Positions 1-43,325 of a DNA stretch of 43,325 nucleotides are shown here, in pieces. Position 1 is the stretch's first letter. The number at the start of each line of letters is the position of its first letter. The position numbers and the translations under genes are program-made. Under the pieces are notes generated by a model, which was not told where the DNA came from, searched no databases, and saw nothing but the letters and a program-made list of their open reading frames with translations. The stretch comes from a virus, in the IMG/VR virus record IMGVR_UViG_3300047494_000040, positions 1 to 43,325 of that record. One strand, given 5' to 3'.

Positions 1-131
1 CCGGCCTTAGCCTCGAGGGACATCGAGCTTACTTCGCCCAGTCCCTTCTTGACGTTGCCGAGGGCACCGACGGTCTTTTCCGTCCCCTTGATGCCTAAGT
101 TTACAAAAAGTTCTCCAATTTGTATTGTAAT
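1..131 (-). CDS. Tape measure protein, N-terminal fragment with variant leader (left allele)
   Basis: This is the 5' end of the tape-measure gene, whose full copy lies at 42020-43084; it runs off the left edge. From base 113 downward it is identical to that copy. Upstream the left allele replaces the GTG-AAT-ATA start with a 74-base longer leader. Read in frame, the leader gives ITIQIGEL, but no ATG, GTG or TTG is in frame before Met37 of the normal protein. ATT (129-131) or ATA (123-125) would have to initiate; the latter aligns with the GTG of the right allele. A Shine-Dalgarno-like AAGGGAGGG lies directly upstream at 135-143. Either a rare start codon is used or one base is wrong. The end at 131 is therefore tentative. 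Confidence 0.6.
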   Translation of the reverse strand, partial: MTIQIGELFVNLGIKGTEKTVGALGNVKKGLGEVSSMSLEAKA

Positions 132-195
132 ACCCTCCCTTAAGCGAATAAGCGAAGCGATGAAACTTCGCCATAAAACTCTTGGTTACTAATCT

Positions 196-749
196 TCACT
201 TGTTCAGCTCCATGTAAGCCGCCTCGTAGTCGCCCTTGAATTTAAGATAGTTAAGGGCTTGCAAGACCACGCGAGCATCTAATCTACTTACTTCCTCGTA
301 AGATCCATATCCGGCGTCTATCAGACGTAGGTGGATAAGAAGTGCGTCCTCCGAAGCCTCTATCCCCGGTCGCTTAGCAGAGTCGATAGGAACTGTCCGT
401 ACTCGGCATAGAGGCTCTTCACGAAAGGGTGGATATTCTCCTTTGCCACCTCCATGCAGACGGTCATGTAGTCGTTCCGCGCCGTTACAGGTTCGAATGT
501 TTTCGCATCTATCCTAAGATCGTTGTAGAGACAGTTCTTTAGGCATTCCCAAAGGCAGTTTTCTATCTTCTTTGATGAGAAGCCTAGACAGAAGAGATCC
601 TTGTACACGCTGGCCATTTCGGTAGAAGAGCTGATCATCACTGACTTTGCCTCCTCTAGAACGGCTTGATAAAGAGACCTGGCGGCCTCAAAAGGAGCCA
701 GGCCTATCTTCAACACTGCACCGCTGGGAAGTTTGACTTCCTTCATCAT
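196..749 (-). CDS. Tail assembly chaperone, predicted -1 frameshift product (lambda gpGT-like)
   Basis: Predicted fusion of about 184 residues. The first 109 codons are those of the 129-aa upstream frame; a -1 shift at CCCTTTC (423-429, codons CCT TTC) then continues in the overlapping frame to TGA at 196-198. The second frame has no convincing start of its own but reads as protein (residues such as EASEDALLIHLRLIDAG and VVLQALNYLKFKG) and stays open back past the slippery site. This layout, two overlapping frames between tube and tape measure, is the conserved tail chaperone arrangement of long-tailed phages (lambda G and GT). The fusion should bind the tape measure and tube during tail assembly in the cytoplasm. 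A second copy of this end lies at 43081-43325. Confidence 0.78.
355..429 (-). promoter_or_regulatory. Programmed -1 ribosomal frameshift signal
   Basis: The minus strand carries CCCTTTC at 429-423 in the phase X XXY YYZ of the 129-aa frame (CA[C CCT TTC]). Six bases downstream begins AGCCTCTAT (416-408), which pairs perfectly with ATAGAGGCT (363-355) to form a 9-bp stem around a 44-base loop. The right arm overlaps the TAG of the unshifted frame. Slippery heptamer, 5-9 base spacer and stable stem are the standard parts of a -1 frameshift signal. All parts recur in the right terminal copy (43240-43314). The shift itself is inferred. Confidence 0.75.
360..749 (-). CDS. Tail assembly chaperone, unshifted product (gpG-like)
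   Basis: A 129-residue protein made by normal termination at TAG (360-362). It starts at ATGATG, the first ATG overlapping the TGA of the tube gene (ATGA), so translation is probably coupled to the tube. It is largely helical with no membrane segment. Its position directly after the tube and before the tape measure, together with the -1 frameshift signal inside it, matches the major tail chaperone of siphoviruses and myoviruses, which coats the tape measure and is absent from the virion. There is no strong sequence motif, so the call rests on context and on the frameshift architecture. Confidence 0.78.
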   Translation of the reverse strand: MMKEVKLPSGAVLKIGLAPFEAARSLYQAVLEEAKSVMISSSTEMASVYKDLFCLGFSSKKIENCLWECLKNCLYNDLRIDAKTFEPVTARNDYMTVCMEVAKENIHPFVKSLYAEYGQFLSTLLSDRG

Positions 750-1204
750 GTGCTCAAGACTCTGGGTGCGTTGCTAAACTTGAGCGTGTACATGGCGATC
801 GACTGTTCGGTCTCGCCTTCCACGTTGCTCTTGCCCTCTGGTATCTTAACGAAAATACCGCCTGACATGATGTACTGATCAGAGGTGATGTTGCCCGCGC
901 CATCCCCGATCTTCTTAATGAACACCCCGGTCATGAGTGCGAAGCCCGCGAAGTTCGCCTGCTGAGAAGCGAGCAATCCGTTTAAGAACTGATCGTCAGC
1001 AGAGTTACGAATGATTCGAAGCTTAACTTCGCACTGCTTGCCACTCTCGTTTAACCCGTAGATGCTGTTTCCATTCTTCCCGGTCTTGACGTTCGCGATG
1101 TCGTTGGGGAATGAGAGCTCAACACAGTTAGAGTCAGCCAGCCCGGTTAAGAGCTGGTTGTTGATGGTGATGGTATCCTGTCCTGATAAAGCAATTACGC
1201 TCAT
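746..1204 (-). CDS. Tail tube protein
   Basis: 152 residues, starting at ATG 1204 with a purine-rich ribosome site (AAAGGAGATATAAG) just upstream. It follows the sheath gene by 18 bases and overlaps the chaperone by ATGA, the conserved order sheath-tube-chaperone-tape measure. The sequence is beta-rich, with segments such as VELSFPNDIANVKTGKNG and MYTLKFSNAPRVLST, resembling the small tube proteins paired with DUF3383 sheaths (KPP10 ORF10-like). It would form hexameric rings of the inner tube through which DNA passes. No cysteine-rich or catalytic motif is present, as expected for a structural protein. Confidence 0.82.
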   Translation of the reverse strand: MSVIALSGQDTITINNQLLTGLADSNCVELSFPNDIANVKTGKNGNSIYGLNESGKQCEVKLRIIRNSADDQFLNGLLASQQANFAGFALMTGVFIKKIGDGAGNITSDQYIMSGGIFVKIPEGKSNVEGETEQSIAMYTLKFSNAPRVLST

Positions 1205-1228
1205 CTTATATCTCCTTTAAAAGTTTGA

Positions 1229-2710
1229 TCACTGATTCACATAAACGATGACGGATGTGCTCTGGATCGCTCCGGCGTACTTGATCGCCATCTGAACCAA
1301 AGGAGCCTGTCTCGCCACACGGGCCGCCTGCGACTGGAGTGAGATGGGCTGTGAGTAGATGTAGTACCCGCGCTGTGCGACGTTCTTCACGAGGCTGCTG
1401 ATGTTCCCGAAGGTAGTCGCACTGTTCCAGGTTCCGGGAGCCAAGAACTGGTTGGCCACGGCCTGTTCACAGACTGCTCGGTAAGCACCTTTAAGTCCGT
1501 CCATTCCGATTTCGGTCTGGGGAATCTTAGTGTTGGTGGTCGCGAGGTAATTGAAACCTGCAACTTGGAGAGCACCGGCGAACCACTGTAGGTTGTACTG
1601 GTTGTCGAAGAAGTCGTTGAGGCCTGAACAGAACACCTTGCTTACACCTTGTAGGCTTGGGTATGTGTCCGCACCGGCTGCCACGGCTTGGGTCAACAAG
1701 GTCTGTGTGAGGTTGGGATCCGGAGATATTGCGGCGAGCGTCTTTAGGTGCATGGTCTGAGTGGTGTTGCTTCCTGTGAAAACTGTCGATAGCCCGAGGC
1801 CAGCGTACGCCGCCATAAAGGTGAGTGCTGTGGCCAACACGTCGTCGTAGAACAGGCAGCGAGTCTGTGTGAAGCTTGCTTGCTGAATTACCGCGCATCT
1901 TCCGTTTGAAGCTACGTCGGCGGCGGTGTAGGTCACATCGAACAATAGTTTATTCATGGACTGTATCACAGAGGCAGCTAGGAGCAGCACGGCCTGCGTG
2001 CACACTTCGCTCGCCATCACTCCGAAGTACTGAACGAGTGTCGAGCTCCTGATTATCGCTTGATCCAAGGTTTCACCGGTGGAGCTACCCACGATGGTGG
2101 TCGCCACTGTAGGCGTGATCGCAACCGCTGCGCTGTCGGCCAAGGTGTCGGTGGTGACAGTCATGAGGGCAGCCGCTCCGGACACTCCTACGAAGTTCAC
2201 CTGGAAGCTAGCGATGGCTCCGTTGGCTTGGTATGTGGCATTAGTAACCGTGGCTGTCGTCAAACCGGTGATCGCCCTGATTGAGGTTTGGATCACGGAT
2301 GATATCGCGTTCCAGGCCATCGAAGTGCTATTGCTGGCTGAGTATGTGAGGACGAAGGCGCCTGTGGATGCGGGCAATCCGCCTGTGCTCAAGGGGATAG
2401 TCACCGTCTGCTGGGCCACCTGCGCAGTGGACAGGAACGGGATGATCACGAGGTATCCGCCTCCAAGCAAGATGTTCGGCTGCTGAGAGAACACGGCGTT
2501 GGCCATGGCGTATGTGTTGCTGCCAGTTCCGAAGTCCGTCGCCACCTGCGTGGGCGAGGTGTAGATCTTGTAACCTAGGGTCCCGAAGGTAGCGAGATTG
2601 ACCGTATCCCTGCTGATGATGGCGAGGTTACTTGTGTTGTACGCACCGATGCCTGGTTGCGGTGTCGCGATCGAGATGTTTATTATATTTGTAAGCGCTA
2701 GCTGAGACAT
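1229..2710 (-). CDS. Contractile tail sheath protein (DUF3383 family)
   Basis: 493 residues from ATG 2710. The N-terminus (LTNIINISIATPQPGIGAYN, then TSNLAIISRD) and the segment NAVFSQQPNILLGGGYLVII are typical of the DUF3383 sheath family. The middle holds the Ser/Thr/Ala-rich insertion domain; the C-terminus (about residues 400-493) carries the conserved beta and helix elements that link neighbouring subunits. The sheath surrounds the tube and contracts to drive it through the cell envelope, and it is the main evidence that this phage is a myovirus. It lies between the tail terminator (13 bases upstream) and the tube. Confidence 0.93.
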   Translation of the reverse strand: MSQLALTNIINISIATPQPGIGAYNTSNLAIISRDTVNLATFGTLGYKIYTSPTQVATDFGTGSNTYAMANAVFSQQPNILLGGGYLVIIPFLSTAQVAQQTVTIPLSTGGLPASTGAFVLTYSASNSTSMAWNAISSVIQTSIRAITGLTTATVTNATYQANGAIASFQVNFVGVSGAAALMTVTTDTLADSAAVAITPTVATTIVGSSTGETLDQAIIRSSTLVQYFGVMASEVCTQAVLLLAASVIQSMNKLLFDVTYTAADVASNGRCAVIQQASFTQTRCLFYDDVLATALTFMAAYAGLGLSTVFTGSNTTQTMHLKTLAAISPDPNLTQTLLTQAVAAGADTYPSLQGVSKVFCSGLNDFFDNQYNLQWFAGALQVAGFNYLATTNTKIPQTEIGMDGLKGAYRAVCEQAVANQFLAPGTWNSATTFGNISSLVKNVAQRGYYIYSQPISLQSQAARVARQAPLVQMAIKYAGAIQSTSVIVYVNQ

Positions 2711-2723
2711 TTAATGTCCTCCA

Positions 2724-3491
2724 TCAAGGGTTATTGTTTACCTGAGGCGTAGAGAACGTCGAGAAGTAAGGCACTGCAACCGTCTTCACGTAGCAGTATT
2801 GGATAGCCACCGATATGTTGAACCGGTAGGGTATCGCGGCGCCGTCCTCGTTCGAGAGGTTCACGAACTGTGCCCCTGGTGGGAGTTTTCCTATATAAAA
2901 GCTGTTCGCCTCTTGCTGAGAGCGCGAATAGTCACTGTTCAATGCGAGGATCACTTCCTCTTTTCTGTCCCTAGCTTCGCCGTCCCTGCTTATCACGTCA
3001 AGCTGAAGCTGTGCGTACATGTTAACAGACTGCTGTGAGTTCAGGCCAGAGCCAGAACCGTCGGAAGTGTTTATGCTGGCGAAGGGCTTGGCTGACATTA
3101 CTGCAACCGCGACATAGAGTCCTGCGTCGGTGGGCTGCATAATCTTTTGGTTCCATAGATACACGCGACCGTTGGCTAGGCCCATGGAAGTCTGGATCAC
3201 ATCACAGAACAACTCCAGCGGGTTAGCAACCAGGATCTGGGTTGTGCCGATAGCTCCTAAGCTGTCCTTTGCCTGGATGGTGTCATACATCTGATTCGCT
3301 AGTGCGTACTTGCCGCCGTTAACGAAAGGAGGAGCCGTATAGAGCCCGGTCGTGGAGTTTATCGATCCACCGGCACCGATAGGATTGGTCTTAACCGAAT
3401 ATGTGTAGGGAGCAGTGCCGCCAGATGCAGTAAACCCTGCCTGAAGGTTTACTCCCAATGCAGTCTTGCTCTGGGTGATCGTTATACTCAT
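2724..3491 (-). CDS. Tail terminator/neck protein with N-terminal Ig-like domain
   Basis: 255 residues, start ATG 3491 overlapping the preceding TGA (ATGA). The open frame extends 54 codons further upstream, but that part lies wholly inside the preceding gene and reads as Arg/Ser-rich noise. Residues 1 to about 85 form a beta-sandwich-like unit with SGGTAPYTYSV and GGSINSTTGLYTAP, a bacterial Ig-like signature. The remainder (about 90-255), with DVIQTSMGLANGRVYLWNQK and a C-terminal beta region, resembles phage neck terminator proteins (gp12-like) that cap the tail tube. The Ig-like addition is unusual here. An 18-base stretch coding for its motif recurs exactly in the baseplate J gene. Confidence 0.72.
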   Translation of the reverse strand: MSITITQSKTALGVNLQAGFTASGGTAPYTYSVKTNPIGAGGSINSTTGLYTAPPFVNGGKYALANQMYDTIQAKDSLGAIGTTQILVANPLELFCDVIQTSMGLANGRVYLWNQKIMQPTDAGLYVAVAVMSAKPFASINTSDGSGSGLNSQQSVNMYAQLQLDVISRDGEARDRKEEVILALNSDYSRSQQEANSFYIGKLPPGAQFVNLSNEDGAAIPYRFNISVAIQYCYVKTVAVPYFSTFSTPQVNNNP

Positions 3492-3886
3492 GGACCCACC
3501 CCAGTATAGTCTTGTATTAGGTGATATGAGACGTATCCGTAAAGGGCGTAATCCGTTCTCGACATGACTCTGGTCTGCTTTCCCATCCAGATGACCACAT
3601 CGTCGACTTGGAGAGTGAGAGAGGGATCTGCGTGAAGCTCGTACCAGCTCCATGCGCGCTGACCTTCAGGCAATAGCATGAGCCTTCGTTCCGTGTATGG
3701 TTGAATCAGTCCACGGAAGTTTAGCGGTTGTGTCGTTGACTTCTCGAGGGCCTGAAATCCGGAAACAGATTTAGTTAACAGGTTGAACACCATCGGCTGG
3801 AAATAGTCCTGGATGGCTCCACTCACGTCTGGCAGGGTACCATTCTTATAAAACAGTGGTTTAGACGAGGCGTTGCTCATGCTCAT
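3488..3886 (-). CDS. Head-tail joining (neck) protein
   Basis: 132 residues, start ATG 3886 overlapping the upstream TGA. It contains aromatic-rich beta segments (QRAWSWYELHADP, VDDVVIWMGKQTRVMSRTDY), compatible with the small beta-barrel head-closure or tail-joining proteins of this position. In phages with DUF3383 sheaths this slot, between the gpG-like morphogenesis protein and the tail terminator, holds a neck component. I do not recognise a named family with confidence. ATGA overlaps on both sides indicate translational coupling through the connector genes. Confidence 0.6.
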   Translation of the reverse strand: MSMSNASSKPLFYKNGTLPDVSGAIQDYFQPMVFNLLTKSVSGFQALEKSTTQPLNFRGLIQPYTERRLMLLPEGQRAWSWYELHADPSLTLQVDDVVIWMGKQTRVMSRTDYALYGYVSYHLIQDYTGVGP

Positions 3887-4356
3887 TTGACGTCACTCGA
3901 AATTGAATCGCGGAGCTGCCCTGTGTCTTGCAGTATCTTCCCGCCCTCGTTTTTGTAACTAGGTGTTTTCCACGCCGGCCACTTGCCGTCACCACCGGTG
4001 TCAAACGCCTCTAACACTATCTGCTCGGCAAGCTTCCCTAGTTTCTTTAACCATGGGAGCATGGTCTTTTGTTTTGCGACCTGGTCTAGCGCCTCTTTAT
4101 CCAAAGCTCCGGACGACTCTATTTTCTTGTCTAAATTTTCGGCTATAGGAACCCTAAGAAATGACCTCATCGGCATTTTCCCGCCGCCGAATTCGTGTAT
4201 CGCTCCGATGGTGGCGTTTGACTGGCCGACCTTGCCGCTTCCGCGCATGGCCTTAGCGCCGAGCACGCCGACGCGCACCCTGTGCATGTTGTCCTTCAGC
4301 GCGACGATCAGGTTGTCCATAACCTTGGTATCGAGCTTAACGTCATCATCAGCCAT
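3883..4356 (-). CDS. Virion morphogenesis protein (Mu gpG / phage_tail_S-like)
   Basis: 157 residues. The chosen start, ATG 4356 (MADDDVKL), overlaps the upstream TAA (TAATG); the frame extends 18 codons further but inside the preceding gene. The family signature is clear: GAIHEFGG, then MPMRSFLRVP, and near the C-terminus DTGQLRDSI. These are hallmarks of the Mu gpG / HK97 gp10-like group, which act in tail completion or head-tail joining. A central helical region (LDQVAKQKTMLPWLKKLG) lies between them. It sits between the DUF4054 connector and the neck protein, the usual order. Confidence 0.8.
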   Translation of the reverse strand: MADDDVKLDTKVMDNLIVALKDNMHRVRVGVLGAKAMRGSGKVGQSNATIGAIHEFGGGKMPMRSFLRVPIAENLDKKIESSGALDKEALDQVAKQKTMLPWLKKLGKLAEQIVLEAFDTGGDGKWPAWKTPSYKNEGGKILQDTGQLRDSISSDVK

Positions 4357-4865
4357 TACGGTTTTGTGAACCCCGCTACCACAAACATCTGTCCGCAGAG
4401 TTGTGGCCATAAGAGCTGTAGGTACTGGGCACCGTAGTTAGTCTTCGTGTACTGCATGAGGGCCGGATTATCTATAATCCTCTGAGGTATGGTGAAGGAC
4501 TCGGATACGTTCCCAACACTCTTTGAGTTCTGGGCCCAGTTGTACTGTCCGTTAATGCCCTGAGAGGAAGCACGTAAGTTTAATACGAGAAAGTGTGCGG
4601 ACAGCAAATTAAAGGCTATCTGATACTGTGTCTGGTTTGACCACTGGTTCTGATTCACGACCATGTCGGCCATGTTAAATGCGTTAGTTATGTCACTTGA
4701 TGTGATCCCGAGGTTCGGGTCATTGCTGTAAGGAAAGTCCCTTTGGAACTGTGTCTGAAATTGTACTACGGTTGAATCGACATAGGGTCCGTTCCATGTG
4801 GTATTGCATGTACCGCACGTGGCCCCGCTACCCCATATACCGCAGATGTCGCACCACCACCACAC
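4356..4865 (-). CDS. Head-tail connector (DUF4054-like) with N-terminal zinc knuckle
   Basis: 169 residues, starting at GTG 4865, with AGAGGAG 9 bases upstream. The body (about 25-169) matches DUF4054 head-tail connectors: the region FQRDFPYSNDPNLGITSSDI, a helical middle, and YGAQYLQLL near the end. Unusually it is preceded by WWWCDICGIW and CGTC, giving Cys5-x2-Cys8-x8-Cys17-x2-Cys20, a four-cysteine zinc-knuckle arrangement. The homologous connectors I know of begin directly with the helical domain. Whether the cysteines bind metal is inferred. Confidence 0.75.
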   Translation of the reverse strand: MWWWCDICGIWGSGATCGTCNTTWNGPYVDSTVVQFQTQFQRDFPYSNDPNLGITSSDITNAFNMADMVVNQNQWSNQTQYQIAFNLLSAHFLVLNLRASSQGINGQYNWAQNSKSVGNVSESFTIPQRIIDNPALMQYTKTNYGAQYLQLLWPQLCGQMFVVAGFTKP

Positions 4866-4888
4866 GTTAGTCTACTCCTCTGTCTAAG

Positions 4889-4923
4889 TAAAACGCCCGG
4901 AGGATCCATCATCACCCCGGGCG
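4889..4923 (-). terminator. Intrinsic terminator after the capsid gene
   Basis: On the minus strand CGCCCGG (4923-4917) pairs with CCGGGCG (4900-4894) around a 16-base loop and is followed by TTTTAC (4893-4888). The hairpin sits in the only sizeable gap of the head module, just downstream of the capsid gene. It could reduce read-through into the connector genes so that capsid is made in excess, which is inference. Confidence 0.72.
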
Positions 4924-4945
4924 CCTTGATTTCAAACGCTAGGGC

Positions 4946-6028
4946 TTAGTATCCGAAGTAGTAGAGCTCTGCGGGTCTGTAAGCCAATACTCCTGTGAAC
5001 TGACCGTAACCAGCGTTTTGGAACATGAAATTATCCAAAGAGTTGGCCAAGGTGTTCGTGTAGTCCAAAGGGATGTCCATTCTGATCGACTCTTCGTCGT
5101 AGTTCAGGAAGCAGTACATCGCTGTGGTTGCCTGTGAGGGCAATGCTCCGCCGGCATTCGCAACGTCTGCGTAAGCCAAGGGGAGGATCTTAAAGTTCTT
5201 ATTCCTGGTGATGATTTGGAAACCTTCTTCCAAGAGAGCAAGAACAGACTTCAATGGGAACTGAGGACTTGACTGAACTGCTAAACCGTTGAAGTCCGAC
5301 TCAGGGATCACCAAGTGAGTGGGATAGGCGGTGTAGTTACAGTTCTTGCGATATGCCTGAACGGCAGCTTGCTGGAATGTAGCGAGCTGTGTGTAGGTCA
5401 TCTGGCTCAATTTTGTGGTCAACAAGGTGGTATCGAACTGACCGATAGCTTGATTGAGTAAACCTAAACAAGCTCCGCCTGTGCTGTTCTGTCCGCGTGC
5501 TCCTAAGAAAGCCACACGTTGGATACCAAGGTCCCAGTTGCGCTTGCGGGATTTCTCTTTCGCAGCGACCAGGTCCCAGTTTCCGGATTTGGCAGCGAGC
5601 TCGAGATCGAAGATGCTCCAACCGCAGCTCTTCGCCCAGTTGTTCACCTTGATGTTCAGAGCGTCGACGCCAGCATCACCGACTGACATGCGAGTGTTGG
5701 CAGCACCAGTGTTAATGATACCTGACTCGAACGCGTCAGCGATGTCGAACGAGCGATAGGTGGTCAAGTTCGAGGACCATGTTCCTTCGCCGACTTTGAT
5801 TGGAAGATAATCTGCGGGAGCGATCTCATAGAGCTTCTGCTCGGAGACCTTCTTCACGATAGTGGTCAAGGTCGTGATGTTGACCTCGTATCCAAGAGCG
5901 TTTCCAAATCTCTCGTTGATCAGCTTCTGTGTGTAGTCAGCGTGATATTTCTCGTTAGGTGTCAATGTGATCGGCTTTCCGGTCAGGTCACTGACGATGG
6001 TTGGTTGTTTCATTTTGCGAAGACCCAT
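4946..6028 (-). CDS. Major capsid protein (HK97 fold, DUF2184-like)
   Basis: 360 residues from ATG 6028, with an AGGGGAA-type ribosome site upstream. Length, position after scaffold/protease and decoration protein, and sequence identify the capsid: a helical N-terminal arm, VGEGTWSSNLTTYRSFDIAD, the E-loop/spine region around LELAAKSGNWDLVAAKEKSR, and a C-terminal P-domain ending in AYRPAELYYFGY. This resembles the DUF2184 capsid group commonly found with DUF1073 portals. No separate N-terminal delta domain is seen, consistent with a separate scaffold encoded upstream. A terminator-like hairpin follows it. Confidence 0.92.
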   Translation of the reverse strand: MGLRKMKQPTIVSDLTGKPITLTPNEKYHADYTQKLINERFGNALGYEVNITTLTTIVKKVSEQKLYEIAPADYLPIKVGEGTWSSNLTTYRSFDIADAFESGIINTGAANTRMSVGDAGVDALNIKVNNWAKSCGWSIFDLELAAKSGNWDLVAAKEKSRKRNWDLGIQRVAFLGARGQNSTGGACLGLLNQAIGQFDTTLLTTKLSQMTYTQLATFQQAAVQAYRKNCNYTAYPTHLVIPESDFNGLAVQSSPQFPLKSVLALLEEGFQIITRNKNFKILPLAYADVANAGGALPSQATTAMYCFLNYDEESIRMDIPLDYTNTLANSLDNFMFQNAGYGQFTGVLAYRPAELYYFGY

Positions 6029-6052
6029 ATAATTTTCCCCTGTTCCTTTCTA

Positions 6053-6814
6053 TTAAGCGGTTGCGTAAGCGACGTTAGGCACGAGCATTACTCTAATGGG
6101 GCCAGCAGAAGCGGCTCCGTCGATTGCTGTTCCAACGAATGTTGCGGTGTTGCCTGTAGCTTGAACTCCGCCGAAGTAGGTAGGATCCACGCAGACTTGT
6201 GCCATCTGAGTGATAGCGCCTGTTGCGAAGCACCAGATAACAGTTCCCCACATTGCCACTTCAAGGTTCTGACCGGCAACGTACTGTATATCCTTCACGT
6301 TGAACTTCACCGCTCCGAACACTGGGTCGCCCTTAGCAGCAATTGGCTGAACCTGAGGAATGCCGCCGCTCGTACTGGCCACGATCTTAACGAAGGTTCC
6401 AGGATAGATTGGTGCGGTCACCGATGCAGCGACTTGGCATGCGATCACGTTGGTGGAACCCACTGAGAGATCCACTACGCCTACGATCTGTGATTGTGCG
6501 AACTGGTTCTGCTGGTTGCCTGGCTCGGTGAGCACTGTCAATTGCGCTGAGTTGGCTGTTGCGTTACCGTTACCTGTATCGGTTGCCACTACCACATAGA
6601 AGTAGCTTGTCCCGCCGAGCAGACCTGAGTCGCTCAATGTGAGGGCTGTCTGACCGGAGAGGATACTGGCCGCTCCAGGTGTAAAGCCTGTGGTGGTTGA
6701 ACGGTACCATTGGTATGTGTATGGACCTGTTCCGCCGGTTGCTACTGCGCTTGTCAAACTTGCTGTGGTGACGCCGATCAGCGTCTTTGTAAGTGCTCCT
6801 GCTGCGTAAGTCAT
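6053..6814 (-). CDS. Capsid decoration/fibre protein with N-terminal Ig/fibronectin-like domain
   Basis: 253 residues from ATG 6814. Residues about 1-95 read as an Ig or fibronectin type III-like beta sandwich: GGTGPYTYQWYRSTT, then LLGGTSYFYVVVATDT, then ANSAQLTVL. The C-terminal part (about 105-253), rich in beta strands and small residues (VGSTNVIACQVAAS, WGTVIWCFATGAI), resembles small head-decoration proteins that bind the capsid surface. It lies directly upstream of the capsid gene, the usual place for decoration proteins. The Ig domain probably projects outward and may bind cell surfaces or environmental polysaccharides, as proposed for other phage Ig domains (inference). Confidence 0.75.
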   Translation of the reverse strand: MTYAAGALTKTLIGVTTASLTSAVATGGTGPYTYQWYRSTTTGFTPGAASILSGQTALTLSDSGLLGGTSYFYVVVATDTGNGNATANSAQLTVLTEPGNQQNQFAQSQIVGVVDLSVGSTNVIACQVAASVTAPIYPGTFVKIVASTSGGIPQVQPIAAKGDPVFGAVKFNVKDIQYVAGQNLEVAMWGTVIWCFATGAITQMAQVCVDPTYFGGVQATGNTATFVGTAIDGAASAGPIRVMLVPNVAYATA

Positions 6815-6844
6815 CGTCTATTTCCTTTCGTGATTTCTGTTTTT

Positions 6845-7417
6845 TTAGTTTGAACCGTAGCGAGCTTTTCCGCGGGCCACTTGGTCCTTTGGAAGGCTAA
6901 CGAAGGCCACTTCTTCTTCTCTGGCGTTAAGGTGCGCGTTCTTGACCTTGGCAGCCTTGTTACGCACTTTGTTCTCCTTGTCGAATTTGTCTTCGTCAGG
7001 GTTGTGGATGTGCTGGGAACCGCCGCGTGTACCTACGGCCTTGGATCCGAACTCAACGATCTCTTCTGAGCTATCGTTCTCTTTCTTGTCCTGAACGTCG
7101 TCGTCAGAGAGGATCTCGTCGTCCAGCTCTTGGCCTTCGGAGTCCTTGTCCATCTCGGAGTTCTTCTTCTTCATCTCGTCGAGCTCGTTGGCCATGTCCA
7201 TGTGCTTCTTGACGAGGTCATTAACTGAATGCTCTTCGTCTCCTACCTTAACCATGTGGTCGCCGTTGGCGTAGCCGTTCATGTTGAGGATGGTGTCGTA
7301 TGCCTCTACCACCTTGGTGAGTGACATCTCTTTTTTGCTCTTGGGTAGCTCAACCATCATGCCGTCGAGGTCCATGCTGTTCTCCACCTTCGTGCGCTTG
7401 AAAATATTTAACTTCAT
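6845..7417 (-). CDS. Nested in-frame scaffold protein
   Basis: An internal ATG at 7417 (Met186 of the protease, MKLNIFKRTKVENS) is preceded by AAGGAG (7424-7429) with a 6-base gap, a better ribosome site than that of the full-length gene. Translation from here gives a 190-residue charged helical protein in the same frame, ending at the same stop. This is the lambda C/Nu3 arrangement, where free scaffold is made in excess of the protease fusion. The sequence shows the start site; its use is inferred. Confidence 0.68.
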   Translation of the reverse strand: MKLNIFKRTKVENSMDLDGMMVELPKSKKEMSLTKVVEAYDTILNMNGYANGDHMVKVGDEEHSVNDLVKKHMDMANELDEMKKKNSEMDKDSEGQELDDEILSDDDVQDKKENDSSEEIVEFGSKAVGTRGGSQHIHNPDEDKFDKENKVRNKAAKVKNAHLNAREEEVAFVSLPKDQVARGKARYGSN

Positions 7418-7972
7418 CTTTGTCTCCTTGTTATCGTTTGAATTTGCAAGCCTCTTCAGCTCAACAGTTTTTTCTTCGTTGTAGTTCTTGAATTGTTCCG
7501 GGGTATAGATCACTGACTCCTCGTACCTCGGATGCTGGACTATAGCTAGGTGCTCGAACTCCCCGCCAAGGACCTCCTTATCGTAGTCGACACCGTTCCA
7601 TGTCCCGCCTGAGCCGAAGCTATTCGGGATGTAGGCGTTGGATAGTCTAAATCTGTCTTGTTTAATAGCTTTGAGTCCGCGCTCGCTTACGATGATGAAC
7701 TTGCACCATGTCTTGCCGTCTGCCGCGTTGTAGAAGCTCTCCACCACCCAGCCGTCGGCCTCAGACCTGAGCTCGTTAATGTTTTCCTCGACTGACTCCA
7801 CATGCTCGACATATATGGGACGTCCCGCGAAGGTGGGACTCATGTTTCGTATAGTGTTCTCGTTTATAAATACGGTAAGCGTGGGTTTGTCGGGCTGTTC
7901 GTAGCGCGCTACACCTGGATAGAAGTGCATCCCGTAGAACACTTCACCTTTGCCTTGTGCGTTTGTGATCAC
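6845..7972 (-). CDS. Prohead protease-scaffold fusion (DUF2213-like)
   Basis: 375 residues. It starts at GTG 7972, overlapping the upstream TGA (GTGA). The N-terminal half (1 to about 165) is DUF2213-like: TFAGRPIYVEHVES, RFRLSNAYIPNSF and GGEFEHLAIVQHPRY. His57, Ser111 or His141/147 are candidate catalytic residues; the exact set cannot be fixed by eye. The C-terminal half (about 186-375) is highly charged and helical, rich in Lys, Glu and Asp, as scaffold domains are. Such proteins guide capsid assembly and then clear the scaffold by proteolysis. The scaffold half has its own internal start (next entry). Confidence 0.8.
   Translation of the reverse strand: MITNAQGKGEVFYGMHFYPGVARYEQPDKPTLTVFINENTIRNMSPTFAGRPIYVEHVESVEENINELRSEADGWVVESFYNAADGKTWCKFIIVSERGLKAIKQDRFRLSNAYIPNSFGSGGTWNGVDYDKEVLGGEFEHLAIVQHPRYEESVIYTPEQFKNYNEEKTVELKRLANSNDNKETKMKLNIFKRTKVENSMDLDGMMVELPKSKKEMSLTKVVEAYDTILNMNGYANGDHMVKVGDEEHSVNDLVKKHMDMANELDEMKKKNSEMDKDSEGQELDDEILSDDDVQDKKENDSSEEIVEFGSKAVGTRGGSQHIHNPDEDKFDKENKVRNKAAKVKNAHLNAREEEVAFVSLPKDQVARGKARYGSN
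7424..7429 (-). promoter_or_regulatory. Internal ribosome binding site for the nested scaffold
   Basis: AAGGAG on the minus strand, six bases before ATG 7417 and deep inside the protease reading frame. The codons around it (KRLANSNDNKETK) form a polar linker, where a ribosome site could evolve without harming the protease fold. Confidence 0.65.
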
Positions 7973-8328
7973 GGCAAGAAGCTTATCACACTGTAACCCG
8001 TAGTCGCGCTGGCGTTAACTGCCTTAAGCGAGATCCGTGTTCCAGAGTTTACGTTTATCGTGAGAGGTACCTGCATGCATGAGCTGATAGGAGCTGTGAG
8101 CTGGTCTACCTCGTTGCCGACTGATCCGAATGCCACCTTCACAATCTGTCCGCTGTTGTCGCAGATGATGATGGTTCCTGAAGTAATCGGAGCATTGCCG
8201 AACGTGACGTACGCGCCTGTCGTGACGTTAGTTCCTGCATATGAAAGGGTCATTACGTTTGATGCTTGGGAGAAGGAAGACGCCAGCGTCATGGCGATGA
8301 GGATCAGTCCGATAAAACCAATTTTCAT
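7969..8328 (-). CDS. Secreted small protein inside the head module
   Basis: 119 residues; start ATG 8328 overlapping the upstream TAA (TAATG). The N-terminus MKIGFIGLILIAMTLASS then FSQASNV is a textbook Sec signal peptide, with likely cleavage after an Ala-x-Ala-type site near residue 22. The mature part (about 95 residues) is beta-rich with two cysteines (ICDNSG and SSCMQV) that could form a disulfide in the periplasm. Export is odd for a gene between the Mu F-like head protein and the protease, since both neighbours act in the cytoplasm. It is coupled to both by overlaps. I do not recognise the family. Confidence 0.68.
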   Translation of the reverse strand: MKIGFIGLILIAMTLASSFSQASNVMTLSYAGTNVTTGAYVTFGNAPITSGTIIICDNSGQIVKVAFGSVGNEVDQLTAPISSCMQVPLTINVNSGTRISLKAVNASATTGYSVISFLP

Positions 8329-9353
8329 TAGGTCCCCTTTTTGAAGCTCACCACAGGTATCGCGTAACACCTGCAGTTGTAGTCCTCACCGGGGTTGTTC
8401 CTCGCGCCGGTGTCCCTATTGGTTATAGGGGGATTATTCCATCTTTGCGTCGTTCCATCAAGTACTGCGTGGTCGTGTCTCACCATGCCCTTAACGTAAA
8501 CTCCGCCCTTAGCTTGTACCGGCCTGTTAACAGTCTTCCAGATATAGGACCTTACTCCGGACTCTTCATATCTGACCTGCTTGAACTTGCTGAGCAAAAG
8601 CCTGGTCTCTTGTCTTGCGAGGAACTTAGCTTTGTTTATGGAGGTGTCGTGCGAGTCCTTAACTATCTTGACCGCAGCGTCTCTTCTGTTCCCCGCGAAA
8701 ACTGATGCTTGCACATCCTTACGGAGTTTCGCAATTTCTTTTTGAGTCCAGTCCTTGATTTCGAGCTTTAGATTGTTCTGCCACTCTTCTGCTATTTTCT
8801 CACGGGACTCATCGGTCAGCTGTGGAGGAATACTTAGAGCACTGGCTTTCTTACTAAGTGAACCGTTAAGTTCCTTATCCACTTTCCATATTGTCTTATC
8901 GAAAAGGTCAGACACCTTAAGCTTGTCGGCAATTTCTTCCGGCAGTATCTGCGATAACTTCTTATCTAAGGCATCCAACTTTCGTTGGAAGTTTGTGAGG
9001 CTGGCTGATATGGCGTTTCGGACTTCTAGAGGCAAAGACGATTGTGGGAGTTTGAACGTCCCTGTTTTACGTTCCCACTGTGAACCCATCGCCTTTAGAT
9101 CCTTGGAGATCGAAGCGTTGAACCGTCCACTAAATGATCCACGATAAAACTGTATCCGTCCAGTCCTGATTGCTTCGAGTAAGCCATCCTTTGAGTTTAT
9201 GATTGCGGATTTATCAACACCTAGCTCCTTTATGATTGGAAAATAGATTTCTCTTCTAAGTAAATCCCTGATCGCAGCTTCAATTTTCTCATAATCTTCA
9301 TCGTTCTCCTTTATGGGAGTGAACTCAATGGTGGTTACTTGGGTTGATTGCAT
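8328..9353 (-). CDS. Minor head protein (Mu gpF / SPP1 gp7-like)
   Basis: 341 residues from ATG 9353, overlapping the end of the YkgJ-like gene by 19 bases. The C-terminal domain carries the family signature: FLARQETRLLLSKFKQVRY, then YIWKTVNRP, VRHDHAVLDGTTQRWNNPP, and NNPGEDYNCRCYAIPV with the conserved Pro-Gly and Cys-Arg-Cys. The N-terminal 200 residues are charged and helical. Proteins of this group are minor capsid or ejected proteins that bind the portal and are needed for head morphogenesis. Position between portal and protease is standard. Confidence 0.88.
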   Translation of the reverse strand: MQSTQVTTIEFTPIKENDEDYEKIEAAIRDLLRREIYFPIIKELGVDKSAIINSKDGLLEAIRTGRIQFYRGSFSGRFNASISKDLKAMGSQWERKTGTFKLPQSSLPLEVRNAISASLTNFQRKLDALDKKLSQILPEEIADKLKVSDLFDKTIWKVDKELNGSLSKKASALSIPPQLTDESREKIAEEWQNNLKLEIKDWTQKEIAKLRKDVQASVFAGNRRDAAVKIVKDSHDTSINKAKFLARQETRLLLSKFKQVRYEESGVRSYIWKTVNRPVQAKGGVYVKGMVRHDHAVLDGTTQRWNNPPITNRDTGARNNPGEDYNCRCYAIPVVSFKKGT

Positions 9354-9766
9354 AGTTCCTTATCCGCCTCTATCTGATTGAATAGTAGATCCAGTGGCTG
9401 CGTATCGCCCTTATTTACCCCGGGACACGCTTTCGCTATGGATACCCATCTCTCGGCGGTTATGTTCTCCGGCCAGAAAGGAAAAGTTCTGCACTGAGTG
9501 GGGCGGGCCTCATAGACTGAGCACTTTCCATCCTTAAGGAAACGGCACGTGCCTTCAGGACTATCGAGTACCCGCTGCCTTGATTTTTCATTAGCGAACC
9601 TTGTGCTGTCAAACTCAAGCTCTACGGCGAAATCCGTCCAGTGCTGTGCTAGGTGCATGGTAAGGTTATGGATGTCTTTCTGTGTCAGATACACGAAGCC
9701 CGCGACGCCGTCCCAAGATGGCTTACAGCATTTTCCCCCACATGTGTCCTGACACTGGAACCTCAT
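9335..9766 (-). CDS. YkgJ-family cysteine cluster protein
   Basis: 143 residues. I chose ATG 9766 (MRFQCQDTCGGKCC) because it overlaps the TGA of the preceding 22-codon frame by ATGA; a GTG 15 bases further upstream lacks a ribosome site. The cysteines CQDTCGGKCCK, then GTCRFLKDGKCSVYEARPTQ, CRTFPFWP and a late AKACPG match the YkgJ/CxxCxxCC zinc- or iron-chelating family. The biochemical role of this family is poorly known; in phages it often sits near terminase and portal genes. The sequence supports metal binding; a role in head assembly is only suggested by context. Confidence 0.8.
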   Translation of the reverse strand: MRFQCQDTCGGKCCKPSWDGVAGFVYLTQKDIHNLTMHLAQHWTDFAVELEFDSTRFANEKSRQRVLDSPEGTCRFLKDGKCSVYEARPTQCRTFPFWPENITAERWVSIAKACPGVNKGDTQPLDLLFNQIEADKELCNQPK

Positions 9767-9831
9767 CGTCGGCCGCACCACATGGCCGCGAAAAGTATTA
9801 TCAGAATGACCCCGACCCAGAAGTCCTTCAT
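9763..9831 (-). CDS. 22-residue membrane micro-protein
   Basis: A tiny frame from ATG 9831, overlapping the upstream TGA by ATGA, to TGA 9763-9765, which overlaps the next ATG by ATGA. It reads MKDFWVGVILIILFAAMWC and ends in GRR: one hydrophobic helix with a basic C-terminus. The two exact ATGA overlaps and the ideal single-pass composition support it as a real gene. Function unknown. Confidence 0.62.
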   Translation of the reverse strand: MKDFWVGVILIILFAAMWCGRR

Positions 9832-9974
9832 CTCAACCACCATAGCGAGACCAGAAAACCAATATCAAGACCCATAAACCAAACCAGAATGAAATCTGTA
9901 GTGGTCGGCCAGTCAATTGGGATTGGAGGGCATGGATCATCTCTAAGGTCCTTAAGTAGATTTATTTCGATCAT
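9828..9974 (-). CDS. 48-residue membrane micro-protein
   Basis: ATG 9974 overlaps the upstream TGA (ATGA). The protein starts MIEINLLKDLRDDPCPPIP and ends in a hydrophobic helix (DFILVWFMGLDIGFLVSLWW). The open frame reaches further upstream but only inside the preceding gene. A single-pass membrane protein in the head gene run is unexpected; lysis timing, membrane anchoring or DNA entry are guesses. It is translationally linked to both neighbours. Confidence 0.62.
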   Translation of the reverse strand: MIEINLLKDLRDDPCPPIPIDWPTTTDFILVWFMGLDIGFLVSLWWLR

Positions 9975-10336
9975 TGAACTGGAGTGTTGCCGTATACCGT
10001 TAGGAGGTTTACTCCTCTGAAGTATGTGGTCGATCCGGCGATAATGCATTGGGTGAGTATCTCTTTGTTTATCCCCTCTCCGCAATTAAGTGTATCGGCC
10101 GCCGCAAGCGTTAGTGTAAACGTTCCGGGAGCCGTGACTTGGTTGCCGAGTGCGTGCTGCGAGTTCGGAAAGGTAATGACACCGGCCAGATTAGACCCTT
10201 GAATCTGTGAGCTCAAGGAGGCGCCGGTTAGGTTCTGTGGGTTTCCCAGGTCATCGGTGGCGAGCAGGGCCAGGACGACGTTGTCTCCTTGTGTGAACTC
10301 AATGGGTAGTAACGGGTTCTGCGCTGTTAATAACAT
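9971..10336 (-). CDS. Hypothetical beta-rich protein
   Basis: 121 residues from ATG 10336; its first 38 bases overlap the end of the SEC-C gene. The sequence is low in charge and strand-rich (EFTQGDNVVLALLATDDLGN, APGTFTLTLAAADTL), with a possible single Ig-like or BppU-type sandwich. No signal peptide or membrane segment. Its place between portal and head morphogenesis genes suggests a minor virion or assembly factor. I do not recognise the family. Confidence 0.6.
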   Translation of the reverse strand: MLLTAQNPLLPIEFTQGDNVVLALLATDDLGNPQNLTGASLSSQIQGSNLAGVITFPNSQHALGNQVTAPGTFTLTLAAADTLNCGEGINKEILTQCIIAGSTTYFRGVNLLTVYGNTPVQ

Positions 10337-10772
10337 CTTGCTTCATCCTCTCTATGTTCTCTTCGTCTTCTTTTCTCTTGCGTTGGATCTCTTCCATAAC
10401 GCGCGGGTGTATCAGATGCTCGACCCTGTCGTTCTTTCCGTCGTGAAGGAACACGAGGTCGGGCTTGTGCATCTGACTTCTAAACTCTGCGGCCTGCTTT
10501 TCTGTTACCCACGGGGCCAGCTTGTCCCGGCAGCACCGCTTGAACTTCTGCCCGCTGTGACACGGACATCTCATGTTGGGCTGAAGCTTTAGCAGGGGAT
10601 TGTATGTCCAACCTGGGGGCGGCTTGGCTGAGAGCCTTACTAGCTTCGTTTTGGGCTGTTGGCTGGTAGATGTGTCCGACACTGTTGGCTGTGGTGAATG
10701 CGACTCCCCTGAGCCTGTCTCCGATTTCTTTTTGTCTGATGGCTTCCTCAGCCTCTTTTCCTGCTTGAGCAT
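10299..10772 (-). CDS. SEC-C zinc motif protein
   Basis: 157 residues from ATG 10772, which has GAGGCGG six bases upstream (a second ATG lies five codons earlier). Residues 1-60 are a low-complexity Lys/Ser/Pro/Thr region; residues about 68-88 hold MRCPCHSGQKFKRCC, the SEC-C pattern Cys-x-Cys-x8-Cys-Cys that binds zinc in SecA tails and many small proteins. The C-terminus is a charged helix. Its first 293 bases overlap, in another frame, the Fis-like HTH gene. Either the overlap is genuine or the two are parts of one gene joined by a +1 shift or indel. Function unknown. Confidence 0.68.
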   Translation of the reverse strand: MLKQEKRLRKPSDKKKSETGSGESHSPQPTVSDTSTSQQPKTKLVRLSAKPPPGWTYNPLLKLQPNMRCPCHSGQKFKRCCRDKLAPWVTEKQAAEFRSQMHKPDLVFLHDGKNDRVEHLIHPRVMEEIQRKRKEDEENIERMKQDVINSAEPVTTH

Positions 10773-10956
10773 TGTAATCCGCCTCATATTTCTCGAGCTT
10801 GTTGTCCAGCGTCCTTATGGCTATCCCCAGCATCCCTGCTGTCTGCGTCTTGTTCTCACGGCAGAACTTGTAGGCCGCGAGTATGCAGTGCTTCTCCATC
10901 TCCTCGAGCGTGATACCCGGCACCCAGTTTATGTTTACGTTAGGGTTTTGAAACAT
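10480..10956 (-). CDS. Fis-type helix-turn-helix protein (C-terminus uncertain)
   Basis: 158 residues from ATG 10956, which lies inside the end of the preceding gene. Residues about 14-56 (TLEEMEKHCILAAYKFCREN, then KTQTAGMLGIAIRTLDNKLE) match the Fis/NtrC-type HTH, in which a glutamate-rich first helix is followed by an NKTQ-A-LGI-RTL-NKL core. The following helical part to about residue 82 looks real. The remaining 75 residues overlap the SEC-C frame and are Ala/Gln/Ser-rich, so the true C-terminus may lie in the other frame. It could be a DNA-binding regulator or packaging factor encoded just after the portal. Confidence 0.62.
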   Translation of the reverse strand: MFQNPNVNINWVPGITLEEMEKHCILAAYKFCRENKTQTAGMLGIAIRTLDNKLEKYEADYNAQAGKEAEEAIRQKEIGDRLRGVAFTTANSVGHIYQPTAQNEASKALSQAAPRLDIQSPAKASAQHEMSVSQRAEVQAVLPGQAGPVGNRKAGRRV

Positions 10957-11188
10957 GCTGTCTCCTGTCCTTGCGGTTTAGCTTCTTTACGCTCTGGGCT
11001 TCCTGCATCCGCTTTTGTATAACCGCGTATATCTCGGCGCCCCAGAACTCGGCCGCAGAGTAGTGAGATATTGGTATCGACGGAAGGCCGATCCTCTGAA
11101 TGTCTCCTGCCAGGTAGAACTTAAACATTTCGCCCCCGTCATCCTCGATTACGAGCATCACTTTCCTGGGCGTCTTCTCTTCACTCAT
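10940..11188 (-). CDS. Hypothetical small acidic-basic protein
   Basis: 82 residues, start ATG 11188 overlapping the portal TGA (ATGA). The sequence MSEEKTPRKVMLVIEDDGG is followed by a compact alpha/beta region and a basic tail, KKLNRKDRRQHVSKP. No family recognised. The basic C-terminus and position behind the portal would fit a small nucleic-acid or portal-associated factor, but this is inference. It overlaps the HTH gene by 17 bases. Confidence 0.62.
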   Translation of the reverse strand: MSEEKTPRKVMLVIEDDGGEMFKFYLAGDIQRIGLPSIPISHYSAAEFWGAEIYAVIQKRMQEAQSVKKLNRKDRRQHVSKP

Positions 11189-12972
11189 AAGAACTTACCT
11201 CCGTTCTTCTTGTACCACCAAACCTTGAACTGCCACCTTAGACCGTTTCCGAACGTCCTTCGTGCAGCGGCATCGGCCGCCCTCCAAAGTGCCTCGTCAG
11301 AGACTGCTGGTGACTCGAATATGTCTTTTCTTCTGTGATCAATCCACGCGTCTCCGCCATCCGCCATGTAGCTTGCGCGGTCGAACTCCACTGAGTTCAG
11401 AGATTTTTGCTTATCGCTCTCGCTGTATGGCTTCACGCCCTTAATCATGTTCCTGATCTTGTCCTTGAGCGAGAGATTGGCCTTGTCGAATCTGTTCGCG
11501 CCTTTGCCATCCGGATCTTCGGTATCAGCCTCCTGTGGATCTTTGGATCCGCCCTCTTGAGCCACACCGCTAAGCTCAGGATCGGTACTGTCGAGACCGG
11601 AGTCGGTTGTGTCGAGCTGGATGTCAAATAAATTTCCTTTATTACACGCGTCCCTGAATTCTAATGTCGTTAGCTCGTTCATCTGCTTGGCTTGCATAAG
11701 CCTTTCGAACTTCGCGGTCTTCACCGTCTCTTGATCCGTGGCGCTGAGCTCTCTTAGTGGCTTGAACTCAATCTCTAGATCGTCAGGTATGAAACCGAAG
11801 AGCTGTTGGCATCTGATCTCGAGCATCGTGACCAAGTGATACTTGAGCTTCGATCTTACCTCGGACTCAACCATGGAGTTGTAGTTCTCCTGGTCGTTTT
11901 GATCGGTGTTGTTCATCCCGCCGTTCTCGGATGTGCCGAAGAGCTTCGATATCGGCATGCGCATGTCGGCGGCAACTTGTCTGCGGATACCTTCCATGGC
12001 CTCAGCAAGACCTGAGAAGGATAATTGCTTGTGGTCGTAGTCGTCCTCTGAGTCCATGACGATCGCGTTCTGATAGTTCTTCTGCCAGTTGGCCATGGCG
12101 ACTCTCTGCTGAACCTGGGCCTGTCCGTTAGGTGATAGGAGAGTTGTCACCAAGTTCTTGATCTTGTATACGTCGAGTTTAAACTCATCGAGCACCTCGA
12201 AGCCGAGGTCGGTTGCCTTTAGGTATTGGTTGATGGACCTGACCAGGGTCTCAACCACTGAAAACCCCCAACCCCGGAGTCTAGGCCTGACAAAGCTCGG
12301 AGCGACCATACCCTTAAGGCGCATGACGCGGGTCTTATGCAGGTTTTCCGAATAATAGTTGTAGAACTCGAACTCTGGTGCCTGTAGCTGTGAGTCGTAG
12401 CCCTCGGTGTTCTGCTTATCCCAGAAGAGCTCCCACATGTCCACGGCCCTGAATTCAATCTCAGTGTTCTTGTTTATCTTCTCGATCTGTAAAGGAAGCT
12501 CGGGATCCTGGTCGTTCAGTAGGATCAGTATGCCGGCACCGCCGAACAGACGTTCCCACTTCGATGCCCAGCCTGCTGTGCCAAGATCGTCCGCACGGTC
12601 CTGCGCTATCTGAAGATCTTTAATTTGCTGCTCATCCAGCTGCTTGGACTTAATCATGATGCCGCCGCGAAGTCCGTCGTCTACCGGGACTGTCGTAACA
12701 GTCTGTATCAATCCTATCTCCACGAACGCCTGGGATAGCAACTGCCTGAAGTTTGATACGAGATACCATCGCATATTCGAGAACATGGTGGAGGAGTCGG
12801 ACACGGCTTCGTTTTGACCACCGTAACCAGGAATACCACCGAAGGGGTTACCCCATCCGATCGCATCACCCATTCCATTATTAATGCGTGGAACGGGAGG
12901 TTCAGTTATCGAAGTCATTCCGCCATTCGATACGGTCTGGTTGTTTAGGTTCTTGTTTCTCTTGCGAGCCAT
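11185..12972 (-). CDS. Portal protein (DUF1073 / Phage_portal_3 type)
   Basis: 595 residues from ATG 12972, 10 bases after TerL. The N-terminal region has WYLVSNFRQLLSQAFVEIGL and WERLFGGAGILILLND, the core has FSGLAEAMEGIRRQVAADMR followed by MPISKLFGTS, all typical of DUF1073 portals. The dodecameric portal is the DNA entry and exit vertex and binds TerL. The acidic linker (about 475-510) leads to an extra C-terminal segment of about 90 residues (RASYMADGGDAWIDHRR to WYKKNGGKFL) that I do not see as part of the usual portal. Some DUF1073 proteins carry an Acb1 nuclease domain; its paired HxT/HxS motifs are absent here. Confidence 0.9.
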   Translation of the reverse strand: MARKRNKNLNNQTVSNGGMTSITEPPVPRINNGMGDAIGWGNPFGGIPGYGGQNEAVSDSSTMFSNMRWYLVSNFRQLLSQAFVEIGLIQTVTTVPVDDGLRGGIMIKSKQLDEQQIKDLQIAQDRADDLGTAGWASKWERLFGGAGILILLNDQDPELPLQIEKINKNTEIEFRAVDMWELFWDKQNTEGYDSQLQAPEFEFYNYYSENLHKTRVMRLKGMVAPSFVRPRLRGWGFSVVETLVRSINQYLKATDLGFEVLDEFKLDVYKIKNLVTTLLSPNGQAQVQQRVAMANWQKNYQNAIVMDSEDDYDHKQLSFSGLAEAMEGIRRQVAADMRMPISKLFGTSENGGMNNTDQNDQENYNSMVESEVRSKLKYHLVTMLEIRCQQLFGFIPDDLEIEFKPLRELSATDQETVKTAKFERLMQAKQMNELTTLEFRDACNKGNLFDIQLDTTDSGLDSTDPELSGVAQEGGSKDPQEADTEDPDGKGANRFDKANLSLKDKIRNMIKGVKPYSESDKQKSLNSVEFDRASYMADGGDAWIDHRRKDIFESPAVSDEALWRAADAAARRTFGNGLRWQFKVWWYKKNGGKFL

Positions 12973-12982
12973 CTCTTCTCCC

Positions 12983-14458
12983 TCATAGTACGTCTAATAT
13001 GCTGACTTTGTTTTGCGAGTAAACCTTCTTGACCGCGTCGACCAGGCAGTCCACGAAATCATCGTGTTTTCCCTTAGGAAACGCAAGGACCTCGGCGACC
13101 AGGTCATCCTTGATGGCTATGTCCTGGTTGATGTAAACCTTCCTAGTGCTTAGGTAAGGCACGGCGTTGTTTGCGCGTTCGGTCTTGTTTAGTCTTCGAT
13201 CCTTAAAGAACTCATCCACATCACCTTCCGAAGGCATGATCAACCCTAATCTTCTGAACCTTTGATTTAGATATATCCCGTGTCCCTTAGGTTCGATATA
13301 GGCCCCGCGAAATCCCCACGCAGCAGCATGCTTGTTCATGAATGCGACCGCTGGTATCTCTACTTCAGATGCCTTGATTTGCCTTCGAAACACGTCGATT
13401 AAAAATAGTTTGTCGTACTTAAAGCCCCAGGCCGCGAGCACCGTATAATCCGACTCCTGCTTATCCGTATAGGCCGTGTCACCGGTGATGAAAGTGAAGT
13501 CGTAGACCTGGTGCATGGTCGCATACTCGAACATGGATCCAGAGAAGAGACCGCCACCGTCGATGATGGGTGACTGCTGATAGAGCGATGCCCAACCCCT
13601 TGGTCCAGATGTGGCCTTAATTTGGTTAAGCTGATCTATGTTGTACTTCGATGGCCACAAGGCCTCGCCGATCTTTCTTCTGTCGTTTGGATTTCGATCG
13701 TTCACCTTGATGGCTGGATACTCAACTATGTCCCATTGGATAGCCTTAGGATCCTCTGCCATCTGAGCGATTAGTCTCCCGGACAAATCATCCTCATGCC
13801 ATCGTGTTTGAGTGATGAGCACCTGGCCCTGCCGACCGTTCTTTAGGTCCGTTTCGAGCCTCGAGAACAAGTCATCCTTCCAGAAGCTCCAAAGCCTTTC
13901 GCGGAATGCCACCGAGTCAGCAGCCTCTCGTCCTTTGATTGGATCATCGATAATGATGAAGTTCGCACCCTTGCCTGTGAATGATCCGCCGACGCCCTGG
14001 CCTCTGTACTTACCCTTCTTAGTGCCTACGATGTGGTGTTCGGTAGAGTTACGGACGCCCTTCGTGTAGTTTACTCCGGATGGATATATCTTAGTGTTCG
14101 GGAATACAGCCTTGTATGCCGGAGAGTCTATGATGCTCTGTACGTCCACAGTCATGTCCCCAGCGAGCGAGTCCAGGTAGCTGGCTGCCATGATCTCGGT
14201 GTCAGGGTACAGGCCGTGGAGGAACGCTGGGAACCTCCTGGATACCAATTCTGATTTGCCGTGCCTCGGAGGCATGAACACCATGAGGAACTTTATGTCG
14301 CCCTTGGCGAAGGCGTTGAGCTTGTCGGATATCGCGCGGTGGTGCCAATTGATCCTATAGTCTTCCTTCGTGTACATCGTGAACGCCAAGAGATCGGTCC
14401 TTGCCCGCTCCACAAACTCTGTCTCCAGGTATTTAAGGTCTAACGCTTCACTTGTCAT
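12983..14458 (-). CDS. terL: Terminase large subunit
   Basis: 491 residues from ATG 14458, overlapping TerS by 11 bases. ATPase domain: Walker A PPRHGKS (63-69), Walker B FIIIDDP (167-173), coupling motif TRWHEDD (218-224). Nuclease domain: Asp326 in FITGDTAYTDKQ and the late Asp pair in GKHDDFVDCLVDA (463-475), consistent with the RNase H-like headful or cos cutting nuclease. It docks on the portal, hydrolyses ATP to pump DNA and cuts the concatemer. The packaging type cannot be read from sequence; the circular closure is compatible with circular permutation. Confidence 0.95.
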   Translation of the reverse strand: MTSEALDLKYLETEFVERARTDLLAFTMYTKEDYRINWHHRAISDKLNAFAKGDIKFLMVFMPPRHGKSELVSRRFPAFLHGLYPDTEIMAASYLDSLAGDMTVDVQSIIDSPAYKAVFPNTKIYPSGVNYTKGVRNSTEHHIVGTKKGKYRGQGVGGSFTGKGANFIIIDDPIKGREAADSVAFRERLWSFWKDDLFSRLETDLKNGRQGQVLITQTRWHEDDLSGRLIAQMAEDPKAIQWDIVEYPAIKVNDRNPNDRRKIGEALWPSKYNIDQLNQIKATSGPRGWASLYQQSPIIDGGGLFSGSMFEYATMHQVYDFTFITGDTAYTDKQESDYTVLAAWGFKYDKLFLIDVFRRQIKASEVEIPAVAFMNKHAAAWGFRGAYIEPKGHGIYLNQRFRRLGLIMPSEGDVDEFFKDRRLNKTERANNAVPYLSTRKVYINQDIAIKDDLVAEVLAFPKGKHDDFVDCLVDAVKKVYSQNKVSILDVL

Positions 14459-14873
14459 CGAGATCCTTAAGGGACTGGGTCAGCTGTGCTATGCGCTCCT
14501 TACGAAGCTTTCGTTCTTCCTCTGTCTCGGCGCTCGTCTCGAGAGGACCGCCTTCGTTACCCGTGAGCTCTACACGCTGCTTCACCCGTCCGTGTATCCT
14601 GTCGATTAGTGAGTTGAAAAACGTGAGGTCACCCTTCTTGATGCCTGTGAGTGCGGCCGATGCGATCCATGTCTTCATTACCGTGGGGTCAGACTCGGAC
14701 TCCTTCTTAAGCTGGTCAGGCGACACGAGCAGTATGGTGCTTACGATCTCTTCTAGGTGCTTGGAAGTGAGTTTCTTAATGGCCTTCTTAACTGGGTCGT
14801 GGGCCTTAGCGCCCAATGGATTGGCGTTGTTACCCTTCTCGAACCGTTTCCCTATCGGAGGTACCTTTGGCAT
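14448..14873 (-). CDS. Terminase small subunit-like protein (DUF5681-like)
   Basis: 141 residues from ATG 14873. The N-terminus GKRFEKGNNANPLGAKAHDP and the segment LIDRIHGRVKQRVELTGNEG match the DUF5681/TerS-like proteins that often lie next to TerL. The middle is helical; the last 30 residues form a charged helix. It would recognise packaging DNA and regulate TerL. It is the first gene of the long late run. A pair of 12-base direct repeats lies about 190 bases upstream and could belong to its binding region. Confidence 0.78.
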   Translation of the reverse strand: MPKVPPIGKRFEKGNNANPLGAKAHDPVKKAIKKLTSKHLEEIVSTILLVSPDQLKKESESDPTVMKTWIASAALTGIKKGDLTFFNSLIDRIHGRVKQRVELTGNEGGPLETSAETEEERKLRKERIAQLTQSLKDLDDK

Positions 14874-15051
14874 TACCTCGTCACTCCCGCGATATTTCCC
14901 ATATTAGTGAAGGTAATGTTAACGCATATGCTTTGGCAAGTATTACCGGAATATTTTGCTGGGTTGTTGTTTTTAGGTGTTTAAATAAAATGCTTACAGA
15001 TGGGTCTTCACAGTTCCTGGACACATTCGCGACTTAAGGATGAGTCGCCCC
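14874..15051. other. Intergenic region upstream of terS
   Basis: About 180 bases with no frame I can support. A 6-bp inverted repeat (GCGACT, 15029-15034, with AGTCGC, 15043-15048) could form a small hairpin without a T-tract. I looked for a sigma70-type promoter on the minus strand and found only a TTGCCA without a matching -10, so no promoter is called. Confidence 0.5.
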
Positions 15052-15126
15052 TTAATCAGTGAACCTAAAGAACCTTAGTGAACCTAAACATAGAACTAGC
15101 CATACCACTCCCCAGAAGTACAACAT
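15052..15126 (-). CDS. 24-residue hydrophobic micro-protein (possible)
   Basis: ATG 15126 with AAGGGG four bases upstream reads MLYFWGVVWLVLCLGSLRFF and ends FTD. This is a single membrane helix with an aromatic-basic end. An alternative ATG four bases upstream gives a 21-residue frame. It follows another hydrophobic micro-gene by 26 bases. Small size and overlap with direct repeats keep the confidence low. Confidence 0.42.
   Translation of the reverse strand: MLYFWGVVWLVLCLGSLRFFRFTD
15058..15088. repeat. Two 12-bp direct repeats upstream of terS
   Basis: AGTGAACCTAAA occurs at 15058-15069 and 15077-15088, with a diverged partial copy between them. Iterated sites upstream of terS can be TerS-binding or regulatory sites, but here they also fall inside a possible 24-codon gene. 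The repeat is certain; the role is open. Confidence 0.5.
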
Positions 15127-15151
15127 TCATCCCCTTCTTTTTAGCTTATCC

Positions 15152-15235
15152 TCACCTTAATATTATCATTAGGCACACCACTATGATTAACACACATGGG
15201 ACACCGAATATGTAGATGAGGCTGTTCAAGTTCAT
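15152..15235 (-). CDS. 27-residue membrane micro-protein
   Basis: ATG 15235 overlaps the TGA of the preceding gene (ATGA). The product is almost entirely one hydrophobic helix (MNLNSLIYIFGVPCVLIIVV, then CLMIILR). The exact overlap and ideal single-pass profile support it. It closes the micro-gene array on its terS side. Function unknown. Confidence 0.58.
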   Translation of the reverse strand: MNLNSLIYIFGVPCVLIIVVCLMIILR

Positions 15236-15654
15236 AGCTTCTCTATTTTATCTAAACGAACTTCAATAAATTTAATTAGCTCTGGCAACATGTTAGGGAC
15301 AAGTGCCTTTAAAGCATCTTTGATAGTAACTAACGTTGAGACCGCCACATCCTGCTTAGCTTGCAGGCGCTCAATTTCTGCAATTAGATTTGCGATGTCA
15401 GTGGGAGCGTTGGCAATAAATTGCGCATCTTGTTTATTTAATATTGTTCTATACGCATTCCAGCCAATAAGTTCCCTATTTTCTTTAGGTAGAGACACGC
15501 ATGACTCATCTTGAAGTGTGTAGGTATAAATACACTCACCTTGACCATGTGGGTGGTGGTTTAAATGACATTGACCAGGCCAACTTCCATAAATCCATGG
15601 CCCTGGTGTCGCAGCCTCAAGCCTAGTTTTGATGGCGGATAAGTCGAGAGTCAT
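15232..15654 (-). CDS. Ead/Ea22-like phage protein
   Basis: 140 residues from ATG 15654, overlapping the upstream TGA. It carries the recurrent phage early-protein pattern: ATPGPW near the N-terminus and DAQFIANAPTDIANLIAEIE followed by a coiled-coil RLQAK segment. Such proteins are widespread in phage early regions; function is unknown (lambda Ea22-related). A histidine/cysteine-rich patch (CHLNHHPHGQGEC) lies between. It is part of a chain of overlapping early genes. Confidence 0.7.
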   Translation of the reverse strand: MTLDLSAIKTRLEAATPGPWIYGSWPGQCHLNHHPHGQGECIYTYTLQDESCVSLPKENRELIGWNAYRTILNKQDAQFIANAPTDIANLIAEIERLQAKQDVAVSTLVTIKDALKALVPNMLPELIKFIEVRLDKIEKL

Positions 15655-15809
15655 AATTTAGCTATTGCCTCTTCTGTCCATTGATCAATCTTACTGAGGT
15701 TTTGAAGGGTGTTTGATGATGCAGATCTTGTTTTGCAAACAGGGCAAATTAGAATGCGAACATCGTCACTCACATCAACCCAAATTGGGTTACATTCTTT
15801 ACATTTCAC
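15651..15809 (-). CDS. 52-residue zinc-ribbon protein
   Basis: Starts at GTG 15809 (GGAG six bases upstream) and ends at TGA 15651-15653, overlapping the next ATG. It has MKCKECNPIW and, 20 residues later, ICPVCKTR: two CxxC pairs, a zinc ribbon. The C-terminal half is an amphipathic helix. The frame extends upstream without another start, so GTG is the best choice. Likely a nucleic-acid or protein adaptor; no specific role is visible. Confidence 0.65.
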   Translation of the reverse strand: MKCKECNPIWVDVSDDVRILICPVCKTRSASSNTLQNLSKIDQWTEEAIAKL

Positions 15810-15840
15810 TTCCCACTCCCGCGCACCATATCTAATGGGA

Positions 15841-16038
15841 TCATAGTTCTACCCTTCTAAGGGCAGACATAAACCGCTTCATTTGTTTTTTTGTAAAGGT
15901 TATTTGATTTGCATCTGGCGCATCTTTAAATCTAGCTATTCTAATATTAAGCTCACCATTTAAATCAATAAATACTTCTATATGGCTTGTGTTGCCAATT
16001 GAAGGATAAGACCTTGAGGCTTTAAAAATGTTTTTCAT
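15841..16038 (-). CDS. Hypothetical 65-residue protein
   Basis: ATG 16038 overlaps the upstream TGA and follows GGAGAAGAA, a ribosome-site cassette repeated elsewhere in this array. The protein has alternating strands (SHIEVFIDLNGELNIRIARF) and a basic helix at the end (TKKQMKRFMSALRRVEL). No family recognised. Confidence 0.62.
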   Translation of the reverse strand: MKNIFKASRSYPSIGNTSHIEVFIDLNGELNIRIARFKDAPDANQITFTKKQMKRFMSALRRVEL

Positions 16039-16163
16039 TTCTTCTCCCCGCGCACGTAGGGGTAGTATGGGTATTTAAAGGAATATGCCGTGAATTTAGT
16101 TGTTAGGGTTGTCATCTCAAAACAGTACATCCTGAATATTTTAGTAAGTATCCAGTGTCTCAT
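16035..16163 (-). CDS. Hypothetical 42-residue protein
   Basis: ATG 16163 to TGA 16035-16037, overlapping the next ATG by ATGA. It reads MRHWILTKIFRMYCFEMTTL and ends in a Tyr/Pro-rich stretch and GEKK. It fills the gap between two genes in the chain exactly, which supports it. No function suggested. Confidence 0.52.
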   Translation of the reverse strand: MRHWILTKIFRMYCFEMTTLTTKFTAYSFKYPYYPYVRGEKK

Positions 16164-16165
16164 TT

Positions 16166-16753
16166 TTACTCTTCAACCATAGAACGGTATTTTGTCAAGA
16201 CTACACAACATGGACATAGCTCTGGTTGTTTCATGTAGTCATCGCAGAAACAGGCACGCTCACACGCCTTAACCATCTCCAGTACGAGAGCGTCAAAGGC
16301 TGGGTCAACTTCTCGATAAACTACAAATTCGTATTCTACCGAACTTACTGAGGGCTGAATTAGTTTTTCTTCTTTTAAAATTCGCTCTCTAAGCTTCATC
16401 CTTCTCGGCTCCTTAACATATGAGCATAGTGGGCCATGAGTACCAACTGGGCAATCACATTGATCTCTAAGCTTCATCCTTCTCGACCTTTCACATAGGC
16501 GTCGTATTTGGCTAAAACTTGTTCCGCAAACTCTGAAACCGTTACAGTTACATGATCGCCCATTAGGAAGTATTCCATTTGAAATATTATTCAACGCCTC
16601 AACCATCTCTTCAACCAAAGCGTCGTACTCGGGTGAGACTTCAACGTAAAATTTAGCTCCTCTAGGTCCATAAGCAAATATATCCTCATCGGGTACAATA
16701 ACTGGTGTTTCAGCGTCGGGATAACCAATCCAAAGACCTCGTTTATTCTTCAT
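16166..16753 (-). CDS. Cys-rich protein built from duplicated modules
   Basis: 195 residues from ATG 16753 (MKNKRGLW), overlapping the upstream stop. It contains two copies of a module: FYVEVSPEYDALVEEMVEAL (about 36-55) and VYREVDPAFDALVLEMVKA (about 144-162), each followed by a cysteine-rich segment (CNCNGFRVCG; CFCDDYMKQPELCPCC). Two internal RRMKLR segments look like former gene starts now read through. A third copy of the module is in the upstream gene. The product seems to be an in-frame fusion after tandem duplication. The Cys clusters could bind metal. Function unknown. Confidence 0.6.
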   Translation of the reverse strand: MKNKRGLWIGYPDAETPVIVPDEDIFAYGPRGAKFYVEVSPEYDALVEEMVEALNNISNGILPNGRSCNCNGFRVCGTSFSQIRRLCERSRRMKLRDQCDCPVGTHGPLCSYVKEPRRMKLRERILKEEKLIQPSVSSVEYEFVVYREVDPAFDALVLEMVKACERACFCDDYMKQPELCPCCVVLTKYRSMVEE

Positions 16754-17057
16754 CCGATTCACTCCCATAGGCGTAGTATTTGGTTAAACAGCGCTGGATT
16801 GTTTCGAGTCTATTTTTATATTGAATAGTTAACCGGTTATCACCGATTAGATCATCTCCACAAAGATCATCGGAATGCCAATTTAGGTAATTCAAATCGT
16901 CGTTAAGCGCCCCAACCAACTCCAGTACTAGAGCGTCAAAGGCTGGGTCGACTTCGCGACAAAGTATTTCGTTTTCAATTCCTGGATAAACTCTAGTGTC
17001 ACCCTCTGCACCCCAGATACCAGTCCGGGCATAAACAGTGAACTCACGCTTTTTCAT
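16743..17057 (-). CDS. Paralogue of the duplicated-module family
   Basis: 104 residues from ATG 17057, inside the end of the previous frame (GGATGAAAAAG context). It has CREVDPAFDALVLELVGAL, nearly identical to the module in the downstream gene; at DNA level 16920-16963 and 16277-16320 differ at only a few positions over 44 bases. The C-terminal part (LETIQRCLTKYYAYGSESDEE) parallels VVLTKYRSMVEE of the neighbour. Recent local duplication is evident; function unknown. Confidence 0.62.
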   Translation of the reverse strand: MKKREFTVYARTGIWGAEGDTRVYPGIENEILCREVDPAFDALVLELVGALNDDLNYLNWHSDDLCGDDLIGDNRLTIQYKNRLETIQRCLTKYYAYGSESDEE

Positions 17058-17154
17058 CCTTCTCGACCTCCCTAACTCGAGCAAGTTTCTTGGGCCTTTT
17101 GTTTAAAGCCTGTTCTTTCCTTCGCTTCTCTACTTCAATCTTAGAATTATTCAT
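17044..17154 (-). CDS. 36-residue basic helical protein
   Basis: ATG 17154, overlapping the previous stop by 8 bases. The product (MNNSKIEVEKRRKEQALNKR, then PKKLARVREVEKDEKA) is highly charged and helical. Small, coupled at both ends. No family recognised. Confidence 0.5.
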   Translation of the reverse strand: MNNSKIEVEKRRKEQALNKRPKKLARVREVEKDEKA

Positions 17155-17395
17155 TGAGATAAGCGCGCCATTTGGAAAGAGCTTTACATTCATCACAGTT
17201 ATTACAGATCTCATATACTTGATGAGCCTGGAAAACATCCGAACACCTTATCACATCAATCAACCCCTGCACCTCGCTCATGAGATCTTCAACGCCTTGG
17301 TTGTAGCCGAGTTTAATATCATAAGTGTCCGCATCGATGCCTTGCTTAGCTATCAGAGCATCCCGGCGCTCTATCAGTCGTTTTGGGAGTTTCAT
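17147..17395 (-). CDS. Hypothetical 82-residue protein
   Basis: ATG 17395 overlaps the upstream TGA by ATGA. It starts MKLPKRLIERRDALIAK and has a late ICNNCDECKALSKWRAYL segment with three cysteines. The preceding 35-residue gene also begins MKLP. Helical, cytoplasmic; unknown role in the early array. Confidence 0.6.
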   Translation of the reverse strand: MKLPKRLIERRDALIAKQGIDADTYDIKLGYNQGVEDLMSEVQGLIDVIRCSDVFQAHQVYEICNNCDECKALSKWRAYLNE

Positions 17396-17499
17396 TTCTT
17401 AAAGCTCCTATATTCTTGGCAAAACCGACAGTAGTAACCACGCTCAGTCATGTAGCCTAAGTTGTGAAATATTTTACATAGAAATGAGGGGAGTTTCAT
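17392..17499 (-). CDS. 35-residue Cys-containing micro-protein
   Basis: ATG 17499 to TGA 17392-17394, with ATGA overlaps at both ends. It reads MKLPSFLCKIFHNLGYMTER and GYYCRFCQEYRSFKK, with a CxxC pair near the end. Exact junctions on both sides support it. Confidence 0.55.
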   Translation of the reverse strand: MKLPSFLCKIFHNLGYMTERGYYCRFCQEYRSFKK

Positions 17500-17711
17500 T
17501 CTTCACCGCCTGTTCCGAGAAGTGCTTTGCGGGCTGTCTCTAAAGTATACTCACAAGTATCATCCTGGATTATTTTCTCAAGCGCCGCCTCGAGTGCGCG
17601 AACGCGTGTAATGAGCCATAAGGCGTCGTCTTTTACGATGTTGACTATTGCTGGAGAATCATTTGGGCCTAATGACCTCGCAATATATCCCAAACGATCT
17701 TGTGGCGTCAT
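17496..17711 (-). CDS. Hypothetical 71-residue early protein
   Basis: ATG 17711 overlaps the upstream TGA. Helical throughout: LGYIARSLGPNDSPAIVNIV, then ALWLITRVRALEAALEKIIQ and an ETARKALL segment, a pattern common in small phage proteins of unknown function (ALEAAL-type coiled coil). No catalytic motif. Confidence 0.6.
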   Translation of the reverse strand: MTPQDRLGYIARSLGPNDSPAIVNIVKDDALWLITRVRALEAALEKIIQDDTCEYTLETARKALLGTGGEE

Positions 17712-17905
17712 AACTCACCTACGTATTCAAAGTTGTCTAGATAGTCAGGGCCAAAAATACAGGTGACTCCGTTCTTATTTTCGCAGGCCTCACCTATATA
17801 TTGAAAATAGTTAGCCACCACAGGGTCAATACTGATTTCTACATTGGCATAGCACTGCCATGAAATCATGAGCTCACCAGTGGGCGGGAAAATCCAAACT
17901 CTCAC
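17708..17905 (-). CDS. Hypothetical 65-residue protein
   Basis: Start GTG 17905 (MRVWIFPPTGELMISWQC) overlaps the preceding TGA (GTGA). The frame runs 30 codons further upstream, but that part overlaps the previous gene. A later ATG (17869) is an alternative. The protein is beta-rich and acidic (DPVVANYFQYIGEACENKNG) with three cysteines. Unknown function. Confidence 0.55.
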   Translation of the reverse strand: MRVWIFPPTGELMISWQCYANVEISIDPVVANYFQYIGEACENKNGVTCIFGPDYLDNFEYVGEL

Positions 17906-18057
17906 TCGGCACCTTCGCAGACGCCCATGTCCTCTAGAATTACCAGATGCTCGATGTCGTGCTGGATCTTGTTGAGCTTTGTAAATAAGTTCCAAACTAA
18001 AATCATCGCGCCGATTAGATAAATGTAGCGTTCAACTTCTTTGATATTTAGTTTCAT
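17902..18057 (-). CDS. 51-residue single-pass membrane protein
   Basis: ATG 18057 overlaps the upstream TGA by ATGA and follows GGAGAAGAA. It has one hydrophobic helix (YIYLIGAMILVWNLF, about 11-25) and a short coiled-coil tail (TKLNKIQHDIEHLVILED). Exact overlaps on both sides. Possibly membrane-active during early infection (inference). Confidence 0.6.
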   Translation of the reverse strand: MKLNIKEVERYIYLIGAMILVWNLFTKLNKIQHDIEHLVILEDMGVCEGAE

Positions 18058-18239
18058 TTCTTCTCCGCAGGCTGAGAGCCAGTTGTAAGTTTTAGTAACA
18101 AAGCCTCGATACGATCAAGCTGATCTTTAACGCTATAGTATTCTGTAGAGTGCGGCGCCGGGTTTGTACAAATACAATCATTGTGCTCCTTTGGTCTCTG
18201 AGACGTTGGGATATTACCACTACAGTTTTTGCATTTCAT
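18054..18239 (-). CDS. 61-residue Cys-rich protein
   Basis: ATG 18239 overlaps the upstream TGA. MKCKNCSGNIP and CICTNP give a CxxC and a CxC that could bind zinc; the C-terminal half is a coiled coil (VKDQLDRIEALLLKLT) ending SQPAEKK. The same last codons occur in the next gene upstream. Confidence 0.6.
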   Translation of the reverse strand: MKCKNCSGNIPTSQRPKEHNDCICTNPAPHSTEYYSVKDQLDRIEALLLKLTTGSQPAEKK

Positions 18240-18439
18240 TTCTTCTCCGCAGGCTCCGAACCTTTGTTAAAAAGATATTCAAACATCTGCTTCGCCTCAT
18301 CAGCCGTAAGTAAACTTGTTCCATAACGAGGGTTATAATTTGGGTTCGATGCGCATGTGTCGCTACACACCGTCTTTGGTAACTCCCAAGCTAAAAATCG
18401 GTCCACAAGGTAGTCAATTCTTGATTCTTCTTTATTCAT
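18236..18439 (-). CDS. Hypothetical 67-residue early protein
   Basis: ATG 18439 overlaps the upstream TGA. It reads MNKEESRIDYLVDRFLAWEL, CSDTCASNPNY and LLTADEAKQMFEYLF, a pattern familiar from small phage proteins of unknown function. It ends SEPAEKK, whose codons form the ribosome site of the next gene. Confidence 0.62.
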   Translation of the reverse strand: MNKEESRIDYLVDRFLAWELPKTVCSDTCASNPNYNPRYGTSLLTADEAKQMFEYLFNKGSEPAEKK

Positions 18440-18615
18440 TTCTTCTTCACTTTCTCCAGTGCTTCACGAGCCACATACTCAGCGCCCGTATATCCAACTT
18501 TTACAATTTCTTCTAATGCTGAACGCATTATTTTATTTTCCACGCTAAGCTTCTGCACCTGCTTGAACAGTTTCTCTGAATTAGCGAGTAGGTCGGACAG
18601 TGTGGGGTCAGTCAT
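18436..18615 (-). CDS. 59-residue helical protein
   Basis: ATG 18615 overlaps the upstream TGA and the stop 18436-18438 overlaps the next ATG. Sequence MTDPTLSDLLANSEKLFKQV, then a coiled coil (QKLSVENKIMRSALEEIV) and a Lys-rich tail. Clear codon-level continuity with its neighbours. Function unknown. Confidence 0.62.
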   Translation of the reverse strand: MTDPTLSDLLANSEKLFKQVQKLSVENKIMRSALEEIVKVGYTGAEYVAREALEKVKKK

Positions 18616-18818
18616 TTACTTTTACGCCATCTCTTAATTTGTTCGTTGCGTCCTTTACGACAAACAATGCATCTACATCCACGGGTATAACCGCTTGTGC
18701 CGTGTGGATTGGATCGCAGATACATATCAGCGCAGATTTCTCTAACGTCTTTAGGAATGCGTTTGTCTTCGCTGAAGGCTTGCATCCACATAGCTAGTTC
18801 AGTCTTTGTGATATTCAT
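18612..18818 (-). CDS. 68-residue Cys/Arg-rich protein
   Basis: I chose ATG 18818 because GAGGAG lies five bases upstream; a GTG at 18848 overlapping the previous stop is an alternative. It has an N-terminal helix (ELAMWMQAFSEDKRIPKD) and a C-terminal GYTRGCRCIVCRKGRNEQIK with three cysteines in a basic setting, typical of small nucleic-acid binding proteins. The downstream stop overlaps the next ATG. Confidence 0.6.
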   Translation of the reverse strand: MNITKTELAMWMQAFSEDKRIPKDVREICADMYLRSNPHGTSGYTRGCRCIVCRKGRNEQIKRWRKSK

Positions 18819-18844
18819 CTCACTCCTCGCTTCATGTGATGCGG

Positions 18845-19111
18845 TCACTCTCTTTGTTCGGAAACTGATGGGAGCAGTTTGACTTCTTTAATTTCTGAAA
18901 CATCTTTGCCAAAAATAAGAACATGGCATTCCTTCACACTTAATCCTTTTAGGTATGTTTTTCGTCCATTCTTTTGAATTATTATAGTCCCATCGTGGTC
19001 TTTCCATGATGAGCCACTAGGACTTGGATCTGACTCCCAATGCTCATATGCCTCTAGAGAAGCCACGTCTTGAGGATCAATCGCGAATTTATCTGTTACA
19101 AAAACTAACAT
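18845..19111 (-). CDS. Hypothetical 88-residue protein
   Basis: ATG 19111 preceded by GAGGAG (19116-19121), the same GAGGAGTGAGATG start context as the next gene. Compact alpha/beta sequence: VFVTDKFAIDPQDVASLEAY, GTIIIQKNGRKTYLKGLSVK, VLIFGKDV. No family recognised. Confidence 0.6.
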   Translation of the reverse strand: MLVFVTDKFAIDPQDVASLEAYEHWESDPSPSGSSWKDHDGTIIIQKNGRKTYLKGLSVKECHVLIFGKDVSEIKEVKLLPSVSEQRE

Positions 19112-19126
19112 CTCACTCCTCAACGC

Positions 19127-19312
19127 TTAGGGGTTAGGCTTTTTACTGACATAAACATTGTCCCCTTCATGGACGACAACGCCTGCTTTTTTAATCGCCT
19201 CAACTATCCGGTCTTCAATCCCAAAATATTGTCTAAACGCCCAGAATCTCGCGAGAGCGTATCCGGCTGCTAATCCTGAAATAAAACCTATAATCCATGG
19301 ATCTATTTTCAT
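19127..19312 (-). CDS. 61-residue membrane protein
   Basis: ATG 19312 overlaps the upstream TGA by ATGA. One N-terminal membrane helix (PWIIGFISGLAAGYALARFW) with Gly/Ala small-residue packing, then an amphipathic helix (GIEDRIVEAIKKAG) and a short strand. It resembles small phage membrane proteins of the holin or superinfection type, but there is no direct evidence. Confidence 0.6.
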   Translation of the reverse strand: MKIDPWIIGFISGLAAGYALARFWAFRQYFGIEDRIVEAIKKAGVVVHEGDNVYVSKKPNP

Positions 19313-19425
19313 TTAAATCCTTTCAAGTTACGAGTTATGGGCTCGATTAATTTGTGCGAGTTTTTTGTTAATCTCTCTTGGATCCTCGCAAACGCCAAGT
19401 TCATTTGAGTGCTACTCAACCTCAT
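19309..19425 (-). CDS. 38-residue basic protein
   Basis: ATG 19425 to TGA 19309-19311, overlapping the next ATG. Reads MRLSSTQMNLAFARIQERLT and a basic tail. The ribosome site is weak and an internal ATG at codon 8 is possible. The exact downstream overlap is the main support. Confidence 0.42.
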   Translation of the reverse strand: MRLSSTQMNLAFARIQERLTKNSHKLIEPITRNLKGFK

Positions 19426-19483
19426 ATGTTTGCCCGATTCCTTAGCCTGCCTCGGGCTAGCAGATGACCGACACTCATTCCCC

Positions 19484-19498
19484 AAAAAGCGCCGCGCT
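19484..19498 (-). terminator. Possible small intrinsic terminator
   Basis: On the minus strand AGCG CGG CGCT followed by TTTTT. The stem has only four base pairs, so termination would be weak at best. Confidence 0.35.
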
Positions 19499-19629
19499 AA
19501 ATTAAAGATGCGGGCCAGGCTTGATTCTGGCTTTCGGTTTTAATCGTGGTCTCTGGCAAATCCCGAGCATACCGACACTCCTGAATCTGCTACCTGCCAC
19601 TATCTCTTGCGTGTCCATAATTATTACTG

Positions 19630-19643
19630 CTGGCGTACGCCAG
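19630..19643. promoter_or_regulatory. Perfect 14-bp palindrome (possible operator)
   Basis: CTGGCGTACGCCAG is its own reverse complement. It lies in a gap between gene runs, where a dimeric regulator could bind. No promoter elements could be placed next to it. Confidence 0.4.
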
Positions 19644-19666
19644 TCATTCCACGCCGCCACATCAAA

Positions 19667-19816
19667 CTATTTTAACTCCTCGCATTGCTTCACACTCTTT
19701 ACTTTGTCTATGCACTTACTCCACCTAGCTTGCTGGATATCCTGCTCATGGCACGTGCCTAAGGCGGCTACCACGCATAACGTAATTATAAGTATCGCTA
19801 GGAATGAGTCGGTCAT
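19667..19816 (-). CDS. 49-residue secreted Cys protein
   Basis: ATG 19816 overlaps the preceding TGA by ATGA. The N-terminus is a hydrophobic signal or anchor (MTDSFLAILIITLCVVAALG) followed by TCHEQD and a charged tail with two more cysteines. LGTC is close to, but not, a standard lipobox because Thr precedes the Cys. Likely exported to the periplasm or anchored in the membrane; role unknown. Confidence 0.58.
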   Translation of the reverse strand: MTDSFLAILIITLCVVAALGTCHEQDIQQARWSKCIDKVKSVKQCEELK

Positions 19817-19989
19817 CTGAGAACCAACGTGTGGCCATGCAGTCCGCCTAATAAATAAATCACTAAGATGAGCACTAAAACTGCAAGTGCTGCGTTTTTG
19901 AATGGCGCTGGCATGGGAAGTAGCGATTGAACGACGTACGCTAAAAGACCGAACACGATTAGGACGATTAACAGACTAATAAGATCCAT
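19813..19989 (-). CDS. 58-residue two-helix membrane protein (Thivi_2564-like)
   Basis: ATG 19989, directly after the upstream stop. Two hydrophobic helices, LISLLIVLIVFGLLAYVV and LAVLVLILVIYLLGGL, are joined by LPMPAPFKNA. This looks like the small bacterial Thivi_2564-type membrane family found in many phages. A holin-like role is possible but it sits far from the lysis genes. Coupled by ATGA to the secreted Cys protein. Confidence 0.65.
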   Translation of the reverse strand: MDLISLLIVLIVFGLLAYVVQSLLPMPAPFKNAALAVLVLILVIYLLGGLHGHTLVLR

Positions 19990-20328
19990 TTATTTTATTT
20001 CCTCGTATGTTGTGATTGTTTTTTCTTTTAAACGAGCGCCACAGCTACATCGATAGACTGAATCATAGCCATGTGGCACTTCAGTCTTAGTTGTATTTTT
20101 GTGATCACATGGTTTTATTTCTTGAATATTGATGAGTAAGGCTTTGTGGGTCGGACTATCCTTCTCGTTATCAATCCACACTTCTGTTGCGTCCTCTGGT
20201 CGGTAAACAACCTTACCCTCGCGCTCGAGTTTAGCATTTGCCAGAGTCGTTGCTGCTAAAGTTGGTATCATGTTGTGATACGCGCTTCCTGCTATAACAA
20301 AGTCTTCTGTATCAAAAAATGGTTTCAT
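19990..20328 (-). CDS. Hypothetical protein with C-terminal zinc-binding motif
   Basis: 112 residues. The start ATG 20328 (MKPFFDTEDF) follows the RecT-like stop by one base; the upstream extension overlaps RecT. N-terminal helical region (AGSAYHNMIPTLAATTLANA), middle EVWIDNEKDS, C-terminus PCDHKNTTKTE and YRCSCGARLKE with Cys/His residues fit for zinc. Such a C-terminal CDH...CSCG motif is common in small phage proteins. Function unknown. Confidence 0.65.
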   Translation of the reverse strand: MKPFFDTEDFVIAGSAYHNMIPTLAATTLANAKLEREGKVVYRPEDATEVWIDNEKDSPTHKALLINIQEIKPCDHKNTTKTEVPHGYDSVYRCSCGARLKEKTITTYEEIK

Positions 20329-20329
20329 A

Positions 20330-21037
20330 TTAAAATATCCTATTAAGATCGGCGCCCTTGTTGGAGTCACTAACATCTCTCTCATCCGCCAAATCCGGAG
20401 CCCTGTCATAGGAATATTCCGCTATCTCAGTGCCCATCAGGGCGTCCGCAAATTCAAACTTCACAGCGATCGCCATTGCCTTTCTCATCAGCATTATTTT
20501 CGTGAACTTGGTCCACGGCGAATCGGCGTTAAGAGATCCGTCTCGAAGCCTAGCTGGGTACTGTCCTGCCTTTTTTGCTTCTTCGATGGTGTAGGTGAAC
20601 TCCTTCTGTTCCCGGCCCTTGCGTTGAATGACGCAAATTCCAGCGTAAGGCGCCTCGTCGAGATTTTTATTTTCCAGACAAATCTTCTTGTGAGCAGAGT
20701 CAATTGCATAGGTGTGCTTCTCTTTCACTTCCCCGGTCCACTCCGCCAGCGCGCTAGGGAGCTCTCCAAACATTACGAGCTGGTTCTTTATGAACGCAAG
20801 ATTAGGAAGGGCCAGCTGCCACTTCTTTCCTACCAGTGCGTGTGCCAAGTTGTACGCGGCTAACCTTTTTTGTGGCGTGTCGAACCGCGCGGGAAAGCCT
20901 CCACCTTCGCCGATGTGTTTGATCATCGCGCCGAGCTCAACGGCGTTCACCGGGGCGAGGTCCCCCTTCACGAGCCCGATGGGTTGAGGGATGACTGGCT
21001 TAACTTCTTCCTTTGGCGTCTGGGCCTCGGTTTCCAT
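20330..21037 (-). CDS. RecT-like single-strand annealing protein
   Basis: 235 residues from ATG 21037. RecT-family features include an N-terminal LAYNLAHALVGKKWQ-type segment (here LAAYNLAHALV), QLVMFGELPSAL, EEAKKAGQYPAR, and the conserved C-terminal SPWTKFTKIMLMRKAMAIAV. RecT proteins coat and anneal single-stranded DNA during recombination. It follows the RecE-like nuclease by 11 bases, the usual nuclease-annealase pairing. Its length is at the short end of the family. Confidence 0.82.
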   Translation of the reverse strand: METEAQTPKEEVKPVIPQPIGLVKGDLAPVNAVELGAMIKHIGEGGGFPARFDTPQKRLAAYNLAHALVGKKWQLALPNLAFIKNQLVMFGELPSALAEWTGEVKEKHTYAIDSAHKKICLENKNLDEAPYAGICVIQRKGREQKEFTYTIEEAKKAGQYPARLRDGSLNADSPWTKFTKIMLMRKAMAIAVKFEFADALMGTEIAEYSYDRAPDLADERDVSDSNKGADLNRIF

Positions 21038-21048
21038 ACTTCTACTCC

Positions 21049-22002
21049 TTATGGTTGTTCGTCAAATTCATACATGGGCAAGTCCTTCAGGTGGCCCCAC
21101 TTCGGTATTCCTATCTGCTCCGCAATACCGGCCTGATAGCCAGGCCACTGATTTTTTTCTAAACATGTCTTAAGCAACGCCATCCCGTGTTCGATGAACG
21201 CCTTCGCGGTTTCGATGGTGTCTCGGTCGAGCGCATAGAATGCGCAGCAGTAAGGATCGTCTTTCTCTACCGCGAGAAGTGCGTAGATGTCGGGCTCCGT
21301 TCCTGTGATTGCCTCGATACCCATCCCGTAAAACACAAGGCTCACGTGGTACATGAAGTTGTCGATGGACCTTGAGAACTTGTCGGGCGAAGCGTCCTCG
21401 GTGGTCTTAAAGTCGATCAGCACCTTCTTTTCGAGGTGGAGAATGTCCGGACGGATGCGGCAACGGATGCCGGTGGCCTTGTGCCTGAAGTACCCGCTAA
21501 TCTCCGTCTGAGCACCCACTAGCGACGCCTTCGCCTTCTCGTGGTTCAAAATCGATGCGATGCTACCTTGGATACCCTTGTAGTCCTCCGGTGTCACTAC
21601 GAGGGCACCAGGCTTCAGGTTTGCGTACCAGAGCTTCTTCTGGTCCTTCGCGTCCTTTGACTGCGTGCTGAGCCGTCCATCCTTCGTAAAACCTTCAAAC
21701 ACCGGCTCTAAAACGAAGGTGCTCTTAAACTTCTCAGGCTCGAGCAAAGCCATGTGGCAAAGAGAGCCGTAACGAAAATGGTCCTGCTTTTTATCGACCG
21801 AGCTCCCCTGTATCCACTCGGCCTTAAAGTGCGCAGGGGTCTTGCGCAGGATGGTTTTCAGACCTGAGGACGACAGTGCGCCGCGGTCCATGTGGTACTG
21901 CTCGTTTGTCAATCCTGGATGCCAGTGAGCCGCGAACTGCGGAGACACTACTTCCGGCAACCTGTTTATCGGCATCTGCTGTATTAATGGGTCATGTTCC
22001 AT
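21049..22002 (-). CDS. RecE-like PD-(D/E)xK exonuclease (DUF3799-like)
   Basis: 317 residues from ATG 22002. The start LTNEQYHMDRGALSSSGLKT and RYGSLCHMALLEPEKF (His83) are typical of RecE C-terminal nuclease domains. Glu167 in TEISGYF, Asp186 in RIRPDILH and Asp197-Phe-Lys199 in VLIDFKTT form the PD-(D/E)xK core. It would resect double-stranded ends 5' to 3' and hand the strand to the RecT-like protein. A promoter-like sequence lies just upstream. Confidence 0.85.
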   Translation of the reverse strand: MEHDPLIQQMPINRLPEVVSPQFAAHWHPGLTNEQYHMDRGALSSSGLKTILRKTPAHFKAEWIQGSSVDKKQDHFRYGSLCHMALLEPEKFKSTFVLEPVFEGFTKDGRLSTQSKDAKDQKKLWYANLKPGALVVTPEDYKGIQGSIASILNHEKAKASLVGAQTEISGYFRHKATGIRCRIRPDILHLEKKVLIDFKTTEDASPDKFSRSIDNFMYHVSLVFYGMGIEAITGTEPDIYALLAVEKDDPYCCAFYALDRDTIETAKAFIEHGMALLKTCLEKNQWPGYQAGIAEQIGIPKWGHLKDLPMYEFDEQP

Positions 22003-22033
22003 CGATATTTTACTCCCTTTAGATTCGTCATGT

Positions 22034-22060
22034 TTTATAGCATATTTTTAAAAATGTAAA
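22034..22060 (-). promoter_or_regulatory. Possible promoter for the recombination genes
   Basis: Minus strand: TTTACA (22060-22055), 15 bases, TATAAA (22039-22034), about 30 bases before the RecE-like start. The hexamers are good but the spacer is short for sigma70. AT-rich context supports a promoter; strength is uncertain. Confidence 0.38.
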
Positions 22061-22063
22061 ACC

Positions 22064-22249
22064 TTATTCCTTCTTTTTTTGGCTCTTAGCTACGGTGTCC
22101 AGGAGGCGTTCCGCCAGGATGGAAACTTCGCCGACTAAGGCCTCTAGCTCCTCTGGTAAAATCCTAGCCAGGCTCCCAAGCGAGTTTTTTATTAGAAGCT
22201 CTGACGTCATCTTAATGGTAAGGTCTGTTACGTCTTTTTCCTTGCCCAT
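22064..22249 (-). CDS. Hypothetical 61-residue helical protein
   Basis: ATG 22249, closely following the upstream stop. MGKEKDVTDLTIKMTSELLI, then LARILPEELEALVGEVSILA; all helix, charged ends. No family recognised. Member of the small coiled-coil group before the replication genes. Confidence 0.58.
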   Translation of the reverse strand: MGKEKDVTDLTIKMTSELLIKNSLGSLARILPEELEALVGEVSILAERLLDTVAKSQKKKE

Positions 22250-22252
22250 TAG

Positions 22253-22723
22253 TTATTCTCCTTCGGCTGAGACGTCACCAAGAGCCTTTACCTGGGAAAG
22301 TACGCCGGCTCTATGCAGTAGCGGACTCTTAGTGTGATTTGTCTCCCCGATTAGCGGCCTAGGCTTCTTCATCGCCTCCCGGTACACGAGCGAGATCTTA
22401 ATAGGCTCGGTGAGTTTTAAATTAACGTCGTTTAGGTTTGTCATCGGCTTCCGGTTTTCTAGATCCGTGATCCTCTTGCTAAGGTCGCTGATCATGCTAG
22501 TTGAGACGTCACCGAGAGCCTTTACCTCGGCCTGCGCCTGCTTCTGTCGCTCGAGTATTCCGGACAAAGACGAAGCGATGTCTTCGATGCCGGCCTTAAT
22601 CTTCACGCTGTCCTCGTTTATCGCCTTGTCGTCGCGCTTGATGAATGCCACTGCGGCTACGATGCAAAGCGCCATCGAGCATATAAAAATAATTGCCTCT
22701 CCCACAAACTTTCTTCCTTTCAT
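22253..22723 (-). CDS. Membrane-anchored coiled-coil protein with internal repeat
   Basis: 156 residues from ATG 22723, overlapping the upstream stop by ATGA. One N-terminal membrane helix (VGEAIIFICSMALCIVAAVAF), then a coiled coil (EDSVKIKAGIEDIASSLSGI to SDLSKRITDLENR). VKALGDVS occurs twice (about 67-74 and 145-152), and at DNA level 22503-22527 and 22269-22293 agree at 24 of 25 bases. The repeat suggests a local duplication or gene-end capture. Function unknown. Confidence 0.6.
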   Translation of the reverse strand: MKGRKFVGEAIIFICSMALCIVAAVAFIKRDDKAINEDSVKIKAGIEDIASSLSGILERQKQAQAEVKALGDVSTSMISDLSKRITDLENRKPMTNLNDVNLKLTEPIKISLVYREAMKKPRPLIGETNHTKSPLLHRAGVLSQVKALGDVSAEGE

Positions 22724-22980
22724 TTTTTTTCTTTTTCCTGGGTTGCCATCACAGTAGCGAACACGTTCTGAAATGCCAACTTAGCTGGTTTAAGTGTCTT
22801 ACCGAGGTTGATCAGCACTTTCATGCTATTCTCGGCCTTTAGCTTCATAACCGGATCAGTTATCGGATTCTCCTTCGCGTTCTCCATCTGCGATACGAAC
22901 TCTTCTAGATCAATCGTGTTCAGTATCCGTCCGATCTGTATCAAGCTCATCTGCGCTTGCAGGAACTCATTCTTGTCCAT
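22720..22980 (-). CDS. Hypothetical 86-residue helical protein
   Basis: ATG 22980 lies inside the last codons of the preceding gene. Helical sequence: QAQMSLIQIGRILNTIDLEE, then a charged middle and KPAKLAFQNVFATVMATQEK. The stop overlaps the next ATG. No family recognised. Confidence 0.58.
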   Translation of the reverse strand: MDKNEFLQAQMSLIQIGRILNTIDLEEFVSQMENAKENPITDPVMKLKAENSMKVLINLGKTLKPAKLAFQNVFATVMATQEKEKK

Positions 22981-23113
22981 TTTTCTTTCCCTCCGGTAAA
23001 GTGAAAATATTTAACTGCGTCTTTAGCGCCTCGATCATCTCTTGCTGTTCCTCGATCTGGCTCTTTAGTTTGTCCACTAACTCTCTCAGTGCATCCGTGT
23101 CGTTTTGTTCCAT
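22967..23113 (-). CDS. 48-residue coiled-coil protein
   Basis: ATG 23113 to TGA 22967-22969, overlapping the next gene by 14 bases. MEQNDTDALRELVDKLKSQI, EEQQEMIEALKTQLNIF: a clean heptad coiled coil ending in a CCGGAGGGAAAG stretch that serves as the next ribosome site. Confidence 0.58.
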   Translation of the reverse strand: MEQNDTDALRELVDKLKSQIEEQQEMIEALKTQLNIFTLPEGKKNGQE

Positions 23114-23119
23114 CGTTGT

Positions 23120-23638
23120 CTACCTCGTCGTTAATATTTTTGTATCGTCTGCGCCTTCAAGCAGCAGACTTTCTTCTCGGTCATTTTTTTCGATTAAAGC
23201 TTTCACCGTCTCTCTCGCCTGTGCATGAAAGGTTCCCCCAGGTAGAAGATTAGTCCCCAAGTGCTGACAGAGATAGTTCCACCCTCCGCGAAACTGCACG
23301 ATCTGCCAACCGAGTTCACCGATGTATTCCTTAGCTTCCTCAGGCTCTGTGTAACCAAACCTTCTAATCGCTGTTTCGATACGTGAGATTATAATGTCCG
23401 CCTTAGCTGCGAGAGACTCGATTGGATTTATAAGCTCGATGATGTGAGCTGGGGTTGGAGGCCGATTTGTCTTATTGCTCACCATGAATTTGTCGAAGGC
23501 CTGAATTACCTTCTGAAGATCGAATTCCCTTAAAAGGTTGGCTTGGTACATCACCGCCTCGTTGCTCTGGGTAATTCCGTAGATAGTGTTTACCATCGCA
23601 ATCTTCGCCGCCACTTTAGTTATTTCTTGATTGTTCAC
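23120..23638 (-). CDS. Replicative helicase loader-like protein (G39P type, tentative)
   Basis: 172 residues if GTG 23638 is used; GTG 23614, just after the upstream stop, or ATG 23596 are alternatives. The N-terminal part (KIAMVNTIYGITQSNEAVMY, LREFDLQKVIQAFDKFMVSN, then RPPTPAHIIELIN) resembles the SPP1 G39P helicase loader/inhibitor fold, in which helical pairs precede a P-T-x-x-x-I motif. The C-terminal GELGWQIVQFRGGWNYLCQH is common in phage replication accessory proteins. It follows the initiator-like gene, matching the origin-protein plus loader order. It would load the host DnaB helicase. Confidence 0.58.
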   Translation of the reverse strand: MNNQEITKVAAKIAMVNTIYGITQSNEAVMYQANLLREFDLQKVIQAFDKFMVSNKTNRPPTPAHIIELINPIESLAAKADIIISRIETAIRRFGYTEPEEAKEYIGELGWQIVQFRGGWNYLCQHLGTNLLPGGTFHAQARETVKALIEKNDREESLLLEGADDTKILTTR

Positions 23639-24401
23639 GTTCCGCCATTCTCTCGAAGTACTCAACCTGCGAGACCCCCTCGCTTGTTTTTTCAATATTT
23701 CTTGCCGTAGTTCCGGTCACCTTCTTACCCATGAGCATCTGGGTGCGAAGGGTATCCGCTGTCTTTAGGCATAGATCAAAGCTATGTGTGTTTTTCGTGT
23801 ACTGGTAGTCGTTGTGAGTCATGTAGAACTTCACGACCTCGACAGCATCCTCTTGCCCGAGATGCCTGACGAAGTACGAGATCTGACCGTTGATCTTCGG
23901 ACCCCTCTTAATTTCAACCTTGTATTTATGGAAGTATGCGTCACGGTAGGCCTCGAAGACTTTACGGTTTGCCTCGGTGTCGTTTTTACGGACTGAATCA
24001 TCGAGCATCGAAGTCTGCGCCGGTGGCGGTGCTTTTGGCACCCCACTGGAAATCTTTTCTTTTCCTTTCTCTTCTTTTCTTTTCATTTCATTTCTTTTCT
24101 GAAGTGGATTTTCGATTTCTTCGACTGTAACTAGCTGTAATGACTGGAGAGCGTCTAGTGCGTAACGGTATCCTACGCGTGTCGTAAGCATGTTGTTAAT
24201 GTGTTCTTCGGTGAGCGTAACGGTGTCCTTGTTGTTGTTACCGCACTCCAAGAGGAGTCCTAAGAACATCCATCGCACACTCAAAGGTAGGCTTACGATC
24301 TTCGCATCGGTACAGAAATTATTAGCAATTCGAGTCTGTTTAAAGGACGGTTTATGACCTTTATTATGCTCTGCCCAATTTAATACAGTAATCCTAAACA
24401 T
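23616..24401 (-). CDS. Replication initiator-like (lambda O/DnaD-like) protein
   Basis: 261 residues from ATG 24401 (MFRITVLNWAEH), with GGTGGG upstream. The N-terminal winged-helix-like part (SLPLSVRWMFLGLLLECGNN, EEHINNMLTTRVGYRYALDA, LQSLQLVTVEEI) is typical of phage replisome-organiser domains. A Lys/Glu linker with a long GAAAAGAAA-rich tract (about 105-125) follows, then a C-terminal helical domain (VFEAYRDAYFHKYKVEIKRG and GQEDAVEVVKFYMTHNDYQY). Architecture and position before the loader suggest origin recognition. Any origin repeats inside the gene are not obvious by eye. Confidence 0.62.
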   Translation of the reverse strand: MFRITVLNWAEHNKGHKPSFKQTRIANNFCTDAKIVSLPLSVRWMFLGLLLECGNNNKDTVTLTEEHINNMLTTRVGYRYALDALQSLQLVTVEEIENPLQKRNEMKRKEEKGKEKISSGVPKAPPPAQTSMLDDSVRKNDTEANRKVFEAYRDAYFHKYKVEIKRGPKINGQISYFVRHLGQEDAVEVVKFYMTHNDYQYTKNTHSFDLCLKTADTLRTQMLMGKKVTGTTARNIEKTSEGVSQVEYFERMAEREQSRNN

Positions 24402-24405
24402 GACT

Positions 24406-24969
24406 TTACCCACCAAGGTCCCGCTCCTTTATCATTCGATGACAACACGCACAGAAGTATAGAAATGGGTTCTTTACATAACCTTCTAAGAATGATTGAG
24501 AGACTGAAGTGGCTCTATCCCTAACGACTTGAATACCTAATTGTGTAATAAAGTAGGTCACAGACTTCATCCATGTTTTCGGGATATCTTTCTCCGGATA
24601 AGCGAGTGAGTTTATTATGGGTTCGATGGCAAAAATGGCGGATTTTCTTCGACCCTCTTCTTTGTCTTTCTGTAATCTAAAATACATTTGGATTTGAGCT
24701 TTGTGTTCCTTTAATAAGGAAATCTCTTTTTTAATATTTATATGTTTTATTGATTTTAGACTTAGAAGATTCTTCGACTTTCCACGGTTACAATCGAAAC
24801 AGGCTGTAACTAGATTTACAAAGTCATTATTCCCGCCCTTAGAGACTGGAATAATATGGTCAATTTCTAATATTAGATCCGGACTCACTGAACGTCCACA
24901 GTATTTGCAGATAAAATCATCTCTCTTAAAGATCTCAAACCTGAGTTTCTTAGAAATACTCTTACGCAA
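24406..24969 (-). CDS. HNH endonuclease-domain protein
   Basis: 187 residues, apparent start TTG 24969 (ribosome site GGGGGAT upstream). Residues 11-65: FEIFKRDDFICKYCGR (Cys21, Cys24), LEIDHIIPVSKGG (Asp37-His38), NNDFVNLVTACFDCNRGKSK (Asn48/Asn51, Cys57, Cys60). This is a complete HNH core with structural zinc cysteines. The C-terminal 120 residues are helical, with a late Cys pair FCACC. Fused C-terminal regions like this occur in phage replication-module HNH proteins. It may be a replication/recombination nuclease or a homing nuclease. Confidence 0.8.
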   Translation of the reverse strand: MRKSISKKLRFEIFKRDDFICKYCGRSVSPDLILEIDHIIPVSKGGNNDFVNLVTACFDCNRGKSKNLLSLKSIKHINIKKEISLLKEHKAQIQMYFRLQKDKEEGRRKSAIFAIEPIINSLAYPEKDIPKTWMKSVTYFITQLGIQVVRDRATSVSQSFLEGYVKNPFLYFCACCHRMIKERDLGG

Positions 24970-24993
24970 AACTATCCCCCGAAGTGGTTAGCC

Positions 24994-25095
24994 GTGGCTC
25001 CTACAGTTACTTGCGGTGAATGTAAGAACCACGGCCGCCCCGCATTCTCAAGCCGAAGCTTGAAAATTTTTAATATGTGCTTTAAATGCAAGTAA
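24994..25095 (+). CDS. 33-residue zinc-ribbon protein on the opposite strand (possible)
   Basis: Plus strand, GTG 24994 to TAA 25093-25095. It has VTCGECKNHGRPAF and MCFKCK, two CxxC pairs 18 residues apart, the same size and spacing as the plus-strand gene at 27317. It is isolated, has only a weak ribosome site and is antisense to the HNH leader. The cysteine spacing argues that it is or was a real gene. Confidence 0.45.
   Translation: MAPTVTCGECKNHGRPAFSSRSLKIFNMCFKCK
25045..25066 (-). other. UUCG-tetraloop hairpin in the HNH leader
   Basis: On the minus strand TTTTCAAGC TTCG GCTTGAGAA forms a nine-pair stem (one G-U) closed by C(UUCG)G, an exceptionally stable RNA loop, about 75-95 bases before the HNH start. 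On the plus strand the same bases lie in the small zinc-ribbon frame. No T-tract follows on the minus strand. Confidence 0.45.
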
Positions 25096-25212
25096 CGAAG
25101 TTAAAAATTGTCTGTTTAAGAAGAAAAGTAAACACATTTTTTCGTTTATTTTCGAAGGGTTCTAAAAGCCATACTCACGTAGGGTTACGTGGTTTTGAAC
25201 GACCGGTAATAT
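25096..25212. other. Short AT-rich intergenic region with inverted repeat
   Basis: No gene seen. CACGTA GGGT TACGTG (25176-25191) is a perfect 6+6 inverted repeat with a 4-base centre, a candidate operator for the minus-strand replication genes. Promoter hexamers could not be assigned with confidence. Confidence 0.45.
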
Positions 25213-25242
25213 TTAAAAAAGACGGGCTTTTTAGACCCGTCT
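25213..25242 (-). terminator. Strong intrinsic terminator
   Basis: Minus strand: AGACGGG (25242-25236), a 9-base loop, CCCGTCT (25226-25220), then TTTTTTAA. It ends the ParB-methyltransferase-small basic protein unit. The hairpin is symmetrical and the other strand has a looser T-rich tail, so it may act weakly both ways. Confidence 0.82.
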
Positions 25243-25251
25243 CATTCATTT

Positions 25252-25452
25252 TTAAGCTGATTTTCTATCGTGAGTGGAGCGCCATTTATACCAGCCTTTA
25301 TAATAAACAGCGTACTTTCTGAGCTCACCACTATATCGGTCATTCTTTAGACCTATAGTTAAAATGTTTATCTTCTTAGCGATGTCCTTCTTAGTAAGCT
25401 TGCCTTTGACTTTGGGTAGACCTAGTTTCTTTGAGATACTGCCTTTTTGCGT
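25252..25452 (-). CDS. 66-residue basic protein with apparent ACG start
   Basis: The frame ending at TAA 25252-25254 reads as a real basic protein (QKGSISKKLGLPKVKGKLTK, KDIAKKINILTIGLKNDRYS, KYAVYYKGWYKWRSTHDRKS). It has no ATG, GTG or TTG start. A perfect AGGAGG (25458-25463) lies five bases before ACG 25452, so ACG may initiate, or the base is a C-for-T error for ATG. The overlapping ATG at 25456 is only one base from AGGAGG and opens a 21-codon frame. Position just before a terminator fits the last gene of the unit. It probably binds nucleic acid. Confidence 0.58.
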   Translation of the reverse strand, partial: TQKGSISKKLGLPKVKGKLTKKDIAKKINILTIGLKNDRYSGELRKYAVYYKGWYKWRSTHDRKSA

Positions 25453-25508
25453 ACATGCCTCCTATAAAAGCGAGCAGGTTAATTTACCTTATATATTGCA
25501 CCAAGTCA

Positions 25509-26594
25509 TTACAGTCGTATACCATTTTTTCTTATGACAGTTTTTTTTAGTCCAAACAGCTGCTTATGAAGTTCATGGGCCAACCGCTGCATCATGAGGG
25601 GTGGCACCGACATTCCGCATATATAATTGGCGTGGTCGTTACCCTCCTTCATGAAATTATAGTCCTCAGGAAAGGACTGCGCGCGTATCACTTCCGCCGC
25701 GTTCAACCTTCTGCATACCTTCCAGTGGTAAACCCGTGGGCTCGCCGTGATGGTCGCCGAGGGCAGGTCAGGATGTAGTTTATAGACGAAGCCGAAAGTG
25801 TTTCCCTCCTTGGTTTTTGAATAACCCCCTCTTGGAGCGTTAGTCCACCTGGCCTTCATGGAAGCGCCATACTGCTCCTCTTCATCTTCAGGAACGCCGG
25901 CAAGCGCCTTGGATATTGATATAGGTTCCTCTGTAAACTTGAGCTCAACCTTCGGCATCTTAAGGTCGGTCCGTCTGGCTATGAAGAAGGTCCTCTCGCG
26001 CGACTGTGGCACGCCCATGCGCGATGAGTTGAGGAGAAACAGCTGCGTCTCATAGCCCGCTCTTCTGAACGCGTCGAATATCATCTTGCAGTAGCCCTTC
26101 GCGTTTCCCATCAGAAGTCCTTTGACGTTCTCCGCCACGACGACCTTGGGCTGCAGCTTCTTGGCTATGTCAATGAAGTGGAAAAATAGGTCGTCAAGCA
26201 CCTGGTTAGCCTGCCCTTCTCTAAACTTTTTTGATTTACCCCACGCGTCCTCGCGGGAACCTGCCATGGAGAACGAAGAACATGGCGGTGACCCGTCCAG
26301 TATGTCCAAGTCAAAGAGCTCCGGCGGAAGCAGCTTGTCGGCCATCACCTTGAAATCCTGCACCGGGTACATGAATGAGAATTTTTCTTCGGGTTTTAGG
26401 TTCGATCGATACGCGCCCATCATCTCCGGATCTATCTCGACGCCGCCGAGCACGTCAAACCCAGCCAGCTTGTATCCCATCGAAGAGCCGCCTCCGCAGT
26501 GGAAGCACGAGAAGACCTTGAGTCCGTTCCTATTGAAACCGACCTTTCCGTCTCTCAGATCAGCGAGGGTCCACGGACCGGTGACGAGGCTCAT
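25509..26594 (-). CDS. C5-cytosine DNA methyltransferase
   Basis: 361 residues from ATG 26594, overlapping the ParB-like TGA by ATGA. Motif I FSCFHCGGGSSMGYKLAGF (28-46), motif II VEID, motif IV DGSPPCSSFSMAG with catalytic Cys105, motif VI VVVAENVKG (152-159), motif VIII NSSRMGVPQSRERTFF (189-204), motif X NYICGMSVPPLM. All catalytic motifs are intact. It transfers methyl from S-adenosylmethionine to cytosine C5 and probably protects phage DNA against host restriction; no cognate restriction enzyme gene is visible. The target-recognition region is short. Confidence 0.92.
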   Translation of the reverse strand: MSLVTGPWTLADLRDGKVGFNRNGLKVFSCFHCGGGSSMGYKLAGFDVLGGVEIDPEMMGAYRSNLKPEEKFSFMYPVQDFKVMADKLLPPELFDLDILDGSPPCSSFSMAGSREDAWGKSKKFREGQANQVLDDLFFHFIDIAKKLQPKVVVAENVKGLLMGNAKGYCKMIFDAFRRAGYETQLFLLNSSRMGVPQSRERTFFIARRTDLKMPKVELKFTEEPISISKALAGVPEDEEEQYGASMKARWTNAPRGGYSKTKEGNTFGFVYKLHPDLPSATITASPRVYHWKVCRRLNAAEVIRAQSFPEDYNFMKEGNDHANYICGMSVPPLMMQRLAHELHKQLFGLKKTVIRKNGIRL

Positions 26595-27154
26595 GAGAAC
26601 GTGAAGTTACATTTTGGACATGTGTGCACGAGCTTGCTGCCGATCTCGTCCTCGTGGATTTCCTGCGCCCCCTCCTTGTTCGGAGTCGTCTTGTCTCCGA
26701 AGAAGTTCAGGTTGAATGCGGAGAGGTCAATGCCGGGAATGTCGAATGATACCTCGAGCAACTTGGGATCAAGCTTGGCTCCCACAGTGAAGTCGTAGAG
26801 GCCCTGCTGTGTGACGTGTCCGTACTGGCTCACACCTTGAAGAACCCTTCTCTTCGCCTCCTCATGTGACTTGGCCTCGACGATCACGGTGGGTATCTTC
26901 GGTATCTTATAACCGTCCTTAGCGAGCCGGCGGAGCGCCTTGATGCGTTGGTGTCCGTCGATCAGGAACAGCTTCCGCCTCTTGGGGTCCTTCCACGCGT
27001 GAGGCGCGAATGCGAACCCGGTCTCAACCATCTCTTTTTTGATTTTTTCATATGACTCTTTGGTAAGTTCCTTCAGGTCACCCTGAAAGTCGTGAAGTTC
27101 CGTGAAGCTCGTCGGAGTAAGCTTACCGTACGCTAGTCTTATAGTTTTTTCCAT
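26591..27154 (-). CDS. ParB/sulfiredoxin-domain protein with C-terminal zinc ribbon
   Basis: 187 residues from ATG 27154, GGGGGA upstream. N-terminal ParB-like nuclease fold: ELTKESYEKIKKEMVETGFA, FLIDGHQRIKAL (63-74), IPTVIVEAKSHEEAKRRVL. C-terminal HTCPKCNFTFS (177-187) is half of a zinc ribbon. In phages such ParB-domain proteins commonly sit beside DNA methyltransferases. The role may be DNA binding, nicking or a methyltransferase partner. No ParA or centromere-like repeats were found, so plasmid-type partition is unlikely. Confidence 0.82.
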   Translation of the reverse strand: MEKTIRLAYGKLTPTSFTELHDFQGDLKELTKESYEKIKKEMVETGFAFAPHAWKDPKRRKLFLIDGHQRIKALRRLAKDGYKIPKIPTVIVEAKSHEEAKRRVLQGVSQYGHVTQQGLYDFTVGAKLDPKLLEVSFDIPGIDLSAFNLNFFGDKTTPNKEGAQEIHEDEIGSKLVHTCPKCNFTFS

Positions 27155-27174
27155 TTGTCCCCCATCTGAGATAT

Positions 27175-27206
27175 ATGAGCCATTAGAACCAAAATATCGG
27201 GCTCAT
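27175..27206. promoter_or_regulatory. Inverted repeat overlapping the minus promoter (candidate operator)
   Basis: ATGAGCC (27175-27181) and GGCTCAT (27200-27206) form a perfect 7-bp inverted repeat with an 18-base centre. The arms fall at the start point and at the edge of the -35 box of the minus promoter, where a dimeric repressor would block transcription. As RNA it would not form a terminator because no T-tract follows. Confidence 0.5.
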
Positions 27207-27211
27207 GTCAA
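27182..27211 (-). promoter_or_regulatory. Sigma70-type promoter for the ParB-methyltransferase unit
   Basis: Minus strand: TTGACA (27211-27206, consensus), 18-base spacer, TCTAAT (27187-27182, five of six). The start would fall near 27175, about 20 bases before ATG 27154. This is the best promoter match seen in the window. Confidence 0.72.
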
Positions 27212-27257
27212 ACGTCCATTAGGATCATCACCATACTTTAAAACATGCTTTATTCTA

Positions 27258-27286
27258 TGTACATTCAGAATGAAACGGTGTATTAT
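27258..27286 (+). promoter_or_regulatory. Promoter for the plus-strand operon
   Basis: TGTACA (27258-27263, four of six), 17 bases, TATTAT (27281-27286, five of six). Transcription would start near 27293, about 24 bases before ATG 27317. Together with the minus promoter it makes a divergent control region of about 160 bases. Confidence 0.52.
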
Positions 27287-27316
27287 TAAATCATAGGTTA
27301 AGCAAAGGAGCAGAAC

Positions 27317-27418
27317 ATGATCGCCACGGTTTGTAAGGATTGCAGGATAGTGATGACGCCTTTGAAGTCGGCGGTTAAGGGACTGTTCATTTGTCAAAAA
27401 TGCAAAACAATCAGGTAA
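27317..27418 (+). CDS. 33-residue zinc-ribbon protein
   Basis: ATG 27317 with AAAGGAG eight bases upstream. MIATVCKDCRIVMTP and FICQKCKTIR give two CxxC pairs 18 residues apart. First gene of the plus operon. Its size and spacing match the lone plus frame at 24994. It may be a small transcription or nuclease modulator; the function cannot be read from the sequence. Confidence 0.68.
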   Translation: MIATVCKDCRIVMTPLKSAVKGLFICQKCKTIR

Positions 27419-27429
27419 GGGAGAGACGT

Positions 27430-27603
27430 ATGAAAATAAATAAGAAATGCAGCTGTGGAAGAGTTCATTTTGAGATCCCAAAGGATCGCAGGGAGTGGAT
27501 CGAGGACAGCAAAGTTATTGGTTGGCTGTGGGAATGTTCATGCAAGTCCACCCTCTTTTTCCCCGCCTATACACTGAAGAACCTGCTCAAGGAGGCCGTA
27601 TGA
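27430..27603 (+). CDS. 57-residue Cys-containing protein
   Basis: ATG 27430 with GGGAGAG upstream. MKINKKCSCGRVHFEIPKDR, then WLWECSCKSTLFF; CxC pairs about 28 residues apart make another possible zinc site. The stop overlaps the lipoprotein ATG (ATGA), and its last codons (AAGGAGG) are the lipoprotein ribosome site. Confidence 0.68.
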   Translation: MKINKKCSCGRVHFEIPKDRREWIEDSKVIGWLWECSCKSTLFFPAYTLKNLLKEAV

Positions 27604-28148
27604 AATATCTAAGCTTGTTGCCCATCCTTTTCTTGATGGCCTGCGGTTCAGGCGGAGGAACCACACCGAATTTTTTATCTCAGAACCCGGCCACACCCGG
27701 GGCGACTCCGGGCGCCACTCCGGTTCCAACAGCGACGCCGAGTCCGACCCCAGGGCCTACGCCTGTCGCTACTCCAGTTCCTACACCATCGCCATCTCCT
27801 ACGCCTGGGTTTACAAAACTAAACTGCACGACGTTCAACAACAATGGTCCTCAAGCTACCTGCACAGGTGCAAACCTTGGTACTAGCCAGATCACGATGG
27901 ACTTTAGCCCGTACCTAACACCCACGTCTGTGGTTCTCACGATCACCGTACAGAACAATCTCGGTGCTGGCGAGCCTTACGGTAACCCTCAGCCAGAGAC
28001 ATGCCAGAACGAGTATGAGGGCTTAACTGACTGCACATGCATCAACGTGACCTTCTACGACAACGTTCAACATTTGGCGGCCGGTCCTTACGTTTGGTGC
28101 GGTACAGGTATCGATACTACTAAGAACTTTTTAGATTACCTACAGTAG
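27600..28148 (+). CDS. Outer-membrane lipoprotein with Pro/Thr stalk and six-Cys domain
   Basis: 182 residues from ATG 27600, with AAGGAGG at the ideal distance. Signal peptide MKYLSLLPILFLMAC with a lipobox-like LMAC (Cys15) and GSGGG after it, which favours the outer membrane over inner retention. Residues about 28-66 are a repetitive Pro/Thr/Ala stalk (ATPGATPVPTATPSPTP type). The C-terminal 110 residues have six cysteines and beta-type sequence (TSVVLTITVQNNLGAGEPYG). Phage lipoproteins in early operons often block superinfection at the cell surface; that role here is inferred from build and position. Confidence 0.78.
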   Translation: MKYLSLLPILFLMACGSGGGTTPNFLSQNPATPGATPGATPVPTATPSPTPGPTPVATPVPTPSPSPTPGFTKLNCTTFNNNGPQATCTGANLGTSQITMDFSPYLTPTSVVLTITVQNNLGAGEPYGNPQPETCQNEYEGLTDCTCINVTFYDNVQHLAAGPYVWCGTGIDTTKNFLDYLQ

Positions 28149-28157
28149 GAGTTTGGA

Positions 28158-28454
28158 ATGTTGATCTATCTTATCTTCGGACATTACCTCGGTGACTTTG
28201 CGCTACAGAATGACTTTGTGGCGAAGTTTAAGGCCCCTGGTTCCGCGCCGTTCTGGTTCCACGTCATGACCGGCCACTGCGCCATACATGCCGGAATAGT
28301 ATTCATGGCCACCCATAATCCGGTTGCCTCCGTGGGAGAATTCATAGCCCATTTTTTAACTGATTCGCTGAAATGCAAAGGAACGCTTTCGTTTAATCAG
28401 GATCAGCTTATCCATATCGTATGTAAAATAATTTGGTGGAGGATCTCTTTATGA
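28158..28454 (+). CDS. DUF3307-like membrane protein
   Basis: 98 residues from ATG 28158 (AGGAG upstream). HYLGDFALQNDFVAKFK, WFHVMTGHCAIHAGIVFMAT, GEFIAHFLTDSLKC and NQDQLIHIVCKIIWW match DUF3307, with conserved H..D..Q, H..H, H..TD and DQ..H positions inside membrane helices. This conserved His/Asp pattern suggests metal binding. Function unknown in phages. The stop overlaps the next ATG. Confidence 0.75.
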   Translation: MLIYLIFGHYLGDFALQNDFVAKFKAPGSAPFWFHVMTGHCAIHAGIVFMATHNPVASVGEFIAHFLTDSLKCKGTLSFNQDQLIHIVCKIIWWRISL

Positions 28455-28732
28455 ATCACACGCGCGGACCCTGGAGGGTCCTCAATTCAGACCTGGTAAA
28501 GGACATTTTTATATACTCGATTCATGATAACAACAAAGTTCCCATCTGCACGGTGGACCGGGATCAGGCCTCGAATGCTCCACTTATTGCGGCGGCTCCG
28601 GAACTTCTCTTTGAATTAAAAATGGTTGTTAAGCTGCTTCAGAGCTACCCCGAAGATAAGCGGTGCTTTACCCCGGAACTCATAACCCTGTGGGAGAGAC
28701 TTGTCGTGAGGGCGGAGGGTGATGAGCCATGA
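28451..28732 (+). CDS. HTxGPW-type early phage protein
   Basis: 93 residues. The start ATG 28451 overlaps the previous TGA. It begins MNHTRGPWRVLNSD and has ASNAPLIAAAPELLFELKMV, the widespread small phage family with GPW...ANA-LIAAAPELL. Function unknown; usually in early or recombination regions. It overlaps the next gene by ATGA. Confidence 0.75.
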   Translation: MNHTRGPWRVLNSDLVKDIFIYSIHDNNKVPICTVDRDQASNAPLIAAAPELLFELKMVVKLLQSYPEDKRCFTPELITLWERLVVRAEGDEP

Positions 28733-28971
28733 GAAGTTGGGATCCGTTCGAAGATCACGAATGCATGTCTGTCTTTATCGAGGACGAGGAAGACGATTTC
28801 GTTGAATTCTGTACCATTCGGTCGCTCGCTCCGGACTACACCTCTGAACCAGCCAAGTGGTACTGCGAGACCCATGCTAGACGCTACACCGAATTTGCGG
28901 TCAGGTATCGCGAGGACATGTTGCTTAATGAGGCCGATAGGGCAAATGACTTAATAAAAGGAGGACCATGA
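28729..28971 (+). CDS. Hypothetical acidic protein
   Basis: 80 residues from ATG 28729, ATGA-coupled. MRSWDPFEDHECMSVFIEDE is followed by CTIRSLAPDYTSEPAKWYCE and a helical tail. Cys/His/Asp spacing (HEC ... YCETH) could bind a metal. The end supplies the AAAGGAGG ribosome site for the next gene. Confidence 0.6.
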   Translation: MRSWDPFEDHECMSVFIEDEEDDFVEFCTIRSLAPDYTSEPAKWYCETHARRYTEFAVRYREDMLLNEADRANDLIKGGP

Positions 28972-29258
28972 CTAAGATAGACACTCAAAGCGTATCAGCC
29001 CTAATACGGAAGCAAGTGAATATTCACGGAGAGCTTCACCTCGACGCGCAGAGGACCGCGCTGCTCATAAACTGGTTGATGCTGATCGAGCACAACAACA
29101 TACAGCTGCACGCCAAGTTCAAGAACCTAGTGGACGCCATAAATCCAATAGTTAACATACCAAAGGCCCTGCACGACGACATCGAGAAGATGATTAAAGA
29201 AACCAAAGAGACTCTTAGAAATGGGATGCCGATTGACAATGGAGGACAGGATGAGTAA
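28968..29258 (+). CDS. Hypothetical 96-residue helical protein
   Basis: ATG 28968 overlaps the previous TGA, with AAAGGAGG upstream. Largely helical: RTALLINWLMLIEHNNIQLH, INPIVNIPKALHDDIEKMIK. No membrane segment of sufficient length and no known motif. Member of the coupled plus operon. Confidence 0.62.
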   Translation: MTKIDTQSVSALIRKQVNIHGELHLDAQRTALLINWLMLIEHNNIQLHAKFKNLVDAINPIVNIPKALHDDIEKMIKETKETLRNGMPIDNGGQDE

Positions 29259-29475
29259 GGTGCATGAAAATAAAGATGGAGAAAAAATGAAACCTGCAAG
29301 AACACTCACTGACCGTTTTCCTAATAGGCCCGAGACCGTGCTCATACAGGCGGACCTCGACGTTGCTCTTCACGCTAAAGTTAAGGCTAAAATGGAGAAG
29401 CTGAAGAAGACGAAGATCATTACATGGAAATCACTAATCGAACTCGCGCTAGAGAAATGGTTGGAGGAAGTATGA
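29251..29475 (+). CDS. Hypothetical small protein, possibly ribbon-helix-helix
   Basis: 74 residues from ATG 29251 (GGAGG upstream), overlapping the previous stop. RPETVLIQADLDVALHAKVK, then KTKIITWKSLIELALEKWLE suggests a strand followed by two helices, like small MetJ/Arc-type DNA-binding proteins. If so it may regulate this operon. The call is tentative. ATGA overlap to the next gene. Confidence 0.55.
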   Translation: MSKVHENKDGEKMKPARTLTDRFPNRPETVLIQADLDVALHAKVKAKMEKLKKTKIITWKSLIELALEKWLEEV

Positions 29476-29624
29476 CAAAGAAGAAAGCAGCAGCTTCCGA
29501 GAAGAAGTCCGTTGCTAAGCCTAAGACTAATGGAACTGGGTTAAACGAATTCAAGAGCTGGCTCGACAAGAAGAGCAAGGCCAAATCTAAGAAGACCCTT
29601 CCTAAGATTGTTAAGAAGAAATGA
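29472..29624 (+). CDS. Lys/Ala-rich histone-H1-like protein
   Basis: 50 residues from ATG 29472, overlapping the previous TGA. MTKKKAAASEKKSVAKPKTN, then a short helix (LNEFKSWLDKKS) and a Lys-rich tail (AKSKKTLPKIVKKK). About one third lysine. It resembles the tail of bacterial histone H1-like proteins and would bind DNA or RNA by charge. Confidence 0.62.
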   Translation: MTKKKAAASEKKSVAKPKTNGTGLNEFKSWLDKKSKAKSKKTLPKIVKKK

Positions 29625-29643
29625 AGTCTGGACCTTCAAGCTA

Positions 29644-29672
29644 TTGACAATTCGACACGTAGGTAGTTATGC
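29644..29672 (+). promoter_or_regulatory. Isolated -35-like TTGACA (weak promoter candidate)
   Basis: A perfect TTGACA at 29644-29649 lies in the 44-base gap before the next gene, but the best hexamer at 17 bases (TTATGC) is a poor -10 and overlaps the start codon. I list it only as a candidate internal promoter. Confidence 0.25.
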
Positions 29673-29920
29673 GCTATCCTGTTCATGTAGACATCTTTGA
29701 ACTGCCGATCCGAAACGGAGGCATGATGCATAACTCTGATAAATCAGATGAAGGTCCAGTACACTTCTACAGAGGGGAACCCCTCATACTTACTCGCCAT
29801 GGCCACACTCAGCGCGTTTTCTTTGTGGAGAAGATGGTTAATAGGACTAGTAAGATCGTAAATAAAGATGGTTTCTTAGACGTGGTCTTTGATTTCGAAC
29901 TCAGCAGGATCGAGGATTGA
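29669..29920 (+). CDS. Hypothetical 83-residue protein
   Basis: ATG 29669 with AGGTAG upstream. Beta-rich: YPVHVDIFELPIRNGGMMHN, RGEPLILTRHGHTQRVFFVE, GFLDVVFDFELSRIED. Histidine-rich middle. No family recognised. The stop overlaps the next TTG start. Confidence 0.6.
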   Translation: MRYPVHVDIFELPIRNGGMMHNSDKSDEGPVHFYRGEPLILTRHGHTQRVFFVEKMVNRTSKIVNKDGFLDVVFDFELSRIED

Positions 29921-30192
29921 GTCTCGTTAAACCCAAGAGAATATTTGACCTAGCCCTTTTAAAAACCTACCGTGATATGCCGTGCGCCTGTAGGCCTCCG
30001 CACATAGGGCAGGTGACGGGTCATCACATAAAGTCAAAAGGCAGCGGCGGAGACGATGTACCTTCTAATATTATTCCGCTCTGCATGTCCCATCATTCAG
30101 AGATTCACACCATAGGCAGCAAAAAGATGATGGAAAAACACCCGCAGCTAAGCCATTATCTGAACCATGACGGTAAGGCAAAGAGCGGGTAA
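29917..30192 (+). CDS. HNH nuclease (DUF968/NinG-like)
   Basis: 91 residues, start TTG 29917 overlapping the previous TGA, GAGG upstream. CACRPPHIGQVTGHHIKSKG (Cys23, Cys25, His36-His37), GGDDVPSNIIPLCMSHHSEI (Asn51, Cys56, His59-His60) and His64 form an HNH nuclease of the type seen in phage recombination genes. It overlaps the RecU-like gene by 26 bases, suggesting a joint role in recombination or resolving DNA junctions. Confidence 0.8.
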   Translation: MSLVKPKRIFDLALLKTYRDMPCACRPPHIGQVTGHHIKSKGSGGDDVPSNIIPLCMSHHSEIHTIGSKKMMEKHPQLSHYLNHDGKAKSG

Positions 30193-30664
30193 GTTGGCCA
30201 AGGATGCAGGAACCACCTTCGAAATGCTCTTCGAGGCGCATTGCAATAGGCATCAGATAGGCTTTGTGAAGATCCCGGACGGATGCCGCCGCGTGAGAAC
30301 CTCCTGGGGCGTGAAGCTTGTTCCGGTCAGGACGCCCTTTGACTTCGTAATCTGTAAGCAAGGAATGGCGGCAGCGCTCGATTGTAAGACTATTAACAAG
30401 ACGAGGTTTAGCTACACAGCACTGGATCTCCATCAGCTCGAGGCGCTCGCGAAAATAAGCGCACACATAGTCTCAGGGTACATCATTTGGTACAGAGAGT
30501 CCGACAGAGTATGCTTCTACACCATTGAAGAGCTCCGGGCCCTTAAGATCAAGACGAGCCTAAAGGATTCGGAGGGACTCTACCTCGGAAGGGCCGAAGA
30601 CCTCGATCCTAGTCTCATACTAAATCTCCGAGCAAATCACATCTCACAGGGAGTGCTGATATGA
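30167..30664 (+). CDS. RecU-like Holliday junction resolvase
   Basis: 165 residues from ATG 30167. Nuclease core: Glu19 in TTFEMLFEAHC, Asp59 in PVRTPFDFVICK, and Asp72-x-Lys74 in AALDCKTINKTRF; then LDLHQLEALAKISAHIVSGY and YIIWYRESDRVCFYT. This is the PD-(D/E)xK order of RecU resolvases. It would cut branched DNA before packaging and complement the RecE/RecT-like pair on the other strand. Confidence 0.8.
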   Translation: MTVRQRAGKLAKDAGTTFEMLFEAHCNRHQIGFVKIPDGCRRVRTSWGVKLVPVRTPFDFVICKQGMAAALDCKTINKTRFSYTALDLHQLEALAKISAHIVSGYIIWYRESDRVCFYTIEELRALKIKTSLKDSEGLYLGRAEDLDPSLILNLRANHISQGVLI

Positions 30665-30891
30665 CAAGATACGAGGTTCAGAGGTATTTTGAGATTTGGA
30701 AGATGTACGAGCCACAGGAAAGCTGCGAGTGCGCCGACCACCACGCGGATAACAAAAATGTTTGCAAACGAGAACGTGCTTGGAGAGACTATTGCCAGGC
30801 AAGAGACATATTCATAAAAGAGAACAAGACAAATAAAAAGAAACCAGACCGCAGGGACTTGTTTGAGTCCTTCGATAACGGGAAACACTAA
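30661..30891 (+). CDS. Hypothetical Cys/His protein
   Basis: 76 residues from ATG 30661, ATGA-coupled to RecU. MTRYEVQRYFEIWKMYEPQE, then CECADHHADNKNVCKRERAW, a Cys/His cluster fit for zinc, and a basic helical C-terminus. No family recognised. Confidence 0.6.
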   Translation: MTRYEVQRYFEIWKMYEPQESCECADHHADNKNVCKRERAWRDYCQARDIFIKENKTNKKKPDRRDLFESFDNGKH

Positions 30892-30892
30892 C

Positions 30893-31156
30893 TTGAACAA
30901 AAAAGAAATCGACGCAGAGACCCACAGGCTGGCTGTAAAGATCCGGGACATCCTAGGCACCCACATGGCGAAGTTCGAGGACAAAGAGCGCCATGAGTGT
31001 GTTATAAGCTGCCTGGTGGCACTTGGAACTCAAGTCGGTCGCATTAAGCGCCTGGCAGTGTCAGTGGGCGTAGTGGGCGAGAAAGAGTTCGATAATTATT
31101 TTGATGGAGTAGCCGATGGCGAGTATAAAAAAGACTACATGCACTACAATTCCTAA
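30893..31156 (+). CDS. Hypothetical 87-residue helical protein
   Basis: Start uncertain: TTG 30893, two bases after the previous stop, or ATG 30863 inside the previous gene. Helical: ETHRLAVKIRDILGTHMAKF, CVISCLVALGTQVGRIKRLA, then FDNYFDGVADGEYKKDY. Probably a cytoplasmic accessory protein. Near the end of the plus operon. Confidence 0.55.
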   Translation: MNKKEIDAETHRLAVKIRDILGTHMAKFEDKERHECVISCLVALGTQVGRIKRLAVSVGVVGEKEFDNYFDGVADGEYKKDYMHYNS

Positions 31157-31304
31157 GACAATCCTACGTCGGGCTAATGAGCCGATACAGAACAAAAAAG
31201 AGACGATCCAGAGATCCATGCAGTCCCAGGCCAATGAGTTCATCAGTGAGAAGAAATCAGAGCGTGAGCCTCATAACCGGCCGCACCAGTCAAGACAAGT
31301 ATGA
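31116..31304 (+). CDS. Hypothetical basic protein, convergent with the lysis genes
   Basis: 62 residues from ATG 31116 (GGAG six bases upstream), starting inside the preceding gene by 41 bases. Polar and basic (ASIKKTTCTTIPKTILRRAN, EKKSEREPHNRPHQSRQV), little secondary-structure signal. Its last 62 bases overlap the lysis gene on the other strand; no terminator is visible there. Real status uncertain. Confidence 0.42.
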   Translation: MASIKKTTCTTIPKTILRRANEPIQNKKETIQRSMQSQANEFISEKKSEREPHNRPHQSRQV

Positions 31305-31545
31305 GCACAAGCTCCACCGTGCTAAGCCCGCCGTTTCCGTCCTTAATCTGCTTGTGAGCGGCGGCGTTCTCGTCGAAGGCGTTGGCGATCGCGACGGCCC
31401 CTTTCCTATCCGTAGACCAGAATATGTTGGGGTCGCCGGGCTTCAGTGAAGCCGGAAGGTCAGCTCTTGACGAGCCCGTCCAGCTTAGAGCGCAAAGCAT
31501 CGTCAGGCAGAGCAGCGTTCGCATCCTCAATAATTTTATCACCAA
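31243..31545 (-). CDS. Exported protein with C-terminal anchor, spanin-like (tentative)
   Basis: Up to 100 residues; TTG 31545 or GTG 31542 follow AGGAG. Signal peptide around KLLRMRTLLCLTMLCALSW with an Ala cleavage site (SSRA), a short periplasmic part (DLPASLKPGDPNIFWSTDRK) and a C-terminal membrane helix (STVELVLILVLTGAAGYEAH). Its 5' end overlaps, in another frame, the end of the membrane protein upstream, like overlapping Rz/Rz1 spanin genes. There is no lipobox, so it is not a standard outer-membrane Rz1. It lies last in the lysis cassette. Confidence 0.5.
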   Translation of the reverse strand: MVIKLLRMRTLLCLTMLCALSWTGSSRADLPASLKPGDPNIFWSTDRKGAVAIANAFDENAAAHKQIKDGNGGLSTVELVLILVLTGAAGYEAHALISSH

Positions 31546-31666
31546 GTTGTCTCCTAAGTTGAGCGTTAGAAGATTCGGCCTGCCGCATCCGTATCTCAGT
31601 CCAAATGGCCCAAGCTGCGAACACGGCGGCCGTCGCTGCCTTTATGATACCAGCAGTTGATATCAA
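31460..31666 (-). CDS. Small membrane-anchored coiled-coil protein (i-spanin-like, tentative)
   Basis: 68 residues from ATG 31666, overlapping the upstream TGA by ATGA. An N-terminal membrane helix (AGIIKAATAAVFAAWAIWTE) followed by a periplasmic-type coiled coil (AESSNAQLRRQLGDKIIEDA). Build and place after the endolysin and holin-like genes suit an inner-membrane spanin subunit, though it is much shorter than lambda Rz (153 aa). Confidence 0.5.
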   Translation of the reverse strand: MISTAGIIKAATAAVFAAWAIWTEIRMRQAESSNAQLRRQLGDKIIEDANAALPDDALRSKLDGLVKS

Positions 31667-32004
31667 GTGGCAGGTCCGCTCGTATTATTAAAAGCGGTCC
31701 CCATGCTGGTCAGAAGAGACTGTACCTTCTGAAGCAGCGCCACTACGGCTGCGATCAGACCCTCGGCGAACAAGAACCATGACACGGGCTTTTGTGTAGG
31801 AACTCCGCGAGCCGCAAGCTCGGTCAGAACAAATGAGAGGACCATGATCAGTCCTGTGGGCACTGTCGATGGGACCTTAGTTGTGGCGGTGGTGACCGCG
31901 GATATTACTGATTGACCTGCGGGTGTCGAGGTAACTGCGGGCGCGACCTGTGCGAAGACGGCTACTGAAGAGAACAGGACAAGCGTAAACAACAATAATT
32001 TCAT
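31663..32004 (-). CDS. Holin-like membrane protein
   Basis: 113 residues from ATG 32004 with AAAGGAG upstream. A signal-like N-terminus (MKLLLFTLVLFSSVAVFAQ), a Thr/Pro linker, then two membrane helices (TGLIMVLSFVLTELAARG, SWFLFAEGLIAAVVALLQKV). It follows the lysin gene by 16 bases. A holin or pinholin role is the natural guess. The N-terminal signal peptide is unusual for holins, though signal-arrest designs exist. Confidence 0.55.
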   Translation of the reverse strand: MKLLLFTLVLFSSVAVFAQVAPAVTSTPAGQSVISAVTTATTKVPSTVPTGLIMVLSFVLTELAARGVPTQKPVSWFLFAEGLIAAVVALLQKVQSLLTSMGTAFNNTSGPAT

Positions 32005-32020
32005 TTTAGGTACTCCTTTT

Positions 32021-32446
32021 TTAGATTAATCCGAGGTCTATATTTAAGATTTCTAGGTAGTCTTGTCGGTAGTGAAAAGGTCGTACCCTGGAGTAGGCAC
32101 CGCGCTGCGCTGCTATTTCTTTTGAGAGCGTGTCAGCCGTTCCGTGCCCAGCCTCCAGGACATGTTTATCGTCTAAGAAGATTGCGACGTGGTCAATGGA
32201 GTTTAGTGATTTGCCGTAGAAAACAAGTGAGCCGGGCTTCGATACTCCTAGCTTAGATTGGTCTTTAAACTTGTTGTAGAGCTGTTGGGATCCGAACTCC
32301 TCGTTCGTGCCGATGGCTCCGAGCGCCTTTAATACTTCGCACACCAGACCTGAGCAATCTTCTCCCGTCAGCGGATTTTTTCCACCGAAGATGTATGGAA
32401 TATTAAGGTATGAAAGCAAAAGTCTCTGATAAAGTTCTATGCTCAC
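32021..32446 (-). CDS. Endolysin, NlpC/P60 cysteine peptidase
   Basis: 141 residues, GTG 32446 with AAGGAG upstream, overlapping the previous TGA. YIFGGKNPLTGEDCSGLVCE contains the catalytic Cys31 in the DCSG motif; PGSLVFYGKSLNSIDHVAIF contains catalytic His86; the third polar residue is near HVLEAGHG (His95 or His101). It cleaves peptide bonds in peptidoglycan. No signal peptide, so it needs a holin to reach the wall. Single-domain, typical of Gram-negative phages. Confidence 0.88.
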   Translation of the reverse strand: MSIELYQRLLLSYLNIPYIFGGKNPLTGEDCSGLVCEVLKALGAIGTNEEFGSQQLYNKFKDQSKLGVSKPGSLVFYGKSLNSIDHVAIFLDDKHVLEAGHGTADTLSKEIAAQRGAYSRVRPFHYRQDYLEILNIDLGLI

Positions 32447-32889
32447 TTCTTACTCCTTACCATGATCATTTCGCTCGAGAGGCGCTTCACTTCGGATTCG
32501 ATGTGTTTGTTTTTTTCGTGTACGCCCGTCGCTATCTTCACAAGCTTATCGGCAGTAACTTGAACAGCATAAACCTTTTCTATTGCCGCACCTGAGTCAT
32601 GAATGGCTTGACGTATCTCGTCGGACATTTGGTTGAGTATTTTCGAGTGGTTGGCGACGCTGGATTTCGAGTCCTTCATCATCTCCAATATGAGTGAGTT
32701 TACCCTATCCGTGAACGCGATGAAGTTCTGTTCAGTTTTAACCTGGCCACGTCTTAGCTCGGCTATGGCCTCTATTATATTGGTCTCGACCCAGGCTTTG
32801 AAAAGTATGACGACCAGGCCCCAAGCGAAGGCCCCACCACAGAGGCTTAGGAGTAGCTTTAGCCATCCCGGAGCCTCAACTGTTTCCAT
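32443..32889 (-). CDS. Membrane-anchored coiled-coil protein in the lysis cassette
   Basis: 148 residues from ATG 32889. One N-terminal membrane helix (KLLLSLCGGAFAWGLVVILF) then a long coiled coil (IIEAIAELRRGQVKTEQNFI through SEVKRLSSEMIMVRSKK). The topology (N-in, C-out) and length resemble an inner-membrane spanin (lambda Rz, 153 aa) better than the shorter gene at 31460; a type III-like holin is another option. Located between the fibre and endolysin genes. Confidence 0.58.
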   Translation of the reverse strand: METVEAPGWLKLLLSLCGGAFAWGLVVILFKAWVETNIIEAIAELRRGQVKTEQNFIAFTDRVNSLILEMMKDSKSSVANHSKILNQMSDEIRQAIHDSGAAIEKVYAVQVTADKLVKIATGVHEKNKHIESEVKRLSSEMIMVRSKK

Positions 32890-32892
32890 GTG

Positions 32893-34116
32893 TTACTGGT
32901 AGTACTCCTTGACCACTATAATACCAGTTGCGCCTGCGCCGCCGGCAAAACCAGATGAGCCAGCCGAACCGGCAGAGCCTAGGGCTCCGACAACATATGA
33001 GTAACTAGACAATAAGGAGAAGATCGAGGCAAGTATATAACCGCCTGCGCCACCGCCGCCACCGCAATATCCAGTACCTTCGCCGCCGCCACCGCCGCCA
33101 CTTCCTGTGTTAGGAATGGCTGCGGCACCAGAACCAAGTAGTCCGCCACCACCACCTGCACCCCCAAGAGGAGATGTTCCTCCTGAGCCGCCACTTCCGT
33201 TCACTGCCGCACCGGAATCAGTAGCGCCAGAATCACCATATGATCCTGATAAAGCGAGGCCTATAGGACCAGACCCTAAAGATGCCGTACCTCCTGCTCC
33301 TCCTAAAAGTGAAGTTGAACCGGGCGATCCTGTTCCTCCACCAGCAACTAAAAGGGAAGTTCCAAAGGTAGTATTTCCACCATTTCCACCAGCGCCACCG
33401 CCACTTATTCCACTACCACTACCGCCACCACCACCACCGACTGCCATCACCTCTAGGTAAAGTGGCTGTGAAACGGACACGAAAGTAATTGTCGCATCCC
33501 CTGTGCCAGACGCCTTAGTCAAGGTTCCAGTAGGAGCGGCCGCACCGGTTCCGGTCGTCACAAGCTGACTTCCGCCGGATATCGTCTGAGAGATCGTAAA
33601 AGTCTGAGAGTTATTCGTATAGGTAGCTCCAACTGTCGCGTTGGCAGGAAGAGTCTTGAATGAATAGCTTGGAGTATATGTACCTGAACCGCTTGTGAAG
33701 ATCTGAAGCGTTGGATGAAGGGGCCCATTAACCGGCAGCCAAAAGGAGGCTGATGTCACAGCATTGTTTAGGTTAGTGTCTACTAACGAGAAGTAAAGCT
33801 TCCCGGTCCCGTCGTTCACGACCGAGCCTTTATAGTAAGTGGTTCCGGAGTCCCATTCTCCCCCAGCAGTCTGAAGAAGATAGGCAACCTGATAAGCCAT
33901 GACATAGCAGTAAGAGTTCATGTCCTCGATCGCCGGACTGTTGCCTCCCAGGATTGCACCAAACCATCCTTCCACCCACCCAGAGAGTGCTTGTATTACC
34001 GCAGGATCGGTCGAGTAAGCTGGTGATGCGGCCGCGAGACTTCCGAATTGTGCGAGCTGCTGAAAGCCCGCTGTGGACCCGAATACCTGTGCTGTCTTCC
34101 TTACTATCTTCGCCAT
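32893..34116 (-). CDS. Tail fibre/adhesin with glycine-rich tip domain
   Basis: 407 residues from ATG 34116. The N-terminal region (about 1-140, FGSTAGFQQLAQFGSLAAAS, GWVEGWFGAILGGNSPAIED) resembles fibre proteins that dock to the baseplate. A short beta domain follows, then from about 225 a glycine-rich region (GGGGGGSGSGISGGGAGGNG type) with PGSTSL-like breaks, ending GATGIIVVKEYYQ. Such glycine-rich tips form polyglycine II helices with variable loops that bind receptors (as in S16/T2 gp38 adhesins). It would determine host range. It lies between the baseplate I-like gene and the lysis genes. Confidence 0.75.
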   Translation of the reverse strand: MAKIVRKTAQVFGSTAGFQQLAQFGSLAAASPAYSTDPAVIQALSGWVEGWFGAILGGNSPAIEDMNSYCYVMAYQVAYLLQTAGGEWDSGTTYYKGSVVNDGTGKLYFSLVDTNLNNAVTSASFWLPVNGPLHPTLQIFTSGSGTYTPSYSFKTLPANATVGATYTNNSQTFTISQTISGGSQLVTTGTGAAAPTGTLTKASGTGDATITFVSVSQPLYLEVMAVGGGGGGSGSGISGGGAGGNGGNTTFGTSLLVAGGGTGSPGSTSLLGGAGGTASLGSGPIGLALSGSYGDSGATDSGAAVNGSGGSGGTSPLGGAGGGGGLLGSGAAAIPNTGSGGGGGGEGTGYCGGGGGAGGYILASIFSLLSSYSYVVGALGSAGSAGSSGFAGGAGATGIIVVKEYYQ

Positions 34117-34128
34117 TTAATTTCTCTC

Positions 34129-34755
34129 CTATGCGACCAAAGCGTTCTTATAAGTGAGCCACGGAAAGTCCGTCTGATAGCTCGCGTACGTGTTGAACGG
34201 TGATATGTTGTACCCCGGAAGCCCGTAGGTCCGAAACCCGAACAAAGTGAATATGTTTGGACTGTATATGATCGAACCGATCTGAACTCCCATTGGTATA
34301 GGCAGGATGTTGCTCGTAACGAATATTTGCGCGAGATGCTGACTTCCGATGGATGAATTGAGGAAGTAGCTCATTCGCATGTCCTGATAGTCGAACACGA
34401 GCATCGCTCCGGGAAAGTAGATATTAAGAAACGTCTGTATCGCGAAGAGGCTGCTCGAGTACCCGTTCTTAACTATCGCGATGTTTATGAATGACAGGAA
34501 GTCCGCGTCGTCAAGAATTATTGGGGATCCATCCAGACCCGACCCATATCTGGTGACCCCTACGTACTTGCCCAAGACGTCAAGCTGAACTCCGGTGGCG
34601 GTGGAGAGGTTGAACGCGTTTTGAACAGCTATGGGAAGCTGGTTCATGATCACCGGTGTAACTAAGGCTTTGATCGTAGCATAGGCATTAGGAAGCCCGA
34701 TGTACTGCATTATGAGCAGATTCGCATAATAATTTATAATCTGCTGAGTCGTCAT
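34129..34755 (-). CDS. Baseplate protein (P2 gpI / DUF2612-like)
   Basis: 208 residues, ATG 34755 overlapping the J-like stop by ATGA. FNLSTATGVQLDVLGKYVGV, DADFLSFINIAIVKNGYSSS, and LAQIFVTSNILPIPMGVQIG match tail proteins of the I/DUF2612 group, which join J-like wedge proteins to the tail fibres. Order J, I, fibre is conserved in contractile phages. Confidence 0.75.
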   Translation of the reverse strand: MTTQQIINYYANLLIMQYIGLPNAYATIKALVTPVIMNQLPIAVQNAFNLSTATGVQLDVLGKYVGVTRYGSGLDGSPIILDDADFLSFINIAIVKNGYSSSLFAIQTFLNIYFPGAMLVFDYQDMRMSYFLNSSIGSQHLAQIFVTSNILPIPMGVQIGSIIYSPNIFTLFGFRTYGLPGYNISPFNTYASYQTDFPWLTYKNALVA

Positions 34756-36155
34756 ATCGTATTGACCGTCGCAGTTGCTGTGTTGCTAAGGCTGTCCGTG
34801 ACCATAAGCGTGTCCACGAATCCAGCTGATCCGGCCGTGTATATTCCGGAAGATGAGTTTATCGATCCACCGCTGTTGTTAGTTACGAATGAGTAGGTGA
34901 GGGTTCCGTATCCTCCGAGGCCCGTCATCTGCTGGGTTGTTCCGTGTGTCACGGAGCTCACTACCGGCGCTAGGATCATTGGCAATATTATGATGTTAGT
35001 CTTAGTGAAGACGAACTGATATTTTTTGGATGTTGGTGCAAGGGTTGTTGTGTAAGAACCGCCGATCGTGGTGCTGAATCCAGCGTTGGTAACCAGTGTG
35101 TTCGGGTCTATCACCTGAACCGCTGTGGCTAAGGCGTTCACGTTTATTTCCTGATTCACCCCTGGCACGTATCCGGTAAGAAGACCAGACTGGATTGCCG
35201 CTATCTGTGGCAAGGCCGTCCCATTTAGAGATGTGGCTGTGAACTTGATGAACACCGACTCAGGCACCACCACATCCCAACTTATTACAAACGGGCTTCC
35301 ATCGATTTGAGTTATGGTGTACGTGACCGATCCGTACATGCCGCATCCTGCGTTTCTCTTCTGATATATTGCCGTTGCGATCTGTGAGGCTGCGGCGCTT
35401 CCGGCTACTACCACCCATATTGAATGTCCAGGTACACCGTCGCCGTTAATGGTCCCGGTGTTATTCTCGTAAACCTGGACGTAGTCAAGACCGTTAATGT
35501 TTTCTAAGGCGGCGACTAATCCCTGTAAGTATCCCTGTGAAGCCAAGGATACCGACTGCTGTCTTCTGACCCTTAGCGCCGCGTCTGTCTCCTCGTTTAT
35601 TCCGAGATTATTATATGTCGTTGGATTATTTATCGACGTCACGCCTAGTACGATTGTGACCGGTACCGTAATGGAGTTCGGTGTCGTCGTTATGGCGCCA
35701 GGATTCGCGGCCTGGAACAGGTAGCTATAGGTTCCGGCCCCGGAAATACTCTGACTGTTTTGCAGTTGCCATTGATTACCTAAATTATCAGCAACAGTGA
35801 ACACAGGCTGTACCGTTTGGTTTAAACCGTAAATGTTTAATGCTTGAGACGCTACGATAGTTATGTATGTGGTGGTGTAAGTCCCGGCTAATCTCTGTAT
35901 TCCGTTGATTGCCACGCGCTGGTCAAGCACTGTGCCTATCGCGTTGTCCGGATCGAACATGTTGTAGACCTGAACCAATAGGTCTTCTAGATCCAGCACG
36001 GCCTGGATGAAGATCATCATCATCTGTCCATCTGGGCTTTCAGAGTCGAGGTCGATGTCGGCTCCATAGATCGTTTGAAACGCGGCCGTGAACTGATTAA
36101 CTAGTTCGGTCTGTGAGGCCGTTTCTATTCCTGCTGCTGTGATCTGATTAGGCAT
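34752..36155 (-). CDS. Baseplate J-like wedge protein with C-terminal Ig-like domain
   Basis: 467 residues from ATG 36155. J-like features: the N-terminal TELVNQFTAAFQTIYGADID, DSESPDGQMMMIFIQAVLDL, DQRVAINGIQRLAGT, then TDAALRVRRQQSVSL and YLQGLVAALENINGLDYVQV. About residues 1-385 cover the wedge protein. The last 75 residues (GGYGTLTYSFVTNNSGG, SINSSSGIYTAGSAG, TDSLSNTATATVN) are an Ig-like domain similar to that on the tail terminator. It forms the wedge ring of the baseplate and triggers sheath contraction; the Ig domain is an unusual surface addition. Confidence 0.85.
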   Translation of the reverse strand: MPNQITAAGIETASQTELVNQFTAAFQTIYGADIDLDSESPDGQMMMIFIQAVLDLEDLLVQVYNMFDPDNAIGTVLDQRVAINGIQRLAGTYTTTYITIVASQALNIYGLNQTVQPVFTVADNLGNQWQLQNSQSISGAGTYSYLFQAANPGAITTTPNSITVPVTIVLGVTSINNPTTYNNLGINEETDAALRVRRQQSVSLASQGYLQGLVAALENINGLDYVQVYENNTGTINGDGVPGHSIWVVVAGSAAASQIATAIYQKRNAGCGMYGSVTYTITQIDGSPFVISWDVVVPESVFIKFTATSLNGTALPQIAAIQSGLLTGYVPGVNQEINVNALATAVQVIDPNTLVTNAGFSTTIGGSYTTTLAPTSKKYQFVFTKTNIIILPMILAPVVSSVTHGTTQQMTGLGGYGTLTYSFVTNNSGGSINSSSGIYTAGSAGFVDTLMVTDSLSNTATATVNTI

Positions 36156-36216
36156 CTAAGCTCCCATTAAATTAAAAATACTCCGACCACACCAAGCCGG
36201 CTCGTTCCAGTATCCG
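36156..36216. other. Short gap between fibre and J-like genes
   Basis: 61 bases. TGGGAG five bases before ATG 36155 is the J ribosome site. The palindrome AGCCGGCT is present, but no terminator or promoter could be made out. It may be a gene insertion point, since the fibre gene interrupts the gp25-J order. Confidence 0.4.
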
Positions 36217-38499
36217 TTAGAAAATTCTCACAATGGTCCACTCGATAGCCTGAGCGAGTCCTACAGCAGTTACTACGGTTTGCCCGGAACTTGATGCTCC
36301 CTGAAGTTTAACTGTAACGGCAGAAGTTGTAGCTGGGGCGTATATTCCAGTTAAAGTTACAGGGAAATAACCTCCTGAAACTATCTGAAGGTCTCTCGTT
36401 GAAATAACAGTAGTTCCATCTGTAAGCTGGATACTTTCATCAGCCCCAACAGTATTTCCTGACTCAGTAAAAATTGCTGTGATCATATAAACTGCGGTAT
36501 TATTTGCCGGAGTAAAGGTTATACCAGGAAGACTGCTTGCAGCTTGAGTTAGAGTAATACCTGAAGATTTTCTAATCGTTAATGCTGGCGTGCTTCCCGT
36601 TGAAGTCATATCGGCATAACTTGCCGTGTTCTGAGTCCAGGACATTCCATTTGCATGGTAAGCAGACGCATAACTCCCAGTAGGACTTGAGCCGCTAGGC
36701 GCTTGCCATGTGGGCGCTGATGTTGCCCCGGTTGAAGTTAATACGTTCCCAGAAGAGCTCCCTGCAATTGAAGGCGCAAATACGAAGTCCCAGTTTGCGG
36801 CCGTTGTAGGAGTTGCAACAAGCGCCCTAAAAGTTGCCGCAGTGTTTTGCGATAGAGTGGTAATGGTGTTTGCGCCTGAACTTTGAACGGTTACAACTCC
36901 AGTGCTTTGGTTTTCGATAAAATACTCAGCCCCTTGAGCAACAGATGTGGTCGGAAGCTTTACGGTTTGCGTTGTGCTACCAGTCCAATAATTCGTTTCG
37001 GTACTGGCGATGGTCATGGTAGTCGTGCCAGCAGCCGTGGCTGTGGTCGTAAAGCCAGGGATTAAAGCATTCGCACTTAAATTTTTATTGGCATCCCATG
37101 AGGCAACAGTCGTAGCAGTGGGTGTTGTGATATTTGATGTTTGCCCTGTACCTCCATGAGCTACGGCTATAGTTGTCGCATTCCAAGTACCTGTGGCAAT
37201 GGCACCGACACTTGTTAAGGCTGAAAGTGTGGCAAGACTTGTCGCCGAGGTTAGGGCATTCGCGGTGGTAAGAGCTGATAGGCTTGTCAGCGTTCCGTTT
37301 GTCGAAGCTGTGATATTAGTCGCATTACCCGTCAAGGCCCCGGTAAATGTCGTGGTCGAGAGGTTGTTCGTGGACGGATTAAACGTGATCCCTGTACCTA
37401 AGTTAAAGGGTTGATTTCCATTCGTGGAGGAAGCTGCAAACAACGGAAAGTAAGATGCGTTTGTTGTCGTTGAGACCGTCGCGCCGTTTGTGGCATTGGT
37501 GGCAGTTGTGGCAGTGGCAGCGTTTCCGGTAGTCGATTGATTTAGCGTGGGAAAGTCGGCGGCTATGGCTATCGATGGTACCCCGGTTGACGTGGTATTT
37601 TTCAATATTCCGGTTGCAAGACCTGACAGCGCGGTTCCGTTTATCTTTCCAACAACGGTGGCGCCCTGCGTTCCGGTTACATCTCCTGTCAGAGATCCAG
37701 AAAAGTTGGTTGCTGTCGTGGCTGTCGCCGCGTTTCCTGTGGTGGACTGGTTAAGCGTCGGAAAGTCTGAAGCGATTGCGATGCTTGGTACACCGGTCGA
37801 GGTAGTGTTCTTCAGTATGCCGGTGCTCAGACTCGAGAGCTGTGTGCCGTTAATTTTAACTACGGTTGCGGCAACGCTTCCCGTACCACTCGCGGTCACA
37901 TCACCAGTCAAGGCTGTTATTCCGGAGCTTCCGCTTGGGGTAGCCCATGTGCCGTCTCCACGCCAGAACGTGGTCCCTGATGCCGAAGTTCCAGAGTTTA
38001 GGTTTGTGACCGGTAAATTACCGGTAACCTGGCTAGCTAGGTTTATGTTAGCTACACCTAAGACTCCGCTCGTGGACTGAACCACTCCTGTAGAAAGCGG
38101 TGTCGTGACTGTACCCGTGAATGTCGGTGAGGCTAGCGGTGCCTTTAGACCGAGAGCAGTATTAAGATCTGTCTGTGCTGAAAGCGTCCCGGTGATGGAT
38201 CCCCATGCTGCGCTTCCCCCTCCACCACCGAGCGCCGCCCAGGAACCCGCTATGTATCCAGAGAAGGCTCCCAGAGTCGTATCGTATACCAGGTCACCGT
38301 TAGTCGCGGCCAGAGCATTCTTCTGTGTGGTGGTCATCCTGGGAGCAAGGAACGCTCCCGTAGTGCTCTTAACTTCAAGCGATGCCGAAGGATCTATCGG
38401 TGAGCCATCGCCCACCTTCAGTATCGAGAATGTGGCCCCGAATGCGGAGCTAGTGATCAAGCTCGCCGCTAAGAGACTACCGAGTAATTTTTTCATCAT
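36217..38499 (-). CDS. Large tail fibre protein with N-terminal signal peptide and tandem repeats
   Basis: 760 residues, ATGATG at 38499 overlapping the upstream stop. Residues 1-21 ([20 protein letters not shown], then GATF) are a clear Sec signal peptide. Then [20 protein letters not shown], a fibre-stem region with [20 protein letters not shown], and two tandem repeats of about 68 residues (about 197-265 and 269-335) sharing [17 protein letters not shown] and [15 protein letters not shown]. The C-terminal 200 residues ([20 protein letters not shown] onward) look like a globular receptor or beta domain. Position suggests a virion fibre; the signal peptide suggests host-gene origin or export. 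Confidence 0.75.
37495..37911 (-). repeat. Tandem coding repeats in the tail fibre
   Basis: Two consecutive units (37705-37911 and 37495-37695) encode near-identical segments of about 68 residues. Protein identity is much higher than DNA identity, so the repeats are old and kept by selection on the protein. Confidence 0.7.
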
Positions 38500-39245
38500 A
38501 CACCCGCCGTAAATGAAGTTGAGGCTTGGATGATGAGGTTACCCACGTAGCCTGTGCTGCTGAGACTATCCGATGCATAGTAGACCTGACCGGTGGAGCT
38601 GTTGACCGAGAAGGTGACTCCGCTCGAGGGACCTGAGCTTCCCGAGAGTATGAAATTGTCTACCGACCACAGCGCTGTATCGATGTCGTATTTCAGCACG
38701 ACCGTTCCACGCTGAATGAAAGTCTGAGTCGAAGATCGTCTTTCTATTAAGTACGGGAGATCTATCGCCCAGAAGGATGTCGAGAACAGTGCTCCGTTGA
38801 TCGCGGTCGCCGCAGCGCCGTTTAGCAATGGCTGATTGAACTGAGGCAGAAGGTTGTTCACTGGAGGTGCCAATTGCGATCCTATCCCAACAGATTGAGT
38901 AACCACGCTAGTCACGTTCCCGAACGTCGTTGTGACCGTGTAGGATACGCTGAATGCCCGGGTGCTATGTATTAAGTTTATGGCCGTGTTAACGATCCCG
39001 GTGACGTTGTCTGTATTCAAAATAACTGCGTTGATTGCCAGTTGCAAGGCAAGTTCGCTCTTGCTGCCGCCCAGGAAGTTAAACCAGTCTAAGCCAGCCG
39101 AGGTATCGAAGAAGCAGTCTCCTAGAAAGGACAAAAGTCTGCATGAGATCGTCTGCGCCACCGCCGCGTTGGCCTGGAGATAGTTGTTCTGTCCCGAACC
39201 GTAAGTCCAATCCCCTGTCGCAGGGTTCAGTGCACGTACCCGCAT
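38496..39245 (-). CDS. Baseplate wedge protein (gp25-like) with C-terminal extension
   Basis: 249 residues from ATG 39245. N-terminal part (to about 125): [60 protein letters not shown], matching gp25/W-type wedge proteins, which are usually about 110-140 residues. The additional 120 residues are beta-rich ([38 protein letters not shown]) and again contain an S-STG-Y-A pattern like the Ig-like domains. The gene lies between spike and fibre, before J. Confidence 0.75.
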
Positions 39246-39946
39246 TATTCTATCAAGCCTCCAAGTTGTGTCGCCAGAGTGGCGAGCTGTGTCGCTACCG
39301 CAGGGTTGACCGGGCTGCCGTTCACGGCGTTGGTGTTCGCTAGAGTCTGCAGCTGAGTGAGTATGTTTTGCAAGACCGTATTCAAGGTGGTCGTAGCGTT
39401 AAATATCTTCACCTTAGTGGTGCTGACACCCACACCGGTTGTTCCGTTCCTAAGCACTGCCCTTGCTGAATCATAGTTCATAAGCGCGGTCGTATTGCCA
39501 GTCCCAGTCAGATAGTTTAAACCGACTAGGGCGACGCCATCCGCGAAGGAATGAAACCTGGAGGTGGCAACGGGTCCGACCTGTCCCCCTTGGAACCAGT
39601 TATCTATACTGCGGTCATTAAAAAGGATAATGCACTGGTCACCCTGAGCGATCGGCATAGTCAGATAAGCCGAGCCACCGCCGAGTATCACGACCGGCAT
39701 ATCGACTATTAAAGGGTAGTTCGTCTGAGTCGCTACATAAAGATTGGTCGAGACGTCGAGAGTGAAGCTTGTCTTCGTGTAGTTAATGGTAGCCTGCACC
39801 GTTTGTGTCGTCGAATTAAACGACTGGATGGTGGCCAGATGATGGCAGTTCAGGTCGATGAATATCTCTTTTTTTAGTAGGTTTAACAGGTCGCTTAGAC
39901 TTGGTTCTGTGGGAGTTGAGTTCTGAACTATATTCGTCATCGTCAT
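39245..39946 (-). CDS. Baseplate spike (Gp138-like, gp5/gpV type)
   Basis: 233 residues from ATG 39946, overlapping the hub gene by ATGA. HHLATIQSFNSTTQTVQATI, YPLIVDMPVVILGGGSAYLT, MPIAQGDQCIILFNDRSIDN, WFQGG and RFHSFADGVALVGL are the conserved OB-domain pattern of Gp138-type membrane-puncturing spikes. A late helix (about 190-230) ends the protein. It forms the trimeric tip that pierces the outer membrane. No lysozyme domain. Confidence 0.85.
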   Translation of the reverse strand: MTMTNIVQNSTPTEPSLSDLLNLLKKEIFIDLNCHHLATIQSFNSTTQTVQATINYTKTSFTLDVSTNLYVATQTNYPLIVDMPVVILGGGSAYLTMPIAQGDQCIILFNDRSIDNWFQGGQVGPVATSRFHSFADGVALVGLNYLTGTGNTTALMNYDSARAVLRNGTTGVGVSTTKVKIFNATTTLNTVLQNILTQLQTLANTNAVNGSPVNPAVATQLATLATQLGGLIE

Positions 39947-40797
39947 GGCTGCACCGTGGTTATGGCGCTCGTGCCATAGAACATGCCTACCGAGGTGACC
40001 GCGTCACCGCACACAGCCTCTGAGATCATTCCCCTGTGCTTAAGTGATATGATTTTGTAGAATCCGTTGAAGTTCTGCCCAGTACTGCTGTCGAGCTGTA
40101 TCTGCTGTCCGACTACGAGTCTTGGTTCGAAGATTATGTCGAATGTTAAAATGGTCTGTTCGCGTACCGGGGTCCCTAATAGTCCGCTTGCCGAAGTGAT
40201 AAGCAGCATTTCACCATCTATGCACTCGCTGTCGTTAAGCGCGTGAGCCACGCCGTTGTCGATGAAGAATCCTCCCCCGGTTATGTCCCTCAGGATGTTC
40301 GCTGTGTTGCCTGAGAACGAGCAGCCCCTAGTTAACGATCCCGGATAGTTTCCGACCGCGCCCAAGGTCACACCGGGCAATGATCCGGCTAGCGTAGAGA
40401 TCACGGTCTCCTGTGCGGTACCGGCCGGGAACAGTTGATTGGTCTGTCCGTTAGCAAAGGCGAATCCACCGTCAAATGACTCTATAGAAGTGATGAAGTT
40501 TACCCCTTCACGGACCGACCATGCCTGGGTGATGTTTCCGCTGAATATTACCGGAAGGTTTGTGCCATATCCGGCCTGCAGCTGTACCGACCTGTATGTG
40601 CCGCTATCCATGATGTTGAAGCGGATCTGATTTCGGTTGTTGGCCGATAGATTGTAGATACGTATCGAGCAGACGTTCGCAGACGTAAGGATGTTCCTGG
40701 TGATGTCGAACTCCACTGTGAACGGCGGCTCTATCACGAGAAGCTCGTTATTCGGTGTCTCGACGGTCAGGATATAATTACGACCTAGCTTATCCAC
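39943..40797 (-). CDS. Baseplate hub protein (gp27/gpD-like)
   Basis: 284 residues from ATG 40797. GRNYILTVETPNNELLVIEP, FTVEFDITRNILTSANVCSI, RIYNLSANNRNQIRFN, and VQLQAGYGTNLPVIFSGNIT followed by QAWSVREGVNFI fit the hub proteins of small contractile phages, which link the tube to the spike. It overlaps the plug gene by 8 bases and the spike by ATGA, the standard order plug-hub-spike. Confidence 0.82.
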   Translation of the reverse strand: MDKLGRNYILTVETPNNELLVIEPPFTVEFDITRNILTSANVCSIRIYNLSANNRNQIRFNIMDSGTYRSVQLQAGYGTNLPVIFSGNITQAWSVREGVNFITSIESFDGGFAFANGQTNQLFPAGTAQETVISTLAGSLPGVTLGAVGNYPGSLTRGCSFSGNTANILRDITGGGFFIDNGVAHALNDSECIDGEMLLITSASGLLGTPVREQTILTFDIIFEPRLVVGQQIQLDSSTGQNFNGFYKIISLKHRGMISEAVCGDAVTSVGMFYGTSAITTVQP

Positions 40798-41146
40798 TCA
40801 CGTTCCCGGAAAGGATATCCTCATACTGGGTCACCTCCGCGGCGTCCAGAAGATAGAGGGAGAAGGCCCCTGACTCAAAGTCCTCCTGAAACATTGGTTC
40901 CCTAGACACATTGTTCGCGTAACACGCCATCCCGAATGGTATTTGATTCTTAAACTGCCTCAGGAAGTTCGGGGCCACCGTGATTCTAATATTAGTGAGT
41001 GTGAACGTCCCATAGGTCAGGTTAGTTATGAACCACCCGTTCTGCAGGGGAATGTAGTAGAGCGACATTTGTAGAGACGTCCCGTCTGGCAATATCAGTG
41101 TCTGCTTCTGCATGAAGTCGTCTGTGATCTGTCCGATGATGTACAT
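40790..41146 (-). CDS. Baseplate plug protein (Pam3 gp18-like)
   Basis: 118 residues from ATG 41146. QTLILPDGTSLQMSLYYIPL, QNGWFITNLTYGTFTLTNIR and NQIPFGMACYANNVSREPMF resemble the small beta-barrel proteins called baseplate plug in simple contractile tails such as cyanophage Pam3. It would seal or organise the hub. One base separates its start from the Dit-like stop. Confidence 0.7.
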   Translation of the reverse strand: MYIIGQITDDFMQKQTLILPDGTSLQMSLYYIPLQNGWFITNLTYGTFTLTNIRITVAPNFLRQFKNQIPFGMACYANNVSREPMFQEDFESGAFSLYLLDAAEVTQYEDILSGNVSG

Positions 41147-42019
41147 TTAAGCGCTAACTCCTAATCCGGGATAGCTGTTTGACAGCCCGTCAGTCAGGCT
41201 CATGCTCGATGCCGGTGTCGAGCTGCCAAGGTCAGTAAGCGTGCTTCCCTGAGCCGCGGCTCTTCCCTGAAGGTTCGAAGGATCAAACACGCTGACCTGA
41301 GTGGAGGCGATACGGATCCTCTTGAACTGTACCTCGAAGTCGGTGATGACGTTAGTGTCAGCATCCTGTATCGCGCGGAGGCTCTTGATCGCCATGTTCT
41401 GGAAGACGGCCCATGGTGTCTGCACGGTGAAGAGCGTACGCGATGCCCAGTATCCGTAGAACTGCTGGAACATGATCTGTTGCTTGTTTTGATTTGCTAC
41501 GGAAGTCAGGCCTGCGGCGCCAACGTAACTCTCACCACCGCTGTTGGTAACTGTGGCCCAAGCCTGGACCGCTGAATTTAAGGCGCTCGCTCCGACCTGA
41601 TAGAGTTGAAACGCCTCATTGTATGCGAGAAGGGCTGTAGCCGAAAGTGTCGGGACGTAATTTGATATCGAAACCAGCTTGTCAGCCACCGCTTGGACTG
41701 CCGCTAGAGCAGCCGGAGCAACGTCGTTTAACTCGCCTATAAAACCATGGGTGGTCACCAGTTCCGGCTTAAGGGAGATTTGGTCTTGGAGTGCCGTATT
41801 GTCCTCGATGTAGTGATCGGTTATGTCACTCTCGAGGCTTACGCTCTGCTCACCTTCATAGTGAAAGAGAAGTGATGCCGGTGGTTGAGCCGTGGTTCCG
41901 TTGGTTGTAGGAGCGTTCTGCGGCTGGTATCCAATGGTCTTCTGCGGACTGACGAGTATCAACCCGGAAAGTGCCGTTGCCGCCGAGGTCGCTGTGGAGA
42001 GTGATGATATGTTTCCCAT
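41147..42019 (-). CDS. Dit-like baseplate/tail hub protein
   Basis: 290 residues from ATG 42019, adjacent to the tape-measure stop. LFHYEGEQSVSLESDITDHY and LQDQISLKPELVTTHGFIGE, later FTVQTPWAVFQNMAIKSLRA and TDFEVQFKRIRI, resemble the Dit-like domain family, in which a beta domain has a DH...PE...G core and a TPW...M motif. A helical insertion (about 90-200) separates the two. It would form the ring joining tube and baseplate hub. The last 60 residues are low-complexity Ser/Thr/Gly. Confidence 0.68.
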   Translation of the reverse strand: MGNISSLSTATSAATALSGLILVSPQKTIGYQPQNAPTTNGTTAQPPASLLFHYEGEQSVSLESDITDHYIEDNTALQDQISLKPELVTTHGFIGELNDVAPAALAAVQAVADKLVSISNYVPTLSATALLAYNEAFQLYQVGASALNSAVQAWATVTNSGGESYVGAAGLTSVANQNKQQIMFQQFYGYWASRTLFTVQTPWAVFQNMAIKSLRAIQDADTNVITDFEVQFKRIRIASTQVSVFDPSNLQGRAAAQGSTLTDLGSSTPASSMSLTDGLSNSYPGLGVSA

Positions 42020-43084
42020 TTATGATCCAGCCCTCTGCGCCGACCGCTGTCGGTATGCTTGGTTGATGGCCGACTTGTGCAGATCCTTTACGGCCTTGGT
42101 GTCTTTCGCATCGCCGTGATGGGTAATGTTCTGATTTATTGTCGATGGCCCCGACTGACCTGTGATCTTGCTTCCGATCCAATTGCTAAGCATCGATACG
42201 GGGTCGACCTTCAGGTTTCCTTTTTTGTCTGTCGCGCCTCCTGTGATGCCGGAAAGCTTGTCTACACCGGAGCTGATCCCTGAGAAGATCATTCCCCAAC
42301 CTTCGAATATTTTTCCGATCACCGAAAACAACTGAAGCTTTTCTGACAGCTTCTCAAATGCCTCGATGACTTTAAAAACGGCGTCTGCCACCTTTGATAT
42401 GTCATTCACTAAACCTTGCCCGTGAGCGGCATTAAAGTGTCCCATCGCCATCTCTATCTTGTTTGAAAGGTTCGACCATGCGACGTTACTCTTATCCAAA
42501 GAGCTAATTTCACCTTGAGAGTATGTGGGAGCCTTACTGATAGTTGTGGGGTTAAACGCGTTCCTTCGCATCGCCGCGATGGTACCCTCAGACAGACCAA
42601 ATGACTTTAAAACATTGTTTCCCACATCCTGTGGCAATGCCTTGGCCGCCTTCTGCAACTGTTCCATCACGTAGAAAGTATCTCGAGCCTTCTTCGGATC
42701 GAAGCCAACTGTCTTAGCTATTATGCCTAAGCCTTCGGGCGCGCCCTTGCCCAGCATCATGTTGGTCATTGATGCCTGTACGCCCTTGAGAGAGCCGGTG
42801 AACTCCTCTCCCGAGACACCGGCCTGCCGTGCGGCGTACTGCCACTGTTGCAATGTCTTGCTTGATAAGCCCGTGAGAGCGGCGAAGTTGGTGAGGCCTG
42901 TGCCTGCTGCACCGGAGGCGGACATCATCCGCTCCATCCCGTACATCACGGCTAGTATCCCGGCCTTAGCCTCGAGGGACATCGAGCTTACTTCGCCCAG
43001 TCCCTTCTTGACGTTGCCGAGGGCACCGACGGTCTTTTCCGTCCCCTTGATGCCTAAGTTTACAAAAAGTTCGCCTATATTCAC
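42020..43084 (-). CDS. Tape measure protein
   Basis: 354 residues from GTG 43084, which overlaps the chaperone TGA (GTGA), with GGAG eight bases upstream. MNIGELFVNLGIKGTEKTVG, then FAALTGLSSKTLQQWQYAAR are typical tape-measure N-terminal elements. The middle is helical, with a hydrophobic stretch (IGKIFEGWGMIFSGISSGVD), and the C-terminus is basic. Tape measures set tail length at about 0.15 nm per residue, so 354 residues predict a short tail of roughly 50 nm. A variant 5' end of the same gene is at 1-131. Confidence 0.85.
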   Translation of the reverse strand: MNIGELFVNLGIKGTEKTVGALGNVKKGLGEVSSMSLEAKAGILAVMYGMERMMSASGAAGTGLTNFAALTGLSSKTLQQWQYAARQAGVSGEEFTGSLKGVQASMTNMMLGKGAPEGLGIIAKTVGFDPKKARDTFYVMEQLQKAAKALPQDVGNNVLKSFGLSEGTIAAMRRNAFNPTTISKAPTYSQGEISSLDKSNVAWSNLSNKIEMAMGHFNAAHGQGLVNDISKVADAVFKVIEAFEKLSEKLQLFSVIGKIFEGWGMIFSGISSGVDKLSGITGGATDKKGNLKVDPVSMLSNWIGSKITGQSGPSTINQNITHHGDAKDTKAVKDLHKSAINQAYRQRSAQRAGS

Positions 43085-43325
43085 TTGTTCAGCTCCATGT
43101 AAGCCGCCTCGTAGTCGCCCTTGAATTTAAGATAGTTAAGGGCTTGCAAGACCACGCGAGCATCTAATCTACTTACTTCCTCGTAAGATCCATATCCAGC
43201 GTCTATCAGACGTAGGTGGATAAGAAGTGCGTCCTCCGAAGCCTCTATCCCCGGTCGCTTAGCAGAGTCGATAGGAACTGTCCGTACTCGGCATAGAGGC
43301 TCTTCACGAAAGGGTGGATATTCTC
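42960..43325. repeat. Right copy of the terminal redundancy
   Basis: Repeats 1-440 with a 74-base shorter leader and one substitution. It contains the start of the tape measure, the complete second frame of the tail chaperone and the whole frameshift signal, and stops just upstream of it. Confidence 0.93.
43081..43325 (-). CDS. Tail chaperone, second copy, 5' truncated by the window edge
   Basis: Equivalent to 196-440. It carries the shifted frame to TGA 43081-43083 and the end of the unshifted frame at TAG 43245-43247, with slippery heptamer 43308-43314 and stem arms 43293-43301 and 43240-43248. In this allele the TGA overlaps the tape-measure GTG directly. It is cut by the end of the window, not broken. 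Confidence 0.78.
   Translation of the reverse strand, partial: EYPPFREEPLCRVRTVPIDSAKRPGIEASEDALLIHLRLIDAGYGSYEEVSRLDARVVLQALNYLKFKGDYEAAYMELNK

Follow-up and report, generated by a model that had tools for sequence, protein, structure and literature searches.

The window, a viral record analysed over its full length of 43,325 bases, very probably represents the complete circular (or circularly permuted) genome of a 42,885-bp myophage that carries a compact tape-measure leader (leader B), together with a 440-bp tip from a near-identical co-occurring strain that carries a longer leader (leader A) acquired by recombinational import. The best reading assigns one leader to each strain rather than both leaders to one molecule, and the leader A strain was presumably present at minority abundance. 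The coordinates of the features discussed below are summarized in Table 1.

Table 1. Features of the tape-measure leader region and related loci. Positions refer to the window unless a locus is named.
Feature	Position	Strand	Basis or match
Assembly tip, probable second-strain path with allele A, joined to the main circle through the 127-mer 314-440	1-440	-	127-mer shared, 128-mer not
Allele A block, 81 nt: spacer and divergent tape-measure codons 1-4	114-194	-	exact-run comparison of ends
ATA, candidate tape-measure start in allele A, aligned with the TTG start of L018	123-125	-	inference from alignment
AAGGGAGGG, Shine-Dalgarno-like site of allele A, directly at the small-ORF stop (TAA)	133-141	-	sequence
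Small ORF MKISNQEFYGEVSSLRLFA of allele A, 19 codons, GTG...TAA, GTG overlapping the chaperone TGA	140-199	-	read from sequence
33-nt core TTAGTAACCAAGAGTTTTATGGCGAAGTTTCAT, 30/33 common to L016, L018 and L021	160-192	-	local alignment
Tail assembly chaperone T-frame extension (-1 frame), ending MELNK-TGA; second copy of the overlap at 43081-43323	196-438	-	PHROG 16793
Tail assembly chaperone G-frame ORF, 129 aa	360-749	-	ORF; gene order as in annotated phages
Probable -1 frameshift heptamer C CCT TTC for G/GT	423-429	-	codon comparison with relatives
RecT-like gene	20330-21037	-	family match, below Pfam cut-off
Exonuclease VIII/RecE-like gene	21049-22002	-	family match
Tape-measure protein of 354 aa; its GTG start overlaps the chaperone TGA (GTGA)	42020-43084	-	PHROG 2276, E 1.8e-15
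Corresponding 7 nt of allele B	43073-43079	-	exact-run comparison of ends
127-nt exact repeat of 314-440, assembler vertex	43199-43325	.	exact match of contig end
69-aa zinc-finger-like ORF, coupled to the chaperone before it and to the tape measure after it	L137 1680-1889		weak endonuclease VII/HNH/Lar-like matches

Terminal Overlap and the Replaced Block

The two ends of the record overlap, positions 1-440 against 42960-43325, and share three exact runs: 1-113 with 42960-43072, 195-312 with 43080-43197, and 314-440 with 43199-43325. A single SNP (G/A at 313/43198) separates the terminal copies outside one replaced block, which measures 81 nt in allele A and 7 nt in allele B, a net difference of 74 nt. 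The block starts 1 nt past the chaperone stop and ends with tape-measure codon 4, so that the distance from the stop to codon 5 (GAA) is 82 bases in A and 8 in B. The preliminary description had placed an 82-versus-8-base difference exactly between stop and start in otherwise near-identical copies; the lengths, the overlap and the single block were all recovered (with the one SNP besides), but the block also takes in the first four codons of the tape-measure gene. These read ATA CAA ATT GGA in A and GTG AAT ATA GGC in B, and the genes are identical from codon 5 on. Some of the differences (ATT/ATA and GGA/GGC) are synonymous, which fits the import of a block and does not fit a pure insertion.

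Assembly Junction

The contig's final 127 bases recur exactly once in the record, at 314-440, and no 128-mer is shared. The usual largest k of metaSPAdes is 127, which makes metaSPAdes the probable assembler of the record. The ends of metaSPAdes contigs share sequence of the maximum k (maxK), with k lists that extend to 127 (COBRA paper, PMC10914622). In a de Bruijn graph at k = 127, the tip and the end of the genome would both enter the 127-nt vertex, from which one edge exits. At the left end the copies have a run of 113 nt in common, less than a join at this k requires, and the tip would therefore be a dead end.

As a control set, we read the termini of eight records that are related or of similar size. 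Exact 127-nt terminal repeats are present in two of them, the relatives G007 and G011. Another two, G006 (loci L092/L093) and G009 (loci L096/L097), have near-identical terminal overlaps of 130 and 259 nt that are interrupted by SNPs; the first run in common is 126 nt in G006 and 109 nt in G009, below 127 as in the window. By their sequence, G006 and G009 look like closed genomes with strain-mixed ends; such ends are thus not rare in these records. By a rough estimate, contig ends falling at random past the last SNP, in an overlap of a few hundred bases, would give exactly 127 in well under 1% of cases. The exact terminal run, taken with the record ends of the relatives, indicates that the closed genome measures 42,885 bp and has leader B, and that leader A belongs to another strain of the same species. 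The situation resembles the maxK overlaps and strain-variant breaks of metaSPAdes contigs (COBRA, PMC10914622) in the exact 127-nt shared contig end and in the strain variation at the join. It differs in that the path of the second strain has been retained as a 440-bp prefix, which makes both alleles visible in one record.

Chaperone and Tape-Measure Cassette

Sheath, Dit-like, hub and wedge proteins are encoded by the phage, which identifies it as contractile-tailed. Its tail assembly chaperone has the organization of a G/GT cassette, with an overlapping -1 frame, a conserved slippery heptamer and the tape-measure gene downstream. CCT TTY codons occur in the chaperone overlap of the window and of all nine matched relatives, and C CCT TTC is the probable frameshift site. 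The annotated G/GT cassette of Burkholderia phage Magia is alike in that the end of the frameshift extension overlaps the tape-measure start, whereas allele A interposes a small ORF and a spacer and lacks a standard tape-measure start codon. The nearest annotated tape-measure relative is that of Bdellovibrio phage phi1422 (30% identity), where the local gene order is the same; it differs in having no spacer, and its tape measure starts 2 nt after the preceding gene. We also note, elsewhere in the window (16265-16966), three diverged direct repeats of 59 nt, 63-86% alike and ~320 nt apart, suggesting tandem gene duplication.

Small ORF and Candidate Tape-Measure Start in Leader A

The preliminary description had one allele coupled by GTGA and the other bearing a spacer with its own AAGGGAGGG. 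Coupling of the tape measure by GTGA holds for allele B; the same GTGA is present in A, where it opens the 19-codon ORF and not the tape measure. AAGGGAGGG is indeed present in the A spacer, but the tape-measure frame that follows contains no ATG, GTG or TTG between the upstream stop in the spacer and Met35. The ATA at 123-125 lies 7 nt past the purine run and the ATT at 129-131 lies 1 nt past it; judged by spacing and alignment, the tape measure of allele A most likely starts at the ATA, with the ATT as the alternative. In the relative L027 (position 2501), the tape measure seems to begin at an ATT that overlaps the chaperone TAA, after GGGGTGG.

In the proposed scheme, the chaperone stop in A would pass ribosomes to the 19-codon ORF and thereby keep the operon coupled. 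After termination at the TAA, which lies at AAGGGAGGG, ribosomes would start anew on the tape measure from ATA or ATT, each a weak codon other than AUG. Reinitiation at the ATA is the putative start step, and reinitiation at a weak codon might lower or buffer the dosage of the tape measure. A further proposal, which we regard as rather unlikely, gives the spacer core a function of its own: as an element or mini-gene carried by recombination from one of these phages to another, it would reduce or time the synthesis of the tape measure by forcing non-AUG reinitiation.

Distribution and Conservation of the Spacer Core

A search of related genomes for the spacer, as suggested in the preliminary description, recovered the core at the same junction in L016, L018 and L021, and a scan of viral contigs returned these three as the sole matches beyond the window. 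They come from three metagenomes and are 99.9-100% identical to one another. The local alignment with allele A has 35 of 39 positions identical and a score of 53, whereas 5000 shuffles reached at most 31. Identity between the two lineages is no more than ~67% in the neighbouring genes; against this background 35/39 is high yet not unique, since windows of the sheath gene reach 37/40 and the chaperone frame overlap 35/40. This homology with the junction spacer of L016, L018 and L021 identifies the spacer of leader A as real phage DNA. The absence of core matches (0) among 85k bacterial and archaeal genomes indicates that it is not a host repeat. An exact-DNA scan of viral contigs for the A spacer likewise gave no match, in a collection from which records very near the window may be absent.

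The inserts of L016, L018 and L021 are similar to A in that a small ORF is coupled at both ends, to the chaperone and to the tape measure. The ORF has 39 aa in these records and 19 codons in A, and the core of the shorter is homologous to the longer. The rest of the A spacer is unlike the spacer of L016, L018 and L021, the only known spacer-bearing lineage. As a further point of difference from A, L018 (~2463-2500; also L016 and L021) carries in its spacer an apparent decayed second tape-measure start, upstream of the TTG that is used. Its best match is L017 (0 of 2000 shuffles), and this decayed start suggests that the spacer and the 5' end of the tape measure can travel as a unit.

Neither the L018 spacer nor its 39-aa ORF matched anything among annotated phages, and Rfam gave no match at the leader. 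The RNA of allele A folds into a hairpin with the stem GCGAAG/CUUCGC (z = -1.8), and that of L018 folds differently (z = -1.4); a conserved RNA structure at the leader is not claimed. Purifying selection on the mini-ORF peptide is likewise not supported, as the few differences in the core all alter amino acids.

Probable Direction of Change and Route of Import

Among ~40 relatives, nearly all have at this junction a GTGA/ATGA stop/start overlap or a gap of at most ~18 nt; besides L016, L018 and L021, L137 is the sole exception. Across the sequences compared here, the B arrangement is the family norm. The closest relatives, L004 and L015 (90% tape-measure identity), have the B form, and the tape-measure tree pairs the window with L015, with support, and separates both from L016, L018 and L021. 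This makes it probable that in this lineage B came first and A was imported later, and the tree suggests that A is a second, derived occurrence of the spacer.

Leader A is most likely a recent recombinational import. As in mosaic genomes, the block has its homologue at this locus in another lineage, and we infer recombination as the route. In such an event, the stretch from the chaperone T-frame stop to tape-measure codon 5 would be replaced by the homologous insert-bearing DNA of a relative. The RecE-like and RecT-like genes of the phage are plausible agents of short-homology exchange. The scans found no donor with near-identical flanks, although records very near the window may be absent from them.

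Weighing of Alternative Explanations

The 127-nt junction signature, together with the homology of the spacer to the same junction of another lineage, bears out two earlier suggestions, namely that the block was replaced and did not arise by a slip, and that mixed strains or recombination are involved. It had also been considered that the second leader might be explained by the contig end. The manner in which the contig terminated does make the leader visible, but assembly noise does not account for its sequence. In one alternative, leader A would be a library or assembly chimera, formed as a PCR product or mis-joined read between a spacer-bearing relative and the B strain, and no phage would carry it. 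A is indeed restricted to the contig tip and is contained in no other record, and the sequence would be no different if a rare PCR product had fused the B strain to a phage that bears a spacer. Such a chimera is nevertheless unlikely: the flanks are B-like on both sides with a single SNP, so that two crossovers within 81 nt would be required; a path at k = 127 demands reads that span the block together with its flank; and, outside the core, the A spacer is unlike that of the one lineage known to bear a spacer. Ends that overlap by 366-440 nt would also be expected if the genome were truly linear and had imperfect long terminal repeats, but this is hardly credible given the exact 127-nt end run, the same as the repeats in related records, and an overlap that falls within structural genes.

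The suggestion of a switch in tape-measure expression is not supported. Two leaders with distinct initiation signals in near-identical backgrounds are what a programmed or phase-variable switch, in which the leaders alternate and tune expression, would produce; with one locus per genome, one leader type in each relative, no second (silent) copy of the spacer elsewhere in the 43,325-base record and no inverted repeats of at least 30 nt in it, a switch is very improbable. The remaining proposal concerns the origin of the spacer only and is compatible with import into a co-occurring strain: the spacer would be the scar of a small homing-endonuclease-type element, with the flanking codons co-converted. 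The insert of L137 lies exactly at the junction and, like that of A, consists of a small ORF coupled at both ends to the chaperone and the tape measure (ATGA/GTGA); its product resembles the zinc-finger part of endonuclease VII/HNH proteins. The altered codons 1-4 beside the A insert fit co-conversion, and the window phage encodes an HNH protein (24406-24969). The L137 matches are weak, however (best E 2.3e-5, to a Lar-like family), its 69-aa ORF has no evident sequence in common with the A spacer, and a nuclease domain is absent from both A (19 codons) and L018 (39 aa, no family match), which makes a homing scar doubtful.

Implications

Strain mosaicism at phage gene junctions is ordinary, and the present finding is mostly ordinary strain microdiversity exposed at an assembly join. 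The unusual detail is a rare junction insert that takes away the standard tape-measure start codon. A contig end can thus reveal strain-level alleles that a closed consensus hides, here beside the likely true genome, which has 42,885 bp and leader B. If the spacer-core mini-gene did act on synthesis, it would provide a natural strain-level dosage variant of a tail-length gene. If allele A is confirmed, the two leaders would form a natural pair for testing the dependence of tape-measure translation on coupling to the chaperone stop.
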